From positions 186,001 through 250,000 of the forward strand of contig JAIQGL010000004.1 of NCBI GenBank assembly GCA_020072585.1: a DNA stretch of 64,000 bases. Direction: 5' to 3'. Shown one piece after another: positions 1-64,000 of the stretch (positions within the stretch are counted from its first letter, which is position 1; each line of letters starts with the position of its first letter). Position numbers and translations under genes: made by a program. The stretch comes from Terriglobia bacterium. GTDB taxonomy: Bacteria; Acidobacteriota; Terriglobia; Terriglobales; Acidobacteriaceae. A model generated the notes under the pieces. That model saw only the letters and a list, made by a program, of their open reading frames with translations. It was not told the DNA's origin and searched no databases.

Positions 1-856
1 CGTGACTCCATTGGTGAATGGAGCCATCAAACATAGCGGCATCATATCCCAGATATTTAGCGACGAAATACATATGCGATGCTTGCAGGCCGATCTCACA
101 GTAAGTAACCAACTTCTGCCCCGGCATGATGCCTCTTGCCGCGAAGAGCTCTTTCAATTTGTCCGGAGGGAGAAAGACCGGCTTATTTTTGGCATCCACC
201 AGGGTCTCCTGCCAGTAAATATGCGTAGCGCCCGCAATGTGGCCATCGGTATACCGTTTGTCCGGGCGTGAATCTACCAGCGCGGCGGACTTTGCCGGTT
301 GTTCGGAAATCTTCTTCACTTCTTCCATCAGTGCCCGCGCTTCAGGATGAACATGTGGAGTGAAGTCACCCTGTGCGATTTTCGGCTCGTCTTTTGATAG
401 CGGCCTCTTTTCCAGCTTCCACTCGTCAATGCCTCCATCCAAAAGAGCTGCATGGTTGCCGTGGCCAAGGTAGTCCAGCGTGTAGTAAGCGCGGCCAGCC
501 ATGGGATACCAAGCCGTGGTGTAAATCACCACGCGCGAATCATCGTTTACTCCCACTTTTTCAAAAGCTGCTTTGAGTTTTTCAGGGGAGGGCAGCTCGG
601 CATCCTCGCCTTCAATGAAATCTGACAGCACCAGAAAGCGAGCGCCCGGAATGTGACCGTCCTCATATTCAGAGCGCTTATCACCCACGTGCAAAACAAC
701 CACTTTAGGGTCATTGAGGTGTTCAGACAGCCATTGCGCGGAGACAATCATCTCCGGATGGACCTGTCCCTGGCCGGGGGCTGCGTAAGCCGTGGAAGCC
801 AGGGCAACAAGAAGAATGGCGGTTATGCAGAATGAAACAGATCGTCTGTTCGACAT
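1..856 (-). CDS. Secreted tandem-rhodanese sulfurtransferase (3' end cut by window edge)
   Basis: Thiosulfate/3-mercaptopyruvate sulfurtransferase-type protein; it would move sulfane sulfur between donors and thiol acceptors. Reading from the ATG at 854-856, 285 codons are present. Residues 1-26 form a signal peptide ending in AYA-AP, so it acts outside the cytoplasm. Two rhodanese domains follow, at about 35-155 and 165-285, each with a GHIxGA motif (68-72 and 206-210). The N-terminal domain has no cysteine in its active-site loop (TTAWYPMAGR), as expected for the inactive half of tandem rhodaneses. The C-terminal domain carries the catalytic Cys253 in TYCEIGLQAS. The last visible residues, DGSIHQWSH, match the end of a rhodanese fold, so only a few residues are missing at the left edge. 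No partner gene is visible. Confidence 0.9.
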   Translation of the reverse strand, partial: MSNRRSVSFCITAILLVALASTAYAAPGQGQVHPEMIVSAQWLSEHLNDPKVVVLHVGDKRSEYEDGHIPGARFLVLSDFIEGEDAELPSPEKLKAAFEKVGVNDDSRVVIYTTAWYPMAGRAYYTLDYLGHGNHAALLDGGIDEWKLEKRPLSKDEPKIAQGDFTPHVHPEARALMEEVKKISEQPAKSAALVDSRPDKRYTDGHIAGATHIYWQETLVDAKNKPVFLPPDKLKELFAARGIMPGQKLVTYCEIGLQASHMYFVAKYLGYDAAMFDGSIHQWSH

Positions 857-1018
857 TTGAAATGGGTGCCTCCACACACAAGTCTCCTTGGGGCCATGCC
901 TCACGGTATAGGACAAATGAAAGGTTGAGGGGCATAATATACACGGCTGGACGGCACTCAACGGCTTGCCGTTAGCCACGGCGCATGCCATTTTGCGCCA
1001 TCCTTAAGAGGCCACACC

Positions 1019-1747
1019 ATGAAAAGATGCGTCGTTACGATCTTCCTGAGTACAGGGCTGCTTTGCACATGGGCGTTCGCCCAATCGCCGCTCGATGATC
1101 TGCGCAAGAGGGCGGAAGCAGCATTGGGCAAGCGCGGTCCAGCCGATGATCGGATCGCCGCCGGGTTGAAGGAAGCGCTCACCGTGAGCACGCGCAAGGC
1201 AGTCGCCTCCACGGGCCGCGTCGATGGCTTTCTGAAAAATGCTGCCATCAAGATCCTGCTGCCGGAAAAGCTGCGCAGCGTGGGCAAAGGCATGCGCCTG
1301 GTCGGCATGGGCCAGCAGGTAGATGCTCTGGAAATAGGGATGAATCGCGCTGCCGAACAAGCCGCGCCCGAGGCCCGGCAAATTTTTGTCAACGCTGTAA
1401 CAAAAATGTCGATCGCGGATGCCCGCCAGATCCTTTCCGGCGGTGACACGGCTGCAACCGAATACTTCAAAGCCAAAAGCACGGACGAGCTGACGGCAGC
1501 TTTCGCACCCATTGTGCACAAGTCGATGGAAAACGTCGGCGTGATCCGCCAATATAATCAGTTGATGCAGAACCCCATGGCCGGACGCCTGGCGGAAAGC
1601 AAGGATTTCAGCCTGGATAAATACGTGGTCGGCAAAACCATGGACGGACTGTTTTACGTGATCGGCGAGGAAGAAAAAAAGATCCGTAAGGACCCCGCGG
1701 CGCAAACCACGGCACTTCTGCGGGAGATATTTGGGAAAAAGCAGTAG
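1019..1747 (+). CDS. DUF4197 family secreted protein
   Basis: A 242-residue protein that matches the DUF4197 family of exported proteins of unknown function. A signal peptide (about 1-21, ending AFA-QS) is followed by a helical body starting SPLDDLRKRAEAALGK. DUF4197 hallmarks include the GxVDxFLKNAAIKILLPEKL segment near residue 65-85, and a later NVGVIRQYNQLM and YVVGKTMDGLFYVIGEEEKKIR stretch. An AGAGG ribosome binding site lies 7 bases before the ATG. It is divergent from the rhodanese and is followed by a separate gene 109 bases downstream. The molecular function is unknown; the family assignment is firm, the location in the periplasm is inferred. Confidence 0.88.
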   Translation: MKRCVVTIFLSTGLLCTWAFAQSPLDDLRKRAEAALGKRGPADDRIAAGLKEALTVSTRKAVASTGRVDGFLKNAAIKILLPEKLRSVGKGMRLVGMGQQVDALEIGMNRAAEQAAPEARQIFVNAVTKMSIADARQILSGGDTAATEYFKAKSTDELTAAFAPIVHKSMENVGVIRQYNQLMQNPMAGRLAESKDFSLDKYVVGKTMDGLFYVIGEEEKKIRKDPAAQTTALLREIFGKKQ

Positions 1748-1856
1748 TTTAGGGTTTTGTAATACTTTGGCCGCTGCTGCCGGCTCCGTTGTAAAATTCT
1801 TTAAAACCCAGAGTTCTTAAAGGTCCGACACCTGCAACTCGGGTGAGGAGAATACG

Positions 1857-3509
1857 ATGAAACTCTTGGCATATGTCCTGGTAGCCTTTGCGCTTTGCGG
1901 ACCAATCAAAGCGCAGCAGCACGGCTCACACAATCCACCAGCCGCTAAAAAAGCCACGCTTATGACCGGGCTGGGAGATTTACATCATCCTGTTTCCACT
2001 ACAAACGCTGAGGCGCAAAAGTTTTTTGATCAGGGCCTGCGCCTGATTTATGCCTTCAACCATGAAGAAGCAGCAGGCTCTTTTCAACGCGCAGCCGAGC
2101 TTGATCCCAAACTGGCCATGGCGTACTGGGGCATTGCGGAAGCTGTTGGACCAAACTACAACGATCCCGCGGATCCAGACAGATTCAAGCAGGCGCATGA
2201 AGCCATTGCCAAAGCCAGTGATCTTGCAGCCAACGCGTCACCCAGCGAGAAAGCCTACATCGCCGCAATGGCGCTGCGCTTTCCCGCCGATCCCAAGGCT
2301 GATACGCGCCTGGCGGCGGAACGCTATCGCAACGCCATGGGCGATGTCGTAAAACAATTTCCAGACGATCTGGATGCGGCCACGCTCTTCGCCGAGGCCG
2401 GCATGACCCTGCATCCATGGGGACTCTGGCATCCGGATGGCACGCCCGAAGGCGGAACCGAAGAGATCATCGCAGCGCTCGAGTCAGTGTTAAAGCGCGA
2501 TCCCAACCACATGGGCGCAATCCACTATTACATTCATGCCGTGGAGGCTTCGCCAAGTCCGGAGCGCGCTCTTGCAGCGGCCAACCGGCTGGCGGCGCTG
2601 GCCCCTGCCGCTGGTCATCTGGTGCACATGCCAGGACACATTTATATCCGCACGGGCGATTTTGAATCCGCGGTAAAGACCAATCAACTGGCTGCGGCCG
2701 CTGATCGGGCCTATATGCAGACGAACGGCGCTGGCGGCATGTATGGCGCCATGTATTACAGTCACAATCTGCACTTCATTGCGGCATGCTCCAGCATGAA
2801 CGGTAATTACGCTGAAGCCCGCAAGGCCGGAGAGATGCTTGCGGCCCACGTTGGTCCACATGTAAAAGATATACCGCCGCTTGAAGGCTTCATGACCGTG
2901 CCCCTGGCAGTTGAAGTGCGCTTCCAGAAGTGGGACCAGATTCTTGCCATGCCGGCGCCAGACAAAGCCATGCAGACCACCACTGTCTTCTGGCACTTTG
3001 CCCGCGGCATGGCTCTGGCAGCCAAAGGCAAGATCGCTGAAGCTGAGGCTGAGCATCACATCGTGAGTGAAGCCGCAGACAAGACACCGCCAGACCAGGT
3101 CTTCGCCATGCCGGTAAACAACAAGGCCAAAGACGTGCTCAACATCGCCACGAATGTTCTTGGCGCAAAGATCGCGCTGGCGAAGCATGATTCATCCAAC
3201 GCCATCGCTATGCTGCGGCAGGCCATCGCCATCCAGGACAAGCTGAAGTATGACGAGCCGCCAGACTGGTTCTACCCCGTGCGTGAGTCACTGGGCGCGG
3301 TGTTGCTGCTGAATGGAAACGCGGCCGAAGCAGAGAAGGTGTTTCGCGAAGATCTGGACCGCAATCCGCGCAACCCCCGCTCCCTTTTTGGATTGAGTGA
3401 GGCCCTGCGCGCGCAAAACCGCGCTTATGATGCGCAGTTCGTTGACAAGCAGTTTCAATCCAGTTGGAAGAGCACTGAGCTCAAGCTGAAAATCGCGGAC
3501 CTTACATAG
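1857..3509 (+). CDS. Exported tetratricopeptide-repeat protein
   Basis: A 550-residue secreted protein with a signal peptide (MKLLAYVLVAFALCGPIKAQ). TPR-like helical pairs run from about residue 50, where EAQKFFDQGLRLIYAFNHEE precedes AAGSFQRAAELDPKLAMAYW, and recur at about 215-300 and 480-530 (AAEAEKVFREDLDRNPRNPR). The middle part has histidine-rich motifs such as MGAIHYYIHAVE and HMPGHIYIR that are typical of a TPR family common in soil bacteria. The start has a GAGGAG ribosome binding site 7-8 bases upstream. TPR proteins usually scaffold protein contacts; the partner is not known. It is convergent with the methyltransferase gene, 33 bases away. Confidence 0.85.
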   Translation: MKLLAYVLVAFALCGPIKAQQHGSHNPPAAKKATLMTGLGDLHHPVSTTNAEAQKFFDQGLRLIYAFNHEEAAGSFQRAAELDPKLAMAYWGIAEAVGPNYNDPADPDRFKQAHEAIAKASDLAANASPSEKAYIAAMALRFPADPKADTRLAAERYRNAMGDVVKQFPDDLDAATLFAEAGMTLHPWGLWHPDGTPEGGTEEIIAALESVLKRDPNHMGAIHYYIHAVEASPSPERALAAANRLAALAPAAGHLVHMPGHIYIRTGDFESAVKTNQLAAAADRAYMQTNGAGGMYGAMYYSHNLHFIAACSSMNGNYAEARKAGEMLAAHVGPHVKDIPPLEGFMTVPLAVEVRFQKWDQILAMPAPDKAMQTTTVFWHFARGMALAAKGKIAEAEAEHHIVSEAADKTPPDQVFAMPVNNKAKDVLNIATNVLGAKIALAKHDSSNAIAMLRQAIAIQDKLKYDEPPDWFYPVRESLGAVLLLNGNAAEAEKVFREDLDRNPRNPRSLFGLSEALRAQNRAYDAQFVDKQFQSSWKSTELKLKIADLT

Positions 3510-3542
3510 CTACCTTACCTGGCTATCAGGGGCCAATCGGAA

Positions 3543-4379
3543 TCATTTCACGGCGACAGTGATGTTGACTGTCGCCGTAAATTTTATGCTCGTGCCGTCA
3601 GAGTATTTGCTGATTGCACCCAGCACCTCTTTGTCGATCTCTTCGCGCCGCTCCGCCGGTATGGATTTGAGCAACGGAGCAAAAGGGGCGGTAACTTCCT
3701 GAAAGTACTCCCAGACTTCAGCCGGTGTGCCGGGCCATGTCCATGGGACCGTGATGAACCGGTCTTCCGCCCGCGAGAAACCGGCTTGCCGCATGTTCTG
3801 CGCCAGCAGCCCCTGGCGGCCGAAAGCAAACATCTTACGTCCTGCCTCCGGTACGGCGGAGCCGGGAACCATCCGCAGCATGGTTCCGATCGTTGTTTCA
3901 AAATATGGCTGCGCCATTGGCCCCCAGACCAGCAGTACGGCTGTTCCGCCCGGTTTCAGAACGCGGCGCATTTCCGCCAGGGCGCGCGGCACATCAGAGA
4001 AAAACATCACACCCAGGCGGGAAGTGATCGCATCAAAGCTGTTGTCCGGAAATGGAAGCTGGTGCGCATCAGCCTTCTGAAATCGCGCATTGGTCAGGCC
4101 CCGTTGCGCGGCGCGCTCTGCCGCAATTTGGAGCGGGGCCTCTGAAATATCAATGCCGATAACTTCGCCACTGCCAGCCACCAGCGTAGCCAGAGAAATC
4201 GCCGGCTCGCCGGTGCCGCAGGCAATGTCCAGAAAGCGCATGCCTGGAGCCACAGGCGTAGCGTCAACCAGCGCGCGTGTCATGTCTTTACCCATGGCTG
4301 CCGATTGCTTACGCCACTTCTGGCTGGCATTGGTTCGGCCAAAGCTGTTCCAGTCAGGGGTATTCGCCGAGAGAACCAT
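3543..4379 (-). CDS. Class I SAM-dependent methyltransferase (UbiE-like)
   Basis: A cytoplasmic methyltransferase. Motif I is FLDIACGTGEPAI near residue 48-60 of the chosen product, followed by the acidic GIDIS strand, KADAHQLPFPDNSFD (motif post-II) and a RVLKPGGTAVLLVWG segment (motif III). These are typical of the Methyltransf_11/UbiE group; the substrate cannot be read from sequence. I chose the ATG at 4379 (278 residues). An open frame extends upstream to a TTG at 4424, but that adds only a non-conserved helix. It follows the small membrane-protein gene on the same strand with about 90 bases between, so they may be cotranscribed. Confidence 0.85.
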   Translation of the reverse strand: MVLSANTPDWNSFGRTNASQKWRKQSAAMGKDMTRALVDATPVAPGMRFLDIACGTGEPAISLATLVAGSGEVIGIDISEAPLQIAAERAAQRGLTNARFQKADAHQLPFPDNSFDAITSRLGVMFFSDVPRALAEMRRVLKPGGTAVLLVWGPMAQPYFETTIGTMLRMVPGSAVPEAGRKMFAFGRQGLLAQNMRQAGFSRAEDRFITVPWTWPGTPAEVWEYFQEVTAPFAPLLKSIPAERREEIDKEVLGAISKYSDGTSIKFTATVNITVAVK

Positions 4380-4469
4380 TACTACATTATCCAGCAGTCG
4401 GCGTAATGCCTCCAAGCCGGGCAACCGGCACGTATGAAGGGCCTCTTTGCATCAGCCTGCGGGCGGCTT

Positions 4470-4910
4470 TCACCTTCGCAGTCTTACTGCAATGAGCGGC
4501 GCGAAGAGCAACAGCGCCAGGGCCACCGACATCAGCCCACCGTGCGCAATGTCATAGTCGGCAAGCAGAGATCGCCAACTCCGTCCACGCAGGTGTCCGA
4601 TTACCATTTCGAATGTGAAGGTGAGCGCCACCCAAAGGACCCCGACTTCAAGCAGCGCCGTCCGCCCCTCGGCACGGACCCATCCGATGAGAAGATATGT
4701 GACGATCAGTAATGCCACCGATCCTGTGGTGAGGCCGATCCGCTGCGCCAATGCCGCTCCGATGCGGGGCTCAAGAAATACGCCCCGCAGAGAGCCAAGC
4801 ACGCTCTCAATCCCGATGAAGACCAGCCAGACAACCAGAGCACGCCCCAGAGCGCACCAACGCAAAGACCTTCGTCCTTCCGTGAACGGTCTGTTTTGCG
4901 ACGGGGTCAC
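4470..4910 (-). CDS. Four-helix integral membrane protein, unknown function
   Basis: About 146 residues with four predicted membrane helices: ALVVWLVFIGIESVLGSL, IGLTTGSVALLIVTYLLIGW, LLEVGVLWVALTFTFEMVIG and a C-terminal GLMSVALALLLFAPLIAV. The conserved-looking loop GHLRGRSW..LLADYDIAHGGL separates helices 3 and 4. I placed the start at the GTG at 4908-4910 because an AGAGG sequence lies 7 bases upstream; a TTG at 4943 in the same frame is an alternative. I do not recognise a named function. It sits between the rubrerythrin-like gene and the methyltransferase on the same strand. Confidence 0.7.
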   Translation of the reverse strand: MTPSQNRPFTEGRRSLRWCALGRALVVWLVFIGIESVLGSLRGVFLEPRIGAALAQRIGLTTGSVALLIVTYLLIGWVRAEGRTALLEVGVLWVALTFTFEMVIGHLRGRSWRSLLADYDIAHGGLMSVALALLLFAPLIAVRLRR

Positions 4911-4970
4911 GGGCTTGCCTCTGATACCTGCGGGCGGCTTCAATCTTAGCTATCTGAGCGCCGACGTTCC

Positions 4971-5441
4971 TCAGTAATCGCGCGCCTTGGAATTGCCGCG
5001 GGTTGCTGCCTTTACGGCTCTCTCAGTTGTTTGCAGCTTGATCAACGCTTCATGGAATGCCAGCTGGTGGTAAGTCTCATCCTGGCGGATCTCCTTGAAA
5101 CGGTGCGCTACCTGCTCATCGCCGTCTTCCAGGGCTTCCTCGGCAAATTGCTTGTACAGCGTATCCACCTCAAAAGACTCCCCGGCGATGGCGTTGGTCA
5201 CATCCTGTTCATCGCTACCAACAAGTTGCAGCAACTCTGCCTGTTCGGCAAAATGCTCCATGTATTCCTGGTCCGCGGTCTTATCAAAAAGATCGGCGAG
5301 TTCAGTCCGACCATTTTTGCGGGCCTGTTTGGCAAAAAGTTTGTATTTGGCAAAAGCAAACGCTTCACCCCGCATGGCTTCCAACAGGTTCTTGCGGCTC
5401 CGCGCGGAGATTGCGTGTTCGGCAACATTTTTCTCTGTCAT
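4971..5441 (-). CDS. Rubrerythrin-like ferritin-fold diiron protein
   Basis: A 156-residue four-helix ferritin-like protein of the rubrerythrin superfamily without the C-terminal rubredoxin domain. Iron-ligand-type motifs are in the expected order: GEAFAFAKYKLFAKQAR (Glu26), ADQEYMEHFAEQAELL (Glu59/Glu62-His63), FAEEALEDGDEQ (Glu101) and RQDETYHQLAFHEAL (Glu122-x-x-His125). Relatives reduce peroxide or store iron in low-oxygen or stressed cells. The start is the ATG at 5441 with GGAGAGA 8 bases upstream; a longer frame to 5525 would run through the promoter. The gene is divergent from the DUF883 gene, and an FNR-type palindrome lies between them at 5512-5525. Confidence 0.85.
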   Translation of the reverse strand: MTEKNVAEHAISARSRKNLLEAMRGEAFAFAKYKLFAKQARKNGRTELADLFDKTADQEYMEHFAEQAELLQLVGSDEQDVTNAIAGESFEVDTLYKQFAEEALEDGDEQVAHRFKEIRQDETYHQLAFHEALIKLQTTERAVKAATRGNSKARDY

Positions 5442-5511
5442 AATGGTCTCTCCACCGGGTAGTATGCCCGGCACTGATTCCGGGAGACTGTGCTGGCGCT
5501 CACACTTGTTA

Positions 5512-5525
5512 GTGATCAAGATCAT
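5512..5525. promoter_or_regulatory. FNR/CRP-family-like palindrome between divergent genes
   Basis: GTGATCAAGATCAT contains the inverted repeat TGAT-N4-ATCA, close to the FNR consensus TTGAT-N4-ATCAA. It lies about 70 bases before the rubrerythrin-like start and about 50 bases before the DUF883 start. The match is seen directly; binding is inferred. Confidence 0.4.
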
Positions 5526-5571
5526 ACGAGTGTTTCACGTGGCAGGCGCAGATTAATTTAAGAGGTGTTTT

Positions 5572-5862
5572 ATGAAAGCGGAAAACATATCACGGATGGG
5601 AACACAGGTTGCAGACAATATGGCTGAGATCGCTGAGAAAGCCAGGGACTTATCAGCCAAGGTCAAAGAACGTTTGGACGACACCTATAACGATCTGGGA
5701 CGTACCGTACGGCGCGCCAAAACGGCGGCGGAAGACCGCCTGGATGACGTCCGCAGCCAGGTGAAGAAACGCCCGCTTACTTCCGTTGCAACGGTTGCCG
5801 CAGGAGCATTTGCCGTAGGCATCCTCACTGGATGGTTACTGGGCAGGAAGAGCAGGGATTAA
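5572..5862 (+). CDS. DUF883/ElaB-YqjD-like membrane-anchored helical protein
   Basis: A 96-residue protein with a long charged amphipathic helix (AEIAEKARDLSAKVKERLDD and following) and one C-terminal membrane helix (SVATVAAGAFAVGILTGWLL) ending in GRKSRD. This is the DUF883 architecture of ElaB and YqjD, inner-membrane proteins that in E. coli bind ribosomes in stationary phase. The arginine-rich end of the helix just before the membrane segment (VKKRPLTS) is also typical. An AAGAGGTG ribosome binding site lies just upstream. It shares a divergent promoter region with the rubrerythrin-like gene, consistent with a stress or stationary-phase role, which is inference. Confidence 0.8.
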   Translation: MKAENISRMGTQVADNMAEIAEKARDLSAKVKERLDDTYNDLGRTVRRAKTAAEDRLDDVRSQVKKRPLTSVATVAAGAFAVGILTGWLLGRKSRD

Positions 5863-5912
5863 GTACAAGTCAGGAGCTAATGGTTGCCATTGTTCTTCGC
5901 CTATAAGAACGC

Positions 5913-5943
5913 AGGATCGTCAGCAGCTCTGCCTGACGATCCT
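5913..5943. terminator. Hairpin terminator between DUF883 gene and transketolase
   Basis: An 11-base perfect stem (AGGATCGTCAG / CTGACGATCCT) with a 9-base loop, followed on the plus strand by TTTGCA. It sits between two convergent genes and could serve both. Confidence 0.7.
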
Positions 5944-5960
5944 TTGCACATCGCTGGAGA

Positions 5961-8039
5961 TTAATGGCTGGTAGCCAGCGCTTCTTCAAACTCATACTCA
6001 GCTAGTTGCTTAGGACGAAGCGCCGCAAGCTTCACGTCCATCAGTTCTTTTGCTTTAGCTGCGATGTGTTCCGCGCTGACCTCAAACTCCTTGATCAGTT
6101 CCCAGGGAGCGCCGCTGTCACCAAACCGGTCTTGCACGCCAATCGCTCCGGTGAGCACCGGCACGCCGTAGAGCTCTTTACTGGCGGTAATCACGCCGCT
6201 CACACGCCAGGCCAGCGCGCCAATCTGGTGCTCTTCCGCCGTTACAATGATCCCTGTTTCTCCGGCAGCGCGCAGCACGGCGTTTTCATCCAGGGGCTTG
6301 AGCGTGTGCATGTTGATCACGCGCGTCTCGTATCCGTATTCATTTTTCAAGATCCACGCCGCCCGCATGGCTTCAGGAACCATGGGGCCGCAGGCGATAA
6401 TGGAAAGATCTTCGCCTTCATCGCTGTAGTCGTCCGCCAGCCATTGGTCGAAACCATCGATCATCATGGCCGTTTCCCGGCGCAGGCGCAGTACATTGGC
6501 CTTGCCCACAATGAATGGTGAATCCTCTGTTGTCAGGATAGGCGTGGCTTCCCGGGCAAAACGGATGTACTTTGGCCCCACGTGATGGAACAGCAAGCTC
6601 GTAGTTGCCTTGCGCGTCTCTACAGCATCAGCCGGCACAACCACGGTCATGTTGGGCAGGCTCATCATCGCGGAACAGTCTTCCAGCGCCTGGTGGGTCG
6701 CGCCATCCGGCCCCACGCTTACTCCGCCATGCGCGCCGGCAATCATCACATTAAAATTCCCATAGCAGACAGAAACCCGCACCTGGTCAAGGTTGCGCGC
6801 CGCGGCAAAAGTGGCGTACGTTCCAAAGACCGGCAGTTTGCCTTCACGCGCCAGCCCTGCCGCCACTGAAGTGGCTGATTGCTCCGCGATTCCCAGGCTG
6901 AGCCAGCGTTTTTTCCTTTCCGGATTCTTTGCATAAAACTCATTGATGGTGATGGAACCGCTGATGTCCAGCCCCAGGCAGCAGACCCGGGGATCATCGC
7001 CGGCCGCGCGCAGAGCTTCACCAAAACCGGCGCGCGTTGGACGCATCTCAACTTTCATCGTCCGGCCGGAATTCCACCAATAATCGTCACTGAATTGGGG
7101 CATCTTTTCTTGTAGCTTCGTTTCCACCGTGGTTTGATAGTCCCGCGCGGATGCAAGCAGCGTATCGACAGGGACTTTGCCTGCAAGATTGAGTTCCTTG
7201 AGCGCCTTATCCAGCTCTTCCCGGCTTGGCGCGCGGCCGTGCCAACCGGCGATATTCTGCATGAAGCTCACGCCTTTGCCTTTTACCGTATAGCAGATCA
7301 GCAGGGTGGGCCTGCCGGCGGGATTCTGCTTCACGCCCTCCAGCGTTTCCACAATCTGCTCCATGTCATGGCCGTTGATGCGCAGCACATTCCACCCGAA
7401 GCTCCGGTACTTTTCATCGATCGGATCAATGTTCATCACATCAGCGACCGGGCCATCGATCTGAAGTTTGTTTTCGTCAATGATGGCGATCAGGTTGTCG
7501 AGTTTGTAGTGGGCGGCCTCCATGGCTGCTTCCCATATCTGGCCTTCCTGCTGTTCGCCATCGCCCATGATGCAGAATGTTTTGGCCGGAATGCCGTCCA
7601 TTTTCTGCGCCAACGCAACGCCCACTGCAATGCTGAGACCCTGGCCCAGCGATCCAGTGGAAGCTTCAATGCCGGGCACCTTGAGCCGGTGCGGATGGCC
7701 CTGAAAAGCCGAACCAAGCTTGCGCAGCGTCATCACGTCTTCTTTGTCGAAATACCCGGAGAAAGCCAGACCCATATAGAGCGCCGGGGCTTTGTGCCCG
7801 CCGGACCAAATAATGCGGTCGCGCAGATTCCAGTCAGGATTCTTGGGATCGTGGTCTGCGCAACGCAGATAGAGCGCTGCCGTCACATCCATGATGGAGA
7901 GCGTTCCGCCGGAATGACCGGAACCAGCAGCACAAAGCGCGGCCAGATTATAGCCGCGCATCAGGTTCGCCTGCTCTTTGAGCTCTTCAATGGAACAACA
8001 ACCAAGGACCGCGCCGTCTTCCGAATTGATAATCGCCAT
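5961..8039 (-). CDS. tkt: Transketolase (single-chain)
   Basis: Transfers two-carbon ketol units in the non-oxidative pentose phosphate pathway, using thiamine diphosphate and a divalent metal. The N-terminal TPP-binding half has GHSGGTLSIMD (41-51), the substrate loop FQGHPHRLKVPGIEASTGSL and the TPP motif GDGEQQEG (159-166). The pyrimidine half starts near residue 355 and includes the catalytic-glutamate segment LGIAEQSATSVAAGLA and HGGVSVGPDGATHQALED. A C-terminal domain of about 130 residues completes the enzyme at 692 residues, the normal range. I chose the ATG at 8039, preceded by GGGGAG 7 bases upstream; an upstream frame to 8117 lacks a ribosome binding site. A CRP-type palindrome lies about 95 bases upstream. 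No other pentose-phosphate gene is adjacent, although rpiB occurs at 25.3 kb. Confidence 0.93.
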   Translation of the reverse strand: MAIINSEDGAVLGCCSIEELKEQANLMRGYNLAALCAAGSGHSGGTLSIMDVTAALYLRCADHDPKNPDWNLRDRIIWSGGHKAPALYMGLAFSGYFDKEDVMTLRKLGSAFQGHPHRLKVPGIEASTGSLGQGLSIAVGVALAQKMDGIPAKTFCIMGDGEQQEGQIWEAAMEAAHYKLDNLIAIIDENKLQIDGPVADVMNIDPIDEKYRSFGWNVLRINGHDMEQIVETLEGVKQNPAGRPTLLICYTVKGKGVSFMQNIAGWHGRAPSREELDKALKELNLAGKVPVDTLLASARDYQTTVETKLQEKMPQFSDDYWWNSGRTMKVEMRPTRAGFGEALRAAGDDPRVCCLGLDISGSITINEFYAKNPERKKRWLSLGIAEQSATSVAAGLAREGKLPVFGTYATFAAARNLDQVRVSVCYGNFNVMIAGAHGGVSVGPDGATHQALEDCSAMMSLPNMTVVVPADAVETRKATTSLLFHHVGPKYIRFAREATPILTTEDSPFIVGKANVLRLRRETAMMIDGFDQWLADDYSDEGEDLSIIACGPMVPEAMRAAWILKNEYGYETRVINMHTLKPLDENAVLRAAGETGIIVTAEEHQIGALAWRVSGVITASKELYGVPVLTGAIGVQDRFGDSGAPWELIKEFEVSAEHIAAKAKELMDVKLAALRPKQLAEYEFEEALATSH

Positions 8040-8125
8040 ATAGCTCCCCGGGGGCTTGCGGGCGCCTTCATGACGCCGCACAACCATCTCAGGCCTATAT
8101 TCTGGCGGGCCGCTCACTCCCGGAC

Positions 8126-8141
8126 AGTGACGCGGGTCACA
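8126..8141. promoter_or_regulatory. CRP-like palindrome upstream of transketolase
   Basis: AGTGACGCGGGTCACA has the form AGTGA-N6-TCACA with the inner dyad GTGAC-N4-GTCAC, resembling the CRP/FNR family consensus TGTGA-N6-TCACA. The same dyad occurs upstream of the PFOR gene at 16947-16962. Regulation is inferred. Confidence 0.45.
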
Positions 8142-8173
8142 CTTATGGCAGACGCATAAATACCGGGGAAAAG

Positions 8174-8193
8174 CCCCCTCCAGCGGGAGGGGG
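8174..8193 (-). terminator. Terminator of the aldo/keto reductase gene
   Basis: An 8-base GC stem (CCCCCTCC / GGAGGGGG) with a short loop, only 5 bases past the reductase stop codon. On the minus strand it is followed by CTTTTCC. Confidence 0.7.
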
Positions 8194-8198
8194 AATCT

Positions 8199-9170
8199 TT
8201 AGTGGTGCCCCAGTACGGGGTGCGGCACGTAGACTGACTCAACCTGGGAGATCTCCTGTTGTGTGAGCTTCAGGCCAACCGCAGCCGCAGCGTCCTTTAA
8301 ATGATGGGGCTTTGAAGCTCCAACAATCGGCGCCGTGACCTCAGTCTTATGCAGCAGCCAGGCAAGAGCCACCTGGGCCGGCGGCACGCCTCGTTCCCTG
8401 CCGACCTGGTCCACACAATCCACCACGCGATCATCGGCTTCCTGGGTATACAGCTTCTTTGTGTAGTCATCTTGCTGGGAACGCAGTGTCTGTGCTTTGC
8501 GGTTCCCAGCCAGCAGACCGCGTGCAAGAGGGCTCCAGGGCACCAGCCCCACGCCCTCAGCCCGGCACAGCGGATTCATCTCGCGCTCTTCTTCGCGATA
8601 AACCAGGTTGTAATGGTTCTGCATGGTCACAAAGCGCGTGAGCCCAAGACGGTCAGATGTATGAAGCATCCGCGCAAACTGCCAGGCAAACATTGACGAT
8701 GCGCCAATGTAGCGGGCTTTCCCGGATTTCACCACATCGTGCAGCGCTATCAGCGACTCTTCAATCGGCGTTTCATAATCAAAACGGTGGATCTGGTAGA
8801 GATCAACATAGTCTGTGCCCAGGCGGCGCAGGCTGTCATCAATGGCGTGCATGATGTGCTTGCGCGAGAGCCCTTTCTGGTTGGGATCGTCTCCCATGGG
8901 AAAGAAAACCTTGGTCGCGATCACCAACTTGTCACGCGACGGCCCAAAATCTTTGAGGGCGCGGCCCAGCACCTGCTCGCTGGCGCCCAGGGAATACATG
9001 TCCGCGGTGTCAAAGAAATTAATGCCCAGCTCGAGCGCCTGTTTTATAAATGGCCGCCCCTCTTCTTCATCCAGCACCCATTGACGCCAGCTTTTGCTGC
9101 CGTAGGTCATGCAGCCTAGACAGATTCGAGAAACTTTCAAGCCGGTAGAGCCAAGATTGGTGTATTCCAT
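8199..9170 (-). CDS. Aldo/keto reductase
   Basis: A 323-residue NADP(H)-dependent oxidoreductase with a TIM-barrel fold. The catalytic tetrad is complete: Asp54, Tyr59 (FFDTADMYS), Lys87 (IATKVF) and His128 (LYQIHRFD). The C-terminal part keeps the cofactor loop features PWSPLARGLLAG and IVGASKPHHLKDAAAAV. This subgroup (with the SRICLGCMTYG start) resembles the YajO/IolS-like branch that reduces sugar or aromatic aldehydes; the physiological substrate is unknown. It has its own terminator and stands alone between transketolase and the DUF4230 gene. Confidence 0.9.
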   Translation of the reverse strand: MEYTNLGSTGLKVSRICLGCMTYGSKSWRQWVLDEEEGRPFIKQALELGINFFDTADMYSLGASEQVLGRALKDFGPSRDKLVIATKVFFPMGDDPNQKGLSRKHIMHAIDDSLRRLGTDYVDLYQIHRFDYETPIEESLIALHDVVKSGKARYIGASSMFAWQFARMLHTSDRLGLTRFVTMQNHYNLVYREEEREMNPLCRAEGVGLVPWSPLARGLLAGNRKAQTLRSQQDDYTKKLYTQEADDRVVDCVDQVGRERGVPPAQVALAWLLHKTEVTAPIVGASKPHHLKDAAAAVGLKLTQQEISQVESVYVPHPVLGHH

Positions 9171-9254
9171 TTGCGCCTTTCGTCTGTTTGATTTCTTTAC
9201 GTATTCAGGATGCGCAATCTCGCGCTTAGATTCCCGATTTTTTCAGTGCTGCCG

Positions 9255-9899
9255 TTAGTCCACTTCCACTTTTTCAAAACCCAGTCCCAGAAGAAGAGTG
9301 GTCACAGTGGTTCGCGCGTTATCGCGCGCGTTGGTCATGATTCCGCCGAGCACGGCCTCCTGCAACAGCTCGCCCTCGGCTTCCTGACGCACCTGCGACT
9401 CAAGATTGGGATCAACACGAACCAGAATCCCCGTGTTGCGTGAATAGACCTTGGTGCGGGCATTATCCAATCGCGTGATCAGCACCTGTGGATTGGGCAG
9501 GTGAATGCGCACTTCCTTGCCCTGAATTTTTACGTCGCTATTTTTGAGCCGGGTGAAATCGATCCCAGCCACAACCTGCCCGTGAACGATCATCAGCAAG
9601 CGATCACCAGCGATAAAATCGGGCAGCAGCGGGTTGTCTTTCTCCCCCGTAACGATCTTGTCCATGTTGTAGACCACGGTTTCCAGCCGCTGAAGCCGCT
9701 GTATGCGCTCAATCACGCTGCCTTCACTGCTGATGCGCGTATTGCGTCCGCTTAAAGCTGACCAAAGCGCCGCCAGCGGACCAGACTGCATCCGCGACAT
9801 CAACACCGCAAGAAGAAGCGCCAGGATCGCGCCGATCAGCAGACCGGGCAGCAAGGCCAGCCGGCGCGGGCGCGGAACTTGAGTTGGACTTTCAGTCAT
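9255..9899 (-). CDS. DUF4230 family membrane-anchored protein
   Basis: A 214-residue protein with a single N-terminal membrane helix (LLPGLLIGAILALLLAVLMS) and an extracytoplasmic DUF4230 domain. Family features seen are the IQRLQRLETVVYNMDKIV start of the domain, a middle strand set GDRLLMIVHGQVVAGIDFTR, IHLPNPQVLITRLDNARTKV and the final helix that ends in LLLGLGFEKVEV. The family has no established function. It lies 51 bases downstream of the hydrolase gene on the same strand and may be cotranscribed. Confidence 0.85.
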   Translation of the reverse strand: MTESPTQVPRPRRLALLPGLLIGAILALLLAVLMSRMQSGPLAALWSALSGRNTRISSEGSVIERIQRLQRLETVVYNMDKIVTGEKDNPLLPDFIAGDRLLMIVHGQVVAGIDFTRLKNSDVKIQGKEVRIHLPNPQVLITRLDNARTKVYSRNTGILVRVDPNLESQVRQEAEGELLQEAVLGGIMTNARDNARTTVTTLLLGLGFEKVEVD

Positions 9900-9950
9900 G
9901 GCAGTTATTGTATGTTGGATGCCGGGGCCCGGTGTGGAACCAAAGGCCGC

Positions 9951-10874
9951 TTAGTGCTCATCGGCCTTACGCCCATTGCGACGAGGCCTCCGGTGCTCAA
10001 GTTGGCCGTAATACGCGGCAGCATTGTCCTTGAACGTGGCTTCATATTGGGGATACTGGCGAAAAGTTTTGAAAGCGCTCAGCATCAGCAGCTTCTGTAT
10101 CCGTTCCAATGGCAGGCCATGGCCACGCATGCGCGCAACCTGGTCGCGCAGCTCCGCCAGGTAGTTGCGAAAGCGCCGCAATTCGTTTTTTGTGGCCAGC
10201 TCAAAATGCCCCGGCACAACATGCTCCACCGGCAATGCCAGCATCTGGTCGAGCGCTGCAATCCAGTTCTCCATGTCGCCGTTATCCATGGCGGGACATG
10301 AGTTGGTCAGAAACAGGTCACCGGAAGCAATGGCATGCTGATCAGGAAAATAGACCACAGCATCTCCCATGGTGTGCGCCGGGCCCGGATGGTAGATCTG
10401 AACTTCGTGCTCGCCTACAAAAAGCACGGGCCCGCGCGTGCCTGCAAAGACTTCATTCAGCTGATACTCTGGCGCGGCCTGCTGACCGGTTTCAGCATCC
10501 TGCTGGTGTTGCGGACGCAGAACAGCCATGCGGGTTTCATACGTGCTGATGATGACCGCATCCGGCCCTACCACGCTGTTTCCGCCGCGATGGTCTGGAT
10601 GGTAGTGCGTGTTCACGATCCAGCGCACGGGAGCTGGAGAAATTTTGCGAATCTCATCCAGCAGCTTGCGGCCTTCCTGCGAGTTCAAACCCGTATCGAC
10701 TACGAGAATTCCCCGGTCACTGATGAGAAAAGTAGAGTTCGCGCTGGAGTCGTTATCAGAGATATATGCGTAGAGGTCAGGACCGATCTTGTGAACCGAA
10801 GCCGCGGATGCGCAGATGGACAGAAGGCAGAGCGCGATAAACCCGGCGATAGAATCAAGAGTTCTGCTGTTCAA
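9951..10874 (-). CDS. Secreted metallo-beta-lactamase-fold hydrolase
   Basis: A 307-residue zinc hydrolase with a signal peptide (1-24, CASA-AS). The MBL metal motif NTHYHPDHRGGN gives His90, His92, Asp94 and His95; additional ligands are likely in GPAHTMGD, in IASGDLFL and in VVPGHFE. The order fits group 16/quinoprotein-relay-like and subclass B3-like MBL proteins. The natural substrate is unknown; beta-lactamase activity is possible but cannot be claimed from sequence. It lies between the tam gene and DUF4230 on one strand. Confidence 0.85.
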   Translation of the reverse strand: MNSRTLDSIAGFIALCLLSICASAASVHKIGPDLYAYISDNDSSANSTFLISDRGILVVDTGLNSQEGRKLLDEIRKISPAPVRWIVNTHYHPDHRGGNSVVGPDAVIISTYETRMAVLRPQHQQDAETGQQAAPEYQLNEVFAGTRGPVLFVGEHEVQIYHPGPAHTMGDAVVYFPDQHAIASGDLFLTNSCPAMDNGDMENWIAALDQMLALPVEHVVPGHFELATKNELRRFRNYLAELRDQVARMRGHGLPLERIQKLLMLSAFKTFRQYPQYEATFKDNAAAYYGQLEHRRPRRNGRKADEH

Positions 10875-10936
10875 GAAACACGTCCTTACCAGATTGGCTT
10901 CCGCATTCTCAGTGTCTCCGCGGTGAGATTTTAGAG

Positions 10937-11713
10937 TTACCGGTACGCCACGATGAACATTCTGCGGAACGGGAATAGCACCTTGCCCTGATCATTCGGC
11001 CTATATGCCTCCTGAAATCCTTCCAGGCACATCTCTTCAAAAAGCTGTTTCTGTTCGGCATCAGGCAGGCGATCCAGATAGGGACGCATGCCGGTGCTGC
11101 GGATCCAGTCAAAGATCGCCTTGGGACCGTCCATCACGTGTTGATATTCAGTCTCCCAGATATCCACACGGCTGGCGTGTTTGCGCAAAACGTCATAATA
11201 AAAAGCCGCCGGCTGCACTGTGAATGTGCCGGGCACGGCCGCCATGGCCTTGGCCCAGCGCGGATCGCCACCCAACGCCACCTCTTGCATCACGGAGTGT
11301 GCGGGCGATTGAAAATTGTTGGGCATCTGGACCGCCAGCGCTCCGCCGGAAGCCACGCTGCTGATCATGCCGCGAAACAACGTAGCATGGCCGGGAACCC
11401 AGTGGAACGCAGCATTGGAAAAAATCAGATCGACAGGCGCATCCGGCTTCCAGGTTTCAATATCGCACAACAGCCATTGCCATGTTGGATGGTTGGTTTT
11501 GGCCTGGGCCAGCATTTCCGGCGAATTGTCCACGCCAGTGATGACGGCCTCTGGCCAGCGTTGCTGCAATTGTTCTGTGCTGTTGCCGGGGCCGCAGCCC
11601 AGGTCAACAATGCTTGCCGGCGATTGAAGCCGGATTTGCGCGATCAGATCGGCTGAAGGCCGCGCGCGCTCATTGGCATATCTCAAATACAGGTTGGGGT
11701 CCCAGGCGGGCAT
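10937..11713 (-). CDS. tam: Trans-aconitate 2-methyltransferase
   Basis: A 258-residue SAM-dependent enzyme that methylates trans-aconitate, a spontaneous by-product of cis-aconitate that inhibits aconitase. It starts with the family signature WDPNLYLRYANERARPSADL. Motif I is IVDLGCGPGNSTEQL, followed by TGVDNSPEMLA and the FSNAAFHWV segment that is characteristic of Tam. A functional link to the aconitase gene at 51.3 kb is sensible but the genes are 40 kb apart. Confidence 0.9.
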   Translation of the reverse strand: MPAWDPNLYLRYANERARPSADLIAQIRLQSPASIVDLGCGPGNSTEQLQQRWPEAVITGVDNSPEMLAQAKTNHPTWQWLLCDIETWKPDAPVDLIFSNAAFHWVPGHATLFRGMISSVASGGALAVQMPNNFQSPAHSVMQEVALGGDPRWAKAMAAVPGTFTVQPAAFYYDVLRKHASRVDIWETEYQHVMDGPKAIFDWIRSTGMRPYLDRLPDAEQKQLFEEMCLEGFQEAYRPNDQGKVLFPFRRMFIVAYR

Positions 11714-11806
11714 CAGATCAAAACTTTAATCGCGAGCGGCAGCAAGAATCAAGGGCCGGAAGTCCATCGGCCTTCCCATATTTTTTCGCAGTAACTGGGT
11801 CGCGGC

Positions 11807-13156
11807 TTAGGCCGTAACCGCTTTCGCCTTCTCGGCCTCAATGGCGGCAAGCATGGCGTTGTCCTCGGCAAACTTGAACCATGGAACACCGTTCTTCTGG
11901 GCCTGCTTTTCTTCCGCGCGCGCCAGACATTCAAGATCGGCCTTGCTTACGGCTTGCAGCCCCTTGCGCTCAAGAAAGTTCTGGACCTGCGCAACGTTCG
12001 TGTTGCTATCACGGGCAGTTTCCAGATATTTGAGCACATGCACCGCGCCCACTTCAGCGTCATGCCGGGCAATGCCAACCAGACCATCGCTGGCCTTGCG
12101 CGCCCAGCCTACGGCGTACATTCCGTCCAGCACTTTGCCGCCTTGCGGGTCAAACAACTCATACGCCGCGCGCTTGGGATCGCTCTGATCAGGATTGATA
12201 ACGTAACTGTCCCGGTTGTATGGCAATCCAAGCGCAGGATCAGCCACATCGCCAATGGCGAAAATCATGGTGTCAACGTCAAGGTCGGCGCTCTGCTCCG
12301 TGGCTTTGCAGCCGATGCTGCCGTCACGCTCAAAGAGAACGTTTTCCGCCACGTTGAGCCGGTCAATGCGGCCGCCGGCATCGGCGTGGATTGCCTGGGG
12401 CGAGCAGAGGAAGCGAAAGCGCAGGCGCGGCTTGCCCGCAGGATGGTCCGCCGCGGGTGTTGCCAGTACAGGGAACGTTTCCTCAGCCAGCTTGCTTACA
12501 TCCTGGCCGACAGCGGAAAGCTGCGGCTGGATCCGGCGCAGTTCCTCGTCAAAGGCCTTGCGGTCAAGGAACTCTTCAATGTAATCAAATTCTTTTTTGT
12601 CGAACTTGGCTTCAAAAGGGCCTCGGCGCGCAACCACGACCACTTCTTCCGCTGTTTTCACCGGCGCATCAATCAGGAGCCAGCGCGCGATATCCACCAT
12701 TACGTTGCCCATCCCGACGATGGCCACCCTCTTGCCAGTGGAAAAGTCACGCGAGGTAAACGGCGGCAGCAGGTTATAGCTGTAAACGAAATCCTTGGCC
12801 GCATACACGCCGCTGACCTGTTCGCCAGGCAATCCTAATTTTTTTGTGCCCTGTGCGCCCACGGCAAAGACAATGGCGGAAGGCCCAAGCTCCTTCAGGT
12901 CAGAAATTGAAACGCGGGACTGGCTGCTCACGGGCACGTGGCCGAAGTAATGCACGTTGGGCAGGCTCAGCACCTTGGCAAACTGCTTGCGCAACCCAAT
13001 CTTCATCTTGTCTTTGGTGGGATAGATACCATACTCAGCCAGGCCGCCGGGTTTGATATCACGATTGAGGATGATCACTTCATGTCCGCCCTGGCCGATT
13101 TTCTGAGCGGCAAACATCCCTGCTGGCCCTGCGCCAACCACAAAGACAGTTTTCAC
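11807..13156 (-). CDS. Ferredoxin-NADP reductase, adrenodoxin-reductase/GltD-like flavoprotein
   Basis: A 449-residue FAD/NAD(P)H enzyme. The FAD Rossmann motif VFVVGAGPAGMFAAQKI is at the N-terminus, the NAD(P) motif VAIVGMGNVMVDIARWLL lies near residue 155, and a late AVGWARKASDGLVGIARHDA segment matches the FAD-contacting end of FprA and adrenodoxin reductase. I start it at the GTG at 13154-13156 because GGAGGA precedes it by 5 bases. It lies 104 bases downstream of the PFOR gene on the same strand, so it probably moves electrons between PFOR-reduced ferredoxin and NADP(H). The last 60 residues, with a PWFKFAEDNAMLAAIEAEK tail, extend beyond the standard fold. Confidence 0.85.
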   Translation of the reverse strand: MKTVFVVGAGPAGMFAAQKIGQGGHEVIILNRDIKPGGLAEYGIYPTKDKMKIGLRKQFAKVLSLPNVHYFGHVPVSSQSRVSISDLKELGPSAIVFAVGAQGTKKLGLPGEQVSGVYAAKDFVYSYNLLPPFTSRDFSTGKRVAIVGMGNVMVDIARWLLIDAPVKTAEEVVVVARRGPFEAKFDKKEFDYIEEFLDRKAFDEELRRIQPQLSAVGQDVSKLAEETFPVLATPAADHPAGKPRLRFRFLCSPQAIHADAGGRIDRLNVAENVLFERDGSIGCKATEQSADLDVDTMIFAIGDVADPALGLPYNRDSYVINPDQSDPKRAAYELFDPQGGKVLDGMYAVGWARKASDGLVGIARHDAEVGAVHVLKYLETARDSNTNVAQVQNFLERKGLQAVSKADLECLARAEEKQAQKNGVPWFKFAEDNAMLAAIEAEKAKAVTA

Positions 13157-13260
13157 GTGCTTCCTCCAAACTGTTCCAGCAGAGCCCTGCTGCCCAGGCA
13201 TCACCCATCAAGCGGGTGTGACTTTGGGCTTTTGCGCTTAGTCTGTGGACAGCCTTCTTA

Positions 13261-16200
13261 TTATCCCTTACCATTCACGTCCATGCTCGCCCAAGTTTCA
13301 TACATTTTCCAGCGGGCGGCGACGTCTCCCTGGGCCAGTTCCAGCAGCTTTTTGGCCTCTTCAGGGTGCGACTGGCGCAGCATGGTATAGCGCGTTTCAT
13401 TGTAAAGATATTCTTCCAACGGTACAGAAGGCGGTTTGGAATCGAGTTGCATGGGGTTCTTCCCCGAAGCCGCCCGGCGGGGATCAAAACGGAACAGCGG
13501 CCAATGCCCGGACTGAACTGCAAGCTTCTGCTGGTCCAGACCATGGGTCATATCAATGCCGTGCGCAATGCAATGCGCATACGCAATGATCAGCGAAGGC
13601 CCCTGGTACGCTTCCGCTTCATTGAAGGCTTTGAGGGTCTGCATATCGCCCGCGCCCATGGCCACGCGAGCCACGTAAACATCCCCATAAGTCATGGCCA
13701 TCAGCGCCAGGTCCTTTTTGGGTGTCGATTTGCCGCCTGCGGAGAATCGAGCCACCGCTCCGCGAGGCGTGGCTTTTGAAGTCTGCCCACCGGTATTGGA
13801 ATAAACTTCGCTATCCAATACCAGGATGTTCACATTCTCGCCGGAGGCGAGCACATGGTCCAGGCCACCATAGCCGATGTCATACGCCCAGCCATCGCCG
13901 CCAACGATCCACACATTGCGCTTGACCAGCGAATCAGCCAGCACCAGCAAGTCACAGGCATCCACGTTGTCAGGGCTGAGCCGCAAGATCTCCTTGAGCA
14001 ACTCCACTCTTTCGCGCTGCTGATGGACCCCGGCTTCATTGGATTGGTCGGCCTCAAGCAGCGCCTTTGCCAGTTCGCCCCCAATCGTGCCGCTAAGGCG
14101 CTTGACCAGAGCGAGCGCGTACTCCTGGTGCTTGTCCTGCGCAATGCGGATGCCCAATCCAAATTCGGCATTGTCTTCAAACAGTGAGTTCGCCCAGGCG
14201 ATGCCCCGGCCGTCTTTGTTGAACGTGTAGGGCGTAGTGGGCAGGTTGCCGCCGTAAATCGACGAGCATCCGGTAGCGTTGGCGACGATTGTGCGCTCGC
14301 CGAAAAGCTGTGTCATCAGCTTGATGTAAGGCGTTTCACCGCAGCCGGAGCAGGCGCCGGAAAACTCAAAGAGCGGCTGCAGGAGCTGCACGTCTTTCAC
14401 CTGGCCGAAGGAGAGCTTCTCGCGATCAAATTCCGGCAAGCTGAGGAAGAACTCCCAGTTCCTTACCTCACGCTCGCGAACAGGAGGTTGTGGGACCATG
14501 GCGAGCGCTTTGTGGTTCACGTCTGTTTTGCTCTTCGCCGGACATACATCCACACACAATGTGCAGCCTGTGCAGTCTTCTGGTGAAACCTGAAGCGTGT
14601 ACTTCATCTGCCCCAGGTCTTTCCAGCGGGCGGGCGCCGAGAGAAATGCTTCAGGCGCTTCTGCAAGCTTGTCGGCGTCATAGACTTTGGCGCGGATCAC
14701 CGCATGCGGGCATACCAGCACACACTTGCCACACTGTATGCAAAGCTCCTTGTCCCACTCAGGAATCGCGAGCGCGATGTTCCGTTTCTCCCACTGCGCC
14801 GTGCCGGATGGGAATGTGCCGTCGATAGGCAGCTTACTCACGGGAAGAAAATCGCCATTGCCCTGAATGATGGGGCCTATCACGTCGCGCACAAACCCGG
14901 GCGCCCATGCTGGAACCGGAGCCTGGAGATCAAAGCGGCTGAACACATGGTCCGGCACTTTAACCTCAATAAGATTTGCCAGCGTCTGGTCGACCGCGGC
15001 AAAATTCTTCTCCACCACGGCCTCACCGCGCTTTCCGTATGTTTTGCGAATAGCGTTTTTAATGGCTGTGACCGCCTGCTCTTTAGGCAGCACGTTGCTG
15101 ATGGCAAAGAAGCAGGTCTGCATGATGGTGTTGATACGTCCGCCCATGCCGGTCTCGCGGGCCACCTTGGAGGCATCAATCACGTAAAATTTGAGTCCCT
15201 TGCCGACAATCTCCTGCTGAATGGTAAGCGGCAGGTTTTCCCAAACCTGTTCCGGCCCGAACAGGCTGTTTAGCAGGAACGTGGCGCCCGGCTCAGCGAA
15301 TTTCAAGACGTTCAGCCGCTCCAGAAAGGCAAACTGGTGGCAGGCGACAAAATTCGCCCGGGTGATGAGATAGCTGGAACGAATCGGTTTAGGACCAAAA
15401 CGCAGATGCGAGGTGGTCATCGATCCGGCCTTCTTCGAGTCGTAAACAAAATATCCCTGGGCGAACAGGTCGGTGTCTTCACCAATGATCTTGATGGAAT
15501 TCTTGTTGGCGCCCACGGTCCCGTCCGCCCCCAGCCCGTAGAAGAGGGCGCGCACCGTATCCGGCTCTTCTGTGGAATACGCGGGATCGTAGTCGATGCT
15601 GGTATGGGTGACGTCATCGACAATGCCAACCGTGAAATGCCTCCGGCTCTCCTCTTTGACCAGTTCTTCAAACACGCCACGCACCATGGCGGGCGTAAAT
15701 TCCTTGGAAGAGAGGCCGTAGCGCCCTCCAATCACTTTGGGCATCGGCTGCACCAGGTGCGTTGACTGCGACTCAGCTTCACTCAGCGCGGTGACAACAT
15801 CCGTGTACAACGGCTCGCCCACGCTGCCCGGCTCTTTGGAACGGTCCAGCACAGCTATGGCTTCCACCGTGGGTGGCAGCGCCTGTATGAAGTGCTCAAC
15901 GGAGAAGGGGCGGTAGAGCCGCACTTTGAGCACTCCGAATTTGGCTCCGCGGCGGTTGAGATGATCAACCGCCTCTTGCGCTACCTCTGCGCCGGAGCCC
16001 ATAAGTACAAGAACTTGTTCTGCATCAGGAGCGCCAACATAATCAAACAGCCTGTATTGGCGTCCGGTGAGCGCGGCAAATTTATCCATCACGTCCTGCA
16101 CGATGGTCGGCGCCGCCAGGTAAAAGGGGTTGGCTGCTTCCCGCGCCTGGAAGTAAACATCAGGATTCTGCGCGGTGCCGCGGATGAAGGGATGCTCCGG

Positions 16201-16830
16201 CGCAAGCGCTGTCTGCCGGTGCCGGCGCACCAGTTCATCACTGATCATGGCCTGCATGTCTTCGATCGCAAGCTGTTCAACCTTGGCGATCTCATGCGAG
16301 GTACGAAAGCCGTCAAAAAAATGCACAAAAGGAAGTCGCGACTCCAGCGAAGCGGCCTGTGCGATCAGGGCAAAGTCCATCGCCTCCTGGACGGAATTGG
16401 CCGCCAGCATCGCCCAGCCCGTCTGGCGCACAGCCATTACATCCTGATGGTCGCCAAAGATTGAGAGAGCATGCGTGGCCAGCGAGCGCGCGGCAACGTG
16501 AATCACTGCCGGCGTTAGCTCACCAGCAATCTTGTACATATTAGGAATCATCAGGAGCAGGCCCTGGGCAGAGGTAAACGTGGTGGAGAGAGACCCGCTC
16601 TGTAAAGCGCCATGCAAAGCGCCCGCAGCGCCGGCTTCACTCTGCATTTCCACCACCCGCGGCACTGAGCCCCAGATGTTAGGCCGCCCTTCCGACGACC
16701 ATTGGTCAGAGAGTTCACCCATCGTGGAGGATGGAGTGATGGGATAGATAGCAATGACCTCATTGGTCTTGTGCGCGACATAGGCAGCAGCTTCATTGCC
16801 GTCAATGGTGACTTTGGCTCGTTTTATCAT
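13261..16830 (-). CDS. nifJ: Pyruvate:ferredoxin (flavodoxin) oxidoreductase
   Basis: Oxidises pyruvate with CoA to acetyl-CoA and CO2 and reduces ferredoxin or flavodoxin. The single chain of about 1189 residues has all PFOR domains in order: N-terminal domain I (IDGNEAAAYVAHKTNEVIAI, YPITPSSTMGE), the CoA/transketolase C-like region, the gamma domain, two [4Fe-4S] clusters in CIQCGKCVLVCPHA (about residue 696) and CTGCTLCVDVCPA (about 751), and the TPP domain with CSGCGETPYIK (about 826), GDGWAYDIGYGGLDH (about 975) and SNTGGQTSKATPRGA. The ATG at 16830 fits the family N-terminus; the open frame continues to a TTG at 16899 and no strong ribosome binding site decides. The reductase gene follows it, and a CRP-like palindrome lies upstream. 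Confidence 0.94.
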   Translation of the reverse strand: MIKRAKVTIDGNEAAAYVAHKTNEVIAIYPITPSSTMGELSDQWSSEGRPNIWGSVPRVVEMQSEAGAAGALHGALQSGSLSTTFTSAQGLLLMIPNMYKIAGELTPAVIHVAARSLATHALSIFGDHQDVMAVRQTGWAMLAANSVQEAMDFALIAQAASLESRLPFVHFFDGFRTSHEIAKVEQLAIEDMQAMISDELVRRHRQTALAPEHPFIRGTAQNPDVYFQAREAANPFYLAAPTIVQDVMDKFAALTGRQYRLFDYVGAPDAEQVLVLMGSGAEVAQEAVDHLNRRGAKFGVLKVRLYRPFSVEHFIQALPPTVEAIAVLDRSKEPGSVGEPLYTDVVTALSEAESQSTHLVQPMPKVIGGRYGLSSKEFTPAMVRGVFEELVKEESRRHFTVGIVDDVTHTSIDYDPAYSTEEPDTVRALFYGLGADGTVGANKNSIKIIGEDTDLFAQGYFVYDSKKAGSMTTSHLRFGPKPIRSSYLITRANFVACHQFAFLERLNVLKFAEPGATFLLNSLFGPEQVWENLPLTIQQEIVGKGLKFYVIDASKVARETGMGGRINTIMQTCFFAISNVLPKEQAVTAIKNAIRKTYGKRGEAVVEKNFAAVDQTLANLIEVKVPDHVFSRFDLQAPVPAWAPGFVRDVIGPIIQGNGDFLPVSKLPIDGTFPSGTAQWEKRNIALAIPEWDKELCIQCGKCVLVCPHAVIRAKVYDADKLAEAPEAFLSAPARWKDLGQMKYTLQVSPEDCTGCTLCVDVCPAKSKTDVNHKALAMVPQPPVREREVRNWEFFLSLPEFDREKLSFGQVKDVQLLQPLFEFSGACSGCGETPYIKLMTQLFGERTIVANATGCSSIYGGNLPTTPYTFNKDGRGIAWANSLFEDNAEFGLGIRIAQDKHQEYALALVKRLSGTIGGELAKALLEADQSNEAGVHQQRERVELLKEILRLSPDNVDACDLLVLADSLVKRNVWIVGGDGWAYDIGYGGLDHVLASGENVNILVLDSEVYSNTGGQTSKATPRGAVARFSAGGKSTPKKDLALMAMTYGDVYVARVAMGAGDMQTLKAFNEAEAYQGPSLIIAYAHCIAHGIDMTHGLDQQKLAVQSGHWPLFRFDPRRAASGKNPMQLDSKPPSVPLEEYLYNETRYTMLRQSHPEEAKKLLELAQGDVAARWKMYETWASMDVNGKG

Positions 16831-16946
16831 GCATTTGGCATGGGGCCGACCATTTGTGGGTGCTTTTTTGGAAGGCCCCATTCCTCTCACTTGCGTCAAA
16901 GGACGCTTGGTTACCTTCCATCATCACGTACGCATGTGACGTTGAA

Positions 16947-16962
16947 TGTGACGGCGGTCACG
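16947..16962. promoter_or_regulatory. CRP-like palindrome upstream of PFOR
   Basis: TGTGACGGCGGTCACG is TGTGA-N6-TCACG with the inner dyad GTGAC-N4-GTCAC. A further GTGAC copy lies 12 bases away at 16936-16940. The distance to the PFOR start is about 120 bases. The site is visible; the regulator is inferred to be of the CRP/FNR family. Confidence 0.45.
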
Positions 16963-17051
16963 CAAGTTCGCAACGGCTCAGCCAATGGGAAATTTCTTAG
17001 AGTATTAAGGCAAAAAAGTGTGGCAGCCGGGCCGATTCTTTTGTCTTTCTC

Positions 17052-19082
17052 TTAATTTTTTCCCTGTTCGGACATTTGCGGCTCTTCAACCCTGATGGTA
17101 GGCCCGGAGGATACCTGCACCCGCAAGTCCGGGTCGCGCTCCATTGCATCCAGTATCTCGCGCGTGATCCGGTTGTCGATCTCGCCTGAATTACCCATTT
17201 CCACGGGATAACGAATCACAATTTCCAGCGAGGTCTGCGTGAGGTGCAGCCGGCTCTCTGGAGCAAAGGTAGCGAGCGTAGAGTTCAAGGAACGTTCCAC
17301 ATTGCGCCTCTGCATTTCCATTTTGTCGCGATACTCGGCAAAGACCTTGTTGACTGCCTCCATCATGCGCTGCTCGACCTGGCGATAGTTGCTCTTGGCA
17401 TCCAGTGTGAGAGTGATCTCATGCCAGAGGAAATTCGTGCCGGGAATCTGCTTGAACATGCCTGAACTGGCCTGGAACACCACGGCGTTGGAGAAAGCGA
17501 CCACGCGTCCAGTGGGCAGAGGCGCCGGGCCGCCTGTAACTTCCATCAATTGCAGCCGTACCAGGCCAACATCCACTACATCGCCGGTCACTCCCGCAAT
17601 CTGCACCCGGTCACCCACCCGCACGCCATACTTGCCGATCAGGAAGAAATAGCCGGCAATCGAAAGAATTACGTTCTGTAGCGCAACAGCAATGCCTGCC
17701 GTCATAAGCCCGGCAAAGGTGGTGATGGCGCCAAGTTCGCTGGCAAAAGCGGTGGCCACGATGATGGCAATCAGGAACCAGAGCAGGATCCGGCGGATCA
17801 GAAGAAACTGGTAACGGCGGCGCGTGTCAGTAATGTAGCGGAACGTGGCGCGCCGCCAGAGTTCAGAGACGCCCAGGACTACCCCCACAATGAATGCCAG
17901 ACCCACCAGCCGTAACAACAGGCCCTTCATTTCCGCCTGATACTGGCTATCTACGGCGTTGCGCCAGTTCGTGGTGGTGCGTTTGTAAACGTCCAGCAGA
18001 ATGTTCTGCTTGCCCAGCGGCAGCAGGCTGGCGGAAAGCTGCTTGAACTGGGCCGTGAGTCCATCAAGAGTTTTTCGCTGCTGGGCCAGCACGACCGGGT
18101 CCTGTGAGTCGGGTTGTCCCACCAGCTCGTCGCCGTGCTGAGTCAGCTCTCTGATCTTTGTGATTAGCGGCGTGCGCAGGTTCTTGGCGGTCTGCGTCAG
18201 GAGCTCAGTCTGGTGGATGTTGTCTTCCAGCGCGCGCAGTTTGCGTCTGAGCGAAAACAGGTCCGTTGCCAGCGAGAGAATACCATTGGGAGCTTCCTTG
18301 CGCTCCCGTGACACGGTGGTGGCCGAACCGTTCGCCGCTTGCGGGTTCGTCTCCTGCTCTTTGCTGCTGGGCACAGCAGCAGGGACCGTACGCGTCAACT
18401 CCTCCACCTGTGAGAGAAGATTGCCGGAGTTCGATCCATTGGCCGAGGCACCAACAGCAAACTGCAACATGTTGCGCAGGGCGTCACGTCGCGCCTGGAA
18501 CAACTCCAGTTCGCTGTCAACCTCATCAATGGCCGCCAGTACAGTCCTGCGTTTACTGCCCGTTGTGCTGGGAAGTTGCAGATGCAGTGAATCCAGCTCC
18601 TTCTGCGTTTCCTTTACCTTTTGCTCCGCTTTGGCAACGGAATCAGCCAATCTCTGGTATTGCGAGAGCGCTGCCTGTGGCTTTCCGCCCTGTCCCGATT
18701 CCGGCTGAGCAGCCAGCGCTTGCGCCCGCGCCCGGGCAAAATCAAAGGCGAGCCGTACAACCTGATCGGCAATGCGCCGGCTGTCATTTAGAAACAGCGC
18801 ATCACTCGGATCATTCACAAGTTGCTCCTGCGCGCTGAGTTGTCTTGACCAGACAATGGTCTGGTTAAGAAATGGAATGATCTCGTCTGCGCCAGATGCG
18901 GAAGCGGTAGCAGCTCCGGCTGACGGAGTTGCACTGCTTTGGGCGCCAGCGTTTTGGGCGCTACCGCTTTGGGCGCCAGCGTTTTGTGTGTTGCCCAGGA
19001 CAGCAGCAAAAACAAGGCCCGCCCACACGGCCAAAACGAGCTTCGGAATTTTCAGAGTTATGGCTCCTCTTGTTATGAACAC
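17052..19082 (-). CDS. MscS-family mechanosensitive channel with large N-terminal coiled-coil domain
   Basis: A protein of about 676 residues: signal peptide, a low-complexity Ala/Gly/Ser/Gln linker (QNAGAQSGSAQNAGAQ), a long periplasmic coiled-coil region, three or four membrane helices from about residue 400, and the MscS pore and beta domains. MscS hallmarks are the pore helix LITTFAGLMTAGIAVALQNVI written here as AITTFAGLMTAGIAVALQ, and GKYGVRVGDRVQIAGVTGDV with LVRLQLMEVTG. It should open on membrane tension. The start is unclear: GTG codons at 19082 and 19136 lack ribosome binding sites, while AGAGGAG stands 8 bases before a CTG at 19055. It is downstream of, and separated by a terminator from, the lysine-rich micro-gene. 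Confidence 0.85.
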   Translation of the reverse strand: MFITRGAITLKIPKLVLAVWAGLVFAAVLGNTQNAGAQSGSAQNAGAQSSATPSAGAATASASGADEIIPFLNQTIVWSRQLSAQEQLVNDPSDALFLNDSRRIADQVVRLAFDFARARAQALAAQPESGQGGKPQAALSQYQRLADSVAKAEQKVKETQKELDSLHLQLPSTTGSKRRTVLAAIDEVDSELELFQARRDALRNMLQFAVGASANGSNSGNLLSQVEELTRTVPAAVPSSKEQETNPQAANGSATTVSRERKEAPNGILSLATDLFSLRRKLRALEDNIHQTELLTQTAKNLRTPLITKIRELTQHGDELVGQPDSQDPVVLAQQRKTLDGLTAQFKQLSASLLPLGKQNILLDVYKRTTTNWRNAVDSQYQAEMKGLLLRLVGLAFIVGVVLGVSELWRRATFRYITDTRRRYQFLLIRRILLWFLIAIIVATAFASELGAITTFAGLMTAGIAVALQNVILSIAGYFFLIGKYGVRVGDRVQIAGVTGDVVDVGLVRLQLMEVTGGPAPLPTGRVVAFSNAVVFQASSGMFKQIPGTNFLWHEITLTLDAKSNYRQVEQRMMEAVNKVFAEYRDKMEMQRRNVERSLNSTLATFAPESRLHLTQTSLEIVIRYPVEMGNSGEIDNRITREILDAMERDPDLRVQVSSGPTIRVEEPQMSEQGKN

Positions 19083-19203
19083 TATTGAAATTGTACGTGA
19101 AGCCCAGATACCACTGCATGCAAAGCGATACAGCACGGCCGATGCAGGGGAGCATTTTCAGGGGATCAAGATGGGTTAGAGCTCTGGGGCAAGCAAGAAG
19201 AAA

Positions 19204-19223
19204 GGGTGTTCCGATGAACACCC
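19204..19223 (-). terminator. Rho-independent terminator after the lysine-rich micro-gene
   Basis: A perfect 8-base stem (GGGTGTTC / GAACACCC) with a 4-base loop, followed on the minus strand by TTTCTTCTTG. It ends the short transcript that starts near 19410. Confidence 0.75.
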
Positions 19224-19278
19224 CGTCATAACTATTTTCCCTTGTAAAGTTTCACGGAGACTTGGCTCCGCGAGTCAG

Positions 19279-19323
19279 CTACTTTTTCTTCTTTTTCTTG
19301 GCTGCTTTTTTCTTGGTTGCCAT
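19279..19323 (-). CDS. 14-residue lysine-rich micro-ORF with complete expression signals
   Basis: The frame reads MATKKKAAKKKKKK and then TAG. Nine or ten of 14 residues are lysine. AAGGAGG, a near-perfect ribosome binding site, lies 10 bases before the ATG. A TTGACA promoter element lies upstream at 19442-19447 and a rho-independent terminator lies 55 bases past the stop, so the unit is a self-contained transcript of roughly 200 bases. A second small hairpin (CGGAG / CTCCG) sits just after the stop. The peptide resembles the basic tails of histone H1-like or HU-like proteins, but I recognise no family. The alternative is a regulatory small RNA in which the reading frame is incidental; the strong ribosome binding site argues for translation. 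Confidence 0.6.
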   Translation of the reverse strand: MATKKKAAKKKKKK

Positions 19324-19418
19324 AATTGAAATGCCTCCTTAGAAGATTTGAGTCGCTTTGGAGCCCTGTCTCACTTTCGTAGCCCAACGAGTGGTACCGT
19401 TGTCTGTCTACATACAAG

Positions 19419-19447
19419 ATATTGATGTACCCGTGTAGCAATGTCAA
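19419..19447 (-). promoter_or_regulatory. Promoter of the lysine-rich micro-gene
   Basis: A perfect -35 element TTGACA (19442-19447 on the complement) is followed after 17 bases by CAATAT as a weak -10. The predicted leader to the ATG is about 85 bases. Confidence 0.45.
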
Positions 19448-19561
19448 CAAAAAAATATCAAATTTACGTGCGATCGATTTTCAAAATGCCCGGCCGTACA
19501 AGAAATTTGATTCCTTCTTCCTCGCCGCACCCATGCGCGATGATTTCTGCGCAGGAGCAGT

Positions 19562-20704
19562 TTATTTGTGCGCCGGCTCCGCCGCTTCAGAGAATGCCGT
19601 ATTTTTGTTGAAGCAGAAATCAACAAACTCCGGGGTGTAGCGCTTACTGATTTCGGCTGGAATGTCGGGCAGTTTGATCTCTTCAAACTTGAAATCAATC
19701 GAGCCGTCAGAGTGAACAGTCCCCAGCATGAACCCATAAACCTTGGTGCGCGCTTCTTTCGCGCGGGGCGCATCGGGTGGCAGCGCGTAGCGTACTGCGC
19801 CGGCGGTGCCGACAATCCAGCCGGGCAGTTCACCGCCGTGGGCTTTCCAGGAATCAGAGTTGAAAATACCGCTTATATAAAAGTGCGAGTGGCTGGCCAG
19901 CAGATAGACGTTCTTCTGCGTCTGCTTCTTGAAATTCAAAAGATCGGTATAGACGCGGCGTCCGCTTTCAGCGCCTATCGACCAGTCATTCATGCTGTGG
20001 CCGCTGGCCAGGCTGTCCGGCAGTGCAGCGTGCATTCCCACTACCAGCGCGCGCACTTGAGGATTGGCGGAGGCGCGCTGCACTACGGCTTCCAGCCAGC
20101 TCACCTGCTCCGGCGAGAATTGATCGTGGGTGGCGTTATCAAGGTAGATAAAATCCACGCCACCCTGAATCCAGTGGAAATACGTTGCCGGGGCCGTGTT
20201 TTGGGGATTGTCCGCAAGCCGCTGCTGTTTGAGCGGCGGAGAATCCAGCCACTTGGCAAATTTTTCGGCAAACTGTTCCCGGGTCTTGGGCGGGGTGGTT
20301 TCATGGTTGCCGATACCCACAAACACAGGCATGGAGCCAAACGGGACAATCTGACTCTGGATAAAGTCATCCCAGGCGTCTTTCAGGTAAGCGTCTCTCT
20401 CCACGGTCTTGCCCCGATGTTCCGGGCTATGCTGATAGTCCTCATCCGCGGCGTAGATAGCGCGCAAGTCACCCAGATGCCAGTAAAACGCAGCGTGATC
20501 TTTTTGGGCGCCTGCGGCAATCGCGGGCATAACCACGTCACCACAGTTGCGCGAATCGCCTGACACCGCGAAATTCCACGGCTGGTCGCTAGCGGCCGGC
20601 TTATCGTTGGCCGTTTTATCGGCGGGCTTGGGTTGAGCCGCGGCTGCGCAGTGGACGGCAATGATAAAGACAATCAGAAGAAAGAATCTCTGGCTTCCCG
20701 GCAA
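19562..20704 (-). CDS. Exported calcineurin-like metallophosphoesterase
   Basis: A 380-residue secreted phosphoesterase with a signal peptide (IVFIIAVHCAAAA). The metallophosphatase motifs are in order: AVSGDSRNCGD, WHLGDLRA, VFVGIGNHET, VGMHAALPD and LASHSHFYIS. These supply the Asp, His and Asn ligands of a dinuclear metal site. Substrate is unknown. The start is a TTG at 20702-20704 with GAGGG 5 bases upstream. The gene stands alone; the 3' end lies 115 bases from the promoter of the micro-gene on the same strand. Confidence 0.85.
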   Translation of the reverse strand: MPGSQRFFLLIVFIIAVHCAAAAQPKPADKTANDKPAASDQPWNFAVSGDSRNCGDVVMPAIAAGAQKDHAAFYWHLGDLRAIYAADEDYQHSPEHRGKTVERDAYLKDAWDDFIQSQIVPFGSMPVFVGIGNHETTPPKTREQFAEKFAKWLDSPPLKQQRLADNPQNTAPATYFHWIQGGVDFIYLDNATHDQFSPEQVSWLEAVVQRASANPQVRALVVGMHAALPDSLASGHSMNDWSIGAESGRRVYTDLLNFKKQTQKNVYLLASHSHFYISGIFNSDSWKAHGGELPGWIVGTAGAVRYALPPDAPRAKEARTKVYGFMLGTVHSDGSIDFKFEEIKLPDIPAEISKRYTPEFVDFCFNKNTAFSEAAEPAHK

Positions 20705-20841
20705 AAAACCCTCGCAATTGGATCGGAAGAGCGCAGATGAGTGGTGCGCCTGATCGATCCGAGATCGATTGATATGAAATCAATCTAATCTCTGCGGGAA
20801 CGCCAATCAAGCGCTAAGAGCGGCGCAAATATTTGGAAGAC

Positions 20842-21600
20842 CTAAGGATTGATGGCAGAGCCAGCCAGTATTCCAGGGTCATGGCGGCGATGGCGTGAAG
20901 CTGTCTCTTGCGTGAAGCTATATTCCAGGTCGCGCGACTCCATCACATACTTGCCTTTAAAACGCACATTGGCCACGGCATGGGTGAAGGTGCGCAGCCA
21001 CATGCCGTCAACGTCCGCAAAACTCATGAGGATGTGAATATCGTGGACCCACCAGGAGGGGTTTTTCACCGGGCTGCCTTCAAGGCGGCGGATGTTGTAA
21101 TTTTCCGCATCCACCCAGATCTTGCCCCGAAGCAGGTCTTTGTCCTCACGTTTGGGATTCAGGCCCAAAAGATAGCACTGCCGGCCATCCAGCATTTCCT
21201 GACCCAGCAACTGGAAGTCATAGTTTTCAGGAGAGAGTTCTTTCCTCTGCGCATCCCTGGGTGATTCCGTTTCTTTGCTCAGAATGTCCCGCAGCACCTT
21301 CTCGCCCATCCCGCCGCTGCTGCTTTCCACTTGGTATTCCTTGCCGTCGGGAGGGAGAACGGTAATGTTCGCCACCACCTGGGCTTTTTCCTGCTGCTGT
21401 TTGTCATACAGGTGATAGCCCCGCTTGACGGTGAATGCCCGGACGCGGGCCTTGTTGTCCTGCTGCGCCCGCAACATTCGATCCACGATGTTCCGCGCAT
21501 CTTCATTCCGCGAACCTGCCGGAGTGGGATTCGCTTGCGCCGCAGCCACGGCCGCCAGCAGACAAACCAGAGCTCCCAGAATTGTGATTCGCAGTGCCAC
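20842..21600 (-). CDS. Exported outer-membrane lipoprotein-sorting (LolA-like) protein
   Basis: About 252 residues with a signal peptide (ITILGALVCLLAAVAAAQA). The body has the alternating beta-strand pattern of the LolA/outer-membrane lipoprotein-sorting superfamily: KAQVVANITVLPPDGKEYQV, YDFQLLGQEMLDGRQCYLLG, KIWVDAENYNIRRLEGSPVK and RTFTHAVANVRFKGKYVME. In such proteins the conserved segment around KxWVDxxNYxIxRxEG forms the central sheet that cradles a lipid. I start it at a GTG at 21600 because the extension to 21678 would overlap the divergent gene and lacks a signal. Likely periplasmic; the exact role is unknown. Confidence 0.75.
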   Translation of the reverse strand: MALRITILGALVCLLAAVAAAQANPTPAGSRNEDARNIVDRMLRAQQDNKARVRAFTVKRGYHLYDKQQQEKAQVVANITVLPPDGKEYQVESSSGGMGEKVLRDILSKETESPRDAQRKELSPENYDFQLLGQEMLDGRQCYLLGLNPKREDKDLLRGKIWVDAENYNIRRLEGSPVKNPSWWVHDIHILMSFADVDGMWLRTFTHAVANVRFKGKYVMESRDLEYSFTQETASRHRRHDPGILAGSAINP

Positions 21601-21812
21601 GTGAGTCCCCGCCAAAAATCCAGCTTCAAAAATCTGGCTTAAATTCTGGCTTAAATTCTTCTGAGGAATTAGAAGCACTTTGCCGGCAAAAGGAGGGCTG
21701 GGAACTAAGAGGATTAGGACCTCACTCTAACCTGAGCAGGACCTTACGATTTCATCCGCCCAGGCCGGGGCCGCGCTATGATTGCAGCGGTCCTTTTTTT
21801 GCAGGGAGTGTT

Positions 21813-22982
21813 GTGAGAGATCGACGGTCTATCAATATCGTTTGGCTTGGATTGTTGGCCTGGGGAATGACCCTCGGCTGTGGAAGCAGCAGCAATACCG
21901 TTTCTTCTTCCTCGCTTTCAATTACCACGCAGGTTGTAGTCACCGGCTTGAATACACCTCTTGATCTTGAGCAGCCCAATGACGGCAGTGGCCGCTTGTT
22001 CGTTGTAGAGCAGGGCGGAACCATCAAGATCATCCAGAATGGATCAGTGCTGCCGCAGCCATTTCTGAATATCAGCAGCAAAGTCCTGGTACAGAGTGAA
22101 ATGGGCCTGCTGGGCATGGCGTTCCATCCCGCATTCCAGACCAACCAAAAATTTTACGTGAACTATACACGCAACGCCGGCGGTCAGTTTCAGTCTGTGA
22201 TTGCTGAATATGTGGCATCCGCTGCGAATCCGAATCTAACTGACCCGGCAACCGAGCGCATTCTGCTCACCGTGGACCAGGTCAGCAACTTTGACAATCA
22301 CAAAGCAGGACAACTCGCCTTTGGGCCCGATGGTTTTCTTTATTTCGGGCTGGGCGACGGCGGCAGCGGCGGCGATCCGTTCGGCCACGGTCAAAACACG
22401 CAAATCCTTCTGGGCAAGATGCTCCGCATTGACGTGAACGCCACCAGTCCGGGGCTGCAATACCGCATTCCTCCTGACAATCCTTTCGTTGCAGGCGGCG
22501 GACTGCCGGAGATATGGGCGTATGGCTTCCGCAATCCCTGGCGCTTCTCCTTCGACCGCACAACAGGACGATTGTTTGTGGCTGACGTGGGTCAGGACAA
22601 GTTCGAAGAAATCGACATTGTCCAGAAGGGCGGCAACTACGGCTGGAACACCATGGAAGGGCTGCACTGCTTTAATCCGCCGAGCAACTGCAACACGGCA
22701 GGACTCAGTCTGCCCATCGCCGAGATCAGCCATCCTGAAGCCGATGCAGTGATTGGCGGGTTTGTTTACCACGGGAGCGCGCTGGCCGGAGCGCAGGGCA
22801 TCTACATCTTTGGAGATCTGACCGGCAAGATCTGGGGCCTGACGGAAAATCCGGCAAACACTTTTACCCGCACACTGATTGCGAATCCGGGTTTCAGTAT
22901 CAGCTCGTTTGGCCAGGACACGGCCGGTGAACTCTACGTGGTGGACATAGGCGGAAGGGTCTTGAAGATCGTTCCAAAGTGA
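21813..22982 (+). CDS. PQQ-type sugar dehydrogenase lipoprotein (glucose/sorbosone dehydrogenase family)
   Basis: About 389 residues forming a six-bladed propeller of the soluble glucose dehydrogenase/Hip/YliI family. It begins with a lipoprotein signal, lipobox MTLGC, so it is probably anchored in a membrane. Family motifs are LNTPLDLEQPNDGSGRLFVV, EMGLLGMAFHPAF, FGPDGFLYFGLGDGGSGGDP, IWAYGFRNPWRFSFDR and GDVGQ-like VADVGQDKFEEIDIVQKGGN, then YGWNTMEGLHC. These hold the PQQ and calcium sites in relatives. The GTG at 21813 has AGGGAG 5 bases upstream; the open frame reaches back to 21594 but that part is not coding-like. It is divergent from the LolA-like gene. Confidence 0.88.
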   Translation: MRDRRSINIVWLGLLAWGMTLGCGSSSNTVSSSSLSITTQVVVTGLNTPLDLEQPNDGSGRLFVVEQGGTIKIIQNGSVLPQPFLNISSKVLVQSEMGLLGMAFHPAFQTNQKFYVNYTRNAGGQFQSVIAEYVASAANPNLTDPATERILLTVDQVSNFDNHKAGQLAFGPDGFLYFGLGDGGSGGDPFGHGQNTQILLGKMLRIDVNATSPGLQYRIPPDNPFVAGGGLPEIWAYGFRNPWRFSFDRTTGRLFVADVGQDKFEEIDIVQKGGNYGWNTMEGLHCFNPPSNCNTAGLSLPIAEISHPEADAVIGGFVYHGSALAGAQGIYIFGDLTGKIWGLTENPANTFTRTLIANPGFSISSFGQDTAGELYVVDIGGRVLKIVPK

Positions 22983-23037
22983 AGCCTGTTGCGACAATCG
23001 CAATCGCTGCCGAGTCAACCGCAATCACCACCGGACA

Positions 23038-24318
23038 TCAGCCGACTTCCACGCCGGCCCGCAACTCAGGATAAAGCGGAAACGCCTCTGCCAGCTCCAG
23101 CACCTGCTTGCGGATACGCGCCAGCACCTGAGCGTCTTTGTGATGATTGAGTGCCTCAACAATCCATGCGCCGGTCTGCGCCATTTCTCTCTCTTTCATG
23201 CCGCGCGTGGTGAGAGCCGGCGTGCCAATCCGTATGCCGCTGGGCTTGAGTGGAGGATTGCTGTCAAACGGTATTGCGTTTTTGTTGACGGTGATTCCCG
23301 CCTGCCCCAGTGCATCTTCTGCTTCACTGCCCAGGATTCCATTGGCAAAGACATCGATCAACATAAGATGCGTATCTGTTCCGCCGGTGATGATGCGGAA
23401 GCCCTCATCCATGATTTTGCGGGCCAGCGCTCTGGCATTGGCCACAACCTGGCGGGAATAATCTTTGAAGGCCGGCTGCAACGCCTCACGGAAGCACACC
23501 GCTTTTGCAGCAATGATGTGCATGAGCGGCCCGCCCTGAATGCCCGGGAAGGTGATTTTATCCACCGCAGCGGCCAGGCCCTGGCGGCAGAGCACCATGC
23601 CTGCGCGCGGTCCGCGCAGCGTTTTATGCGTGGTGGTAGTCACGATGTCAGCGTGCGGCACCGGCGAGGGATGCGCTCCTCCAGCCACCAATCCGGCAAT
23701 GTGGGCCATATCGACCATGAATTTGGCGCCTACTTTATCGGCGATTTGCCGCATGCGGGCAAAATCAATCACGCGCGCATATGCGCTGGCTCCTCCGATG
23801 ATCATCTTGGGCCGCTCGCGCACGGCGATCTGCTCCATCTCGTCATAGTCGATGGTTTCCGTGTCTTTGCGCACGCCGTAAGGAATGATTTTGTACATCT
23901 TGCCGGAAAAATTGAGCGGATGCCCATGCGTGAGATGGCCCCCGTGAGCAAGGTTCAGTCCCATGACTGCGTCGCCCGGCTGGAGCAGTGACATATAGGC
24001 CGCCATGTTTGCCTGTGAGCCGGAGTGGAGCTGGACATTGGCGTGCTCGGCCCCAAAGAGCTCTTTGGCGCGGTCACGCGCCAGGGTCTCAACCACGTCA
24101 GCAAACTCGCAGCCGCCGTAATAGCGTTTGCCCGGATATCCCTCAGCGTACTTATTGGTGAAAACTGCCCCCGCCGCCTCCAGGACCGCCATGCTGACAA
24201 AGTTCTCTGAAGCAATCAACTCCAGCCCCTCATGCTGGCGAACGACCTCATGGGCAATTGCGCGGGCAATATCGGGATCGGACTCAGACAGAGGGAGGGA
24301 CATCCAGTTGTTTTTCAT
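23038..24318 (-). CDS. glyA: Serine hydroxymethyltransferase
   Basis: Converts serine and tetrahydrofolate to glycine and methylene-tetrahydrofolate, the main source of one-carbon units. The 426-residue protein has the complete fold: [49 protein letters not shown] and the PLP-binding [15 protein letters not shown] with Lys232. Length and motifs are typical. There is no clear ribosome binding site before the ATG at 24318; the ATG at 24303 (Met6) is an alternative. It stands alone between the sugar dehydrogenase and the lipoprotein gene. Confidence 0.96.
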
Positions 24319-24447
24319 GACAATGAAATCTTACTAGGAGAACCGAAAATTGGGCGAGTTCAATTACTCCCGGCCGGCGGGTCCCCGCACTTACTGTGAT
24401 GCATATGCTGGCGGCCGCACTGCCTCCCGCATGGCATTCGCCGGAGG

Positions 24448-24861
24448 CTAATTACAAGTGAGGGCGGCAGTATTTACAACATTCGTGCCATCGCCCGCTG
24501 GAACCGTTGCCGTTACGGTGGCAGCGCCGGTAGTAGCGCCGTTGCAGGTGGCTGTACTGTAGGTCGCGTCATGAACATTGCTGATGCTGACATTGGTGGT
24601 GTCAGAGACTGACCAGGTGGCGGTCGTAAGATTACTCAGTGTCACGGCACAACCGGGCGTAGCGGTGGCTACAAACGCGTCAAAGTGTTGTGTGTTCCCC
24701 GGCGCAACAGCGGTGTGATCTACTGTCGCAATTCTTGGAAATACGTTGATCGCCGTCAGTTTGCAAACGGTGCTGGTGCTCTTGCCGCCGCACCCGGTGA
24801 CGGCAAACCAGACGAAAAACATCCCCAAGAACAGAGCTGTACGGCGGCAACCATAAGGCAT
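24448..24861 (-). CDS. Small lipoprotein with an Ig-like (BIG2-type) body
   Basis: About 137 residues. The signal ends in a lipobox, FAVTGCGGK, so the mature protein is probably lipid-anchored. The rest is Thr/Ser/Val-rich beta structure (ITAINVFPRIATVDHTAVAPGNTQHF is the first half of it, only described here by its start) and resembles bacterial Ig-like domain 2 proteins, with four scattered cysteines that may pair. AAGGAGAG lies 7 bases before the ATG at 24861. It follows the GNAT gene by 11 bases, so it looks cotranscribed with rpiB and the acetyltransferase. Function unknown. Confidence 0.7.
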   Translation of the reverse strand: MPYGCRRTALFLGMFFVWFAVTGCGGKSTSTVCKLTAINVFPRIATVDHTAVAPGNTQHFDAFVATATPGCAVTLSNLTTATWSVSDTTNVSISNVHDATYSTATCNGATTGAATVTATVPAGDGTNVVNTAALTCN

Positions 24862-24872
24862 AACCGCTCTCC

Positions 24873-25340
24873 TTATTTCTTCGCAACAGCATGGCCGTCT
24901 ATGTTGGCGTAAACGTCCGGACGATGGAGTTCCATCCATCGGTCCGGCTTTTTGACCGCCGTAAATCCAAACTGCGCATAAAGCCCGTGCGCATCGCGCG
25001 TGGCCAGCATCCACCGGCGCAGCCCCTGCAAATCAGGATGCCCAACAATGCACTCCATCAACCACCGGGAGAGCCCGCGGCCGCGATGCGACGGAAGAAC
25101 AAAAACATCCGCCAGATACGCGAACGTTGCCTGGTCAGTGATGATGCGGGCAAACCCAACCTGCTGCCTGCCGTGATAAATGCCGAAGCAGATGGAATTC
25201 TCAATGGACCGCCGCACGGTCTCCACGGGAATGCCTTGCGCCCAGTAGGAATTCGTCAGGAACTCATGGACCAGGTCCACATCAATGCGTACGGGGTCAG
25301 TGCTTATCTCAAAGTCGCTCTTTGACCAGGAATGATGCAT
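24873..25340 (-). CDS. GNAT-family N-acetyltransferase
   Basis: A 155-residue acetyltransferase. The acetyl-CoA loop is RGRGLSRWLM (Q/RxxGxG/A type) after the YLADVFVLPSH strand, and the C-terminal LYAQFGFTAVKKPDRWMELHR matches a widespread small GNAT subgroup. The acceptor is unknown. Its ATG overlaps the rpiB stop codon (TGATG), which suggests translational coupling. The lipoprotein gene follows closely. Confidence 0.88.
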   Translation of the reverse strand: MHHSWSKSDFEISTDPVRIDVDLVHEFLTNSYWAQGIPVETVRRSIENSICFGIYHGRQQVGFARIITDQATFAYLADVFVLPSHRGRGLSRWLMECIVGHPDLQGLRRWMLATRDAHGLYAQFGFTAVKKPDRWMELHRPDVYANIDGHAVAKK

Positions 25341-25810
25341 CAGTTTTTCCTTGCCGCCCCGGCTGCGTCTTCTTCCTTTTCGATGGCCATGATCTTTTCC
25401 ACGCGGCGCTCATGCCGTCCGCCGGCAAATGGCGTGGCCAGCCATTTATCGACAATGCCGAATGCCTGGTCTGCATTGAGTATGCGCGCGCCCAGGGCCA
25501 GAACGTTGGCATTGTTGTGTTCACGGCTCATCTGTGCCTCATATTCCGTGCTCACGTTGGCGGCCCTGATGCCGTCAACCTTGTTGGCGGTAATTGCCAT
25601 GCCAATGCCGCTGCCACAGACCAGGATGCCCAAATCAGCGCGCTGCTCGCTCACATCGTGGGCCACCGCGCGGGCGTAATCAGGGTAATCTACGGACTCC
25701 GCTGACGATGTGCCTTCATCACGGACATCGATTCCATGCTGTTGCAGATGGAGTTTGATCTTGTCTTTCAGTTCGTAACCCGCATGGTCCGCGCCCAGAG
25801 CGATTTTCAT
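25340..25810 (-). CDS. rpiB: Ribose-5-phosphate isomerase B
   Basis: Interconverts ribose 5-phosphate and ribulose 5-phosphate in the pentose phosphate pathway. The 156-residue protein has the RpiB/LacAB signatures: IALGADHAGYELKD at the N-terminus, VDYPDYARAVAH, ILVCGSGIGMAITANKVDGI with the catalytic cysteine, and SREHNNANVLALGAR. The first gene of a probable operon rpiB-GNAT-lipoprotein. It complements transketolase found at 6-8 kb. Confidence 0.95.
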   Translation of the reverse strand: MKIALGADHAGYELKDKIKLHLQQHGIDVRDEGTSSAESVDYPDYARAVAHDVSEQRADLGILVCGSGIGMAITANKVDGIRAANVSTEYEAQMSREHNNANVLALGARILNADQAFGIVDKWLATPFAGGRHERRVEKIMAIEKEEDAAGAARKN

Positions 25811-25874
25811 GAGCTCATTTTACTCAAAAAGCCGTGGCGCTGAAGTTGCCATCCATGAAGCCACCATAAATTAA

Positions 25875-25901
25875 GGAAGCCGGCCCGTTTGGCCGGCTTC
25901 C
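25875..25901 (-). terminator. Terminator of the His-rich secreted protein gene
   Basis: A perfect 11-base stem (GGAAGCCGGCC / GGCCGGCTTCC) with a 5-base loop. On the minus strand it is followed by TTAATTTAT, fitting the end of the gene at 25938. Confidence 0.75.
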
Positions 25902-25937
25902 ATGTCCTTCGCTGAAAGAGGCTGCGGGCCCTGCAAG

Positions 25938-26207
25938 CTATTTGTGCCCGTGCTCGTGCTTTTCGCCTGCTTCCATCCCCTCTTTCACATGTTTGATGGC
26001 ATCATTCACGGCCTTGATGGCGGCGATGCGATGCCCACCCTTGTCATGCCTGGCTTCTTCCAAATGATGCTTGGCTTGTTGCAGGGCTTCCAGCGCAGCC
26101 TGCATATGTGGCTGGTCATCATCGTCATAGGCGGCAACCGCAGTCATGGGAACAGTCAAGAGGCCCAAAATAATGGTCAAGGCAAACATTCTGGAGATTT
26201 TTCTCAT
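25938..26207 (-). CDS. Small secreted His-rich helical protein (possible metal binder)
   Basis: An 89-residue precursor. The signal peptide ends at about residue 25 (TAVA-AY). The mature part begins DDDDQPHMQ and forms two amphipathic helices (LEALQQAKHHLEEARHDKGG and IAAIKAVNDAIKHVKEGMEA), then ends EKHEHGHK. Nine histidines and several acidic residues give it a strong potential for binding Cu, Ni or Zn. The layout resembles SmbP, the small metal-binding protein of Nitrosomonas, which is a suggestion and not a proven match. AAGGAAGG lies upstream of the ATG. It is divergent from the enoyl-CoA hydratase gene and has its own terminator. Confidence 0.75.
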   Translation of the reverse strand: MRKISRMFALTIILGLLTVPMTAVAAYDDDDQPHMQAALEALQQAKHHLEEARHDKGGHRIAAIKAVNDAIKHVKEGMEAGEKHEHGHK

Positions 26208-26456
26208 GGAAACAACCTTCCTTTTTCAAAATCTACTCGGAATAAAAAGCTGGTCTCACAAAACTCTAATCGTTAACACGGCGTAGCCGCACTATCCAGA
26301 AGGCCAGCACCCTCTGGAATACGGGTTTTTCCGTTCCGCGGGAATATATGCACTTGCGATACCCTCATAAGGTGAATGTCAGCTTGTATTTAGCCTACTT
26401 TTCATCGGATAATCACGCTCGCGTCCTTCCCCCTTGAATATTCTGAAGAGGTGATT

Positions 26457-27287
26457 ATGGGCACACGGCCCGCGCATGAAGTTGAAACCGACCTGACCGG
26501 CGACACTCGAGTCCCGGCGCCGGCTTACAAGTACATCCAATTTGAAGTGGTGGATTCCATAGCGCGGCTTACGTTGAACCACGCTCCGCACAACGTGCTC
26601 ACCGTGCCCATGATGAAAGAGATGGCGGAAGCCATTGAAAGCCTCAACGGCCGTGCTGACGTGAAAGCCATTCTCCTGCAATCAGCGCAGCAGGCATTTT
26701 CGGCGGGCATTTCACTGGAAGACTCCCGGCCTGATCGCGTGTTCCAGACTTTGGACGCGTTCACTCGCGTTTTTCAGGCCATGGTGGACATCTCCAAGCC
26801 GGTGGTGGTGGTGGTGAACGGCCCAGCCATTGGCGCAGGATCAGAGCTTGTGGGTTTTGCCGACGTGGTGCTGGCAACGCCCAAGGCAAAATTCGCCCAG
26901 CCAGAAGTAAAGCTTGGCGTCTTTCCTCCATTCGCCGCGGTGATGTTGCCGCAACTTATCGGCACCAAGAAAACCTACGAGCTGATCCTTACCGGTGAAG
27001 CGCTCTCCGCGGAAGAAGCGCTGAACTTTGGCTTTGTGAATAAAGTGGTGCCGGAAGCCGACCTGCAAAAGCACGTGGAGGCGCTGATTGCCCGGATATC
27101 AGAATTCAGCGGCCCAGTGCTGGAGGTCACCAAGCGCGTCATCAGCAACTCCGTTGGCCGTCCGCTCAAAGAGGCCATGAAGACCTCACAGGACCTGTAT
27201 CTCAACGAACTGATGAGTCTGGAAGACGTGCAGGAAGGCCTGCGCGCCGTGATCGAGAAACGCAAGCCGGTATGGAAGAACAAATAG
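26457..27287 (+). CDS. Enoyl-CoA hydratase/isomerase-family protein (dienoyl-CoA hydratase-like)
   Basis: A 276-residue crotonase-fold enzyme. The oxyanion-hole segments are QQAFSAGISLED and PAIGAGSELVGFADVVLAT. The run KFAQPEVKLGVFPPFAAVMLPQLIG followed by YELILTGE is reminiscent of cyclohexa-1,5-diene-1-carbonyl-CoA hydratases of benzoyl-CoA degradation, so that subgroup is possible; no other aromatic-degradation gene is nearby, and a general hydratase role is equally likely. The ATG at 26457 has GAGG 5 bases upstream; a GTG two codons earlier is in frame. It is convergent with the ABHD18-like gene across a long inverted repeat. Confidence 0.85.
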   Translation: MGTRPAHEVETDLTGDTRVPAPAYKYIQFEVVDSIARLTLNHAPHNVLTVPMMKEMAEAIESLNGRADVKAILLQSAQQAFSAGISLEDSRPDRVFQTLDAFTRVFQAMVDISKPVVVVVNGPAIGAGSELVGFADVVLATPKAKFAQPEVKLGVFPPFAAVMLPQLIGTKKTYELILTGEALSAEEALNFGFVNKVVPEADLQKHVEALIARISEFSGPVLEVTKRVISNSVGRPLKEAMKTSQDLYLNELMSLEDVQEGLRAVIEKRKPVWKNK

Positions 27288-27428
27288 CAGGCTTTTCTAA
27301 AATCCCGAATCCCGCGTAGCGGGTGAGGGAACGCTATTCCCACGACAAATTTCTGGTAAACCCACAAGCCCTTCGTGGCTATAGGGTTCCCTCGCTCCGC
27401 TCGGGATGTCAGAAAAGCTACGTGCTAC
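27286..27428. repeat. Fold-back inverted repeat between convergent genes
   Basis: Two arms of about 50 bases (about 27286-27340 and 27380-27427) are near-complementary, sharing blocks GCTTTTCT, ATCCCGA and GAGGGAAC-N-CTAT, with about 45 bases between. The left arm begins at the hydratase stop codon. It could act as a bidirectional terminator or be a small fold-back element. Confidence 0.6.
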
Positions 27429-28529
27429 CTACAGATTCTTCACTAGAAACTTCACCATGTGGTATCCGTCTAAATATTTGAACGGTGTTTCACCCGTAGT
27501 GTAGTGACCGCAGGGGAGGACCACGGTCTTCAGATCGGCGCCGTACTTGCGGAAACCTGCTACGGCTTCCCGTGAAAGTTCAGGAAGAAAGGTCAGATCA
27601 TAGCGCGCGTAAATCATCAGGGTCTTCTTGGGAAAGCGGGCAAACTTCCCAAAGTATGCCATGGGGCTCACGCATTTCCAGGATTGGCGCAAGCTTTCCA
27701 CGGTAAGTCCGGAGTTCTCCAGGCCTTCACGCACGTGCCGCGTGGATTGTCCCGTCCATACCACGTCCGCCATGTAGGTGGACGCGTGATTGAAGACGTT
27801 CACTTTTACTCGCCGGTCATGCGCACTGGCCAGAAACGCATAACACGATCCCAGGCTTGTCCCAACCAGACCAACGCTGTCTTTGCCTTGAGACGCAAGC
27901 CAGTCTATGCAGGCGCGCGTGTCAACCACTGCCTGCCGCGCCGCATCCAGCGTGCGGCAGATATTGGGGGAAACCGCATAGTCAGAGCGGGCAGTCTCCT
28001 GTGGCCGGCGGATATCATGGTACGGTTTGCTGAGCCGCAGCATGGAAATGCCAAAGCGGTTCAGGATTGGCCCCAGCGCGTTATAGGCAATTCCATTGGC
28101 GTTCCAGTGCGGCAGCACAATTACCGCTCGATTGCCCTTTGCCGGATACCAGCGCGCATTCACCAGATCATTCTCCGGATAAGGCGTTGGCGCGGGCGAG
28201 GTGAAGCGCAGGAAGGTCCCATCTCCCTTGGGGACTTTTTCATTCGCGTTGCTGCCCGTGGGAAACAACTCGATCTTGCGCTGCTCCAGCCGGAAGTCTT
28301 GCGGGGTCTTGTAGGCAAAAAACTCATCGCTGTTGGCAACAATATGGTCGTTCAGCTCGTGCAGATAGCTCTCAAACTGCTGCTCAGAGCCGGGAAAGTT
28401 TCCGTTTACCAGGGGCCATCGCCGGGCCCATTCCATGCCCCATTCCAGCGGACGGACGACCCGGTTGGTGTCCCGCGTTGTGAGGCGCGTCTCCCACGCA
28501 TACATCCATTTTTGGTAAATGCCGGTCAT
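27429..28529 (-). CDS. Alpha/beta hydrolase (ABHD18/DUF2048-like)
   Basis: A 366-residue hydrolase resembling the ABHD18 (DUF2048) family. The nucleophile elbow is VGLVGTSLGSCYAFLA, giving the GxSxG serine; a late acidic residue in MIYARYDLTFLPE and the histidine in LPCGHYTTGETPFKYLDGYH complete a plausible triad. The upstream motif IVLPHWNANGIAYNALG (oxyanion region) and LRLSKPYHDIRRP are typical of this group. No signal peptide is evident. Substrate unknown; members occur in soil bacteria as single genes. Confidence 0.82.
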   Translation of the reverse strand: MTGIYQKWMYAWETRLTTRDTNRVVRPLEWGMEWARRWPLVNGNFPGSEQQFESYLHELNDHIVANSDEFFAYKTPQDFRLEQRKIELFPTGSNANEKVPKGDGTFLRFTSPAPTPYPENDLVNARWYPAKGNRAVIVLPHWNANGIAYNALGPILNRFGISMLRLSKPYHDIRRPQETARSDYAVSPNICRTLDAARQAVVDTRACIDWLASQGKDSVGLVGTSLGSCYAFLASAHDRRVKVNVFNHASTYMADVVWTGQSTRHVREGLENSGLTVESLRQSWKCVSPMAYFGKFARFPKKTLMIYARYDLTFLPELSREAVAGFRKYGADLKTVVLPCGHYTTGETPFKYLDGYHMVKFLVKNL

Positions 28530-28674
28530 TGAAAGTTGATGAATTCGCTTCCGTAGATTCTAAATGATCGAAAGCACTTTTCCGGTGCTTTGCCGCCACG
28601 GCGGAAATGAAAATCCCGTACACTGATTGGCATACGCGCGGGTTGCCGCGCGTGCGTACCGGAGCGGCTAGGAT

Positions 28675-31188
28675 TTGATCCCAAGCAAACTTGACCGTAT
28701 AGCCAGTGAAATCGGCGGTGAGCTGCGTGGCATGTCTTCATCTGCCGCGATTGAGCGCGTCTGCACGGATTCCCGCGACGCTTCTCCGGGAGCGCTCTTT
28801 GTTGCGTTGCAGGGACAGCAGACAGACGGTCATCTTTTCCTTGCTGACGCTTTCCGCAATGGCGTAACAGCGGCATTGATCGCTCAAGACCGGGCGACTG
28901 GCATGCCATTGGAACCCTCCTGGCCGGTGATTGTTGTGCCCGACCCTCTGCGCGGACTGCAAGCGCTGGCACGGTGGCACCGGCGTGAATATTTTGATCG
29001 CGTGCTGGCAATCACCGGCAGTAACGGCAAAACCATCGTCAAAGACGCATTGAAAGCTCTGCTTGCCGGCAGACAAATTCTGGCTTCACCCGGAAGTTAC
29101 AACAGCCAACTGGGCCTTCCGCTGGCAGTGCTATCGGCGGAGAAGCCCGAGCCACTCGCCATACTTGAAGTCGGCATCTCCGCGCCCGGAGAAATGGCCC
29201 CGCTGGAGGAGATCGCGCGGCCTAACTACGGAATTCTTACGAACATCGGGCTGGCGCATTTTGCCGCGTTCGGCCGCCGGGAAGCCATCGCAACAGAAAA
29301 AATGAAACTCTTCGAGCGCGTTCCGGAAGACGGCTGGTTGCTGCTTCCGGCTGATGAGCCAACACTTGATGCGCCGGTCCAGAGAATTAAGTGTCCGGTG
29401 CACCGCGTTGGCGACAAGCAGCAGACGCTTTCACTCAATCCGGTTTCTCTCAGCGCGGCGGGGCAGGTGCTGGAATTGAGTGTTCCGCAGCAAGGCTCAC
29501 GCAGCGTAACGGTAAAGACACGTTCTCCTGAGATCATCACCGACCTGCATTTTGCCGCATATGCAGCTCATCTGCTGGGCGCTAGTCTTGACGAGATTGC
29601 AACGGCGCTGGACGGTTACTCTCCAACATCAACCCGCATGGAGCTATGGTCGTCACCGCAGGGCATTCGCATCATTAATGATGGCTATAGCTCTGATCCA
29701 ATCTCAGTACGTGCCGCATTGCGCTCCGCCACACTCGGCGCCTCACGCACTGGCAGAAAGATGTTTGCCTTTGCCGGAATGCGCGAACTGGGCGCAAGCT
29801 CCAGCCGTGAGCACGCCCAGGTAGGCACACAGGCCGCCGAATACGACTTCAGTCATTTGTTTCTTGTGGGCGACGGAGAACTGGAACCAACCGCAGCGGG
29901 CTATCAGTCCGTGCGGCCGGAAGGCAATGTTCTGCGGGTGAAAACCGCGGACGAGCTGAAAGACCGCCTGCTTCCTTTGCTGCGCCCCGGCGACACCATA
30001 CTTTTTAAAGGCCCGCGCAATGCCGGCATGGTCAAGGCGGTGCGCGATCTCTCCGGGGCCATTGCCCAGCGCTGTCTCTGGGTCAATCTTGCGGCCATTG
30101 AAGGCAACATCGCGCGGTTCCGCCGGCACTGCGGAGGCGCCGTCCATATTGTCGCCATGTTGAAGGCCATGGCTTACGGAACGGAGCTGGTGCAGCTTGG
30201 CTCATGGATGTCGCAGCTGGGCATCCATCACATCGGCGTTTCGTCAGCTAATGAGGGCGTGGCGGTACGTAAAACCGGAGCCGATCAAGACATCCTGGTC
30301 TTTCTCTCTGAGCGGGAGGATGTTGATAACCTGCTGAGCTACCGGCTCACACCAGTGATTTACTCCGCTGAACTCATTGATGCATTCACCGCCGCGCTGG
30401 CCGGAAGCGGACGCACGCTCGATGTCCATTTGAAAGTCGATACGGGCATGCACCGCCTTGGGGTCCCGCCAAAGATCGCAGTGGAGCTGGCGCAGCGCAT
30501 CCGCTCCAGCGGCGTGATGCGGCTCACCGGCGTCTGCACGCACTTTGCGTCCGCTGACGATCCCGGCTCTGACGATTTTACCCGCCAGCAGATCGCAAGT
30601 TTTAATCAGGTCATTGCCGGACTCAAAGCAAACGGCTTTAACGATCTACAGATTCACGCCGCGAACACCGCGGGCGCTATCCGTTTTCCAGAAGCCCACT
30701 ACAACATGGTGCGCATCGGGCTGGGGCTCTATGGAATTTATCCATCGGAAGCGGGCAGGCAGGAGCTGGGCTTTGATCTGGGCTTGGAGCTTGCCGTGGG
30801 ATTGACCAGCCGCATCACCAGCATTCAGGAGTTCGCACCCGGCGATACGCTGGGCTACAACCGGACTTTCACCGCGAAACGCCGGACGAAAGCCGGCATT
30901 GTGCCCTTTGGTTACGATGATGGCCTTCCCTGGCGTCTCTCCGGTACAGGACAAGTGCTGGTAGAAGGCCGGCAAGCTCCCATCGTGGGCCGCATCAGCA
31001 TGGACCAGATGCAGGTGGATCTGACGGACATCCCCGATGTGAGCGTTGGAGCGGAAGTCCTGCTCTATGGCACTCACAACGGCCACACGTTACGCCCGGA
31101 GCAGGTCTCACAGATGGCGGGAACCATTCCGTATGAACTGCTCACGCGGCTGGGCGAAAGAGTGCACCGCATCTACATTGAGCCGTGA
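28675..31188 (+). CDS. murF-alr: Bifunctional MurF ligase-alanine racemase fusion
   Basis: Cell-wall precursor enzyme of 837 residues. The first about 455 residues are UDP-N-acetylmuramoyl-tripeptide:D-Ala-D-Ala ligase: CTDSRDASPGALFVAL, the ATP loop ITGSNGKT (113-120) and ILTNIGLAHFAAFG. From about 460 the chain is a PLP-dependent alanine racemase: LWVNLAAIEGNI, the PLP lysine Lys497 in MLKAMAYG, LKVDTGMHRLGV, RIGLGLYGIYPS, Tyr728 in LGYNRTF and VGRISMDQMQVDL. Such fusions are known from Bacteroidetes and some other groups. The PLP loop deviates from the usual VKANAYGHG (here LKAMAYGTE). The start is a TTG at 28675 with a weak upstream GGAG. Confidence 0.9.
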   Translation: MIPSKLDRIASEIGGELRGMSSSAAIERVCTDSRDASPGALFVALQGQQTDGHLFLADAFRNGVTAALIAQDRATGMPLEPSWPVIVVPDPLRGLQALARWHRREYFDRVLAITGSNGKTIVKDALKALLAGRQILASPGSYNSQLGLPLAVLSAEKPEPLAILEVGISAPGEMAPLEEIARPNYGILTNIGLAHFAAFGRREAIATEKMKLFERVPEDGWLLLPADEPTLDAPVQRIKCPVHRVGDKQQTLSLNPVSLSAAGQVLELSVPQQGSRSVTVKTRSPEIITDLHFAAYAAHLLGASLDEIATALDGYSPTSTRMELWSSPQGIRIINDGYSSDPISVRAALRSATLGASRTGRKMFAFAGMRELGASSSREHAQVGTQAAEYDFSHLFLVGDGELEPTAAGYQSVRPEGNVLRVKTADELKDRLLPLLRPGDTILFKGPRNAGMVKAVRDLSGAIAQRCLWVNLAAIEGNIARFRRHCGGAVHIVAMLKAMAYGTELVQLGSWMSQLGIHHIGVSSANEGVAVRKTGADQDILVFLSEREDVDNLLSYRLTPVIYSAELIDAFTAALAGSGRTLDVHLKVDTGMHRLGVPPKIAVELAQRIRSSGVMRLTGVCTHFASADDPGSDDFTRQQIASFNQVIAGLKANGFNDLQIHAANTAGAIRFPEAHYNMVRIGLGLYGIYPSEAGRQELGFDLGLELAVGLTSRITSIQEFAPGDTLGYNRTFTAKRRTKAGIVPFGYDDGLPWRLSGTGQVLVEGRQAPIVGRISMDQMQVDLTDIPDVSVGAEVLLYGTHNGHTLRPEQVSQMAGTIPYELLTRLGERVHRIYIEP

Positions 31189-31198
31189 TTCGATTCAG

Positions 31199-31214
31199 CC
31201 GTGATTTCTCACGG
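31199..31214. terminator. Hairpin downstream of murF-alr
   Basis: A perfect 6-base stem (CCGTGA / TCACGG) with loop TTTC, 10 bases after the murF-alr stop codon. The T-rich run on the plus strand begins 12 bases further on, so it is a possible terminator. It overlaps a 16-base tandem duplication of AGCCGTGATT (31181 and 31197). Confidence 0.45.
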
Positions 31215-31216
31215 AG

Positions 31217-31279
31217 CTAGACGGTCTTTTTCTTTTTAGGTTTTTTGGTTTCGCGTTTCGGATGATTTTTGTTTGCCAT
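31217..31279 (-). CDS. 20-residue lysine-rich micro-ORF
   Basis: The frame reads MANKNHPKRETKKPKKKKTV and then TAG: ten lysines or arginines in 20 residues, with a KKPKKKK core. Unlike the other micro-ORF at 19.3 kb, no ribosome binding site is visible upstream. A hairpin follows the stop codon. I do not recognise the peptide, though short basic ORFs of this style occur in many genomes. It may be a real small nucleic-acid-binding peptide or a chance frame. Confidence 0.4.
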   Translation of the reverse strand: MANKNHPKRETKKPKKKKTV

Positions 31280-31377
31280 GCGCACAGAATGCCACAATCC
31301 GGCGGCGAAAAGCCAGAGTCTAAATCAAGAGGGCACCAAGGGGCTTAACCCTTGTTGAGGTGCGATTAGGGAAAGTT

Positions 31378-31752
31378 TTACAGCGGCTCGACCCGGGAAA
31401 AGTGTCCCACGCGAAATGGCGGGTTGTGGCCCCTGGAGTAAAGCTGGAAGACAGAAACAGTAACGCGCATTCCTGTCATGTCAATGGCTGCAAGGCCCAC
31501 GCGGTCCCATACCTCTATCACGATTCCCCTGTCCATGACCCGGTCCAGCAGGTCGTTTTCACTGGCGAAATCAGTGCTTAACAGCATGCACACTACCCCC
31601 GTCGGCTGCTTCAGACGTTTGTAGAAGTGGCGGCGGGCTGGCAAGGCTTCTGCCAAGAAAACAACTGTGCCATCTACTATACGCCAAACCAAGCGGAGTA
31701 GCGGGAAAGCTGCGTGTGACTGCCGCACTTCGTGTGCTGTTACGTTGAGCAT
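31378..31752 (-). CDS. Hypothetical protein, 124 residues
   Basis: The predicted product is coherent in composition, with beta-rich segments RLVWRIVDGTVVFLAEALPA, TGVVCMLLSTDFASENDLLD and IVIEVWDRVGLAAIDMTG, ending in RVGHFSRVEPL. I do not recognise a domain; PilZ-like or similar small regulatory folds cannot be excluded. No ribosome binding site is clear before the ATG at 31752. It lies alone between murF-alr and dnaB. The opposite strand also has open frames here, so coding status is uncertain. Confidence 0.4.
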   Translation of the reverse strand: MLNVTAHEVRQSHAAFPLLRLVWRIVDGTVVFLAEALPARRHFYKRLKQPTGVVCMLLSTDFASENDLLDRVMDRGIVIEVWDRVGLAAIDMTGMRVTVSVFQLYSRGHNPPFRVGHFSRVEPL

Positions 31753-32425
31753 CCGTCACACAGGCGACGTGCGCCGCTGCATTTGTGCCGCACTTTTCCA
31801 CCTTCGTCCACAGACAACAACTGTTATGCACAGGATAGTCACCGAAATTCTCCGCCGCCCCAAATTCACTCTTGCCGCACGCGTTGGACTTCATAGATAT
31901 TTTTCTTACTCAAGTGTGAATGTTCGGGCGACACGTCAGGTTCCGTTCAAAAGAACCGGCGGCACACTCAAGGGACGTGCTGGAGTCTAATCTGCGTTGG
32001 CCTGGCTGCCGGCTGCGGCCAGACCCAATCTCATCCCCGTAAAGGGGTGAGCGTGAGAGAGACTCGCCTGACTGTCAAATGCTGCTCCGGCAACGGGCGG
32101 CGCAAGAACATCCACCCCGCAAGCCCGGTCTGTATGGCTGGTACAGGCCGGGTTTATTTTTGCAGGGGCTAAAGCCCGCTCAAAAAAAAAGCTTTGACGG
32201 CACGACTGAAGTCGAGCCCTGATACTTACAGAGGCTAAAGCTAGTTGGCAAAGACCCACGGTGATCGAGGCTGCAAGTCCGGCGCAGGACGTGCCAGGAT
32301 GGATGGCTTGGAATGGTATTCCGGCAGAAGCCGCGCTTCTCTGGTTTTTCTCCATTTTATTGCCGATTTCTTATTGATAAAATGAGAAGCATAAAGACTC
32401 TTGATTCTCCGTGTTGTGAACTCTG
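31753..32425. other. Gap before dnaB with repeats, no convincing gene
   Basis: About 670 bases without a convincing gene. It holds two small dyads at 32166-32177 (GGGCTAAAGCCC) and 32203-32214 (CGACTGAAGTCG), separated by an A-run, and another partial GGCTAAAGC copy at 32232. The last 60 bases before dnaB are AT-rich and probably contain its promoter. Confidence 0.5.
32166..32240. repeat. Paired-dyad intergenic repeat
   Basis: GGGCT-AA-AGCCC and CGACT-GA-AGTCG dyads lie 25 bases apart with an A-run between them, followed by a degenerate third copy. The form resembles dispersed intergenic palindromes in acidobacterial genomes; that comparison is from memory. Confidence 0.45.
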
Positions 32426-33805
32426 ATGGCAACAACTGACCGTATTCTTGATCGCGGAATGCCCGCCAGCATGGATGCAGAGCGCGCGATCCTGGGCGCA
32501 ATCCTGCTGGACAACTCCTCCTATCCGCAGGCGGCGGAGCATCTCCGCGCGGAAGATTTCTCTCTTGACTCGCATCGCCGCATCTACCTGCGCATGATGG
32601 AGCTGGCTGAAACGGGCCGCGCCGTGGATTTCGTCACCCTCACCGAACAACTTGGCCAGCACAAGGAGATTGAATCCGTCGGCGGCGTGGCCTACGTTAC
32701 CTCACTTACTGACGGACTGCCCCGGGTCAAGAACATTGAGCAGTACGTCAAGATCGTAAAAGACAAAGCTCTGCTGCGCGGGCTGATTCACGCCGCCACC
32801 AGCGCCATCCAGCAGGCCTATGAGCAGGAAGCCCCGGCGGAAGAAATTATTGACTCCGCGGAGTCGGCCATCTTCAAGGTGGCGGAGCAGCGAATCGGCC
32901 AGGGCTTCATGGGCATCCCGGAGATCGTAAAGCTCTCCTTCGGCTCCATCGACAAGCTCTATGAACAAGGCCAGCGCATCACCGGACTGGAAACCCACTT
33001 TGAAGACCTTGACGGCATGACCAGCGGGCTCCAGAAGTCCGACCTGGTGATCATCGCGGCGCGCCCCTCCATGGGCAAGACCGCATTCGCCATCAACATC
33101 GCTGAGAACGCCGCCGTGCGCGACAACAAAGTGGTCGGCGTCTTCTCGCTGGAAATGTCGCGCGAATCGCTGCTGCTGCGCCTGCTGTGCTCGCAGGCCA
33201 TGGTGGATTCGCACAAGCTGCGCACCGGCTTTCTGGGCCGCGACGATTACAACAAGCTGGTCACCGCGCTGGCCGCGCTGGCGGAAGCGCCCATTTTTAT
33301 TGATGACACGCCGGGCATCTCCCTCTCTGAAATGCGCGCCAAGTGCCGCCGCCTGCAGCAGGCGCAGGGCCGGCTGGACCTGATCATCGTTGACTACCTG
33401 CAACTGGTGGCGGGCACGCCCACGGGCGGAGGCAAGCGCTATGAAAACCGCACGCAGGAGGTTTCCGCCATCTCGCGCGGCCTGAAAGGGCTGGCCAAGG
33501 AGATGCGCTGCCCCGTGATCGCGCTCTCACAGCTGAGCCGCGCACCGGAAAGCCGCACCGGCAACAACCGTCCGCAACTGGCTGACCTGCGCGAGTCCGG
33601 CGCCATTGAACAGGACGCCGACGTGGTGGCCTTCATCTTCCGCGAAGAAGTTTACAAGCCAGACGATCCCGATCTTGAAGGCAAGGCGGAGCTGATCATC
33701 GCCAAGCAGCGTAACGGCCCAACCGGAGTGGTAAGGCTGGCGTTCATCAAACGGTCAACGCGGTTTGAGAACCTGGCGCATGAGAGCGGCGGCGGAGAGT
33801 ATTGA
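32426..33805 (+). CDS. dnaB: Replicative DNA helicase DnaB
   Basis: The hexameric 5'-3' helicase of the replication fork, 459 residues. The N-terminal DnaB domain (about 12-115) includes AERAILGAILLDNSSY and DGLPRVKNIEQYVKIVKDK. The RecA-like C-terminal domain has Walker A ARPSMGKT (212-219), the VFSLEMSRESLLLRLLCSQA strand, Walker B LIIVDYLQLV, and the arginine-finger/loop region ALSQLSRAPESR and LRESGAIEQDADVVAFIFREE. No intein is present. The gene stands alone; GTG-rich gaps on both sides hold repeats. Confidence 0.96.
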   Translation: MATTDRILDRGMPASMDAERAILGAILLDNSSYPQAAEHLRAEDFSLDSHRRIYLRMMELAETGRAVDFVTLTEQLGQHKEIESVGGVAYVTSLTDGLPRVKNIEQYVKIVKDKALLRGLIHAATSAIQQAYEQEAPAEEIIDSAESAIFKVAEQRIGQGFMGIPEIVKLSFGSIDKLYEQGQRITGLETHFEDLDGMTSGLQKSDLVIIAARPSMGKTAFAINIAENAAVRDNKVVGVFSLEMSRESLLLRLLCSQAMVDSHKLRTGFLGRDDYNKLVTALAALAEAPIFIDDTPGISLSEMRAKCRRLQQAQGRLDLIIVDYLQLVAGTPTGGGKRYENRTQEVSAISRGLKGLAKEMRCPVIALSQLSRAPESRTGNNRPQLADLRESGAIEQDADVVAFIFREEVYKPDDPDLEGKAELIIAKQRNGPTGVVRLAFIKRSTRFENLAHESGGGEY

Positions 33806-34302
33806 GGGAGTGAAGTGTCTGCATCTGCGTGCACCGTTTAAGAATTGTCTTCCTGAGCGTGGCCCGAGCGACGTAAGGCGTGAGGGCGAGTCGAAGGATC
33901 CCGGTGCTGCGTCCCTTGCGATGACGATTCAGGGAGTTCTCTTGATGCTGTCTCGCGCGAACGCCTTGATGCTGTATTTATGGCGCTTACATTCCCGGGA
34001 TGCTTCGGCTTCGCGCGATTGAGCGCGGATGGTCAATGTGGGCTCGTGGCGCTTCGCTCAGCATGACAAGATCGTAAAAGGAATAGTGAACCTGAGCGGC
34101 AGCGGAGCAGATCCCTCAGGCGGAGCGACACATAAGCATTCGGCGGATAAACCCGATTTCTGCGGGGCAACAATTTTTGCTTGCCCACTCGGAAGCTTTC
34201 GGGCTATAGTCTGCTTCCGCAAGAAGCAATGCAGCCCAAACCCTCCTTAGCGAGTGGAACTTAGTTGCAACTTTGGCCTTGCTGATGGGATTAGAGCCGG
34301 CC
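33806..34302. repeat. Intergenic gap with REP-like sequences
   Basis: About 500 bases without a supported gene. The segment 33848-33902 (CCTGAGCGTGGCCCGAGCGA then GTCGAAGGATCCC) and the segment 34040-34075 (GCGCTTCGCTCAGCATGACA) look like degenerate copies of REP-like sequences widespread in GC-rich bacteria. Short frames across them are not convincing. Confidence 0.45.
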
Positions 34303-35322
34303 ATGCTTTACTGTAATTCCTGTAATTCTGAAGTTGCGCCCACCGATCGATTCTGCGGCACGTGCGGGTCTCTGCAAGACTCAGCTACCGCTGCTGCAAA
34401 CTCTTCCAGGATGACCGAGCCAGAAACAGGAAGCGAGAAGACAGGCCCAGTACGGGTTCATGTCAGCCAAATTCTCTGCGTCGTCTGGATTGCCGCAGCA
34501 ACCGGGTGGATTGTTTTTTGCGACGGGTCCGTGGACTGGATTCTGTTGCTGGGTCCTTCCATGATTGCGTGCATCTGGCCAATTGTCCGGCAAAGGCCCT
34601 TAACCGCATGGACAGAGCGGCTGGAAGGAAAGCTCCACGCAGGTTTGGAGCGTGCAGAGGCAAATGGCGGAAAGATCGCCATATATCTCTTCGTCCCATT
34701 CTTTGCCGGGTCGCTCTGGATGTGGACAAAGACCCAGAGAGTTCGCGATGCGCATATCCGCGCTGGGCTGCGAGCGGGTGCTGTCCTCTATCTAGGTGCG
34801 TTGATGTGTGCGCTGGGGCTTCTGGCTGCATATCTTTTCGTGCTGGCCATTCTCATGGTGCTCGCCCTAATTTTCGCACTGCTGGCTCTCTGGGCTGTGT
34901 TCTACGTCCTAACACATGAGGAACGCGGTAGCGCGCCTAGCAGATCGCTTTGGCATGGAATCGCAAGGAGCCACGTTGTAAAGGGCTGGTTCGGGGACAC
35001 GAAGGTCGTACATTATTCCCGCGATGGCCGAAAAGTAGCAGAAACGAGACGTTCAACCGATTGGTTTGGCGACGAGAAGGAAGTGTTTTCCTCTCACGGC
35101 AAGAAGATCGGAGAGCGCCGGCGGTCTACAGATTTTTCCGGTCAAACGAAATGGGACGAATACGTCGATGGCGAAAAAGTAGGCGAGAGCCGCACCACCA
35201 AGAACTGGGAGGGCGAGACGGTCGAAGAACACTTCGGTCGTGACGGATCAAAAACTGGAGAAAGCCGCCAGCATACCGATATCTTCGGCGACCAGACGAA
35301 AAAGCATACCTGGAAAGACTAG
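34303..35322 (+). CDS. Zinc-ribbon membrane protein with C-terminal tandem repeats
   Basis: About 339 residues in three parts. The N-terminus is a zinc ribbon with Cys4, Cys7, Cys18 and Cys21 (YCNSCNS, FCGTCGS). The middle has about four membrane helices (ILCVVWIAAATGWIVF, WILLLGPSMIACIWPIV, and a long hydrophobic stretch at about 175-215). The C-terminal 120 residues are hydrophilic and consist of about five 24-residue repeats with the theme GExRRSTDWFGDEK and DGxKVGE, probably beta-hairpins. I do not know this combination as a named family. The ATG at 34303 is chosen because the ribbon begins there; in-frame starts exist at 34285 and 34273. The following gene is a MerR-like DNA-binding protein. 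Confidence 0.75.
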   Translation: MLYCNSCNSEVAPTDRFCGTCGSLQDSATAAANSSRMTEPETGSEKTGPVRVHVSQILCVVWIAAATGWIVFCDGSVDWILLLGPSMIACIWPIVRQRPLTAWTERLEGKLHAGLERAEANGGKIAIYLFVPFFAGSLWMWTKTQRVRDAHIRAGLRAGAVLYLGALMCALGLLAAYLFVLAILMVLALIFALLALWAVFYVLTHEERGSAPSRSLWHGIARSHVVKGWFGDTKVVHYSRDGRKVAETRRSTDWFGDEKEVFSSHGKKIGERRRSTDFSGQTKWDEYVDGEKVGESRTTKNWEGETVEEHFGRDGSKTGESRQHTDIFGDQTKKHTWKD

Positions 35323-35432
35323 GGCTTCGCCCTCTTGAAAACGAATCGCGCTACTGGGCAATGCCCATCCCTGCCACCTGTGGTTTTCCTGTTGACAAAC
35401 GCGCAACCTATCTGCGATAAGGATATCGTATA

Positions 35433-35675
35433 ATGATTCAGTATTCCACTCGTGAAGCCGCCAAGAAGTTGGGGTTGCATTTAGCTACTCTCCAGCGGTA
35501 TATGGCAGAGGGCAAGATACCGGCACCGCTTGTCCAAAAACTCGGCGGCGGTAAGTTTCGGGTGTGGACTGATGAGGATATTGACAGGGTACGACAGATT
35601 CTGCCCAAGATCACGAACGGGCGGAAGACCAGATATCAGAAGCTGAGGGCCAAGCAGAAGAAGAAAAAGAAGTAG
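35433..35675 (+). CDS. MerR/excisionase-type helix-turn-helix protein with lysine-rich tail
   Basis: An 80-residue DNA-binding protein. The winged-helix MerR-like motif STREAAKKLGLHLATLQRYM is followed by the wing PAPLVQKLGGGKFRVWTDED and a helix DIDRVRQILPKI. The C-terminus is strongly basic and ends in five lysines. Such proteins act as excisionases or small regulators; no integrase is nearby, so a regulatory role is more likely. AAGGAT lies upstream of the ATG. It follows the zinc-ribbon protein by 110 bases. Confidence 0.8.
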   Translation: MIQYSTREAAKKLGLHLATLQRYMAEGKIPAPLVQKLGGGKFRVWTDEDIDRVRQILPKITNGRKTRYQKLRAKQKKKKK

Positions 35676-35730
35676 CAAGCACCGCAAGCCTAATCTTGGT
35701 TAGTGGTACAGTTTGGATTTTTTTGGGTAG

Positions 35731-35840
35731 CGCAAGGTCCCTCACCCCTACTCGCGCGCTGATCTGCCCATTCACGCCAAAGACGGGCGAGAATGGGGGC
35801 CCGAAAGCACGCGCTCGTTGACGGGGATTCGGGATGACGA
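35731..35840. repeat. Dispersed repeat A, copy 1
   Basis: A 110-base sequence that recurs at 61497-61605 with only a few differences near its end (GTTGACGGGGATTC against GTTTACGGAGTTC). It includes the inner dyad CCCATTC / GAATGGG. It has no coding content of its own. Confidence 0.85.
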
Positions 35841-36187
35841 ATTTTTTGTTCCAAAATGTACCGCAAGCCTGATCTTGCGGCAAAACAAGAGACGGGCAAG
35901 CGTCCGGTGGTCAGACCGAACGCCGCCCTAACCAAACCGCCTACGTAAGGAGGCAATATGGCTGTGATTGAAGCTACACGTCCCGCCTTTTGGGTGCAAC
36001 TTATTGCAAGCACTCAGCAATCAGCAAAACCAGCAAACAGCAATTGGCAGTTGGCAATTAGCCAAAACCAACCCAGCAAAACCACCTCTGTGTTCCTCCA
36101 TGTCCTTTGTGGTTTCAAGCCTCCGGTTTTCTCCGTGCTTCCGCGTCTCCGTGGTAGGTGTTTCTTCGCTGTGAAAGCAGGCCGCCC
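35841..36187. other. Gap with a strong ribosome binding site but degenerate frame
   Basis: AAGGAGG lies 4 bases before the ATG at 35958 and opens a 77-codon frame starting MAVIEATRPAFWVQL. The rest of that frame runs through low-complexity sequence (repeated CAGCAA and TTGGCA words, then TTTGTGGTTTCAAGCC and CTCCGTG words) and is not protein-like. It may be a gene remnant overwritten by repeats or a short peptide. No other gene is visible. Confidence 0.35.
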
Positions 36188-36583
36188 ATGAAGCCTGCCC
36201 GGAGCAAGACCAAAACCAAGACAAAGCCCAGCCGCAAAATGAAAAAATCCCGCCGGAAGATGAACGTCCCCAAAGGGGCCGAGCGGCCAGAGCGCCCCGA
36301 GCCGGGCAAAGAGTTTGACCTGAAGGAACTAAACCGGCTGCCGCATCATCGGATTGTGGAATTCCCGCAGATGAAAGGCCGGACCGTGCAGAGAATCCGT
36401 TTCTACAGCTCGTCCGACGAGAACACCATCGCCATCCGCTTCCGCGACCGGACCCAGCTCACGCTCAGCATTGAACCGGCGCTGGTGCTGAACGCCGATC
36501 TTCTCAAGATGTACAGATGGGACGCGGAGACGATCAAGGAATGGCCGCCGATCCGCAGTGAGCCCAGAAACCCGAATCGATAA
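36188..36583 (+). CDS. Hypothetical basic protein, 131 residues
   Basis: The product starts with a very basic, disordered segment (KPARSKTKTKTKPSRKMKKS, about 35 residues) and continues into a folded-looking part: KEFDLKELNRLPHHRIVEFP, then RIRFYSSSDENTIAIRFRDR, TQLTLSIEPALVLNADLLKM and a last helix ending EWPPIRSEP. I do not recognise a family. The ATG at 36188 is chosen; an upstream in-frame start at 36158 adds ten unlikely residues. It is isolated in a repeat-rich region. Confidence 0.65.
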   Translation: MKPARSKTKTKTKPSRKMKKSRRKMNVPKGAERPERPEPGKEFDLKELNRLPHHRIVEFPQMKGRTVQRIRFYSSSDENTIAIRFRDRTQLTLSIEPALVLNADLLKMYRWDAETIKEWPPIRSEPRNPNR

Positions 36584-37158
36584 ACCGGGCTGTGCGAAAG
36601 CGAACAGTTCCGTGGGACCGGTTTGTCAAGACGTGTCCGAATTCGTGCTTTGTTCACGTAGCGAAATGCGCTAGGATGAGGCAGCCCTGAGGGGTAAAGG
36701 CTTAGCACGAAGCTCTTTGAAAAATGAGATTCTGGAGATCAACCAATTTCCAGGGTGTCCGGGCAGGGATTGGCGACCCTCTGCCTGCTGGATTGGGATT
36801 GGGATTGGGTTTGGGTCACCCAAGGGCCACCCAAGCGTCACGCAAGGGTCACCCAAGCGTTACCCAAGGGAGACGCAAGGATCGATTTGCGGAAGTCCTT
36901 GTGTTTGCAATCAATGTTGAAAAATGGCGGGTGGGGACCCCTTCACCGTACGCCAGTTTGGCGTAGAAAGTATCTCAAACCCACGCCAACCTGGGATGAG
37001 CTATGGAGGCGGTTACCCCCTTAGATCAGTGATCGATAGCTTTCACGTCCGGGGGCGGCTGTGCTCCCCAAGATGCGCGTTTTTCGCGTTGATGGGGGTG
37101 GAGGCCCTGGCGCACAGCGAAAACGGAGCGGCCATAAAATACTGCTAAACTTTATGCG
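36584..37158. repeat. Gap with clustered short direct repeats
   Basis: About 575 bases without a supported gene. Between 36792 and 36880 the words CACCCAAG and CACGCAAG recur about seven times in a 10-12 base rhythm after three GATTGG repeats. Further on, TTTGCGGAAGTCCTTGTGTT and a G-rich run resemble the gap at 55.5 kb. Confidence 0.6.
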
Positions 37159-37587
37159 ATGGAAACCCACGATTCAGTCAGCGCCATGGCGGACACCTAT
37201 GCCCACAAGGCCGTGGTCATCGCGCGCGAATTCAACGCCACCTTTGACTACAGTGAAAACTCCCTGATGGAGCTGGAAGGCATTCTGGCCCAGCTTGCTC
37301 TTGACCTGCCTCCCGGCGGCCCCAGCAGTGAAGACCTTACCGAGATGTGCAAGATGTGGGGAAGTTATTTTGGCGAAGTAGTGCGGCGGCGCTTTGGCGG
37401 CGAGTGGACGATTGAAACCTATCCGGGAAAGCAGTTTGCCACGCTGACGCTGAACGTGGCGGGGAACAAGCTTTTTCCGTCGATGAAAATTCACCGCCGC
37501 CTCACCGCGGGCGAAGCCGACAACATCTGGACGTTTTACAAGATGGTGAAAACCAAGCTGGAGACGGTGGCGGGCAAAGTGCAGTAA
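37159..37587 (+). CDS. Hypothetical protein, 142 residues (DUF3806-like pattern)
   Basis: A soluble mixed alpha/beta protein. The central segment CKMWGSYFGEVVRRRFGGEW followed by TIETYPGKQFATLTLNVAGN and then FPSMKIHRRLT is reminiscent of DUF3806-type proteins, in which a GxYxGE...GGxW motif recurs; the match is tentative. The N-terminus (ETHDSVSAMADTYAHKAVVI) is helical. There is no signal peptide. It is convergent with the enoyl-CoA hydratase gene across an inverted repeat. Function is unknown. Confidence 0.65.
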   Translation: METHDSVSAMADTYAHKAVVIAREFNATFDYSENSLMELEGILAQLALDLPPGGPSSEDLTEMCKMWGSYFGEVVRRRFGGEWTIETYPGKQFATLTLNVAGNKLFPSMKIHRRLTAGEADNIWTFYKMVKTKLETVAGKVQ

Positions 37588-37589
37588 TT

Positions 37590-37685
37590 TGGTAAATGAG
37601 TAATTTGGTAATTTGGTAAATGGACTGGGCCTTGCGTCGCCGCTGTTTTTCAATTACCCAATTACCAATTTACCCAATTACCCAT
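37590..37685. repeat. Inverted repeat between convergent genes (AATTGGTAA family)
   Basis: The left arm repeats TAATTTGGTAAAT, the right arm repeats CAATTACC and AATTTACCC, so the arms are complementary and flank a 30-base centre. The right arm runs into the hydratase stop codon. It may be a bidirectional terminator or a small repeat element. Confidence 0.65.
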
Positions 37686-38460
37686 TGAACTTCGCTTTCC
37701 TCTTCTCCACAAACGCCCTGATCCCTTCTTGCCCGTCGGCGCTGCCGCCGGCTTCACCAATGGCCCGGCTCTCCAGCTCCATCTGTGTTTCCAGTGATTG
37801 GTTCCAGCCGCTGTGCAGCAGGCGCTTGGCTGAACCGAAAGCCCCGGTCGGTCCCTGGGCCAGTGATCCGGCGAGCTCTTCCGCGCGAGACAGCAATTTC
37901 TCCGGCGCAACCACCTCAGTGACCAGACCCCAGTCACAGGCTTCGCGCGCGGAGAGCACGCGGTTGGTGAGAGTAAGTTCCATGGCGCGCTTGAAGCCCA
38001 CCAGTCGAGGAAGAAAGTAAGTGGAGCCTCCGTCCGGGGCCATGCCGATCTTGCTGTACGCCATCAGAAACGTGGCGGACTCGGCCGCCAGCACCAGGTC
38101 GCACGAAATTGCCAGACTGAATCCGCCACCGGCGGCCGCGCCCTGCACTGCGGCGATCACAGGCGCGTCCAGACGGGCAAAGCGCGAGACCGCCAGATGA
38201 AGATACGAAGTGATCTGGCGCAGATAGCTTTGCAGCCGTTCCTGTGCCGCGAAAACCTTTACGTCACCGCCAAGACAAAAATTGCCGGCGACGCTACTGA
38301 GCAGGACCGCGCGAATGTTGCGATCGCCTTCGCAACGCAAAGAGGCTTCCATCAGCTCTTTGGCCATCCCCAGGTCCAACGCATTCCCGGCGTGCGGACG
38401 GTTGAGAGTGACATGGGCAACGTTGTCACGGACTTCAAACAGAACAGAATTGTCAGACAT
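37678..38460 (-). CDS. Enoyl-CoA hydratase/isomerase (PaaG/crotonase type)
   Basis: A 260-residue crotonase-superfamily enzyme. It contains the oxyanion loops NFCLGGDVKVFAAQ and QGAAAGGGFSLAISCDLVLA, and the substrate helix AYSKIGMAPDGGSTYFLPRL typical of 2-(1,2-epoxyphenyl)acetyl-CoA isomerase/PaaG-like members. The C-terminal EGIRAFVEKRKAKFNG is a standard ending. It probably acts in beta-oxidation or aromatic degradation; the substrate cannot be read. It stands alone. Confidence 0.88.
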   Translation of the reverse strand: MSDNSVLFEVRDNVAHVTLNRPHAGNALDLGMAKELMEASLRCEGDRNIRAVLLSSVAGNFCLGGDVKVFAAQERLQSYLRQITSYLHLAVSRFARLDAPVIAAVQGAAAGGGFSLAISCDLVLAAESATFLMAYSKIGMAPDGGSTYFLPRLVGFKRAMELTLTNRVLSAREACDWGLVTEVVAPEKLLSRAEELAGSLAQGPTGAFGSAKRLLHSGWNQSLETQMELESRAIGEAGGSADGQEGIRAFVEKRKAKFNG

Positions 38461-38704
38461 GATTTCACTCGCGGGAAATCGACTCTATTTTAAGTATGAT
38501 GCCATGTCGTATTTCCCTTTGAACAGAGTACAGTCAACCAAGATGAAATGGCATGAACAATTCACGGCTCGCTGACCTGATGAGGAGCGTGATCGACCAC
38601 TTGAAGCCAAACTGAAGCTTGAGACCGCACGCGGTGCATTTCGTCCCTTGCTTTGCGGCCCCGGATAGGTGTCCAATAAGGAAAAGCTGAGCGAGGGAAC
38701 GACG

Positions 38705-39709
38705 ATGAATCGCAGACAGTTTCTCAGAGATGCCTCCACCACATTGGGCGCAGCGATGTTTGCGCCTTCGTTGCTAAAAGCTTTTGATGCCGCGCCTTCC
38801 GTTTCTCACGTGGCTTTTGTCAAAACCACGGACCGCGCTAGCGGTGTAAAGCGCGCCATCGAACTGCTGGGGATGGAAAAGTTCCGCGGCAAAGACCTGT
38901 TCATTAAGCCGAACTTCAACAGCTCTGATCCAACTCCCGGCTCAACGCATGAAGATACTTTGGTGGCGCTGATGCGCCAACTCAAGGCCATGGGCGCCGG
39001 CCCACTCACGCTCGGCGACCGCAGCGGCATGGGCAACACCCGCGAGGTCATGGGAAAGAAGAGCGCTTTCCAGATGAGCAAGGAGCTGGATGCGAAGGTC
39101 GTGGTCTTTGACGAGCTCGGCCCTGACGACTGGGAGCTGCTCAAGCAACAGGATAGCCACTGGGAGCAAGGTTTTGCGCTGCCTCGCGTGGTCCGCAAGG
39201 CAGGCGGCATTGTGCAGACTTGCTGCCTCAAGACACACCGCTATGGCGGGCACTTTACGCTGTCACTCAAGAATTCCGTGGGACTCGCGGCAAAGTATGT
39301 TCCCGGAAATTCCTACAATTTCATGCGCGAGCTGCACTCTTCACCGCACCAGCGGCATATGATCGCGGAAATCAACACCGCTTACAAGCCTGATCTGATT
39401 CTGCTGGACGGCGTACAGGCGTTCACCAACGGCGGGCCTGACCAGGGCAAGCTGGTGCAATCCAACGTAATTCTTGCCGGAACAGATCGCGTGGCGATTG
39501 ACGCGGTGGGCGTGGCCCTGCTGCGGCACTTTGGCACCACGCCGGAAGTGAGTCAGGGCGCTATTTTCGAGCAGGAGCAGATTGCGCGCGCCGTGCAGTT
39601 GAAAATCGGCGTGAGCAGCCCGAAGCAAATCGAGCTGGTCACCGGCGACCGTGGCAGTGCAGAATATGCAAAGCAAATCCGCGCTGTGCTGGATGGCGGA
39701 AAAGCCTAA
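38705..39709 (+). CDS. DUF362 protein with Tat signal
   Basis: About 334 residues. The N-terminus NRRQFLRDASTTLGAA is a twin-arginine signal, so it is exported folded. The body matches DUF362: DLFIKPNFNSSDPTPGSTH, LTLGDRSGMGNTREVM, CCLKTHRYGGHFTLSLKNSV and DLILLDGVQAFTNGGPDQGK, then AGTDRVAIDAVGVALLRHFG. DUF362 proteins often carry iron-sulfur domains; none is seen here. GAGGG lies 7 bases before the ATG at 38705. Its stop codon overlaps that of the convergent reductase by 4 bases. Confidence 0.85.
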   Translation: MNRRQFLRDASTTLGAAMFAPSLLKAFDAAPSVSHVAFVKTTDRASGVKRAIELLGMEKFRGKDLFIKPNFNSSDPTPGSTHEDTLVALMRQLKAMGAGPLTLGDRSGMGNTREVMGKKSAFQMSKELDAKVVVFDELGPDDWELLKQQDSHWEQGFALPRVVRKAGGIVQTCCLKTHRYGGHFTLSLKNSVGLAAKYVPGNSYNFMRELHSSPHQRHMIAEINTAYKPDLILLDGVQAFTNGGPDQGKLVQSNVILAGTDRVAIDAVGVALLRHFGTTPEVSQGAIFEQEQIARAVQLKIGVSSPKQIELVTGDRGSAEYAKQIRAVLDGGKA

Positions 39710-40716
39710 GCGTCAGCGACTTTCAGCACCTGCTTACCGAAATTCTCGCCGCTGAAGAGCCTGAGCAGCGTCTCAGGAAATCTTTCGAAGCCTTCAGCAA
39801 TGTCTTCGCGCGATTTCAGTTTGCCGGCGCTGTACCAGCCCGCCATTTCGCGCAGAGCTTCCGCGTAACGCGCAGCGTAGTTGAAGACAACAAAGCCTTC
39901 CATGCGGGCGCTGTTCACCAGCAGAGAAAGATAATTCTCCGGCCCTTTCACGCCCGTGGTGGAATTGTACTGAGAGATGGCGCCGCTGATCACCACGCGC
40001 GCGCCGCGGGCAAGCTGGGTAAGCGCTGCGTCCAGAATCGCGCCGCCAACATTGTCAAAATAGACGTTGATGCCGTTCGGGCAGTGCTGCCGAAGCGCTT
40101 CCTTCACATCTTCTTTCTTGTAGTCGATGCAGGCATCGAAGCCCAATTCTTTTACCACGTACCGGCATTTCTCCGGGCTGCCGGCAAGTCCCACCGCGCG
40201 AGCGCCCTTGATCTTTGCAATCTGTCCCACAGGCATGCCGACCGCGCCTGCCGCCCCGGAGACCACCACCGTATCGCCCGCTTTCAATGCCCCAACTTCC
40301 AGCAGCCCAAAGTATGCTGTAAGCCCCGGCATTCCAAGCGTGCCCAGAAAAACCGGCAGCGGTGCAAGTTTAGGATCAATCTTGCTCACGCCTTTTCCAT
40401 CTGAGAGCGCGTACTCCTGCGCTCCGAACATGCCTACCACATGGTCGCCCACGGAGAAGCCGGGATTCTGTGAAGCAATCACCTTGCCCACGGCTCCTGC
40501 GCGCATCACGTCGCCAATGCCTACTGGCGCAATGTATGACTTGCCCTCGTTCATCCAGCCGCGCATCGCGGGATCCAGCGAGAGATACAGGATCTTTACC
40601 AGAATCTGGCCAGGACCAGGATCGTGCACCGGCTCTTCTGTGTAATGGAAGTCGCTGCGTTTGAGCAGGCCCTCAGGACGGGCGGCGAGACGAAACTGAT
40701 GGTTAGTAAGAGACAT
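39706..40716 (-). CDS. NADP-dependent oxidoreductase of the MDR superfamily (LTB4DH/CurA type)
   Basis: A 336-residue zinc-free medium-chain reductase that reduces alpha,beta-unsaturated carbonyls. The N-terminal catalytic domain has LYLSLDPAMRGWMNE, a hallmark of the leukotriene B4 dehydrogenase/2-alkenal reductase group. The Rossmann motif is VVSGAAGAVGMPVGQIAK, then YFDNVGGAILDAAL and GARVVISGAISQYN. I use the ATG at 40716; a further start at 40737 adds seven residues. It overlaps the end of the DUF362 gene by 4 bases. Confidence 0.9.
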   Translation of the reverse strand: MSLTNHQFRLAARPEGLLKRSDFHYTEEPVHDPGPGQILVKILYLSLDPAMRGWMNEGKSYIAPVGIGDVMRAGAVGKVIASQNPGFSVGDHVVGMFGAQEYALSDGKGVSKIDPKLAPLPVFLGTLGMPGLTAYFGLLEVGALKAGDTVVVSGAAGAVGMPVGQIAKIKGARAVGLAGSPEKCRYVVKELGFDACIDYKKEDVKEALRQHCPNGINVYFDNVGGAILDAALTQLARGARVVISGAISQYNSTTGVKGPENYLSLLVNSARMEGFVVFNYAARYAEALREMAGWYSAGKLKSREDIAEGFERFPETLLRLFSGENFGKQVLKVADA

Positions 40717-40870
40717 GATCGATGATTGTAAATACAAAATTCAGAATTGGATATTTTCGAAAACTACGCGCTGGACATGCGTCCGTGGGTTAACGCCAAG
40801 GAAACGCCATCTCTTTTGGCTTTCGATTTCCGACTCTTTTGCTTTTAGACTCTTCGCTTTTTTTGAGCGC

Positions 40871-41413
40871 TTAAGCGCTCTTGCTCTCAGCCGCCTTCCG
40901 CGCTTCTGTGGAATCGTAGCTCTCACCGTAGATCGCCGGGACCTTTCCGCCCATTGGGCGCAAATAAACTGAGAGCTGTCCGCGATGGTGAATCGAGTGG
41001 CTGATCGCCGTCTGAAAAAAGACCACGGCCGGCATCTGGATCATGCCACGGAAATCCAGGACCTTGCCCAGTTGCTCAGGCGTTAATTTTTTGAGGCGCG
41101 GCAGAACGGAATCGCACATTTCGCCATACCAGCGGCCGATGTCAGCGGAAGTTTTGAGGGTCTCCGGACGGTTGATGGGCGAGAAATCGAATCCACCATC
41201 GGCAATGCCGTTCAGAAAGCGCTTCTCCGCGGCAACAATGTGCCAGGCCAGTTCCAGCGCGGACTTGGAGACGGCATCAGGACGATAGTCGCCTTTGTCG
41301 AGCGGAATGGCCTCAATGACTTGCCGCGTTTTAGGCTGCTCACGCTGGAGCGTGGGTAGAAAAACGGTGTTGAGAAGAAAGCTGGCGTGATCGGCGGAAA
41401 GAGGCTGGGTCAT
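40871..41413 (-). CDS. DinB-family protein
   Basis: A 180-residue four-helix-bundle protein of the DinB/YfiT type, a putative metal-dependent enzyme. The metal-binding triad is His58 (LAWHIVAAE), His139 and His143 (SHSIHHRGQLSVYLR). Some relatives are thiol transferases for bacillithiol or mycothiol; the substrate here is unknown. It lies between two unrelated genes on the same strand. Confidence 0.87.
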   Translation of the reverse strand: MTQPLSADHASFLLNTVFLPTLQREQPKTRQVIEAIPLDKGDYRPDAVSKSALELAWHIVAAEKRFLNGIADGGFDFSPINRPETLKTSADIGRWYGEMCDSVLPRLKKLTPEQLGKVLDFRGMIQMPAVVFFQTAISHSIHHRGQLSVYLRPMGGKVPAIYGESYDSTEARKAAESKSA

Positions 41414-41447
41414 AGCGTTAGCCAGTATAAATCAGCTCGTAGGGCTT

Positions 41448-41520
41448 GGCCGCGAATGAATGCGAATGTCGCAAATTTATTTTGATTCTGATTCGTGTTC
41501 TTTCGCGTGCATTCGAGGCC
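41448..41520. repeat. Fold-back repeat B, copy 1
   Basis: GGCCGCGAATGAATGCGAAT on the left and the near-complement ATTCGTGTTCTTTCGCGTGC followed by GAGGCC on the right form an imperfect hairpin of 73 bases. Related copies are at 42113-42185 and 54164-54212; the first two flank the STM3941 gene. Confidence 0.6.
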
Positions 41521-41555
41521 ACGGAGACAGAGCAACCCGGCACAAGCAGCGAAAT

Positions 41556-42098
41556 CTATGATAGCCGGGATGCACGCCGTTTCTCCCGGATATTCGCGAT
41601 GATCTCTTCAAGCGGCATCGACAGATTCATGGCGGAAATGTAAGTGGCGGTGCTGGATAGCTTGCTGTTCAACTTCAGCACAAACACTTTGAAGCCGGAT
41701 TGGCGGCGCAGGTAAGCATCTTTATCTTTTACCTCAATGGCTAGGTAGCGCTGGCCTCTGATGCCGACGATGTTCACGCTGGAAATTTCATCCCAGAGCA
41801 AAAAGCCGACAGAAAGCGCGGAGCCGTTATCGAAAATCCCGGAAGAGTGGATGATCAGCGTGGGAGTGCGCCGCACCAGCCGCGCCAGGGGGTAAAGTAT
41901 GGGAATGCCGAAAACAACGATGCACAAAATGCCAGTCATGTGGTCTTCCGCATCCGCCGATCTGGAGAGGAACAGACCCCCTGCCACAAAGGCGGCACAA
42001 ATCAGCATCGGCATCAGAAATCTCTTCCAGCTGGGATAGATGACAATGGCATCCGGAGTCATCCACTGGCTGTAGGACATCAATTGTGGGGAGGCCAT
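41556..42098 (-). CDS. STM3941-family membrane protein
   Basis: About 180 residues with two membrane helices (FLMPMLICAAFVAGGLFL and TGILCIVVFGIPILYPLARL) after a short lead (AIVIYPSWK). The C-terminal soluble part LIIHSSGIFDNGSALSVGFL, then LWDEISSVNIVGIRGQRYLA is typical of the STM3941 family. Function unknown. Start sites are ambiguous: an ATG at 42098 and a TTG at 42107 both lack a good ribosome binding site. It is flanked on both sides by fold-back repeat B. Confidence 0.78.
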   Translation of the reverse strand: MASPQLMSYSQWMTPDAIVIYPSWKRFLMPMLICAAFVAGGLFLSRSADAEDHMTGILCIVVFGIPILYPLARLVRRTPTLIIHSSGIFDNGSALSVGFLLWDEISSVNIVGIRGQRYLAIEVKDKDAYLRRQSGFKVFVLKLNSKLSSTATYISAMNLSMPLEEIIANIREKRRASRLS

Positions 42099-42112
42099 AG
42101 CGAACAAAGCTT

Positions 42113-42185
42113 AGCCGCGAATCAACTCGAATGCCAAGAATTTTTCTTGGTTGTCATTCGTGTTCTTTCGCGTGTGTGCGCGGCC
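42113..42185. repeat. Fold-back repeat B, copy 2
   Basis: Left arm AGCCGCGAATCAACTCGAAT and right arm CATTCGTGTTCTTTCGCG then GCGCGGCC are near-complementary; an inner CCAAGAA / TTCTTGG stem closes the hairpin. It lies immediately upstream of the STM3941 start, which it may separate from its promoter. Confidence 0.65.
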
Positions 42186-42241
42186 AAAGGATATTGTTGC
42201 TGTAAGGGCTTCCTCGCTTCGCTCGGAACAGGAAGAAAAAC

Positions 42242-44350
42242 CTATTCCTCCACCTCAACCAGTTCTCCGCGCTCGGCCTTGTACTGGGCGATGATCTTCT
42301 CCTGGAAGACCGCCGGCACAAAGTCATAATGCCCCATTTCCATGTTGAAGCTGCCGCGGCCCTGGGTCATGGAGGTGAGATCAGCGCCGTAGGTAAGCAT
42401 CTCGGCCATCGGCACTTCGGCCTTCACGATGGTCTTGCCTGCTTTGTTGTCCATGCCCTGAATGCGTCCGCGACGCGAGTTGAGGTCGCCCATGATGCTG
42501 CCGGCAAATTCATCAGGGATGGTGATCTCCACTTTCATGATCGGTTCCAGCAGCGTGGGCTTTGCCTGTTCCATGGCTTTCTTGAACGCGATGCGACCCG
42601 CTGTCTTGAACGACATTTCGTTGGAGTCCACATCATGGTAGCTGCCGTCATACAGAATTACTCGGAAATCCACCACCGGATAGCCGGCCAGATAGCCCCG
42701 GGCCGCGGCTTCCACAATGCCTTTTTCCACCGCCGGTATGTAGTTCCTGGGGATGGCGCCGCCAAAAATGTCATTCACAAACTCAAAGGTCTTGCCGCGC
42801 TCCAGGGGCTCCATTCTGATTTTGCAATCGCCATACTGGCCGTGGCCGCCGCTCTGCTTCTTGTGGCGTCCCTGCACGTCAGCTTTGCCGCGAATGGTTT
42901 CGCGGTACGGCACCTTCGGCGCTTTTAAAACAACTTCCGTGTGATAGCGCCGTTTCAGTTTCGACACCATCACTTCAATATGCTGCTGGCCGGTCCCGGC
43001 GATCAGGAACTCCTTGGTCTGCTCGTCGCGGAAAAAGCGCACCATGGGATCTTCTTCCATGAGCTTGTGCAATCCGTTGGAGAGCTTATCTTCATCGTTG
43101 CGCGACTTTGGTTCAATCGCAAAGGTAATGGCCGGCTCCGGCAAAGTGACTCCGGCAAAGCGGATGGGATTGGTTTTGTCGCCCATGGTGTCACCCGTGA
43201 GCGTGTCTCGCAGCTTGGCTACCGCGCCAATGTCCCCCGCATGCAGCTCCGGCACCGGAATAAGGTTCTTGCCCTGGGGAATGGAGAGGTGGGCAAGTTT
43301 CTCTGAAGTGCCGCGGGTAAAGTTCTGCAGCGTGGCGTCATTTTTCACGACGCCGGAAAACACCTTGAAAAACGTAATGCGTCCGGCAAAGGGATCGTTT
43401 GCGGTCTTGAAAACATAAAGCGAAGTGGGCGCCGCATCACTTACCTTCAAGTCAGTTCCATGGCCGTTGCCGGCGCTGACGGGCTCAGCATGTACCGCCG
43501 CGTGCTCCGCGGCGGTGGGGAAATAATCCACCACAAAGTCGAGCAAGTGGTCGGTTCCAATGTTGCCCAGTCCGGAGGCAAAGAGCACAGGGAAAATCCT
43601 GTCTTCTTTAATGGCTTCGTGCAGCGCTGGAATCAGATGCTCTTCGGAAATCGTCCCTTTGTCAAAGAACTCTTCCATCAGCTCGTCTTTGCCCTCAGCC
43701 ACGATCTCCACCAGCTTTTCATGGGCTTCTTTGGCAGCGGCCTCGAGCTCGGCGGGAATCGGGCCTTCTTTGCCTTTGCCGTTGCCGCCCATCTCATAGA
43801 TGTAAGCCTTCATGGTGACCAGGTCCACCACGCCCTTGAGGTTCTTTTCGCTGCCAATGGGGATCTGTACCGGGACCACCAGGCGGCCAAAAGCGCTAAT
43901 CAGGCTCTCAAGCGCCGTCTCCCAATTGGCGCGTTCGCGGTCCATTCGGCTCACGCAGATCACGCGCGGCAGGTTGATCTCGTCAGCATATTGCCAGACT
44001 TTTTCCGTCACCACCTCAACACCGGAGACGCCGTCCACCACCACCAGTGCCGCTTCCGCCGCGGACATGGCGATCTTGGCTTCATGCGCGAACATGGTGA
44101 AGCCGGGTGAATCGAACAAATTGATCTTGGTGTTGTGCCACTCCAGGGAGGCAATGGCGGTAGAGATGGTCATCTGCCGGGAAATTTCTTCTTCATCATG
44201 GTCAGTCACGGTTGAGCCGTCATCCACGCGGCCCAGCTTGGGAGTGGCGCCGCCTGTGAACAACATGGCGGAAACCAGGGAGGTCTTACCGGAGTGGGAG
44301 TGCCCAATCACGACGAGATTGCGGATGTCCTTGCCTTCGTAAACCTTCAA
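42242..44350 (-). CDS. EF-G-like translational GTPase with non-canonical G motifs
   Basis: A 702-residue protein with all five EF-G domains: GTPase domain, domain II (ITFFKVFSGVVKND), III, IV (KKQSGGHGQYGDCKIRMEPL; VNDIFGGAIPRNYIPAVEKG) and V (GSIMGDLNSRRGRIQGMDNK). The G1 loop GHSHSGKTS is intact. The G3 motif is DSPGF (residues 80-84) where EF-G and EF-Tu have DxPGH, so the catalytic histidine is replaced by Phe, and the G4 motif is SRMD instead of NKxD. These features mark the EF-G-like/EF-G2 branch whose role is not settled. The start is a TTG at 44350 with AAGGAGG 5 bases upstream. It has no ribosomal-protein neighbours. Confidence 0.9.
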   Translation of the reverse strand: MKVYEGKDIRNLVVIGHSHSGKTSLVSAMLFTGGATPKLGRVDDGSTVTDHDEEEISRQMTISTAIASLEWHNTKINLFDSPGFTMFAHEAKIAMSAAEAALVVVDGVSGVEVVTEKVWQYADEINLPRVICVSRMDRERANWETALESLISAFGRLVVPVQIPIGSEKNLKGVVDLVTMKAYIYEMGGNGKGKEGPIPAELEAAAKEAHEKLVEIVAEGKDELMEEFFDKGTISEEHLIPALHEAIKEDRIFPVLFASGLGNIGTDHLLDFVVDYFPTAAEHAAVHAEPVSAGNGHGTDLKVSDAAPTSLYVFKTANDPFAGRITFFKVFSGVVKNDATLQNFTRGTSEKLAHLSIPQGKNLIPVPELHAGDIGAVAKLRDTLTGDTMGDKTNPIRFAGVTLPEPAITFAIEPKSRNDEDKLSNGLHKLMEEDPMVRFFRDEQTKEFLIAGTGQQHIEVMVSKLKRRYHTEVVLKAPKVPYRETIRGKADVQGRHKKQSGGHGQYGDCKIRMEPLERGKTFEFVNDIFGGAIPRNYIPAVEKGIVEAAARGYLAGYPVVDFRVILYDGSYHDVDSNEMSFKTAGRIAFKKAMEQAKPTLLEPIMKVEITIPDEFAGSIMGDLNSRRGRIQGMDNKAGKTIVKAEVPMAEMLTYGADLTSMTQGRGSFNMEMGHYDFVPAVFQEKIIAQYKAERGELVEVEE

Positions 44351-44636
44351 AGTGCCTCCTTCAACAAGCGGGGCCCGGACGAGATTAGCAGGCGATTCCG
44401 AATCGGAAAGTTCTACTTGGACTGCTAGCTGTTGGTCAAGAGGGTCCGGGGCTCCAGCGGGACAAGATAAGTACCAATTAAACAGATATTATCCCGCTGG
44501 GCGCGGGTTTTGGGAAGGGGGCTAAAAGTCCTGGGAAAATAGCCAGAGTCACTGAAATTTAGCAGCTTATCCGTTTATCGGCACCCGCCCGCCGGGCCCA
44601 ATCTTTGCGAATGCGCTTGTGGCCGCTTTTGCGCTG

Positions 44637-45854
44637 TCAAGCCAGGTCTTCTTTTCTTCTCACCAGCAACACAGTCTGATCGTCCGTCTGTTTTCCGTGC
44701 CGCGATGCGCGTTCAAGAAGAGCGTTTAACAACTCCTGTAGTGATGTCCCGCGTCGGGCGGATTCAAGGAAGACCGCCTGCAGCGCCTCGAAACCCAATT
44801 CGTGCTCCTGCTTGTCAGCAACTTCAGTAAGGCCATCGGTCACTACGGCCAAAATATCTCCCGGTTCACAGACGATGGTGGCTATCTCAAACTTCGTGTC
44901 TGAAAAAACCGCAAGCGGCAGGTTGGACACCGACCGCTCCTCCGCAATGCCCAGGCGTTTGCGGTAATGCAGAATGGGGAAATGACCAGCGAGCGTGAAT
45001 TGCAATACGCCTTCATCGCCAGCTGCAATGCAGGCAAAGGTTACAAACACATTCGATCCGGATAGCGACGCCAGAGTACGATTCAAGTCTGCCACTTGAT
45101 CTGCCAACGCGACGCCGTTCCCGCTTGATCCCATGCGCATGGCGCTCTTGACCATGGCCATGACCATCCCCGCGGGCACGCCGTGGCCAGAGACATCAGC
45201 GACATAAGCCGTCCAGTGTGGATTTTGCATAGAATCAGTGACGATCACATCCACCAGATCACCACCTACCTGCCCGCTGGGAACGGATGCGCCACAAATT
45301 TCATATTGCCCAATCTGGCGAGCGATGGCTGGCACCAGCGCATGGTGCACCTCTCTAGCCAGCTTTACTTCCGTCAACGGGCCGAAGACGCGCAATCCTT
45401 CCTTCCGCAAAAACGTAACGATGAAAATGTAACCCAGCATGATCGTCATCATCGCAAGTGCGCTTACAACCCGCACGTGATGACGCAATTCCATGGGATC
45501 TCCGATGGAATTGGAGATGATATGCACCTGGCGTGTGTTGAACCGATTGAGCGAAAAAATCAAGACAAACAGGGACAGGATGACGGCGATCATCGATTTC
45601 ATCATGGCGCGAAATGCTGTAAACGCTATACCTACGGAAAACAACGCCATGATTGCCGCCGAGACCACGGCAGACGCCACTGTAGTGTTCTGATCCAAAG
45701 CGTTCAGATCCAAAACATTACTCATCAAACCAAAGGAAGCGAACATACAGAAAATAGCGGCCAGCACCAGAAAATTCGCGCTGGCCGGCACCGTCTTCCA
45801 GTATTCGGCTTGTTCCTTCCATTTGCGGCGCGGCAAGATGTTCTCCAGAACCAC
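44637..45854 (-). CDS. Membrane-anchored SpoIIE-type PP2C phosphatase
   Basis: A 405-residue serine/threonine phosphatase. Four membrane helices occupy residues 25-155, followed by a coiled linker. The SpoIIE/RsbU-type catalytic domain (about 170-400) has SGQVGGDLVDVIV, YVADVSGHGVPAGMVMAMV, LAVVTDGLTEVADKQEHELG and TDDQTVLLVRR, giving the aspartates of the metal site. Members dephosphorylate anti-anti-sigma factors. No partner sigma, RsbV or RsbW gene is adjacent. The start is a GTG at 45854. It is divergent from the S9 peptidase gene, 389 bases away. Confidence 0.87.
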   Translation of the reverse strand: MVLENILPRRKWKEQAEYWKTVPASANFLVLAAIFCMFASFGLMSNVLDLNALDQNTTVASAVVSAAIMALFSVGIAFTAFRAMMKSMIAVILSLFVLIFSLNRFNTRQVHIISNSIGDPMELRHHVRVVSALAMMTIMLGYIFIVTFLRKEGLRVFGPLTEVKLAREVHHALVPAIARQIGQYEICGASVPSGQVGGDLVDVIVTDSMQNPHWTAYVADVSGHGVPAGMVMAMVKSAMRMGSSGNGVALADQVADLNRTLASLSGSNVFVTFACIAAGDEGVLQFTLAGHFPILHYRKRLGIAEERSVSNLPLAVFSDTKFEIATIVCEPGDILAVVTDGLTEVADKQEHELGFEALQAVFLESARRGTSLQELLNALLERASRHGKQTDDQTVLLVRRKEDLA

Positions 45855-46243
45855 AGTTTATCCCGCATCCGCCAGTATTGCGAAAACACACGGTAAGCAG
45901 CCGCCTGGCCATTCGTTTTGAAAGAAAACCCGGACCTGATGAAACTTCTGCGCGTATTTCCCGTACTGTCATTAAGAAACAGGCCGGATGTGCGTCTAGT
46001 GATAGGGAGGTACTGCTGTGCGACAGGATGAGGTCAAAGGTGGGGATTTTTCCGCAGACTTGAGTCCCGGCAGCACCCAGGTTTCGCAAGAACGTCAGTA
46101 TTTAGGGCCCATGTTTGCCCTACCATGTGAGTAAGGCCCATTATTACTAGACAGCAATGGCTTGCCGCATTGACAATTTCAGTACTATTCGGTCACACGC
46201 TAACGTACGGCTCTCCAGAGAAAAGAGAGAAAGGACTTCTCCA

Positions 46244-48940
46244 ATGAATAAGTTATTCAAGAGCATATTGTGCCTGACCTTGCTCGTTGCCACCGTGGTG
46301 GCACAGGACAAAGACAAAAAAGCACCCGCTACCAGCGGCCTGCCGCCGGTCATTGACCGCGAGCTGATCTTCGGCAACCCGGAGATCGCGGGCGCACAGA
46401 TTTCTCCGAACGGAAAATACCTCACATTCCTGAAGCCATGGAAAGACACCCGCAACGTCTACGTAAAGGGCGTGGACGAGCCATTCAGCGCGGCCCGGCT
46501 CATGACCACGGAAGCCAAGCGGCCCGTGGCCGGCTATTTCTGGAGCCGTGACAGCAAATACATTCTTTACGTCAAAGATAATGACGGCGATGAGAACTTC
46601 AACATTTACGCGGTTGATCCCACAGCCAAACCGGCTGCCGGCGCTGAAGCGCCGGCCTCACGCGATATGACCGGGGTAAAGGGCTCGCGCGTAATGATTG
46701 TGAATATCCCCAAGACAGACGCTGACACCATCTACATCGGGCTCAATGATCGCGACAAGGCATGGCATGATCTCTACAAGCTGAAGCTTTCCACCGGAGA
46801 GAAGACTCTGGTGCGCAAGAATACTGACAAGATCTCCGGCTGGTTATTTGACCGGGCCGGCAATTTACGGCTGGCTGTCCGCACAGCAGACAACGGCGAC
46901 AATGAGATTCTCCGCGTTGACCCAGACAAGTTCACCCAGGTTTATTCCTGCACCGTGGTTGAAACATGCGCTCCCGTGGCTTTCGCTAAAGACGGCAAAC
47001 GCGCCTACATTGAGACCAATAAAGGTGACGCCGACCTGATCGCTCTGGAACTGTTCGATCCGGCAAGCGGCAAGACGGAGATGGTGGAGTCCGATCCGCT
47101 GAAGCGGGTGGATTTTGGCGGCGCGCTTTTCTCTGACCTGACCGACGAACTGATACTGACCTCATACCTGGACGACAAACAGAGGGTCTATTTCAGGAAC
47201 AAACCGTTTGAGAGCGATTACAAGTGGCTGCAAAGCCAGATGCCGGGCATGGAGCTGGCGCTGGGATCGCATACGCTCGATGAGCAAACCTGGCTGGTCA
47301 CCGCTTATAGTGACACCGAGCCAGGCGTGACGTACATTTTTGACCGCAAGGCGCACAAGCTGGCCAAGCAGTTTACGGTCCGGGAAAAACTGCCGCGCCA
47401 ATCACTGGCAAAGATGGAGCCGGTCCGGTACAAGTCGTCCGATGGATTGGAGATTCCGGCTTATCTCACCTTGCCGAAGGGCGTCCCCGCCAAAAACCTG
47501 CCCACGGTGATCTTCCCCCATGGCGGACCGTGGGGACGAGACGTCTGGGGCTACAACGGATATGCGCAGTTCTTTGCCAATCGCGGTTATGCGGTGCTGA
47601 GTCCCAACTTCCGCGCCTCCACCGGTTATGGCAAGAAATTCCTCAATGCCGGCAACCTGCAATGGGGCCGGACCATGCAGGACGATATCACCTGGGGCGT
47701 AAAATACCTGATCGACAAGGGCATCAGCGATCCCAAACGCGTCGGCATTTTTGGCGGATCGTACGGCGGGTACGCCACGCTGGCAGGCGTTGCATTCACG
47801 CCGGATGTTTACGCTGCGGCGGTCGATCTGTTTGGCCCGTCGAACCTCATCACGCTGCTTGAATCCATTCCGCCTTACTGGGAAGCGGGCCGCAAGATGT
47901 TCCACGCGCGCATGGGCGATCCCACCACGCCGGAAGGCAAAGCGCTGCTGGTGGAGCGTTCTCCGCTCACCTCGGCGAATAAAATCAAGACCCCGTTGAT
48001 GATCGCGCAGGGAGCGAATGATCCGCGCGTGAACCATGCAGAGTCAGAGCAGATCGTGATCGCGCTGCGCGACCGCGGCTTCCCCGTGGAATACCTGCTG
48101 ATCCCGGACGAAGGTCACGGCTTCGCGCGGCCGGTGAACAATATGGCCAGTGTAATGGCGACAGAAAAATTCTTCGCCAAATATCTGGGCGGACGGGCCC
48201 AGGAAGGCGGAACTCCGGAAGTTGTGGCCCGGCTGAAGGAAGTCACGGTTGATCCCAAGACCGTGGTGCTGGCGAAGAAGATTGATGCCAGCTCGGTCGG
48301 ACTGCCCAAAGCCGCCGCGGACTTGCAGCCCGGAACGTACAAGTACAAAGCGAAGATCTCAATGGGTGGCCAGGAAATGGCAATGGACATGTCCACCACC
48401 ATCAAAGAAGAGAATGGTAAGTGGATCGCCACGGGCACAATGCAATCGGCCATGGGCGAGTCCAGCGACGTTTCCACCATTGAAAAAGGAACGCTGGTGG
48501 TAAGCAAGCGGACCCTCAAGCAAGGCCCGGCAACGATCGACCTTTCTTTCGCCGGGAACAAAGCCACTGGCACCATGAACATGAATGGACAAGACAGGCC
48601 GATCGCCGCCGATCTGGGCGGCCCGATCTTTGCCGACGCAGCGGCCTCAGAGATGACGATTGGCGCTCTGCCGCTTGCCGACGGCTACACCACAACCTTC
48701 CGTAACTTTGACGTGCGCAAGCAAAAAGAGAAGCTGCTACAGTTGAAGGTGGTGGGCGCTGAGAGCGTGACTGTCCCCGCAGGCACCTTTGACACTTACA
48801 AAGTGGAGCTCAGCTCAGCCGATGGCGGCGGAGACAAGCAAACTTTGTGGATCGCCAAGGACTCGCGCAAGCCTGTGAAGATGACCGCAGTGCTGGCGGA
48901 AATGGGTGGCGCGACGATCACCCAGGAAATGGTGCCGTAA
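46244..48940 (+). CDS. Secreted S9-family prolyl oligopeptidase with extra C-terminal domain
   Basis: An 898-residue exported peptidase. After the signal peptide (MNKLFKSILCLTLLVATVVA) a beta-propeller occupies about 30-410, followed by the alpha/beta-hydrolase domain to about 650. The catalytic triad is Ser506 (FGGSYGGYA), Asp593 (GANDPRVNHAES) and His625 (DEGHGFARP). This arrangement matches acylaminoacyl-peptidase and dipeptidyl-peptidase relatives of the S9C type. About 240 residues follow that are not part of S9 and look like an outer-membrane-associated DUF3108-type barrel domain (TYKYKAKISMGGQEMAMDM is its start). AAGGA lies 9 bases before the ATG at 46244. A terminator follows it. Confidence 0.9.
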   Translation: MNKLFKSILCLTLLVATVVAQDKDKKAPATSGLPPVIDRELIFGNPEIAGAQISPNGKYLTFLKPWKDTRNVYVKGVDEPFSAARLMTTEAKRPVAGYFWSRDSKYILYVKDNDGDENFNIYAVDPTAKPAAGAEAPASRDMTGVKGSRVMIVNIPKTDADTIYIGLNDRDKAWHDLYKLKLSTGEKTLVRKNTDKISGWLFDRAGNLRLAVRTADNGDNEILRVDPDKFTQVYSCTVVETCAPVAFAKDGKRAYIETNKGDADLIALELFDPASGKTEMVESDPLKRVDFGGALFSDLTDELILTSYLDDKQRVYFRNKPFESDYKWLQSQMPGMELALGSHTLDEQTWLVTAYSDTEPGVTYIFDRKAHKLAKQFTVREKLPRQSLAKMEPVRYKSSDGLEIPAYLTLPKGVPAKNLPTVIFPHGGPWGRDVWGYNGYAQFFANRGYAVLSPNFRASTGYGKKFLNAGNLQWGRTMQDDITWGVKYLIDKGISDPKRVGIFGGSYGGYATLAGVAFTPDVYAAAVDLFGPSNLITLLESIPPYWEAGRKMFHARMGDPTTPEGKALLVERSPLTSANKIKTPLMIAQGANDPRVNHAESEQIVIALRDRGFPVEYLLIPDEGHGFARPVNNMASVMATEKFFAKYLGGRAQEGGTPEVVARLKEVTVDPKTVVLAKKIDASSVGLPKAAADLQPGTYKYKAKISMGGQEMAMDMSTTIKEENGKWIATGTMQSAMGESSDVSTIEKGTLVVSKRTLKQGPATIDLSFAGNKATGTMNMNGQDRPIAADLGGPIFADAAASEMTIGALPLADGYTTTFRNFDVRKQKEKLLQLKVVGAESVTVPAGTFDTYKVELSSADGGGDKQTLWIAKDSRKPVKMTAVLAEMGGATITQEMVP

Positions 48941-48988
48941 AAAAGCAGTCAGTGATCAGCACAGCACTCAGCCAAACCAAAGCAAGAA

Positions 48989-49018
48989 GGCCTGCCGGAA
49001 ACGGCAGGTCTTTGTTTG
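48989..49018 (+). terminator. Terminator of the S9 peptidase gene
   Basis: A 7-base stem (CCTGCCG / CGGCAGG) with loop GAAA, extended by flanking G and A pairs, then TCTTTGTTTG on the plus strand. Confidence 0.75.
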
Positions 49019-49038
49019 TGCTTCAATAAATCTGCATC

Positions 49039-49323
49039 ATGAATGACGGTAGAGGAAGCATCATCGCCGGCTTTGCCATCTGCTGGCTGCTGAACATTGC
49101 GCAGCTCGGTACCGGCTGGCTCCTGCTGGTGGCCGATGTGCGAATGCTTCCCGCGTATTACGTACTGATTGGCGCAGTGGGCCTGGTGCAGGCAGGGTAT
49201 GTGGTTCCGATCTGGCGCGTTCTGGTTCGAAAAGGAAAATCCCGGACCGCGCGCGGAGTTTTAATTGCGGCCGGGATCACCGTGCTTCTGAATGCGGTGG
49301 CTGCGGCCGTGGTCCTTAAGTAA
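49039..49323 (+). CDS. Small three-helix membrane protein
   Basis: A 94-residue hydrophobic protein with three predicted membrane helices (IIAGFAICWLLNIAQLGTGW, YYVLIGAVGLVQAGYVVPI, GVLIAAGITVLLNAVAAAVV) and a basic loop RKGKSRTARG. Nothing identifies its role. It follows the S9 gene after a terminator, so it is probably separate. It is convergent with a small secreted protein gene. Confidence 0.65.
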   Translation: MNDGRGSIIAGFAICWLLNIAQLGTGWLLLVADVRMLPAYYVLIGAVGLVQAGYVVPIWRVLVRKGKSRTARGVLIAAGITVLLNAVAAAVVLK

Positions 49324-49352
49324 ACTTCAGCCGCCCATTCGCTGGCTTGGGT

Positions 49353-49724
49353 TTATTTCTGCCGTGTAAGCGTCACATCGAGCTTCCAGGAATGTTCATC
49401 GCGGCTGCCTTCGCCTGTGCCCGTCATGCGGTCGCCATCAACTTTCAGGTCGAAAATCCATTTGGACTGGGCTCCGCTCTCAGGATCTGTGGATGTAGCC
49501 GTGAACGTCAGGTGATCATTGGCGTAGATAGCGTTCTTGATCGGCCATGAATGCTCTTTGCTGGCCCCGGTTGAACCGGTGATGCGAGCGCCTTCTTGCG
49601 TCAATTGCAGGTAGGCGCCGGCACTGCCGCCCTCGGTATCCTTCATTTCGCCGGTCCAGGTTCCAGTGAGATTGCTGGCGCTAAAAAGCAGGAAAGCAGT
49701 GAGTGTGAGAAAACATTGGGTCAT
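49353..49724 (-). CDS. Small secreted beta-rich protein
   Basis: About 123 residues. The signal peptide MTQCFLTLTAFLLFSAS is followed by beta strands of a lipocalin-like or small barrel pattern: NLTGTWTGEMKDTEGGSAGA, YLQLTQEGARITGSTGAS, DLKVDGDRMTGTGEGSRD and a last strand ending DVTLTRQK. GGAGA lies 5 bases before the ATG at 49724; the frame opens further to 49775. Proteins with this pattern are common in soil bacteria and uncharacterised. Confidence 0.7.
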   Translation of the reverse strand: MTQCFLTLTAFLLFSASNLTGTWTGEMKDTEGGSAGAYLQLTQEGARITGSTGASKEHSWPIKNAIYANDHLTFTATSTDPESGAQSKWIFDLKVDGDRMTGTGEGSRDEHSWKLDVTLTRQK

Positions 49725-49859
49725 GCTGTCTCCATAAGTCGCAAGTAAATAGTATTCTACATAGGTTATGGACAACAGAGTCCCCTGGAAAGTTCCCCAC
49801 TAAAAACGGCCATGCGTAGTATTTCTGCGATGGTAAGACACTGAATACCAAGCCAAAAA

Positions 49860-49877
49860 GTGCGCTCTCCAGCGCAC
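49860..49877. other. Perfect hairpin upstream of the Nramp gene
   Basis: GTGCGCT-CTCC-AGCGCAC, a 7-base stem with a 4-base loop, 76 bases before the mntH start. It could be an operator, or an RNA leader hairpin; no known riboswitch is recognisable. Confidence 0.35.
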
Positions 49878-49953
49878 AACTCCACGCCAAAACACCGATA
49901 AGTTCTGCCTCCCACGATGCGATTTGACCTAATCCCTTATACTGGAATGCTTT

Positions 49954-51243
49954 ATGCCGTCGCCTGAAGCCCCAGACAAGCCCGAGAAATTTCGATTCAG
50001 ACTGCTCCCCACGCTGAAGCGCGGAGAGATGTGGCGCTATTTTGGACCTGCGTTTGTCGCCAGCGTGGCGTATATCGACCCGGGCAACTTTGCCAGCAAT
50101 TTTGAAGGCGGTGGCAGATTCGGATACACGCTGCTCTGGGTGCTGCTGTGGTCGAATGCCATGGCCATCCTGATCCAGTATCTTTCCGCCAAACTGGGGA
50201 TCGCTACCGGCAAGACGCTGCCGCAAAGCTGCCGGGCGTATTTTTCACCGAAGGTAAATTTCGGCTTGTGGCTGGCGGCGGAGATGGCCGCCCTGGCCAC
50301 CGATCTGGCGGAATTTCTGGGTGCGGCGCTGGGCTTTTATCTGCTCCTTGGCATTCCTCTACTTCCCGCAGCGCTGATTACCGCCGTGGTGGTTTTCCTG
50401 ATGCTGGCGGTGGAGTTGTACGGGTTCCGGCGGCTGGAACAGCTCATCATGGTGTTCGTGTTCGGGGTGGCCGCCTGCTATGCATTTGAGATGTTCATTG
50501 TGCACCCGGACTGGAGCGCCGTGGCCAAGGGGGTGCTGGTCCCAAGAATCAATTCTGAGAGCATCTACGTTGCCGTAAGCATGCTGGGCGCAACCGTGAT
50601 GCCGCACGTGATTTATCTGCACTCGGCGCTGGTGCAGCACAGGGTGCGGGAAGACGCTGCCAGCGACCATCCGGAAAAGTGGCTGCTCACCATGCGCCAC
50701 CTGCGCTATGAACTGTGGGACGTGCTGGCCGCCATGAACGGAGCCTGGCTCATTAACTCCGCCATGATCGTGATGGGAGCCGCGGTTTTTTTCAAGCATG
50801 ACGTCCCTTTCAATTTTGACGAGGCCCATCTGACGTTGCAGCCGCTTCTTCCCGCTGTCTCAGGAACGGCGTTTGCTTTGGCGCTGCTGTTTTCCGGGCT
50901 TTCGTCATCCACGGTGGGTACCATGGCCGGCCAGGTCATCATTGAAGGGTTCCTGGACATCAAGTTCAGCGTCTTTCTGCGGCGGCTGATTACCATCATT
51001 CCGGCGTTGCTCGTGATCTCCCTGAAACTCGACGCCCTCAAAATTTTGTTACTATCACAAGTTGTGCTGAGCTTTGCGATTCCATTTGCTCTTGTGCCCC
51101 TGGTGCTGCTCACACGGTCACAGACCGTGATGTCTGACCTGGTGAACCGCCGCTCGACGAACTACATGGCGTATGCGGTCACGGCCATCATTATCGGCTT
51201 GAATCTTCTGCTGCTTTATAAGCAGCTGGGCGGCAACTTCTAA
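49954..51243 (+). CDS. mntH: Nramp-family divalent metal (Mn2+/Fe2+) transporter
   Basis: A 429-residue proton-coupled importer with about 11 membrane helices. The first metal-binding motif is DPGN at 42-45 in TM1, and TM6 has the MPH motif at 216-218 (ATVMPHVIYLHSAL). Both motifs carry the residues that bind manganese or iron. Both cytosolic termini have no extra domain. There is no obvious MntR or Fur box, though a small hairpin lies upstream. It is followed after 66 bases by acnA on the same strand, and aconitase is an iron-sulfur enzyme, so cotranscription is possible. Confidence 0.92.
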   Translation: MPSPEAPDKPEKFRFRLLPTLKRGEMWRYFGPAFVASVAYIDPGNFASNFEGGGRFGYTLLWVLLWSNAMAILIQYLSAKLGIATGKTLPQSCRAYFSPKVNFGLWLAAEMAALATDLAEFLGAALGFYLLLGIPLLPAALITAVVVFLMLAVELYGFRRLEQLIMVFVFGVAACYAFEMFIVHPDWSAVAKGVLVPRINSESIYVAVSMLGATVMPHVIYLHSALVQHRVREDAASDHPEKWLLTMRHLRYELWDVLAAMNGAWLINSAMIVMGAAVFFKHDVPFNFDEAHLTLQPLLPAVSGTAFALALLFSGLSSSTVGTMAGQVIIEGFLDIKFSVFLRRLITIIPALLVISLKLDALKILLLSQVVLSFAIPFALVPLVLLTRSQTVMSDLVNRRSTNYMAYAVTAIIIGLNLLLLYKQLGGNF

Positions 51244-51309
51244 AGCGAGCCCCGCGAGTTTGTGGAACGCCAGCCAGCACAGATGAATCCAATAGGAAGG
51301 TGAAATCCC

Positions 51310-54117
51310 ATGAATAGCTTCGGCAGCCGCTCAAAGTTGCGCGCCGGTAATCAGGAATACGAAATCTACCGTCTGGATGCTCTGGAAAAACATAACTGCT
51401 CCGCGCAACGCCTTCCTTTTTCGCTGAAAATCCTTCTGGAAAATCTTTTACGTACAGAGAATGGCCGCAGCGTCACCGCGGATGACGTGCGCTTTCTCAC
51501 GGAATGGAAACCGCAGTCGATTCCCGACAAGGAGATCGCATTTACGCCCGCGCGCGTGCTCATGCAGGATTTCACCGGCGTTCCGGCCGTGGTGGACCTG
51601 GGCGCCATGCGCGACGCTATGAAGAGGATGGGCGGCGATCCCACATTGATCAATCCGCTCCAGCCGGCGGAATTGGTGATTGACCATTCGGTCCAGGTGG
51701 ATGAGTTCGCCACCACAGGAGCGTTTGCCGTCAATGCAAAGCTGGAGTTTGAGCGCAACCAGGAGCGCTACGCCTTTTTGCGCTGGGGACAGTCAGCGTT
51801 CAGGAATTTCAAAGTGGTCCCGCCAGACATGGGCATTGTCCACCAGGTAAATCTGGAATATCTGGCGCGTGTTGTCTTCTCTGAAAAGCGGGACGGCGTC
51901 ACCGTAGCTTATCCTGACACGCTGGTGGGAACGGACTCACATACCACCATGATCAACGGCCTGGGCGTTCTGGGCTGGGGCGTGGGCGGGATTGAAGCCG
52001 AGGCGGCCATGCTGGGACAGCCGGTTTCCATGCTGTTGCCGCAGGTGGTCGGATTCAAGCTGACGGGGCGGTTGCGCGAGGGCTCCACGGCCACTGATCT
52101 GGTGCTTACGGTAACGGAGATCCTGCGCAAGACCGGCGTTGTGGGCAAGTTTGTGGAGTTCTTTGGACCGGGACTGGCGTCTCTGCCTCTGGCCGATCGC
52201 GCCACCATCGCCAACATGGCCCCGGAATACGGCGCTACATGCGGCATCTTCCCCGTGGACGAAACCACGTTGACTTATCTGCGCACCACCGGACGCAGGC
52301 CGGAGCAGATTGCACTGGTGGAGGCCTATTGCAAAGAACAGGGGCTGTTCCACACCGCGCAGACGCAGGATGCCGAATATTCGCAGATTGTGGAACTGGA
52401 GTTGAGTACGGTAGAACCAAGCGTGGCCGGGCCAAGACGTCCGCAGGACCGCGCGCCGCTTTCAAAAGCAAAAGAGTCATTTGAGCAGGCGCTGCCGACG
52501 TTGATTGGGCCGCGTCCGTCACAGCCCGCCAGAAAAGTTGCGCCGCAACAGGTGGAACGGTTCGAAGGTGAAGGCGGCACGCCGATTGCCGTTGCGGAAG
52601 ATCCCAACGCGCCAGCGGCGCATAAGGACCTCGGCGAAAGTGTCTTCGAGCAAATGCATGACGGCTCGGTGGTGATCGCGGCGATCACCAGTTGCACCAA
52701 CACGTCGAATCCGTCCGTGATGATCGCTGCCGGGCTGCTGGCGAAGAAGGCGGTGGAGAAGGGGCTGAAGCGCAAGCCCTGGGTAAAGACATCTCTGGCT
52801 CCGGGCTCGCGCGTGGTGACTGAGTATTACCGCAACGCCGGCCTGATTCCCTACATGGACCAGCTAGGCTTCCACACCGTGGGTTATGGCTGCACCACAT
52901 GCATCGGTAACTCCGGGCCGCTGCCGCAGGAAGTTTCTTATGCAATCACAGAAAAACAACTGGTGGCGGTCTCCGTGCTCTCGGGCAATCGCAACTTTGA
53001 AGGCCGCATCAACTCTGAAGTGCGGGCAAATTACCTGATGTCTCCTCCGCTGGTGGTGGCGTACGCGCTCGCCGGCCGCATTGACCTGGACATTACGCAG
53101 GACTCACTGGGCAAGGGCAAGGACGGCAAGCCGGTCTATCTCCGCGATATCTGGCCCACGCAAAAAGAAGTGCAGGACACTGTGAGCATGGCCATCAACT
53201 CCGGCATGTTCACCAAAAACTACGAGACCATTTTTGATGGCGACCAGGAGTGGAAGAGCCTGCCGGTCCCGGAAGGCGAGACATATATCTGGGATGCCGA
53301 CTCAACCTACATCAAACGCGCACCTTATTTTGACGACATGCCGGCCCGGCCCGCGCCGGTAAAAGAAATCAAAGGAGCGCGGTTGCTGGCGAAGCTTGGC
53401 CACAGCGTGACGACCGATCATATCTCGCCGGCAGGATCGATCAAGGCCAACGGTCCGGCGGGAAAATACTTGCAGGAGCACGGCGTGCAACCCAGCGATT
53501 TCAACTCTTATGGATCGCGCCGCGGCAATCATGAGGTGATGGTGCGCGGTACGTTTGCCAACGTCCGCCTGCGCAACCAGCTGGCGCCGGGTTCAGAAGG
53601 CGGCATTACCAGGCATTTCCCCAGCGGGGAGATCATGTCAATCTTTGACGCTTCAGTAAAGTACATTGCTGACGGCGTGCCGCTGATCGTGCTCGCGGGA
53701 AAAGAGTATGGGTCGGGCTCGTCCCGTGACTGGGCTGCGAAAGGGCCGCTGCTTCTGGGCATACGCGCCGTAATCGCCGAAAGCTATGAGCGGATCCACC
53801 GCTCCAACCTGGTTGGGATGGGAATTCTTCCGCTGCAATTTCTGGCGGAGGAAAACGCCGAGACGCTGGGACTACAGGGCGACGAGGTCTATGACATCAT
53901 CGGCCTGCCCGCGCTGCTGGCCAGCAAGTTTGCCGGCGGAAAGCAGGTACAGGTCCGCGCCACCGGCGCTGATGGCGGGGTGAACGAATTCAGCGCGCTG
54001 GTGCGCATCGACACGCCGCAGGAGATTCTCTACTACGAGCATGGCGGAATCCTGCAATATGTGTTGCGGCAGTTGCTGGCCAGCAAGCCGAAACCAGAGA
54101 CGGCGATGGTCCGTTAG
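51310..54117 (+). CDS. acnA: Aconitate hydratase A
   Basis: Isomerises citrate and isocitrate in the TCA cycle, using a [4Fe-4S] cluster. The 935-residue protein has all four aconitase domains: [19 protein letters not shown] with the substrate-binding histidine, [15 protein letters not shown] and [14 protein letters not shown] with the three cluster cysteines, and the C-terminal swivel domain with [20 protein letters not shown] and [15 protein letters not shown]. Length is about 40 residues more than usual, mostly in a flexible Pro/Ala-rich stretch near 370-430. GGAAGG lies 8 bases upstream of the ATG. Tam, encoded 40 kb away, detoxifies its by-product. Confidence 0.96.
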
Positions 54118-54163
54118 GAGAGGCCTTCGCCGCTGATTGGCACAAATAGTCGCGGATCAGTTT

Positions 54164-54212
54164 GGCCGCGAATGAATTAGCCGCGAATCAACGCGAAAGG
54201 GCGCGAATCAGG
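54164..54212. repeat. Repeat B-related sequence, copy 3
   Basis: GGCCGCGAATGAATT and AGCCGCGAATCAACGCGAAA then GCGCGAATCAGGG repeat the left arm of fold-back repeat B as direct copies, without the right arm. Confidence 0.5.
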
Positions 54213-54242
54213 GCAGAGGGTGGATACGCAGATTCTTAATAC

Positions 54243-54458
54243 ATGGCAAATGACATCTGTGTGCGCTTGGGCCGAAGAATCAGGCGGTTAAGAGATGAGC
54301 GGGAATGGAAGCAGTACGATTTAGCCGCTCACTCCGGGCTGACACGCCCGTATATTTCCCGTTTGGAGAATGCGAGAAAAGAGATTGGACTGAGGGCACT
54401 GGAGAAAGTAGCCTCTGCCTTTGACATGAAACCGTGGCAGTTGCTCAAGGGGCTTTGA
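54243..54458 (+). CDS. XRE-family transcriptional regulator
   Basis: A 71-residue protein consisting of a single Cro/C1-type helix-turn-helix: LGRRIRRLRDEREWKQYDLA, then AAHSGLTRPYISRLENARKE and ALEKVASAFDMKPWQLLKG. Its target is unknown. It lies 125 bases downstream of acnA, but a separate promoter is likely because repeat sequence intervenes. No restriction-modification or toxin gene is adjacent. Confidence 0.85.
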   Translation: MANDICVRLGRRIRRLRDEREWKQYDLAAHSGLTRPYISRLENARKEIGLRALEKVASAFDMKPWQLLKGL

Positions 54459-54619
54459 TACTAACCGGCAGCCGTTATTGAAGAAATTGTTCGAGTACCC
54501 GATACGCGCGAAAGCCGCAGGATTTTCTCATGGCGACTTTAGCCTTGTATGTCCGGCCATTCTACGACTACAGGACCGCAGCTACAGAAAACCGATTGAG
54601 TAAGCGCAGTGGAAGGCCT

Positions 54620-55126
54620 TTAGGGCTTTGCGGACGGCTGCCAGAGCTCAATCTTATTCCCATCCAGGTCATAGATCCAGGCAAAGCGACCGAAGGATTC
54701 ATCCATTCGTTTGGGATCAATCTTCACTCCCTCTTGTTTTAAGCGGTCGAGCAAAGCGTCCATATCGTCCACGATGTAATTGATCATGAACGGCTGGCCA
54801 GGATCGAAATATTTAGTGGAGGCGGGAAAAATAGTCCATGAGGTAATGTGTTCCTTTTGCGGGTCGTCGTGTTCGCGCCACCGAAGCATCGCACCCTGGC
54901 CTTTGTCAGCGAGTCCAAGATGCTTTGAATACCATTCGCGCATCTGATCACGATTCGCGGATTTGAAGAAGACACCGCCGATTCCAAGGATGTGCCCGCG
55001 CTGCTCCACTTTGACAGGTGGCTTCGATTTTTCAGGCGGAGATTGCACTTCCTGTCCTCCTTTTGAGAGGACAGAGATGAGCAACAGCGAACCGAGCGCA
55101 ATTGTGCTCCAGGGTATTTTCTGCAT
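54620..55126 (-). CDS. Secreted VOC-family (glyoxalase-like) protein
   Basis: A vicinal-oxygen-chelate domain protein of about 168 residues with an N-terminal signal or membrane anchor (KIPWSTIALGSLLLISVLS). The domain starts HILGIGGVFFKSANRDQM, has REWYSKHLGLADKGQGAM, and ends SFGRFAWIYDLDGNKIELWQ, the typical C-terminal strand and metal-ligand glutamate of the fold. Substrate unknown. The ATG at 55126 lacks a ribosome binding site; an ATG at 55210 has AGAGG upstream and overlaps the zinc-ribbon gene, giving a longer basic N-terminus. It is probably cotranscribed with that gene. Confidence 0.78.
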   Translation of the reverse strand: MQKIPWSTIALGSLLLISVLSKGGQEVQSPPEKSKPPVKVEQRGHILGIGGVFFKSANRDQMREWYSKHLGLADKGQGAMLRWREHDDPQKEHITSWTIFPASTKYFDPGQPFMINYIVDDMDALLDRLKQEGVKIDPKRMDESFGRFAWIYDLDGNKIELWQPSAKP

Positions 55127-55187
55127 CTGCGCATTGTACAAGTTTCGATTTGAATGGAGAAAACGGTCGCGTTTCCTTGCACCCTCT

Positions 55188-55370
55188 CTATTCCTTGTCC
55201 GATTCTTCATTTGCCTCTGAGAGAATCTGCCATAAGGCCTTGCCGCAATCGACGATCTGCTTGCGGCCGCATTGAGGGCATTGGTATTCGCGCATGTCGC
55301 GGCCGGTGAAGGTGGTGCGTTCGATCTGATGCATTTCAATGGCGCAGTCGGGGCAGGCAGTTTCGGCCAT
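55188..55370 (-). CDS. Small zinc-ribbon protein
   Basis: A 60-residue protein with paired cysteines CPDC (6-9) and CPQC (31-34), plus Cys42, forming a zinc ribbon. The rest, RTTFTGRDMREYQ and KALWQILSEANEE, has no recognisable domain. Such mini ribbons may bind nucleic acid or a partner protein. It precedes the VOC-protein gene on the same strand. Confidence 0.7.
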   Translation of the reverse strand: MAETACPDCAIEMHQIERTTFTGRDMREYQCPQCGRKQIVDCGKALWQILSEANEESDKE

Positions 55371-55775
55371 ATTTGTAGTGTAGTTTGACGCTAGCTATTT
55401 CGTGTTTTATTTGCTACATTGAGGACGGCATTTGGCCAGGCGCCAGCGCAACGGAAGACCCGTTGCGTTTTGTGTTTTTGGTTGCAGCCATGGCGATCCG
55501 TGGGGATCAGGGTGGAAGACATCCGTGCTAAGTTGATTGTTTGCAACACGGATGGGGATCGAGTGGGGAGGAACCGCGCAAGTTTTTTGTTTTCAACAAA
55601 GGCGGCTGGGGATCGATGGGGAGGCGTCACGTAAGTCCTTTAGAAATGGGGATCCGTGGGAGGGGGTAGGGTATCCCAAGAGGGTGACGCCCAGGCGCGG
55701 AATGCTATATCCTCACAGGTCTGGCTTTTTGAGTATCACCGGAACATAACACTTAACTGACATACACTTAACTAT
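55371..55775. repeat. Gap with G-rich degenerate repeats before purD
   Basis: About 400 bases without a supported gene. The words GTGGGGATCAGGGTGG, GATGGGGATCGAGTGGGG and CTGGGGATCGATGGGGAG recur, along with TTTGCAACACGG and CGCAAGTTTTTTGTTTTCAA. The pattern resembles the gap at 36.6-37.1 kb. The purD promoter must lie in its last 100 bases. Confidence 0.5.
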
Positions 55776-57053
55776 ATGAAGGTCTTGGTCATTGGCGGAG
55801 GCGGCAGGGAGCACGCACTGGTGTGGAAGCTGCGCCAGTCGCCCCGGGTGTCACAGGTCTATTGCCTGCCCGGGAACGGCGGTATTTGCGAAGAGGCCAC
55901 GTGTCTGCCGGGCGATCCCAGGAGCCTGGCCAGCCTGCTTACGGCAGCGCACCAGATCCATCCGGACTTGACGGTGGTGGGGCCGGAGCTGGCGCTATCA
56001 CTGGGTGTGGTGGACGAGTTCACGCGCCGTGGCCTTAAGATTTTTGGTCCGACCCAGCGGGCCGCACAGCTGGAAACGAGTAAGAGCTTTGCCAAGGAGT
56101 TCATGCAACGGCACCAGGTGCCCACGGCGCACTATGCCGTCTGCTCGACAGAAGAGGAGTTGCGCAAGTCATTGGGACTCTTCTCCACCCCGGTGGTGGT
56201 CAAGGCCGATGGGCTGGCTGCGGGCAAAGGGGTGGTGATTGCCCCCACAAAAGAAGAGGCTGCTACGGCAGGCGCAGAGATGTTCAACGGCAAGCTGCTG
56301 GGAACTCCAGTGGCCAACGTGGTGCTGGAAGAATTTCTTGAAGGCGAGGAAGTCTCGTTTCTGGTGCTGAGCGATGGTGAGCGCGTGGCTCCGCTGGTGC
56401 CTGCGCAGGACCACAAGCGTATTGGCGAGGGCGACAAGGGCGCCAACACCGGAGGAATGGGTGCGTACTCCACTGATTCACTGCTTGATGCCGGCATGAC
56501 CGACTGGCTGGTGAACCACATTGCACGACCGGTGATCGCGGGCATGAAATCAGAGGGCGCGGAGTATCGCGGCATTTTGTATTGCGGGCTGATGATGACC
56601 GCCAAGGGCCCGATGGTCCTGGAATTCAACTGCCGGTTCGGCGATCCTGAAACACAAGCAGTGCTGATGCGGCTGGATAGCGATCTGCTGGATGCGATTG
56701 AAGCCGCGGTTGACGGCCGCGTGAGCGATGGAGAGTTCAAGTGGTCGCGCGATGCTTCATGCTGCGTGGTGGTGGCGTCCGGCGGGTATCCGGGAAGCTT
56801 TATGAGCGGGAAGCAGATTTCAGGGTTGGATCGCGCGGACAGCCTGGGCAACGTGAAGGTGTTTCACGCCGGCACAAGCAAAAGAGATGGCGTGTTTTAT
56901 ACCAATGGCGGACGCGTACTGGGAGTAACGGCGCGCGCGCCACAGCTTAGCGATGCAATTAACCGCGCTTATGAAGCAGTGCGGCTGATCAGCTTTGAAG
57001 AAATGTATTACCGCAAGGACATTGGCGCACGCGCCCTGAAAGCACAAAAATAA
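55776..57053 (+). CDS. purD: Phosphoribosylamine-glycine ligase
   Basis: Second step of de novo purine synthesis: joins 5-phosphoribosylamine and glycine with ATP. The 425-residue ATP-grasp enzyme has VLVIGGGGREHALVWKLRQS and LTVVGPELALSLGVVDEF in the N domain, the ATP-binding FMQRHQVPTAHYAV, VVKADGLAAGKGVVIA and VVLEEFLEGEEVSFLVLSDG, then the conserved DHKRIGEGDKGANTGGMGAY and metal-binding VLEFNCRFGDPETQAVL. It heads a three-gene operon, purD-purE-kdsB, with gaps of 22 and 14 bases. Confidence 0.96.
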   Translation: MKVLVIGGGGREHALVWKLRQSPRVSQVYCLPGNGGICEEATCLPGDPRSLASLLTAAHQIHPDLTVVGPELALSLGVVDEFTRRGLKIFGPTQRAAQLETSKSFAKEFMQRHQVPTAHYAVCSTEEELRKSLGLFSTPVVVKADGLAAGKGVVIAPTKEEAATAGAEMFNGKLLGTPVANVVLEEFLEGEEVSFLVLSDGERVAPLVPAQDHKRIGEGDKGANTGGMGAYSTDSLLDAGMTDWLVNHIARPVIAGMKSEGAEYRGILYCGLMMTAKGPMVLEFNCRFGDPETQAVLMRLDSDLLDAIEAAVDGRVSDGEFKWSRDASCCVVVASGGYPGSFMSGKQISGLDRADSLGNVKVFHAGTSKRDGVFYTNGGRVLGVTARAPQLSDAINRAYEAVRLISFEEMYYRKDIGARALKAQK

Positions 57054-57075
57054 TTCACGAGGGAATAGAACATCC

Positions 57076-57585
57076 ATGGCAGAGAGCCCACTGGTTTCAA
57101 TTGTGATGGGGTCGGATTCCGACCTTGAGATCATGAATGAAGCGGCCAAAGCGCTGGACGATTTTGGCATTGCTTATGAGATCGATGTAACGTCGGCGCA
57201 CCGTTCGCCGGCGCGTACCTCAGAATATGCACGCAATGCCGCTGGCCGCGGGATCAAGGTCATCATTGCCGGAGCGGGCGGCGCGGCGCACCTGGCCGGT
57301 GTGATTGCCGCGGAAACAACCATCCCGGTGATCGGCGTGCCCATTCCTTCCACACCGCTGAACGGCATGGACTCATTACTGGCCATTGTGCAGATGCCCG
57401 CGGGCATTCCCGTGGCGACAACGGCAATCGGCAAGCCAGGAGCGACGAACGCGGGAATTCTTGCTGCACAGATTATCGGGCTGAGCAACACAACCGTGGC
57501 CGGCAAGCTGAAAGAGATGAAAGGCAAGCTGGTCAAGAGCGTGGAAGAGAAGTCACAAAAGCTACAGCAGTTGAGGAAGCGGTAG
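57076..57585 (+). CDS. purE: 5-(carboxyamino)imidazole ribonucleotide mutase (PurE)
   Basis: Converts N5-CAIR to CAIR in purine synthesis. A 169-residue class I PurE with SIVMGSDSDLEIMNEAAKAL, EIDVTSAHRSPARTSEYA (substrate-binding SAHR), VIIAGAGGAAHLAGVIAAET and GVPIPSTPLNGMDSLLAIVQ, then MPAGIPVATTAIGKPGATNA. Its usual partner PurK is not adjacent in this window. GAGGGAA lies upstream of the ATG. Confidence 0.95.
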   Translation: MAESPLVSIVMGSDSDLEIMNEAAKALDDFGIAYEIDVTSAHRSPARTSEYARNAAGRGIKVIIAGAGGAAHLAGVIAAETTIPVIGVPIPSTPLNGMDSLLAIVQMPAGIPVATTAIGKPGATNAGILAAQIIGLSNTTVAGKLKEMKGKLVKSVEEKSQKLQQLRKR

Positions 57586-57599
57586 GCAAATCTTCCACC

Positions 57600-58340
57600 A
57601 TGGCACAAAATTTTTCCGCCGTCGCCATTATCCCTGCCCGTCTAGCTTCCACGCGCCTGCCACGCAAGGTGCTGCGTGAGATCGCGGGGCAACCGATGAT
57701 TGCGCGCGTGTATGAAGCGGCGAAACAGTCTCCACTGCTGCGGGACGTGATCATTGCCACGGATTCGGAAGAGGTCATGCTGTTCGCTCAGGCACGCGGA
57801 TGGAAGGCGCAGATGACCTCTGACAAGCACCGCAGCGGCACCGATCGCGTGCATGAAGTTGCCCAGCGCATCCCTGCCGATGTGTACGTAAATATTCAGG
57901 GCGATGAACCTCTGGCCCGGCCTGAGCATCTGGATGCCCTGCTTCAGCCGATGCAGGACGCCAAGGTGATGGTCGCCACCATCAAGACGCCGTGCCCGCC
58001 CCAGGATGTGGACAATCCCAACGCGGTGAAGGTAGTGACGGACCTGAACGGCCGCGCGCTTTATTTCTCGCGCTCCACGATTCCCTTTGATCGCGACAAA
58101 ACCGGCGGCATCAGCTACTTCAAGCATCTGGGCTTTTACGCTTACCGGCGTGCCGCGCTGGACCGATTCTGCAATCTGCATGAATCGAAGCTGGAAGCAG
58201 CGGAGCGGTTGGAGCAGCTGCGCTTTCTGGATAACGGCATCGATATTTATGTGGCGGAGACGCCGTTCAACACGGTAGGTGTGGATACGGAGGAAGACCT
58301 GCGGCGCGTGGAAGAGATGGTGAGGGCATCGGGAGTGTGA
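57600..58340 (+). CDS. kdsB: CMP-Kdo synthetase (3-deoxy-manno-octulosonate cytidylyltransferase)
   Basis: Activates Kdo for LPS inner-core synthesis, so the organism makes Kdo-containing LPS. A 246-residue cytidylyltransferase with IIPARLASTRLPRKVLREIA, the MTSDKHRSGTDRVHEVAQRI motif, YVNIQGDEPLARPEHLD and YFSRSTIPFDRD, all typical of KdsB. It is the last gene of the purD-purE-kdsB operon, an unusual combination but probably simple co-transcription. A 14-base perfect palindrome (GCGGCCTAGGCCGC, 58348-58361) lies just past the stop codon. Confidence 0.94.
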   Translation: MAQNFSAVAIIPARLASTRLPRKVLREIAGQPMIARVYEAAKQSPLLRDVIIATDSEEVMLFAQARGWKAQMTSDKHRSGTDRVHEVAQRIPADVYVNIQGDEPLARPEHLDALLQPMQDAKVMVATIKTPCPPQDVDNPNAVKVVTDLNGRALYFSRSTIPFDRDKTGGISYFKHLGFYAYRRAALDRFCNLHESKLEAAERLEQLRFLDNGIDIYVAETPFNTVGVDTEEDLRRVEEMVRASGV

Positions 58341-58388
58341 ATCGTAGGCGGCCTAGGCCGCAAGACTGTCAGCTCTTTGACAACTGAA

Positions 58389-59543
58389 TCAGCTAGCCAA
58401 GCTGGGGCGATGGTTTCTGGCCCATGCTTCCGCGGCGGCAATGCGCTTGGAGATGGGCGGGTGCGAATGAAAGAGCAGTTCTACCAGCCTTGAAGGATGG
58501 CTCTCACTCAGGTTCTGCTTACCCAGTTTTTCCATCGCCGAAATGTAGGGAGTCACGTCTGCTACGCACTGCCAGCAGTAAAGGTCGGCTTGGCGTTCAG
58601 TAAAGCGGGAGTAAGCGTTGAGGGCCGGCATCAGGATCAGCGAGAGTCCGCTGGCGACCAGAGCCAGCAGCGGCAGGTTGGCAAAGTCGGCAAGGTGCTG
58701 AAACATCCGCTGTTCGTCAATGGCGTAGCGCAATACCTCATTGGCCGCCCAAAAGCCGGCAAGGGTGACCAGCGCCTGCACCACAATCATCTTCACCATG
58801 TGACTGTGCACGTGATGGCCAAGCTCATGGGCCAGCACAGCTTCAATCTCATCATTGCTGTAGTTCTCCAGAAGCGTGTCTGCCAGGATGATGCGACGCG
58901 TGTTTCCCAGTCCGGTAAGAGCAGCATTGGCCTTCTTGCTTTTCTCTGAAAGCTTCCATTCGTAGACGCCGCGCACGCGCGTACCGGAGCGCTCTCCCAG
59001 ACGCACCAGACGGGCTTTCAGCTCGTCATTTTGCAGAGGAGCGAATTTATAAAACAGCGGAAACAGGACCACGGGCGCGATCTGGGCGAAAAAGATGAAT
59101 AAGCCGATGAAAACCACCCACCCGATGATCCACCAGTACTGCGGTGAAAAGCGTATGAGCGCATACACCATTTCGGCCAGGAAAGTCGCCAGCACCAGAC
59201 CGAGCACCCAGCCTTTGATCTCGTCTTTGATCCACGAACCCAGGCGCTGGTTGGAGAGATTGAAGCGGTGTTCAAGCCGGAAGCTGTAAAAATCCAGCCC
59301 AAAACCCAGGACCTTGCTGATGACGCTGAGGAAGGTAATGTAAATAAACAGATCGAGTACGTAGTGATCGCCGCCGATGTGCGTAGCCAGAGAGCTGAGA
59401 ACATTGGTCCAGCCGGTGGCCAGCAGCGCGATCAGAAAACCGAAGCTGATGACCAGATCGCCAATTTCCACCCAGCGCCGGGCGCGATTGTATTCGCGCG
59501 CGTCTGTAGTGTCCGGGTGCAGATGGGTTTCAGTCATGGTCAT
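58389..59543 (-). CDS. M48-family (Ste24/CAAX-type) membrane metalloprotease
   Basis: A 384-residue integral membrane zinc protease with about six helices. The zinc motif is HELGH (239-243) in LAHELGHHVHSHMVKM, and a later glutamate in FTERQADLYCWQCV matches the third ligand. The N-terminal helices and the FRLEHRFNLSNQRLGSWIKD segment match Ste24 homologues. It may process or degrade membrane proteins. Its ATG overlaps the stop codon of the preceding bicupin gene (ATGA), so the two are translationally coupled. Confidence 0.9.
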   Translation of the reverse strand: MTMTETHLHPDTTDAREYNRARRWVEIGDLVISFGFLIALLATGWTNVLSSLATHIGGDHYVLDLFIYITFLSVISKVLGFGLDFYSFRLEHRFNLSNQRLGSWIKDEIKGWVLGLVLATFLAEMVYALIRFSPQYWWIIGWVVFIGLFIFFAQIAPVVLFPLFYKFAPLQNDELKARLVRLGERSGTRVRGVYEWKLSEKSKKANAALTGLGNTRRIILADTLLENYSNDEIEAVLAHELGHHVHSHMVKMIVVQALVTLAGFWAANEVLRYAIDEQRMFQHLADFANLPLLALVASGLSLILMPALNAYSRFTERQADLYCWQCVADVTPYISAMEKLGKQNLSESHPSRLVELLFHSHPPISKRIAAAEAWARNHRPSLAS

Positions 59544-60274
59544 TGATTTTGCTTGTCCGAGTTGAACTCCAGTGTAACGAACTGGGCTGTTTTTGCGCTG
59601 TTGTTTGCCAGTGCATGCGTTACGCCGGCAGGCACCCAGGCCAGCCCGCCGGGGCCGCGCTTGATGTTGTTGCTGCCTGAATCGGACTGGCTTGTGAGAT
59701 CGAGATCAGAAACCGCAACCACCAGATGGGGCACTGTGTGCGTGTGCTTTTCCAGGCGAGACGACGGTGGCAGTGTTACCAGAGACATCGTCCATTGGTC
59801 GGCGGAGATGCGGCGGATGGTGCTGGGACAGCCTACGGCCGGAGAATGAGGCGTCGCTCCAATACAGCCGCCCGAATCGCAGGATTCAGTACAGGTCTTT
59901 ACGTGCGCAGCAGGCGTCAACAATTCAATCGTGATGTTGTGGAACGGCTGATTGCCTTCATTGATGGCTGCGTGCGCAAAGTTCCCCGGCGTATAGCGGA
60001 CTTCGCCATCTTTCAGTTGCAGCGCGACCGGCTTCTCGCCCGGACGCGCGCTGACCACGTCCGAATCGCCCAGCGTCACAAAGACATAATCATAGCCATG
60101 GCGGTGCACCAGGGTGGTGGCCTTAGGCGCGACCGTCACATCGAATACGCGCACGTATTCGTTTTGCAAAACCAGATGATGGCTGGGTTCGGAAGTGATC
60201 TCCACGGTCTGCTGTTGCTGGGCCAGAGTGGCTGTGGCCAGAAACAACAGTCCCGCGACATGGGACGTTCTCAT
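59540..60274 (-). CDS. Secreted bicupin protein, copy 1
   Basis: A 244-residue protein with a signal peptide (GLLFLATATLAQ) and two cupin domains. The first has TTLVHRHGYDYVFVTLGDSD and the start of the domain VEITSEPSHHLVLQNEYVRV. The second includes SRLEKHTHTVPHLVVAVSDL and AWVPAGVTHALANN. Between them is a cysteine-rich linker, KTCTESCDSGGCIGA. The histidines could bind a metal. Substrate unknown. It is paralogous to the gene at 60633-61415 and is coupled to the M48 protease. Confidence 0.75.
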   Translation of the reverse strand: MRTSHVAGLLFLATATLAQQQQTVEITSEPSHHLVLQNEYVRVFDVTVAPKATTLVHRHGYDYVFVTLGDSDVVSARPGEKPVALQLKDGEVRYTPGNFAHAAINEGNQPFHNITIELLTPAAHVKTCTESCDSGGCIGATPHSPAVGCPSTIRRISADQWTMSLVTLPPSSRLEKHTHTVPHLVVAVSDLDLTSQSDSGSNNIKRGPGGLAWVPAGVTHALANNSAKTAQFVTLEFNSDKQNQ

Positions 60275-60632
60275 AAGTAAAGATTGTAAGAATAAACGGA
60301 GTGCCGCCGCAAGCCGGTAAACGCCTGAAATGCCGGATGTCTAAAGGTCAATGCACCTTTGTTTTTGTCGCTTCGCTCCAAACCGCTTTGGGATTTTTCT
60401 CGCCTTGAGTTAGTGCTGCCCTGCTGCGCGCCACTCGCCTTCACACGGGGCTCGCGGCGAATCCCTTTGTCCCTAACTATATTGTCGCTTCGCTCCAAAC
60501 CGCTTTGGAATTCTCTTTCAGCTGCGATGTGTTGTCAGCCTTGCATCAAGCTGTTCGGCGGCCACAGGCCTCACTGCTTCGGCCTAATTTTTTGTCGCTC
60601 CGCTCCAACCGCTCAAAATTCTGGAACTCTTG
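60275..60632. repeat. Gap with three spaced direct repeats
   Basis: TTGTCGCTTCGCTCCAAACC occurs at about 60365 and 60482, and a diverged form TTTGTCGCTCCGCTCCAACC at about 60591, spaced 118 and 109 bases. No gene is supported here. Confidence 0.6.
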
Positions 60633-61415
60633 CTAGTGGTAATCATGCGGCTTTGGCGCGTCCTTCGGCCCCAAAGACTCTGATCCTTCTCCAGCAGGAC
60701 GGCCACGGAATTCAAGCACAACCACCCTGGCCGTGGTCTTGCCGGTATTGGTCACGGTATGGACCACGGGATTGTTCCAGGTGACCTCGCCGGCTTTGGA
60801 ATGTACAACCGTTTCCGGCTGGTCCTGGTTTCGCATGGTTACTTCTGCATCTGCCAGTGGCACATTGAGAAAATGCGCCAGATGCGTATGCTGCGCATAC
60901 TTTGCGCCCGGCGGCAGAGTAGCCAGCGTGACCGACCATTGATCAGAGCTGAAAACTTTTACCACGGAAACGCAGGCGGCTTTGTCAGCGGAGTCGCAAG
61001 GCACCGGGATAGCGCACGATTCCGTGCAGGATTTCTGGTTGGTGGTGGGAGCCAGCAACTCAATGGTGGCATTGTGAAATGGCTTGCTGCCGGTATTGGT
61101 CACGGCATGCACAAGTCCGGCAGGGCTGAACCTTACGTCGCCATCTTTGAACGTTACAGGCACAGGCTGCGCGCCTTCCCTGACGTTCATGATTTGGGCG
61201 TCACCGACCGAAACAGACAGATAATCATGGCCGTGGCGGTGCATTAAAGTCGACTTTCCTGGGTCCACTGATACCGCGAAAACGCGGACGAACAGGTTGT
61301 CCAGCACCTTGTGATGGCTGGGTTCAGATGTAATTTCCACGGGCGCTTGCGCCTGCTGCGTCCAAGCGGTCAAGGCAAGGATGACGAACAACGTAAAGAT
61401 TGAGAGGCTTCTCAT
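60633..61415 (-). CDS. Secreted bicupin protein, copy 2
   Basis: A 260-residue paralogue of the neighbouring gene. It has a signal peptide (IFTLFVILALTAWTQQA), a first cupin starting VEITSEPSHHKVLDNLFVRV with STLMHRHGHDYLSVSVGDAQ, a Cys-rich linker KSCTESCAIPVPCDSADKAA and a second cupin (KYAQHTHLAHFLNVPLADAE, then WNNPVVHTVTN). The frame continues upstream through repeat A, but the ATG at 61415 fits the signal peptide. The linkers of both paralogues keep CTESC. Function unknown. Confidence 0.75.
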   Translation of the reverse strand: MRSLSIFTLFVILALTAWTQQAQAPVEITSEPSHHKVLDNLFVRVFAVSVDPGKSTLMHRHGHDYLSVSVGDAQIMNVREGAQPVPVTFKDGDVRFSPAGLVHAVTNTGSKPFHNATIELLAPTTNQKSCTESCAIPVPCDSADKAACVSVVKVFSSDQWSVTLATLPPGAKYAQHTHLAHFLNVPLADAEVTMRNQDQPETVVHSKAGEVTWNNPVVHTVTNTGKTTARVVVLEFRGRPAGEGSESLGPKDAPKPHDYH

Positions 61416-61496
61416 AACTAGAGACATTTTAGACTCGAGTGCCAGGAATGGAAACGAAAGAAATACGGTGACGATACAGTTTGAATCTGTTTCAAA

Positions 61497-61605
61497 CGCA
61501 AGGTCCCTCACCCCTACTCGCGCGCTGATCTGCCCATTCACGCCAAAGACGGGCGAGAATGGGGGCCCGAAAGCACGCGCTCGTTTACGGAGTTCGGGAT
61601 GACGA
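61497..61605. repeat. Dispersed repeat A, copy 2
   Basis: Nearly identical to 35731-35840 over 109 bases, again starting CGCAAGGTCCCTCACCCC. It sits just upstream of the second bicupin gene. Confidence 0.85.
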
Positions 61606-61683
61606 TCCTAATATTTCAAATTTTTACTGCTACCGAAATACAGAGAGAGTGCTGCCTGACTTCAGCGATGAGAGGATCTGAGG

Positions 61684-62052
61684 TTACGAAATCCGGGGAA
61701 GGCCGCGCCGCAAGTCTCTGCCAATGCGCCGCTGGTGCCAGAGCCGCAGTGGCCGGGAATAATTGATAATGCCAAAGGCCGCAATCGCCGCCATGAGCAG
61801 CACGCTGCTGATAATCAGAAAAACACGCGCAGCGCCGGTTTGCGCCACTTGCAGAATGACCAAAGCATTGCGCGGCGTTAACAGCATTGAGGCCGCAAGC
61901 GCCAGCATGCCGATCCCGGCCAGCAGGCCGGTAATGTTCTTGGCCCAGCGTCCTGTAGCGTGATAGTCGGCGAAAAGGTTGAATCCATAACGGATCAACC
62001 CGGCTATGACAACGAAATTAGCAACAATCGCGATCCAGGATTTTGCGTCCAT
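61684..62052 (-). CDS. Three-helix membrane protein, unknown function
   Basis: About 122 residues with three membrane helices (WIAIVANFVVIAGLIRYGFN, ITGLLAGIGMLALAASMLLT and VFLIISSVLLMAAIAAFGII) and a basic tail (WHQRRIGRDLRRGLPRIS). The ATG at 62052 is chosen because the open frame upstream overlaps the 3' end of the chaperone gene and is not coding-like. Function unknown. Confidence 0.65.
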   Translation of the reverse strand: MDAKSWIAIVANFVVIAGLIRYGFNLFADYHATGRWAKNITGLLAGIGMLALAASMLLTPRNALVILQVAQTGAARVFLIISSVLLMAAIAAFGIINYSRPLRLWHQRRIGRDLRRGLPRIS

Positions 62053-62105
62053 CACTGTGGTTGGACGCACTGGGGGCGATTGGGGTTGTGATCCAGGTCT
62101 GAGCA

Positions 62106-62162
62106 ACCTTAGAAATTCTGACCTTAGAAACCGACTTAGAAAACTGGCCTTAGAAAACCAGG
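62106..62162. repeat. Tandem duplication of the chaperone stop-codon region
   Basis: Four imperfect copies of CCTTAGAAA (about 14-15 bases each) run from 62106 to 62162 and include the stop codon of the parvulin gene at 62150-62152. On the minus strand each copy reads TTTCTAAG, so every copy offers a TAA. Confidence 0.65.
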
Positions 62163-63292
62163 AACTTTTTCTTCTTCTTGACCGGTTTTCCGGGACGACT
62201 GGCTTCTGTATTGGCCGCGGCCACGATCGTAGGCTTGTTGGCTTGATTCGGACTTGCGCCTGAATCAATAAATCCCGGCTTGATGTCAATATAGGCTTGC
62301 TCGCGGAGTTTGGTGAGGAAGGCGCGGGCCGCAGGCTCCAAACGCTCAGTGTAAATCGCTTCCCGGATACGTTCAGAAATTTCCTTCAAGGGCGGCACAC
62401 CGGCCGGCCGATGGCCCGTTACCTTCAGGATGATAAAGCCCTGCCGGGTACGAATGACATCTGTGGTGTCTCCCGCCTTGAGCGAGAATGTTTTTTCTTC
62501 CAGGTCTTTGGCAAGCTCGCCGCGCTTAAAGTTGCCCAGCATTCCACCCTGGGAAGCAGTGGGACCGTCAGAGCTCTTCTTGGCCAGATCCTCAAATTTG
62601 GCGCCTTTGCGTAACTGTTCCAGAAGCTGTTTGGCTTTGGCCTCAGCTTCAGCTACTTTGGCCGGATCTTCAGGGAGCGGCTTGTCCTGAGCGGCGCCCG
62701 GTTTGTCTTTGTCCTCTACGTTCTGTTTTGAGGGTTGCGTGGCAACCATGATCTCGCTCAGGCCTACTTCTTCCGGGCCTTCCAGTTCCTTCTGGTGCTT
62801 GTCATACCAGTCTTGAATGTCTTCATTGCTGATGTGGAGCTTGGCCCCCACTTCCTGGCCTATTACCTGCTGCGTGACAGCGCCAATGCGAATCTGCTCT
62901 TTAAAGTCTTCATAGGAAACGCCCTGTTTCTGCGCTTCTTTTTCCAGGTCATCGATGCTGGCCAGATTCATCTGCTGCCGCAACTGGTTGAGCCTTTTCA
63001 CCACCTCAGTCTCACCGGTAATGCCCAGGTCCTTGCCGCGCTGGAGAAGCAATTGCTGATCAATCAGATCGCGGAGAATGTCATTTTGCGCTTTGGTCCA
63101 TTTTGTCTGCCAGTCAGAGGGAAACCGTTGTTTCAACTCTTCCAGGTTGGTCTGCTTGGCCTTTTCAATGTCAGCGCGAGTGATGATCTGGTCATCAACA
63201 CGGGCAATAATTTCGTCCACAATGTTGTCAGCGCGAACAGCCACAGCAACCAGAACGAATGCAGACGCAAGCAAAGACAGTCTTTTGAGCAT
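62150..63292 (-). CDS. SurA-like periplasmic peptidyl-prolyl isomerase
   Basis: A 380-residue chaperone with a signal peptide (LLASAFVLVAVAVRA). The N-terminal SurA_N region starts NIVDEIIARVDDQIITRADI and continues to about residue 150. A parvulin domain at about 170-300 has LSEIMVATQPS, AKFEDLAKKSSDGPTASQGG and LGNFKRGELAKDLEEKTFSL, VRTRQGFIILKV-like IRTRQGFIILKV. It probably assists outer-membrane protein folding. The C-terminal tail is Lys-rich (KKKKKFLVF). It follows the AsmA-like gene by 95 bases on the same strand. A long charged insertion (KQNVEDKDKPGAAQDKPLPE) separates parts of the domain. Confidence 0.85.
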   Translation of the reverse strand: MLKRLSLLASAFVLVAVAVRADNIVDEIIARVDDQIITRADIEKAKQTNLEELKQRFPSDWQTKWTKAQNDILRDLIDQQLLLQRGKDLGITGETEVVKRLNQLRQQMNLASIDDLEKEAQKQGVSYEDFKEQIRIGAVTQQVIGQEVGAKLHISNEDIQDWYDKHQKELEGPEEVGLSEIMVATQPSKQNVEDKDKPGAAQDKPLPEDPAKVAEAEAKAKQLLEQLRKGAKFEDLAKKSSDGPTASQGGMLGNFKRGELAKDLEEKTFSLKAGDTTDVIRTRQGFIILKVTGHRPAGVPPLKEISERIREAIYTERLEPAARAFLTKLREQAYIDIKPGFIDSGASPNQANKPTIVAAANTEASRPGKPVKKKKKFLVF

Positions 63293-63387
63293 TTTGAAGA
63301 ACCTTCTACCGCGGAACTTGGGGCTATATGGGCTTATTTTAGCAGCGGACAGACCAATGCAGCCACTTCAAAGAACGATGCCTGCCG

Positions 63388-64000
63388 CTATTGTTGCGGT
63401 TTTTTCTTCTTGTTCAGCAGCCCGCCCAGAACGCCCTTCAGGTCAGGTTTCTGGCCCTGCTGCGCATCACTCTTGTTACCGCCCTTGTTTCCCTGGACGG
63501 CTTGCAGCAAACTCTCCTGGAGATTGCCTTTCATGGCCTCGCCCAATGCGGGGCGGAACTCAGGATTCGACGTCTTGCCCTGAATCAGGAAAGGCAGCCC
63601 GCTACTCTGCGCCCCGGCAGAGAGCCCGGTAAGGCTGCCCACCAGATTATTGGCGCCTCCGGAAAGCTTGAGCAGCATTTTGAAGTTGAGCGAGTTATCG
63701 CCGCCAATTACACCATTACCGGTGACCATTCCGAGTGATGGCACATCAAGCACGATATTGTCGGCACGAATTCCCTCAGGCGCAACGCGCAAAGCGGAGC
63801 TGAAGGTCTGGATCAGTGTGTCCGTGCTTCCCTTGCTACCGGTAAATGCGGCGATGGCGCCGAGCTTGGAACCAAGATTAAAGCCGGAGAGACGAGTACC
63901 GGTGATGTTCAGCGGACCGGTAATCACCAGGCGATCCAGCGGACCTTGCGCAGTAAGGTCCATGTTGATATTGCCACCCTGCAACGAAGCTCCTGACGGC
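63388..64000 (-). CDS. AsmA-like protein, C-terminal part (5' end beyond window)
   Basis: An open frame runs from the window edge to the stop at 63388 and gives about 204 residues. The features match the C-terminal region of AsmA-family proteins, which are large inner-membrane-anchored proteins that help lipid or outer-membrane assembly: LDRLVITGPLNITGTRLSGF, then IAAFTGSKGSTDTLIQTF and DVPSLGMVTGNGVIGGDNSL. The tail is low complexity (GNKGGNKSDAQQGQ) and ends KKKKPQQ. The 5' end is cut by the right edge. Confidence 0.75.
   Translation of the reverse strand, partial: PSGASLQGGNINMDLTAQGPLDRLVITGPLNITGTRLSGFNLGSKLGAIAAFTGSKGSTDTLIQTFSSALRVAPEGIRADNIVLDVPSLGMVTGNGVIGGDNSLNFKMLLKLSGGANNLVGSLTGLSAGAQSSGLPFLIQGKTSNPEFRPALGEAMKGNLQESLLQAVQGNKGGNKSDAQQGQKPDLKGVLGGLLNKKKKPQQ

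Follow-up and report, generated by a model that had tools for sequence, protein, structure and literature searches.

The window analysed here, a 64,000-nucleotide stretch of contig C3 (genome size 6.9 Mb), carries on its minus strand a 14-codon open reading frame, MATKKKAAKKKKKK, which sequence comparison places as one member of a widespread family of genes for Lys/Ala peptides of 12-41 residues. We read the unit, with a probability of about 0.6, as an autonomous micro-gene encoding a polycation that would act by its charge and bind a polyanion, most likely DNA or RNA.

On the minus strand, the unit opens with a -35 element TTGACA (19447-19442), read in the sequence and followed, after a spacer of 17 nt, by the -10-like CAATAT (19424-19419), which opens the block CAATATCTTGTRT and is not among the elements listed by a consensus promoter scan of the window. 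Both hexamers are present in 8/8 genus units, a set collected through DNA similarity, independently of these motifs. In the alignment of the leaders that we call type B, to which the window unit belongs, the invariance of both is by construction, since these leaders were trimmed at TTGAC and the type was defined by AATATC/AATATG. In the matches of the type-B leader model outside its training set, CAATAT occurs in 21/29 and CAAAAT in 5 others, the model itself favoring the motif. The putative 5' untranslated leader (19324..19418, with an inferred start) is kept in 7/8 genus relatives and includes a Shine-Dalgarno (SD) sequence, AAGGAGG, read at 19340-19334. The frame itself, read from ATG 19323 to TAG 19279 (19279..19323) and under codon-level selection in related frames, is followed by a hairpin, CGGAG-CCAAGT-CTCCG (19255..19270), also recognized by eye in genus relatives, then by an element conserved in these relatives, AAGGGAAAATAGTTATGAC (19225..19243), and by a rho-independent terminator with a T-rich tail (19195..19224), whose stem GGGGTGTTC-ATCG-GAACACCCT occupies 19224-19203. 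The first-pass annotation had described a promoter element, an SD sequence, a 14-codon frame and a perfect terminator on a single strand, and had named no -10 element. All four are found where it placed them, but "perfect" is slightly generous for the terminator, because the stem of 9 pairs includes one G-T pair and the T-rich tail is interrupted. An element similar to the conserved one, CAAGGGAAAAT, lies 5' of the SD sequence in many other type-B units and 3' of the frame in the window's genus.

Among the window's ATG frames of 10-30 codons, MATKKKAAKKKKKK alone reaches 50% Lys, and 60 second-order Markov copies of the window contain no such frame. Folded as a single sequence, the unit is modestly more stable than its shuffles (z -1.86; 7/200 shuffles as stable). 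A second start in the 3' region, an ATG after AAGGGAAAATAGTT, was considered and rejected, as it is absent from the relatives G002 and G003. The gene at 17052..19136 on the same minus strand, which had been taken for an mscS homologue, does encode an MscS domain (PF00924, E 8.6e-06); we judge it to lie outside the unit. The upstream neighbor (19562-20704) looks metallophosphatase-like by eye (GNHE) and matches no Pfam family at E 0.001, and 13261-16899 encodes a single-chain pyruvate:ferredoxin oxidoreductase.

Using a 351-base region as DNA query, we found matches in 29/61 genomes, the window's own counted. The unit is present in 7/8 genus relatives. The similarity begins near the promoter and ends near the terminator, split into two segments in G003, and every one of the 7 retains a Lys-rich frame, 14 or 16 codons long; G005, which is 81% complete, has just the second of the two unit types described below. 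A ten-codon pattern matched in 17/61 genomes at 21 places, corresponding to 20 frames of 13-19 codons and one 237-residue protein, and in 24/399 genomes of the class; a relaxed version matched in 66/150 genomes of the window's family, with some matches that are not short frames. The same patterns run backwards as a control gave 0 matches in the sets of 61, 399, 150, 6, 177 and 193 genomes. The collected loci comprise 127 distinct frames, of which 117 have no more than 19 residues and 10 have 24-237; further work was done on 115 of the 117 short ones, leaving out L064 and L053. Lys-rich proteins of 160-165 aa with a similar N-terminal motif (L104, L108, L109, L073) occur in genomes of the same family.

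Related units recur throughout soil Acidobacteriota, and the distribution extends beyond that phylum. A 16-residue pattern with stop was matched at 21 loci in 84,980 species genomes, by title 15 acidobacterial, 3 Chloroflexi, 1 Verrucomicrobiales, 1 Woesearchaeota and 1 other bacterium, and at none in viral contigs. Of these loci, 20/21 look free-standing, while the remaining bacterial one forms the end of an open frame some 376 codons long; a contig of Candidatus Angelobacter sp. Gp1-AA117 carries the same peptide. The copy in the metagenome-assembled genome titled Woesearchaeota (L059 / L176) has a bacterial-type SD sequence, and its contig is possibly misassigned. Pattern matches were present in 20/177 genomes of the class of one Chloroflexi locus and in 16/193 of the class of one Vicinamibacteria locus, giving 50 distinct frames: 44 complete ones of at most 24 residues, 4 of 25-41, one 510-residue protein and one cut by a contig end. 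Most related frames are preceded by an SD-like purine run, as read at their loci. In several Chloroflexi copies, AGGAGGTGATC, which is complementary to the 3' end of 16S rRNA, precedes the ATG. Chloroflexi copies (L190-L192, L197, L200, L201, L204, L206, L207) have a long SD sequence and, by eye, a common 3' stretch, GGCACCTTTCGCGA...CCGATCCGC, before the terminator. Tandem pairs of peptide genes about 160-245 bases apart (L178, L215, L219/L225, L222) are seen in the class of the Vicinamibacteria match, and two Lys-rich frames of 30 and 32 residues (L214, L221), ending in ACIGPG and GCIFEG, are unlike the others and possibly represent another gene.

Sorting the 115 short frames by motif gave 43 of type A, defined by terminator and SD sequence, 56 of type B and 16 others; because these motifs define the types, their constancy within a type partly follows from the sorting. 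The window's genome also has a type-A unit, MATKKKAKKKAKKK (L102:3001-3045, that is, G000 contig C23, 51736-51780), which is convergent with an RmuC gene. Counting mechanical frames of at least 90 codons, the next gene is convergent in 37/43 type-A loci and on the same strand in 41/56 type-B loci, the latter counting against an autonomous micro-gene. Type A usually adjoins a thiolase or CPBP-like gene (the latter by eye) and a convergent UvrD/RecB-like or RmuC gene, families that were tested on single representatives. Type B lies upstream of a MerR-type gene family in 27 loci (one member tested) and of an MscS-like gene in 5 genus loci. The proposed link of the unit to mscS is thus not borne out, the MscS-like neighbor being common to 5 loci only, all within the window's genus. 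A regulon sharing the promoter motif TCAATATCTTGTGT was also considered and rejected: with one mismatch allowed, 9 genus genomes gave 14 places, 7 of them at a window-type unit and the other 7 scattered with no common context seen, and the backward control gave 5 places.

We then asked what follows the leaders when these are modeled with coding sequence excluded. Model R1, built from 37 type-A 5' leaders, matched in 128/150 family genomes at 130 places, leaving 22/150 family genomes with no type-A match, and in 82/399 genomes of the class, 81 of them in the window's family. Of the 130 places, we read 60 untrained ones and the best 30. Among the untrained places, 57/60 are followed by a Lys-rich frame, often of 19-30 codons (for example MATKKAAKKPAKKAAKKAAKKK), one runs off its contig and two have lost the frame; among the best 30, many of them training loci, the frame is present in all. 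Model R2, built from 42 type-B leaders and holding no base pairs, matched in 80/150 family genomes at 81 places, with no type-B match in 70/150. Here we read 29 untrained places, with a Lys-rich frame in 24, and the best 30 of 81, many of them training loci, with the frame in all (29 by script and one by eye). Leader-model matches include two single-contig genomes of 4,127,356 and 5,650,368 bases, and comparison of the two match lists shows both leader types in 72/150 family genomes.

The first-pass annotation had proposed looking for relatives that keep the hairpin and lose the frame. The frame is present at most of the untrained matches of either model, and RNA signals with a lost frame were found in few genomes, in five units: G181 and G200 (type A) and G154, G173 and G449 (type B), the last three having SD-like and terminator-like stretches yet no frame. 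A weak R2 match in G476 also has no frame, and the one in G459 looks like chance. Read by locus, the five frame-less units (L376, L377, L362, L364 and L366) have promoter, SD-like and terminator-like stretches; four of them lie in genus g50.

A synonymous-rate analysis, also suggested at first pass, was run on related type-A frames. The 57 frames reached through R1 provide 17 disjoint pairs of equal length with 110 differences, of which 82 are synonymous, where 24% would be expected; in the other two reading frames the same pairs have synonymous shares of 13% and 6%. The p-value of this test is nominal, since the frame taken was the most Lys-rich near each leader and the paired species are related. 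An earlier substitution test (98/131 synonymous versus 22% expected) is biased because its frames had been selected by an amino-acid-like pattern. Together with the frames found behind the leader models, the synonymous excess indicates that the peptide is under amino-acid-level selection, and a non-coding RNA role alone is therefore unlikely. The RNA by itself, once offered as the possible functional product, was set aside as the main explanation on the ground of this codon-level selection and survives inside the dual-function alternative discussed next. The comparison shows a conserved, self-contained coding unit in which length may change (12-41 residues) while the Lys/Ala make-up stays steady; this fits the translated tiny frame first proposed.

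The alternative that survives best is a dual-function RNA, in which a regulatory sRNA would double as the mRNA of the peptide and would persist as RNA alone in some genera; we consider it unlikely, while giving it more weight than any other rival. It draws on the type-A leader, which forms two predicted hairpins 5' of the SD sequence with compensatory changes: 94.7% of alignment cells pair, and 7/9 pairs change on both sides. No shuffle out of 500 scored as high, although 23/500 did on the count of further pair types, and slid versions of the alignment score worse. An earlier covariation count took in the terminator that had been used to choose the type; the figures given here are for the leader hairpins alone. 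The type-A terminator stems are also more uniform than a plain terminator needs, with GGGACGC/GCGTCCC after 32 of the 57 R1-reached frames, a variant after 23 and none seen by script after 2; in the related frames at large, a terminator-like stem lies 3' of most but not all. Finally, nothing speaks more strongly against a peptide-only view than the units, mostly of genus g50, that have lost the frame and retained RNA signals: in these five units the peptide would be dispensable and the RNA may matter. Against a dual-function RNA, the 42-leader model of type B holds no consensus base pair, plain mRNAs can also have structured leaders, and the peptide is the stable part: leaders and terminators change from type to type and from phylum to phylum and look unrelated across Terriglobia, Vicinamibacteria and Chloroflexi, where the peptides resemble one another. 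Rfam 15 gave 0 matches in the window at gathering score, and for 9 member loci searched up to E 5 the sole match was ClpQY_promoter (E 1.7), below gathering score. Acido-1 RNA (RF01686), a structured RNA of Acidobacteria that the cited part of PMC2864571 considers probably not cis-regulatory, differs from the window unit in this respect, as no Rfam model matches the window at gathering score.

The preferred reading of a charge-acting polycation rests on the make-up of the peptides. The 140 distinct peptides, 12-41 residues long, contain on average 56% Lys+Arg (41-83%) and 25% Ala; acidic residues occur in 2 and aromatic residues or Cys in 2. Beyond the start, 29/140 contain L, I, V or M, which counts against the polycation reading. 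As a set, the peptides show the Lys-rich, Ala/Pro-containing, acid-poor low complexity of histone H1-like or protamine-like sequences. That composition is conserved whereas length and residue order vary suggests a disordered polycation that acts by charge, probably one resembling a protamine or an H1 tail and acting on nucleic acid or another polyanion. Transcribed from the unit's own promoter, an mRNA of roughly 220 nt would carry a strong ribosome site and end at the unit's own terminator, and ribosomes would translate it into a disordered polycation of 14 residues. The peptide would then neutralize or bridge a cellular polyanion by charge and not by fold, most likely DNA or RNA (in the nucleoid or the ribosome) and less likely polyphosphate. 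With 14 residues, it may be too short for stable binding.

Two groups of known proteins resemble these peptides in make-up, which does not imply kinship. The C-terminal KPAA repeats of AlgP/AlgR3 and PhaF of Pseudomonas are likewise Lys/Ala/Pro-rich, of low complexity, H1-tail-like and variable in repeat number; according to PMC9239181, AlgP keeps polyphosphate granules spaced, and peptides made of its KPAA repeats bind DNA in vitro. In those proteins, the repeats make up a region of 154 residues within a larger protein that also has a helical N-terminal domain, whereas the whole product in the peptide family described here is mostly 12-24 residues long. The chlamydial H1-like Hc2 (HctB) and its relatives in Bordetella and others share Lys-rich units and size variation, and the cited part of PMC2848022 describes DNA binding by Hc2 and a size that varies with the number of Lys-rich units; Hc2, however, has 165-237 residues, and the likeness is one of composition. 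Searches of NCBIfam and Pfam up to E 10, with family-model scans covering members of at least 20 aa, gave no match for three longer members (20, 24 and 41 aa). A search of the open-access literature, also with the peptide strings as search terms, listed no paper on this peptide; catalogues of small open reading frames or antimicrobial peptides in supplements may hold such peptides.

Very small ribosome-associated proteins such as eL41 and bTHX exist, and a peptide this short and very basic, with a strong SD sequence and a type-A unit in so large a part of the family (128/150 genomes), could in principle have a similar role on rRNA. We regard this as quite improbable, as the peptide varies in length and sequence, the two copies stand under different promoters in 72/150 genomes, and a PDB sequence search with one 20-residue member returned 0 matches among solved structures.

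A leader peptide that would control the downstream gene by stalling on Lys codons or by reinitiation is far less probable still. Consecutive Lys codons ahead of a terminator form the classic arrangement of an attenuator, one-amino-acid-rich short frames before a terminator are shared with attenuator leader peptides and reinitiation leader genes, and the part of PMC4833913 cited here describes short leader genes in many phyla, Acidobacteria included; the same-strand genes after most type-B units fit this as well. Attenuator leaders nevertheless differ in having a constant downstream biosynthetic gene: no constant same-strand gene for the amino acid concerned was found, the mostly convergent type-A neighbors are evidence against a leader or attenuator, and the type-B neighbors differ by lineage, MscS-like in the 5 genus loci and of the MerR-type family in 27 others. 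In addition, no lysine gene is seen in the few representative flanking genes identified, the terminator intervenes before the downstream gene, and the reinitiation distance of 10-11 bp given in the cited part of PMC4833913 is absent at the window. A secreted antimicrobial peptide, suggested by the small size and cationic character, is equally implausible, with hydrophobic and aromatic residues almost absent, no room for a signal peptide and, in the few flanking genes identified, none for export or immunity.

Lys-rich tails that bind nucleic acids are known; what is new here is a conserved free-standing gene this small with its own promoter and terminator. Prodigal-type gene callers discard genes shorter than about 90 nt, and the claim that such callers miss the frame agrees with both this limit and the comparative data. 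Such polycation genes would thus have been overlooked because callers discard frames so short, the product falling under the size that annotation pipelines usually report. We suggest, tentatively and at somewhat less than even odds, that these free-standing genes for polycations of 12-41 residues, maintained by amino-acid-level selection in Acidobacteriota and present too in Chloroflexi and one Verrucomicrobiales genome, encode dedicated chromatin- or ribosome-conditioning proteins that are among the smallest of their kind. The type-A leader, present in 128/150 genomes, suggests that almost every member of one acidobacterial family has the gene. Should the gene be expressed, few conserved autonomous protein genes would be shorter, and its presence raises the question of what role a bare polycation of 12-20 residues plays in a bacterium.
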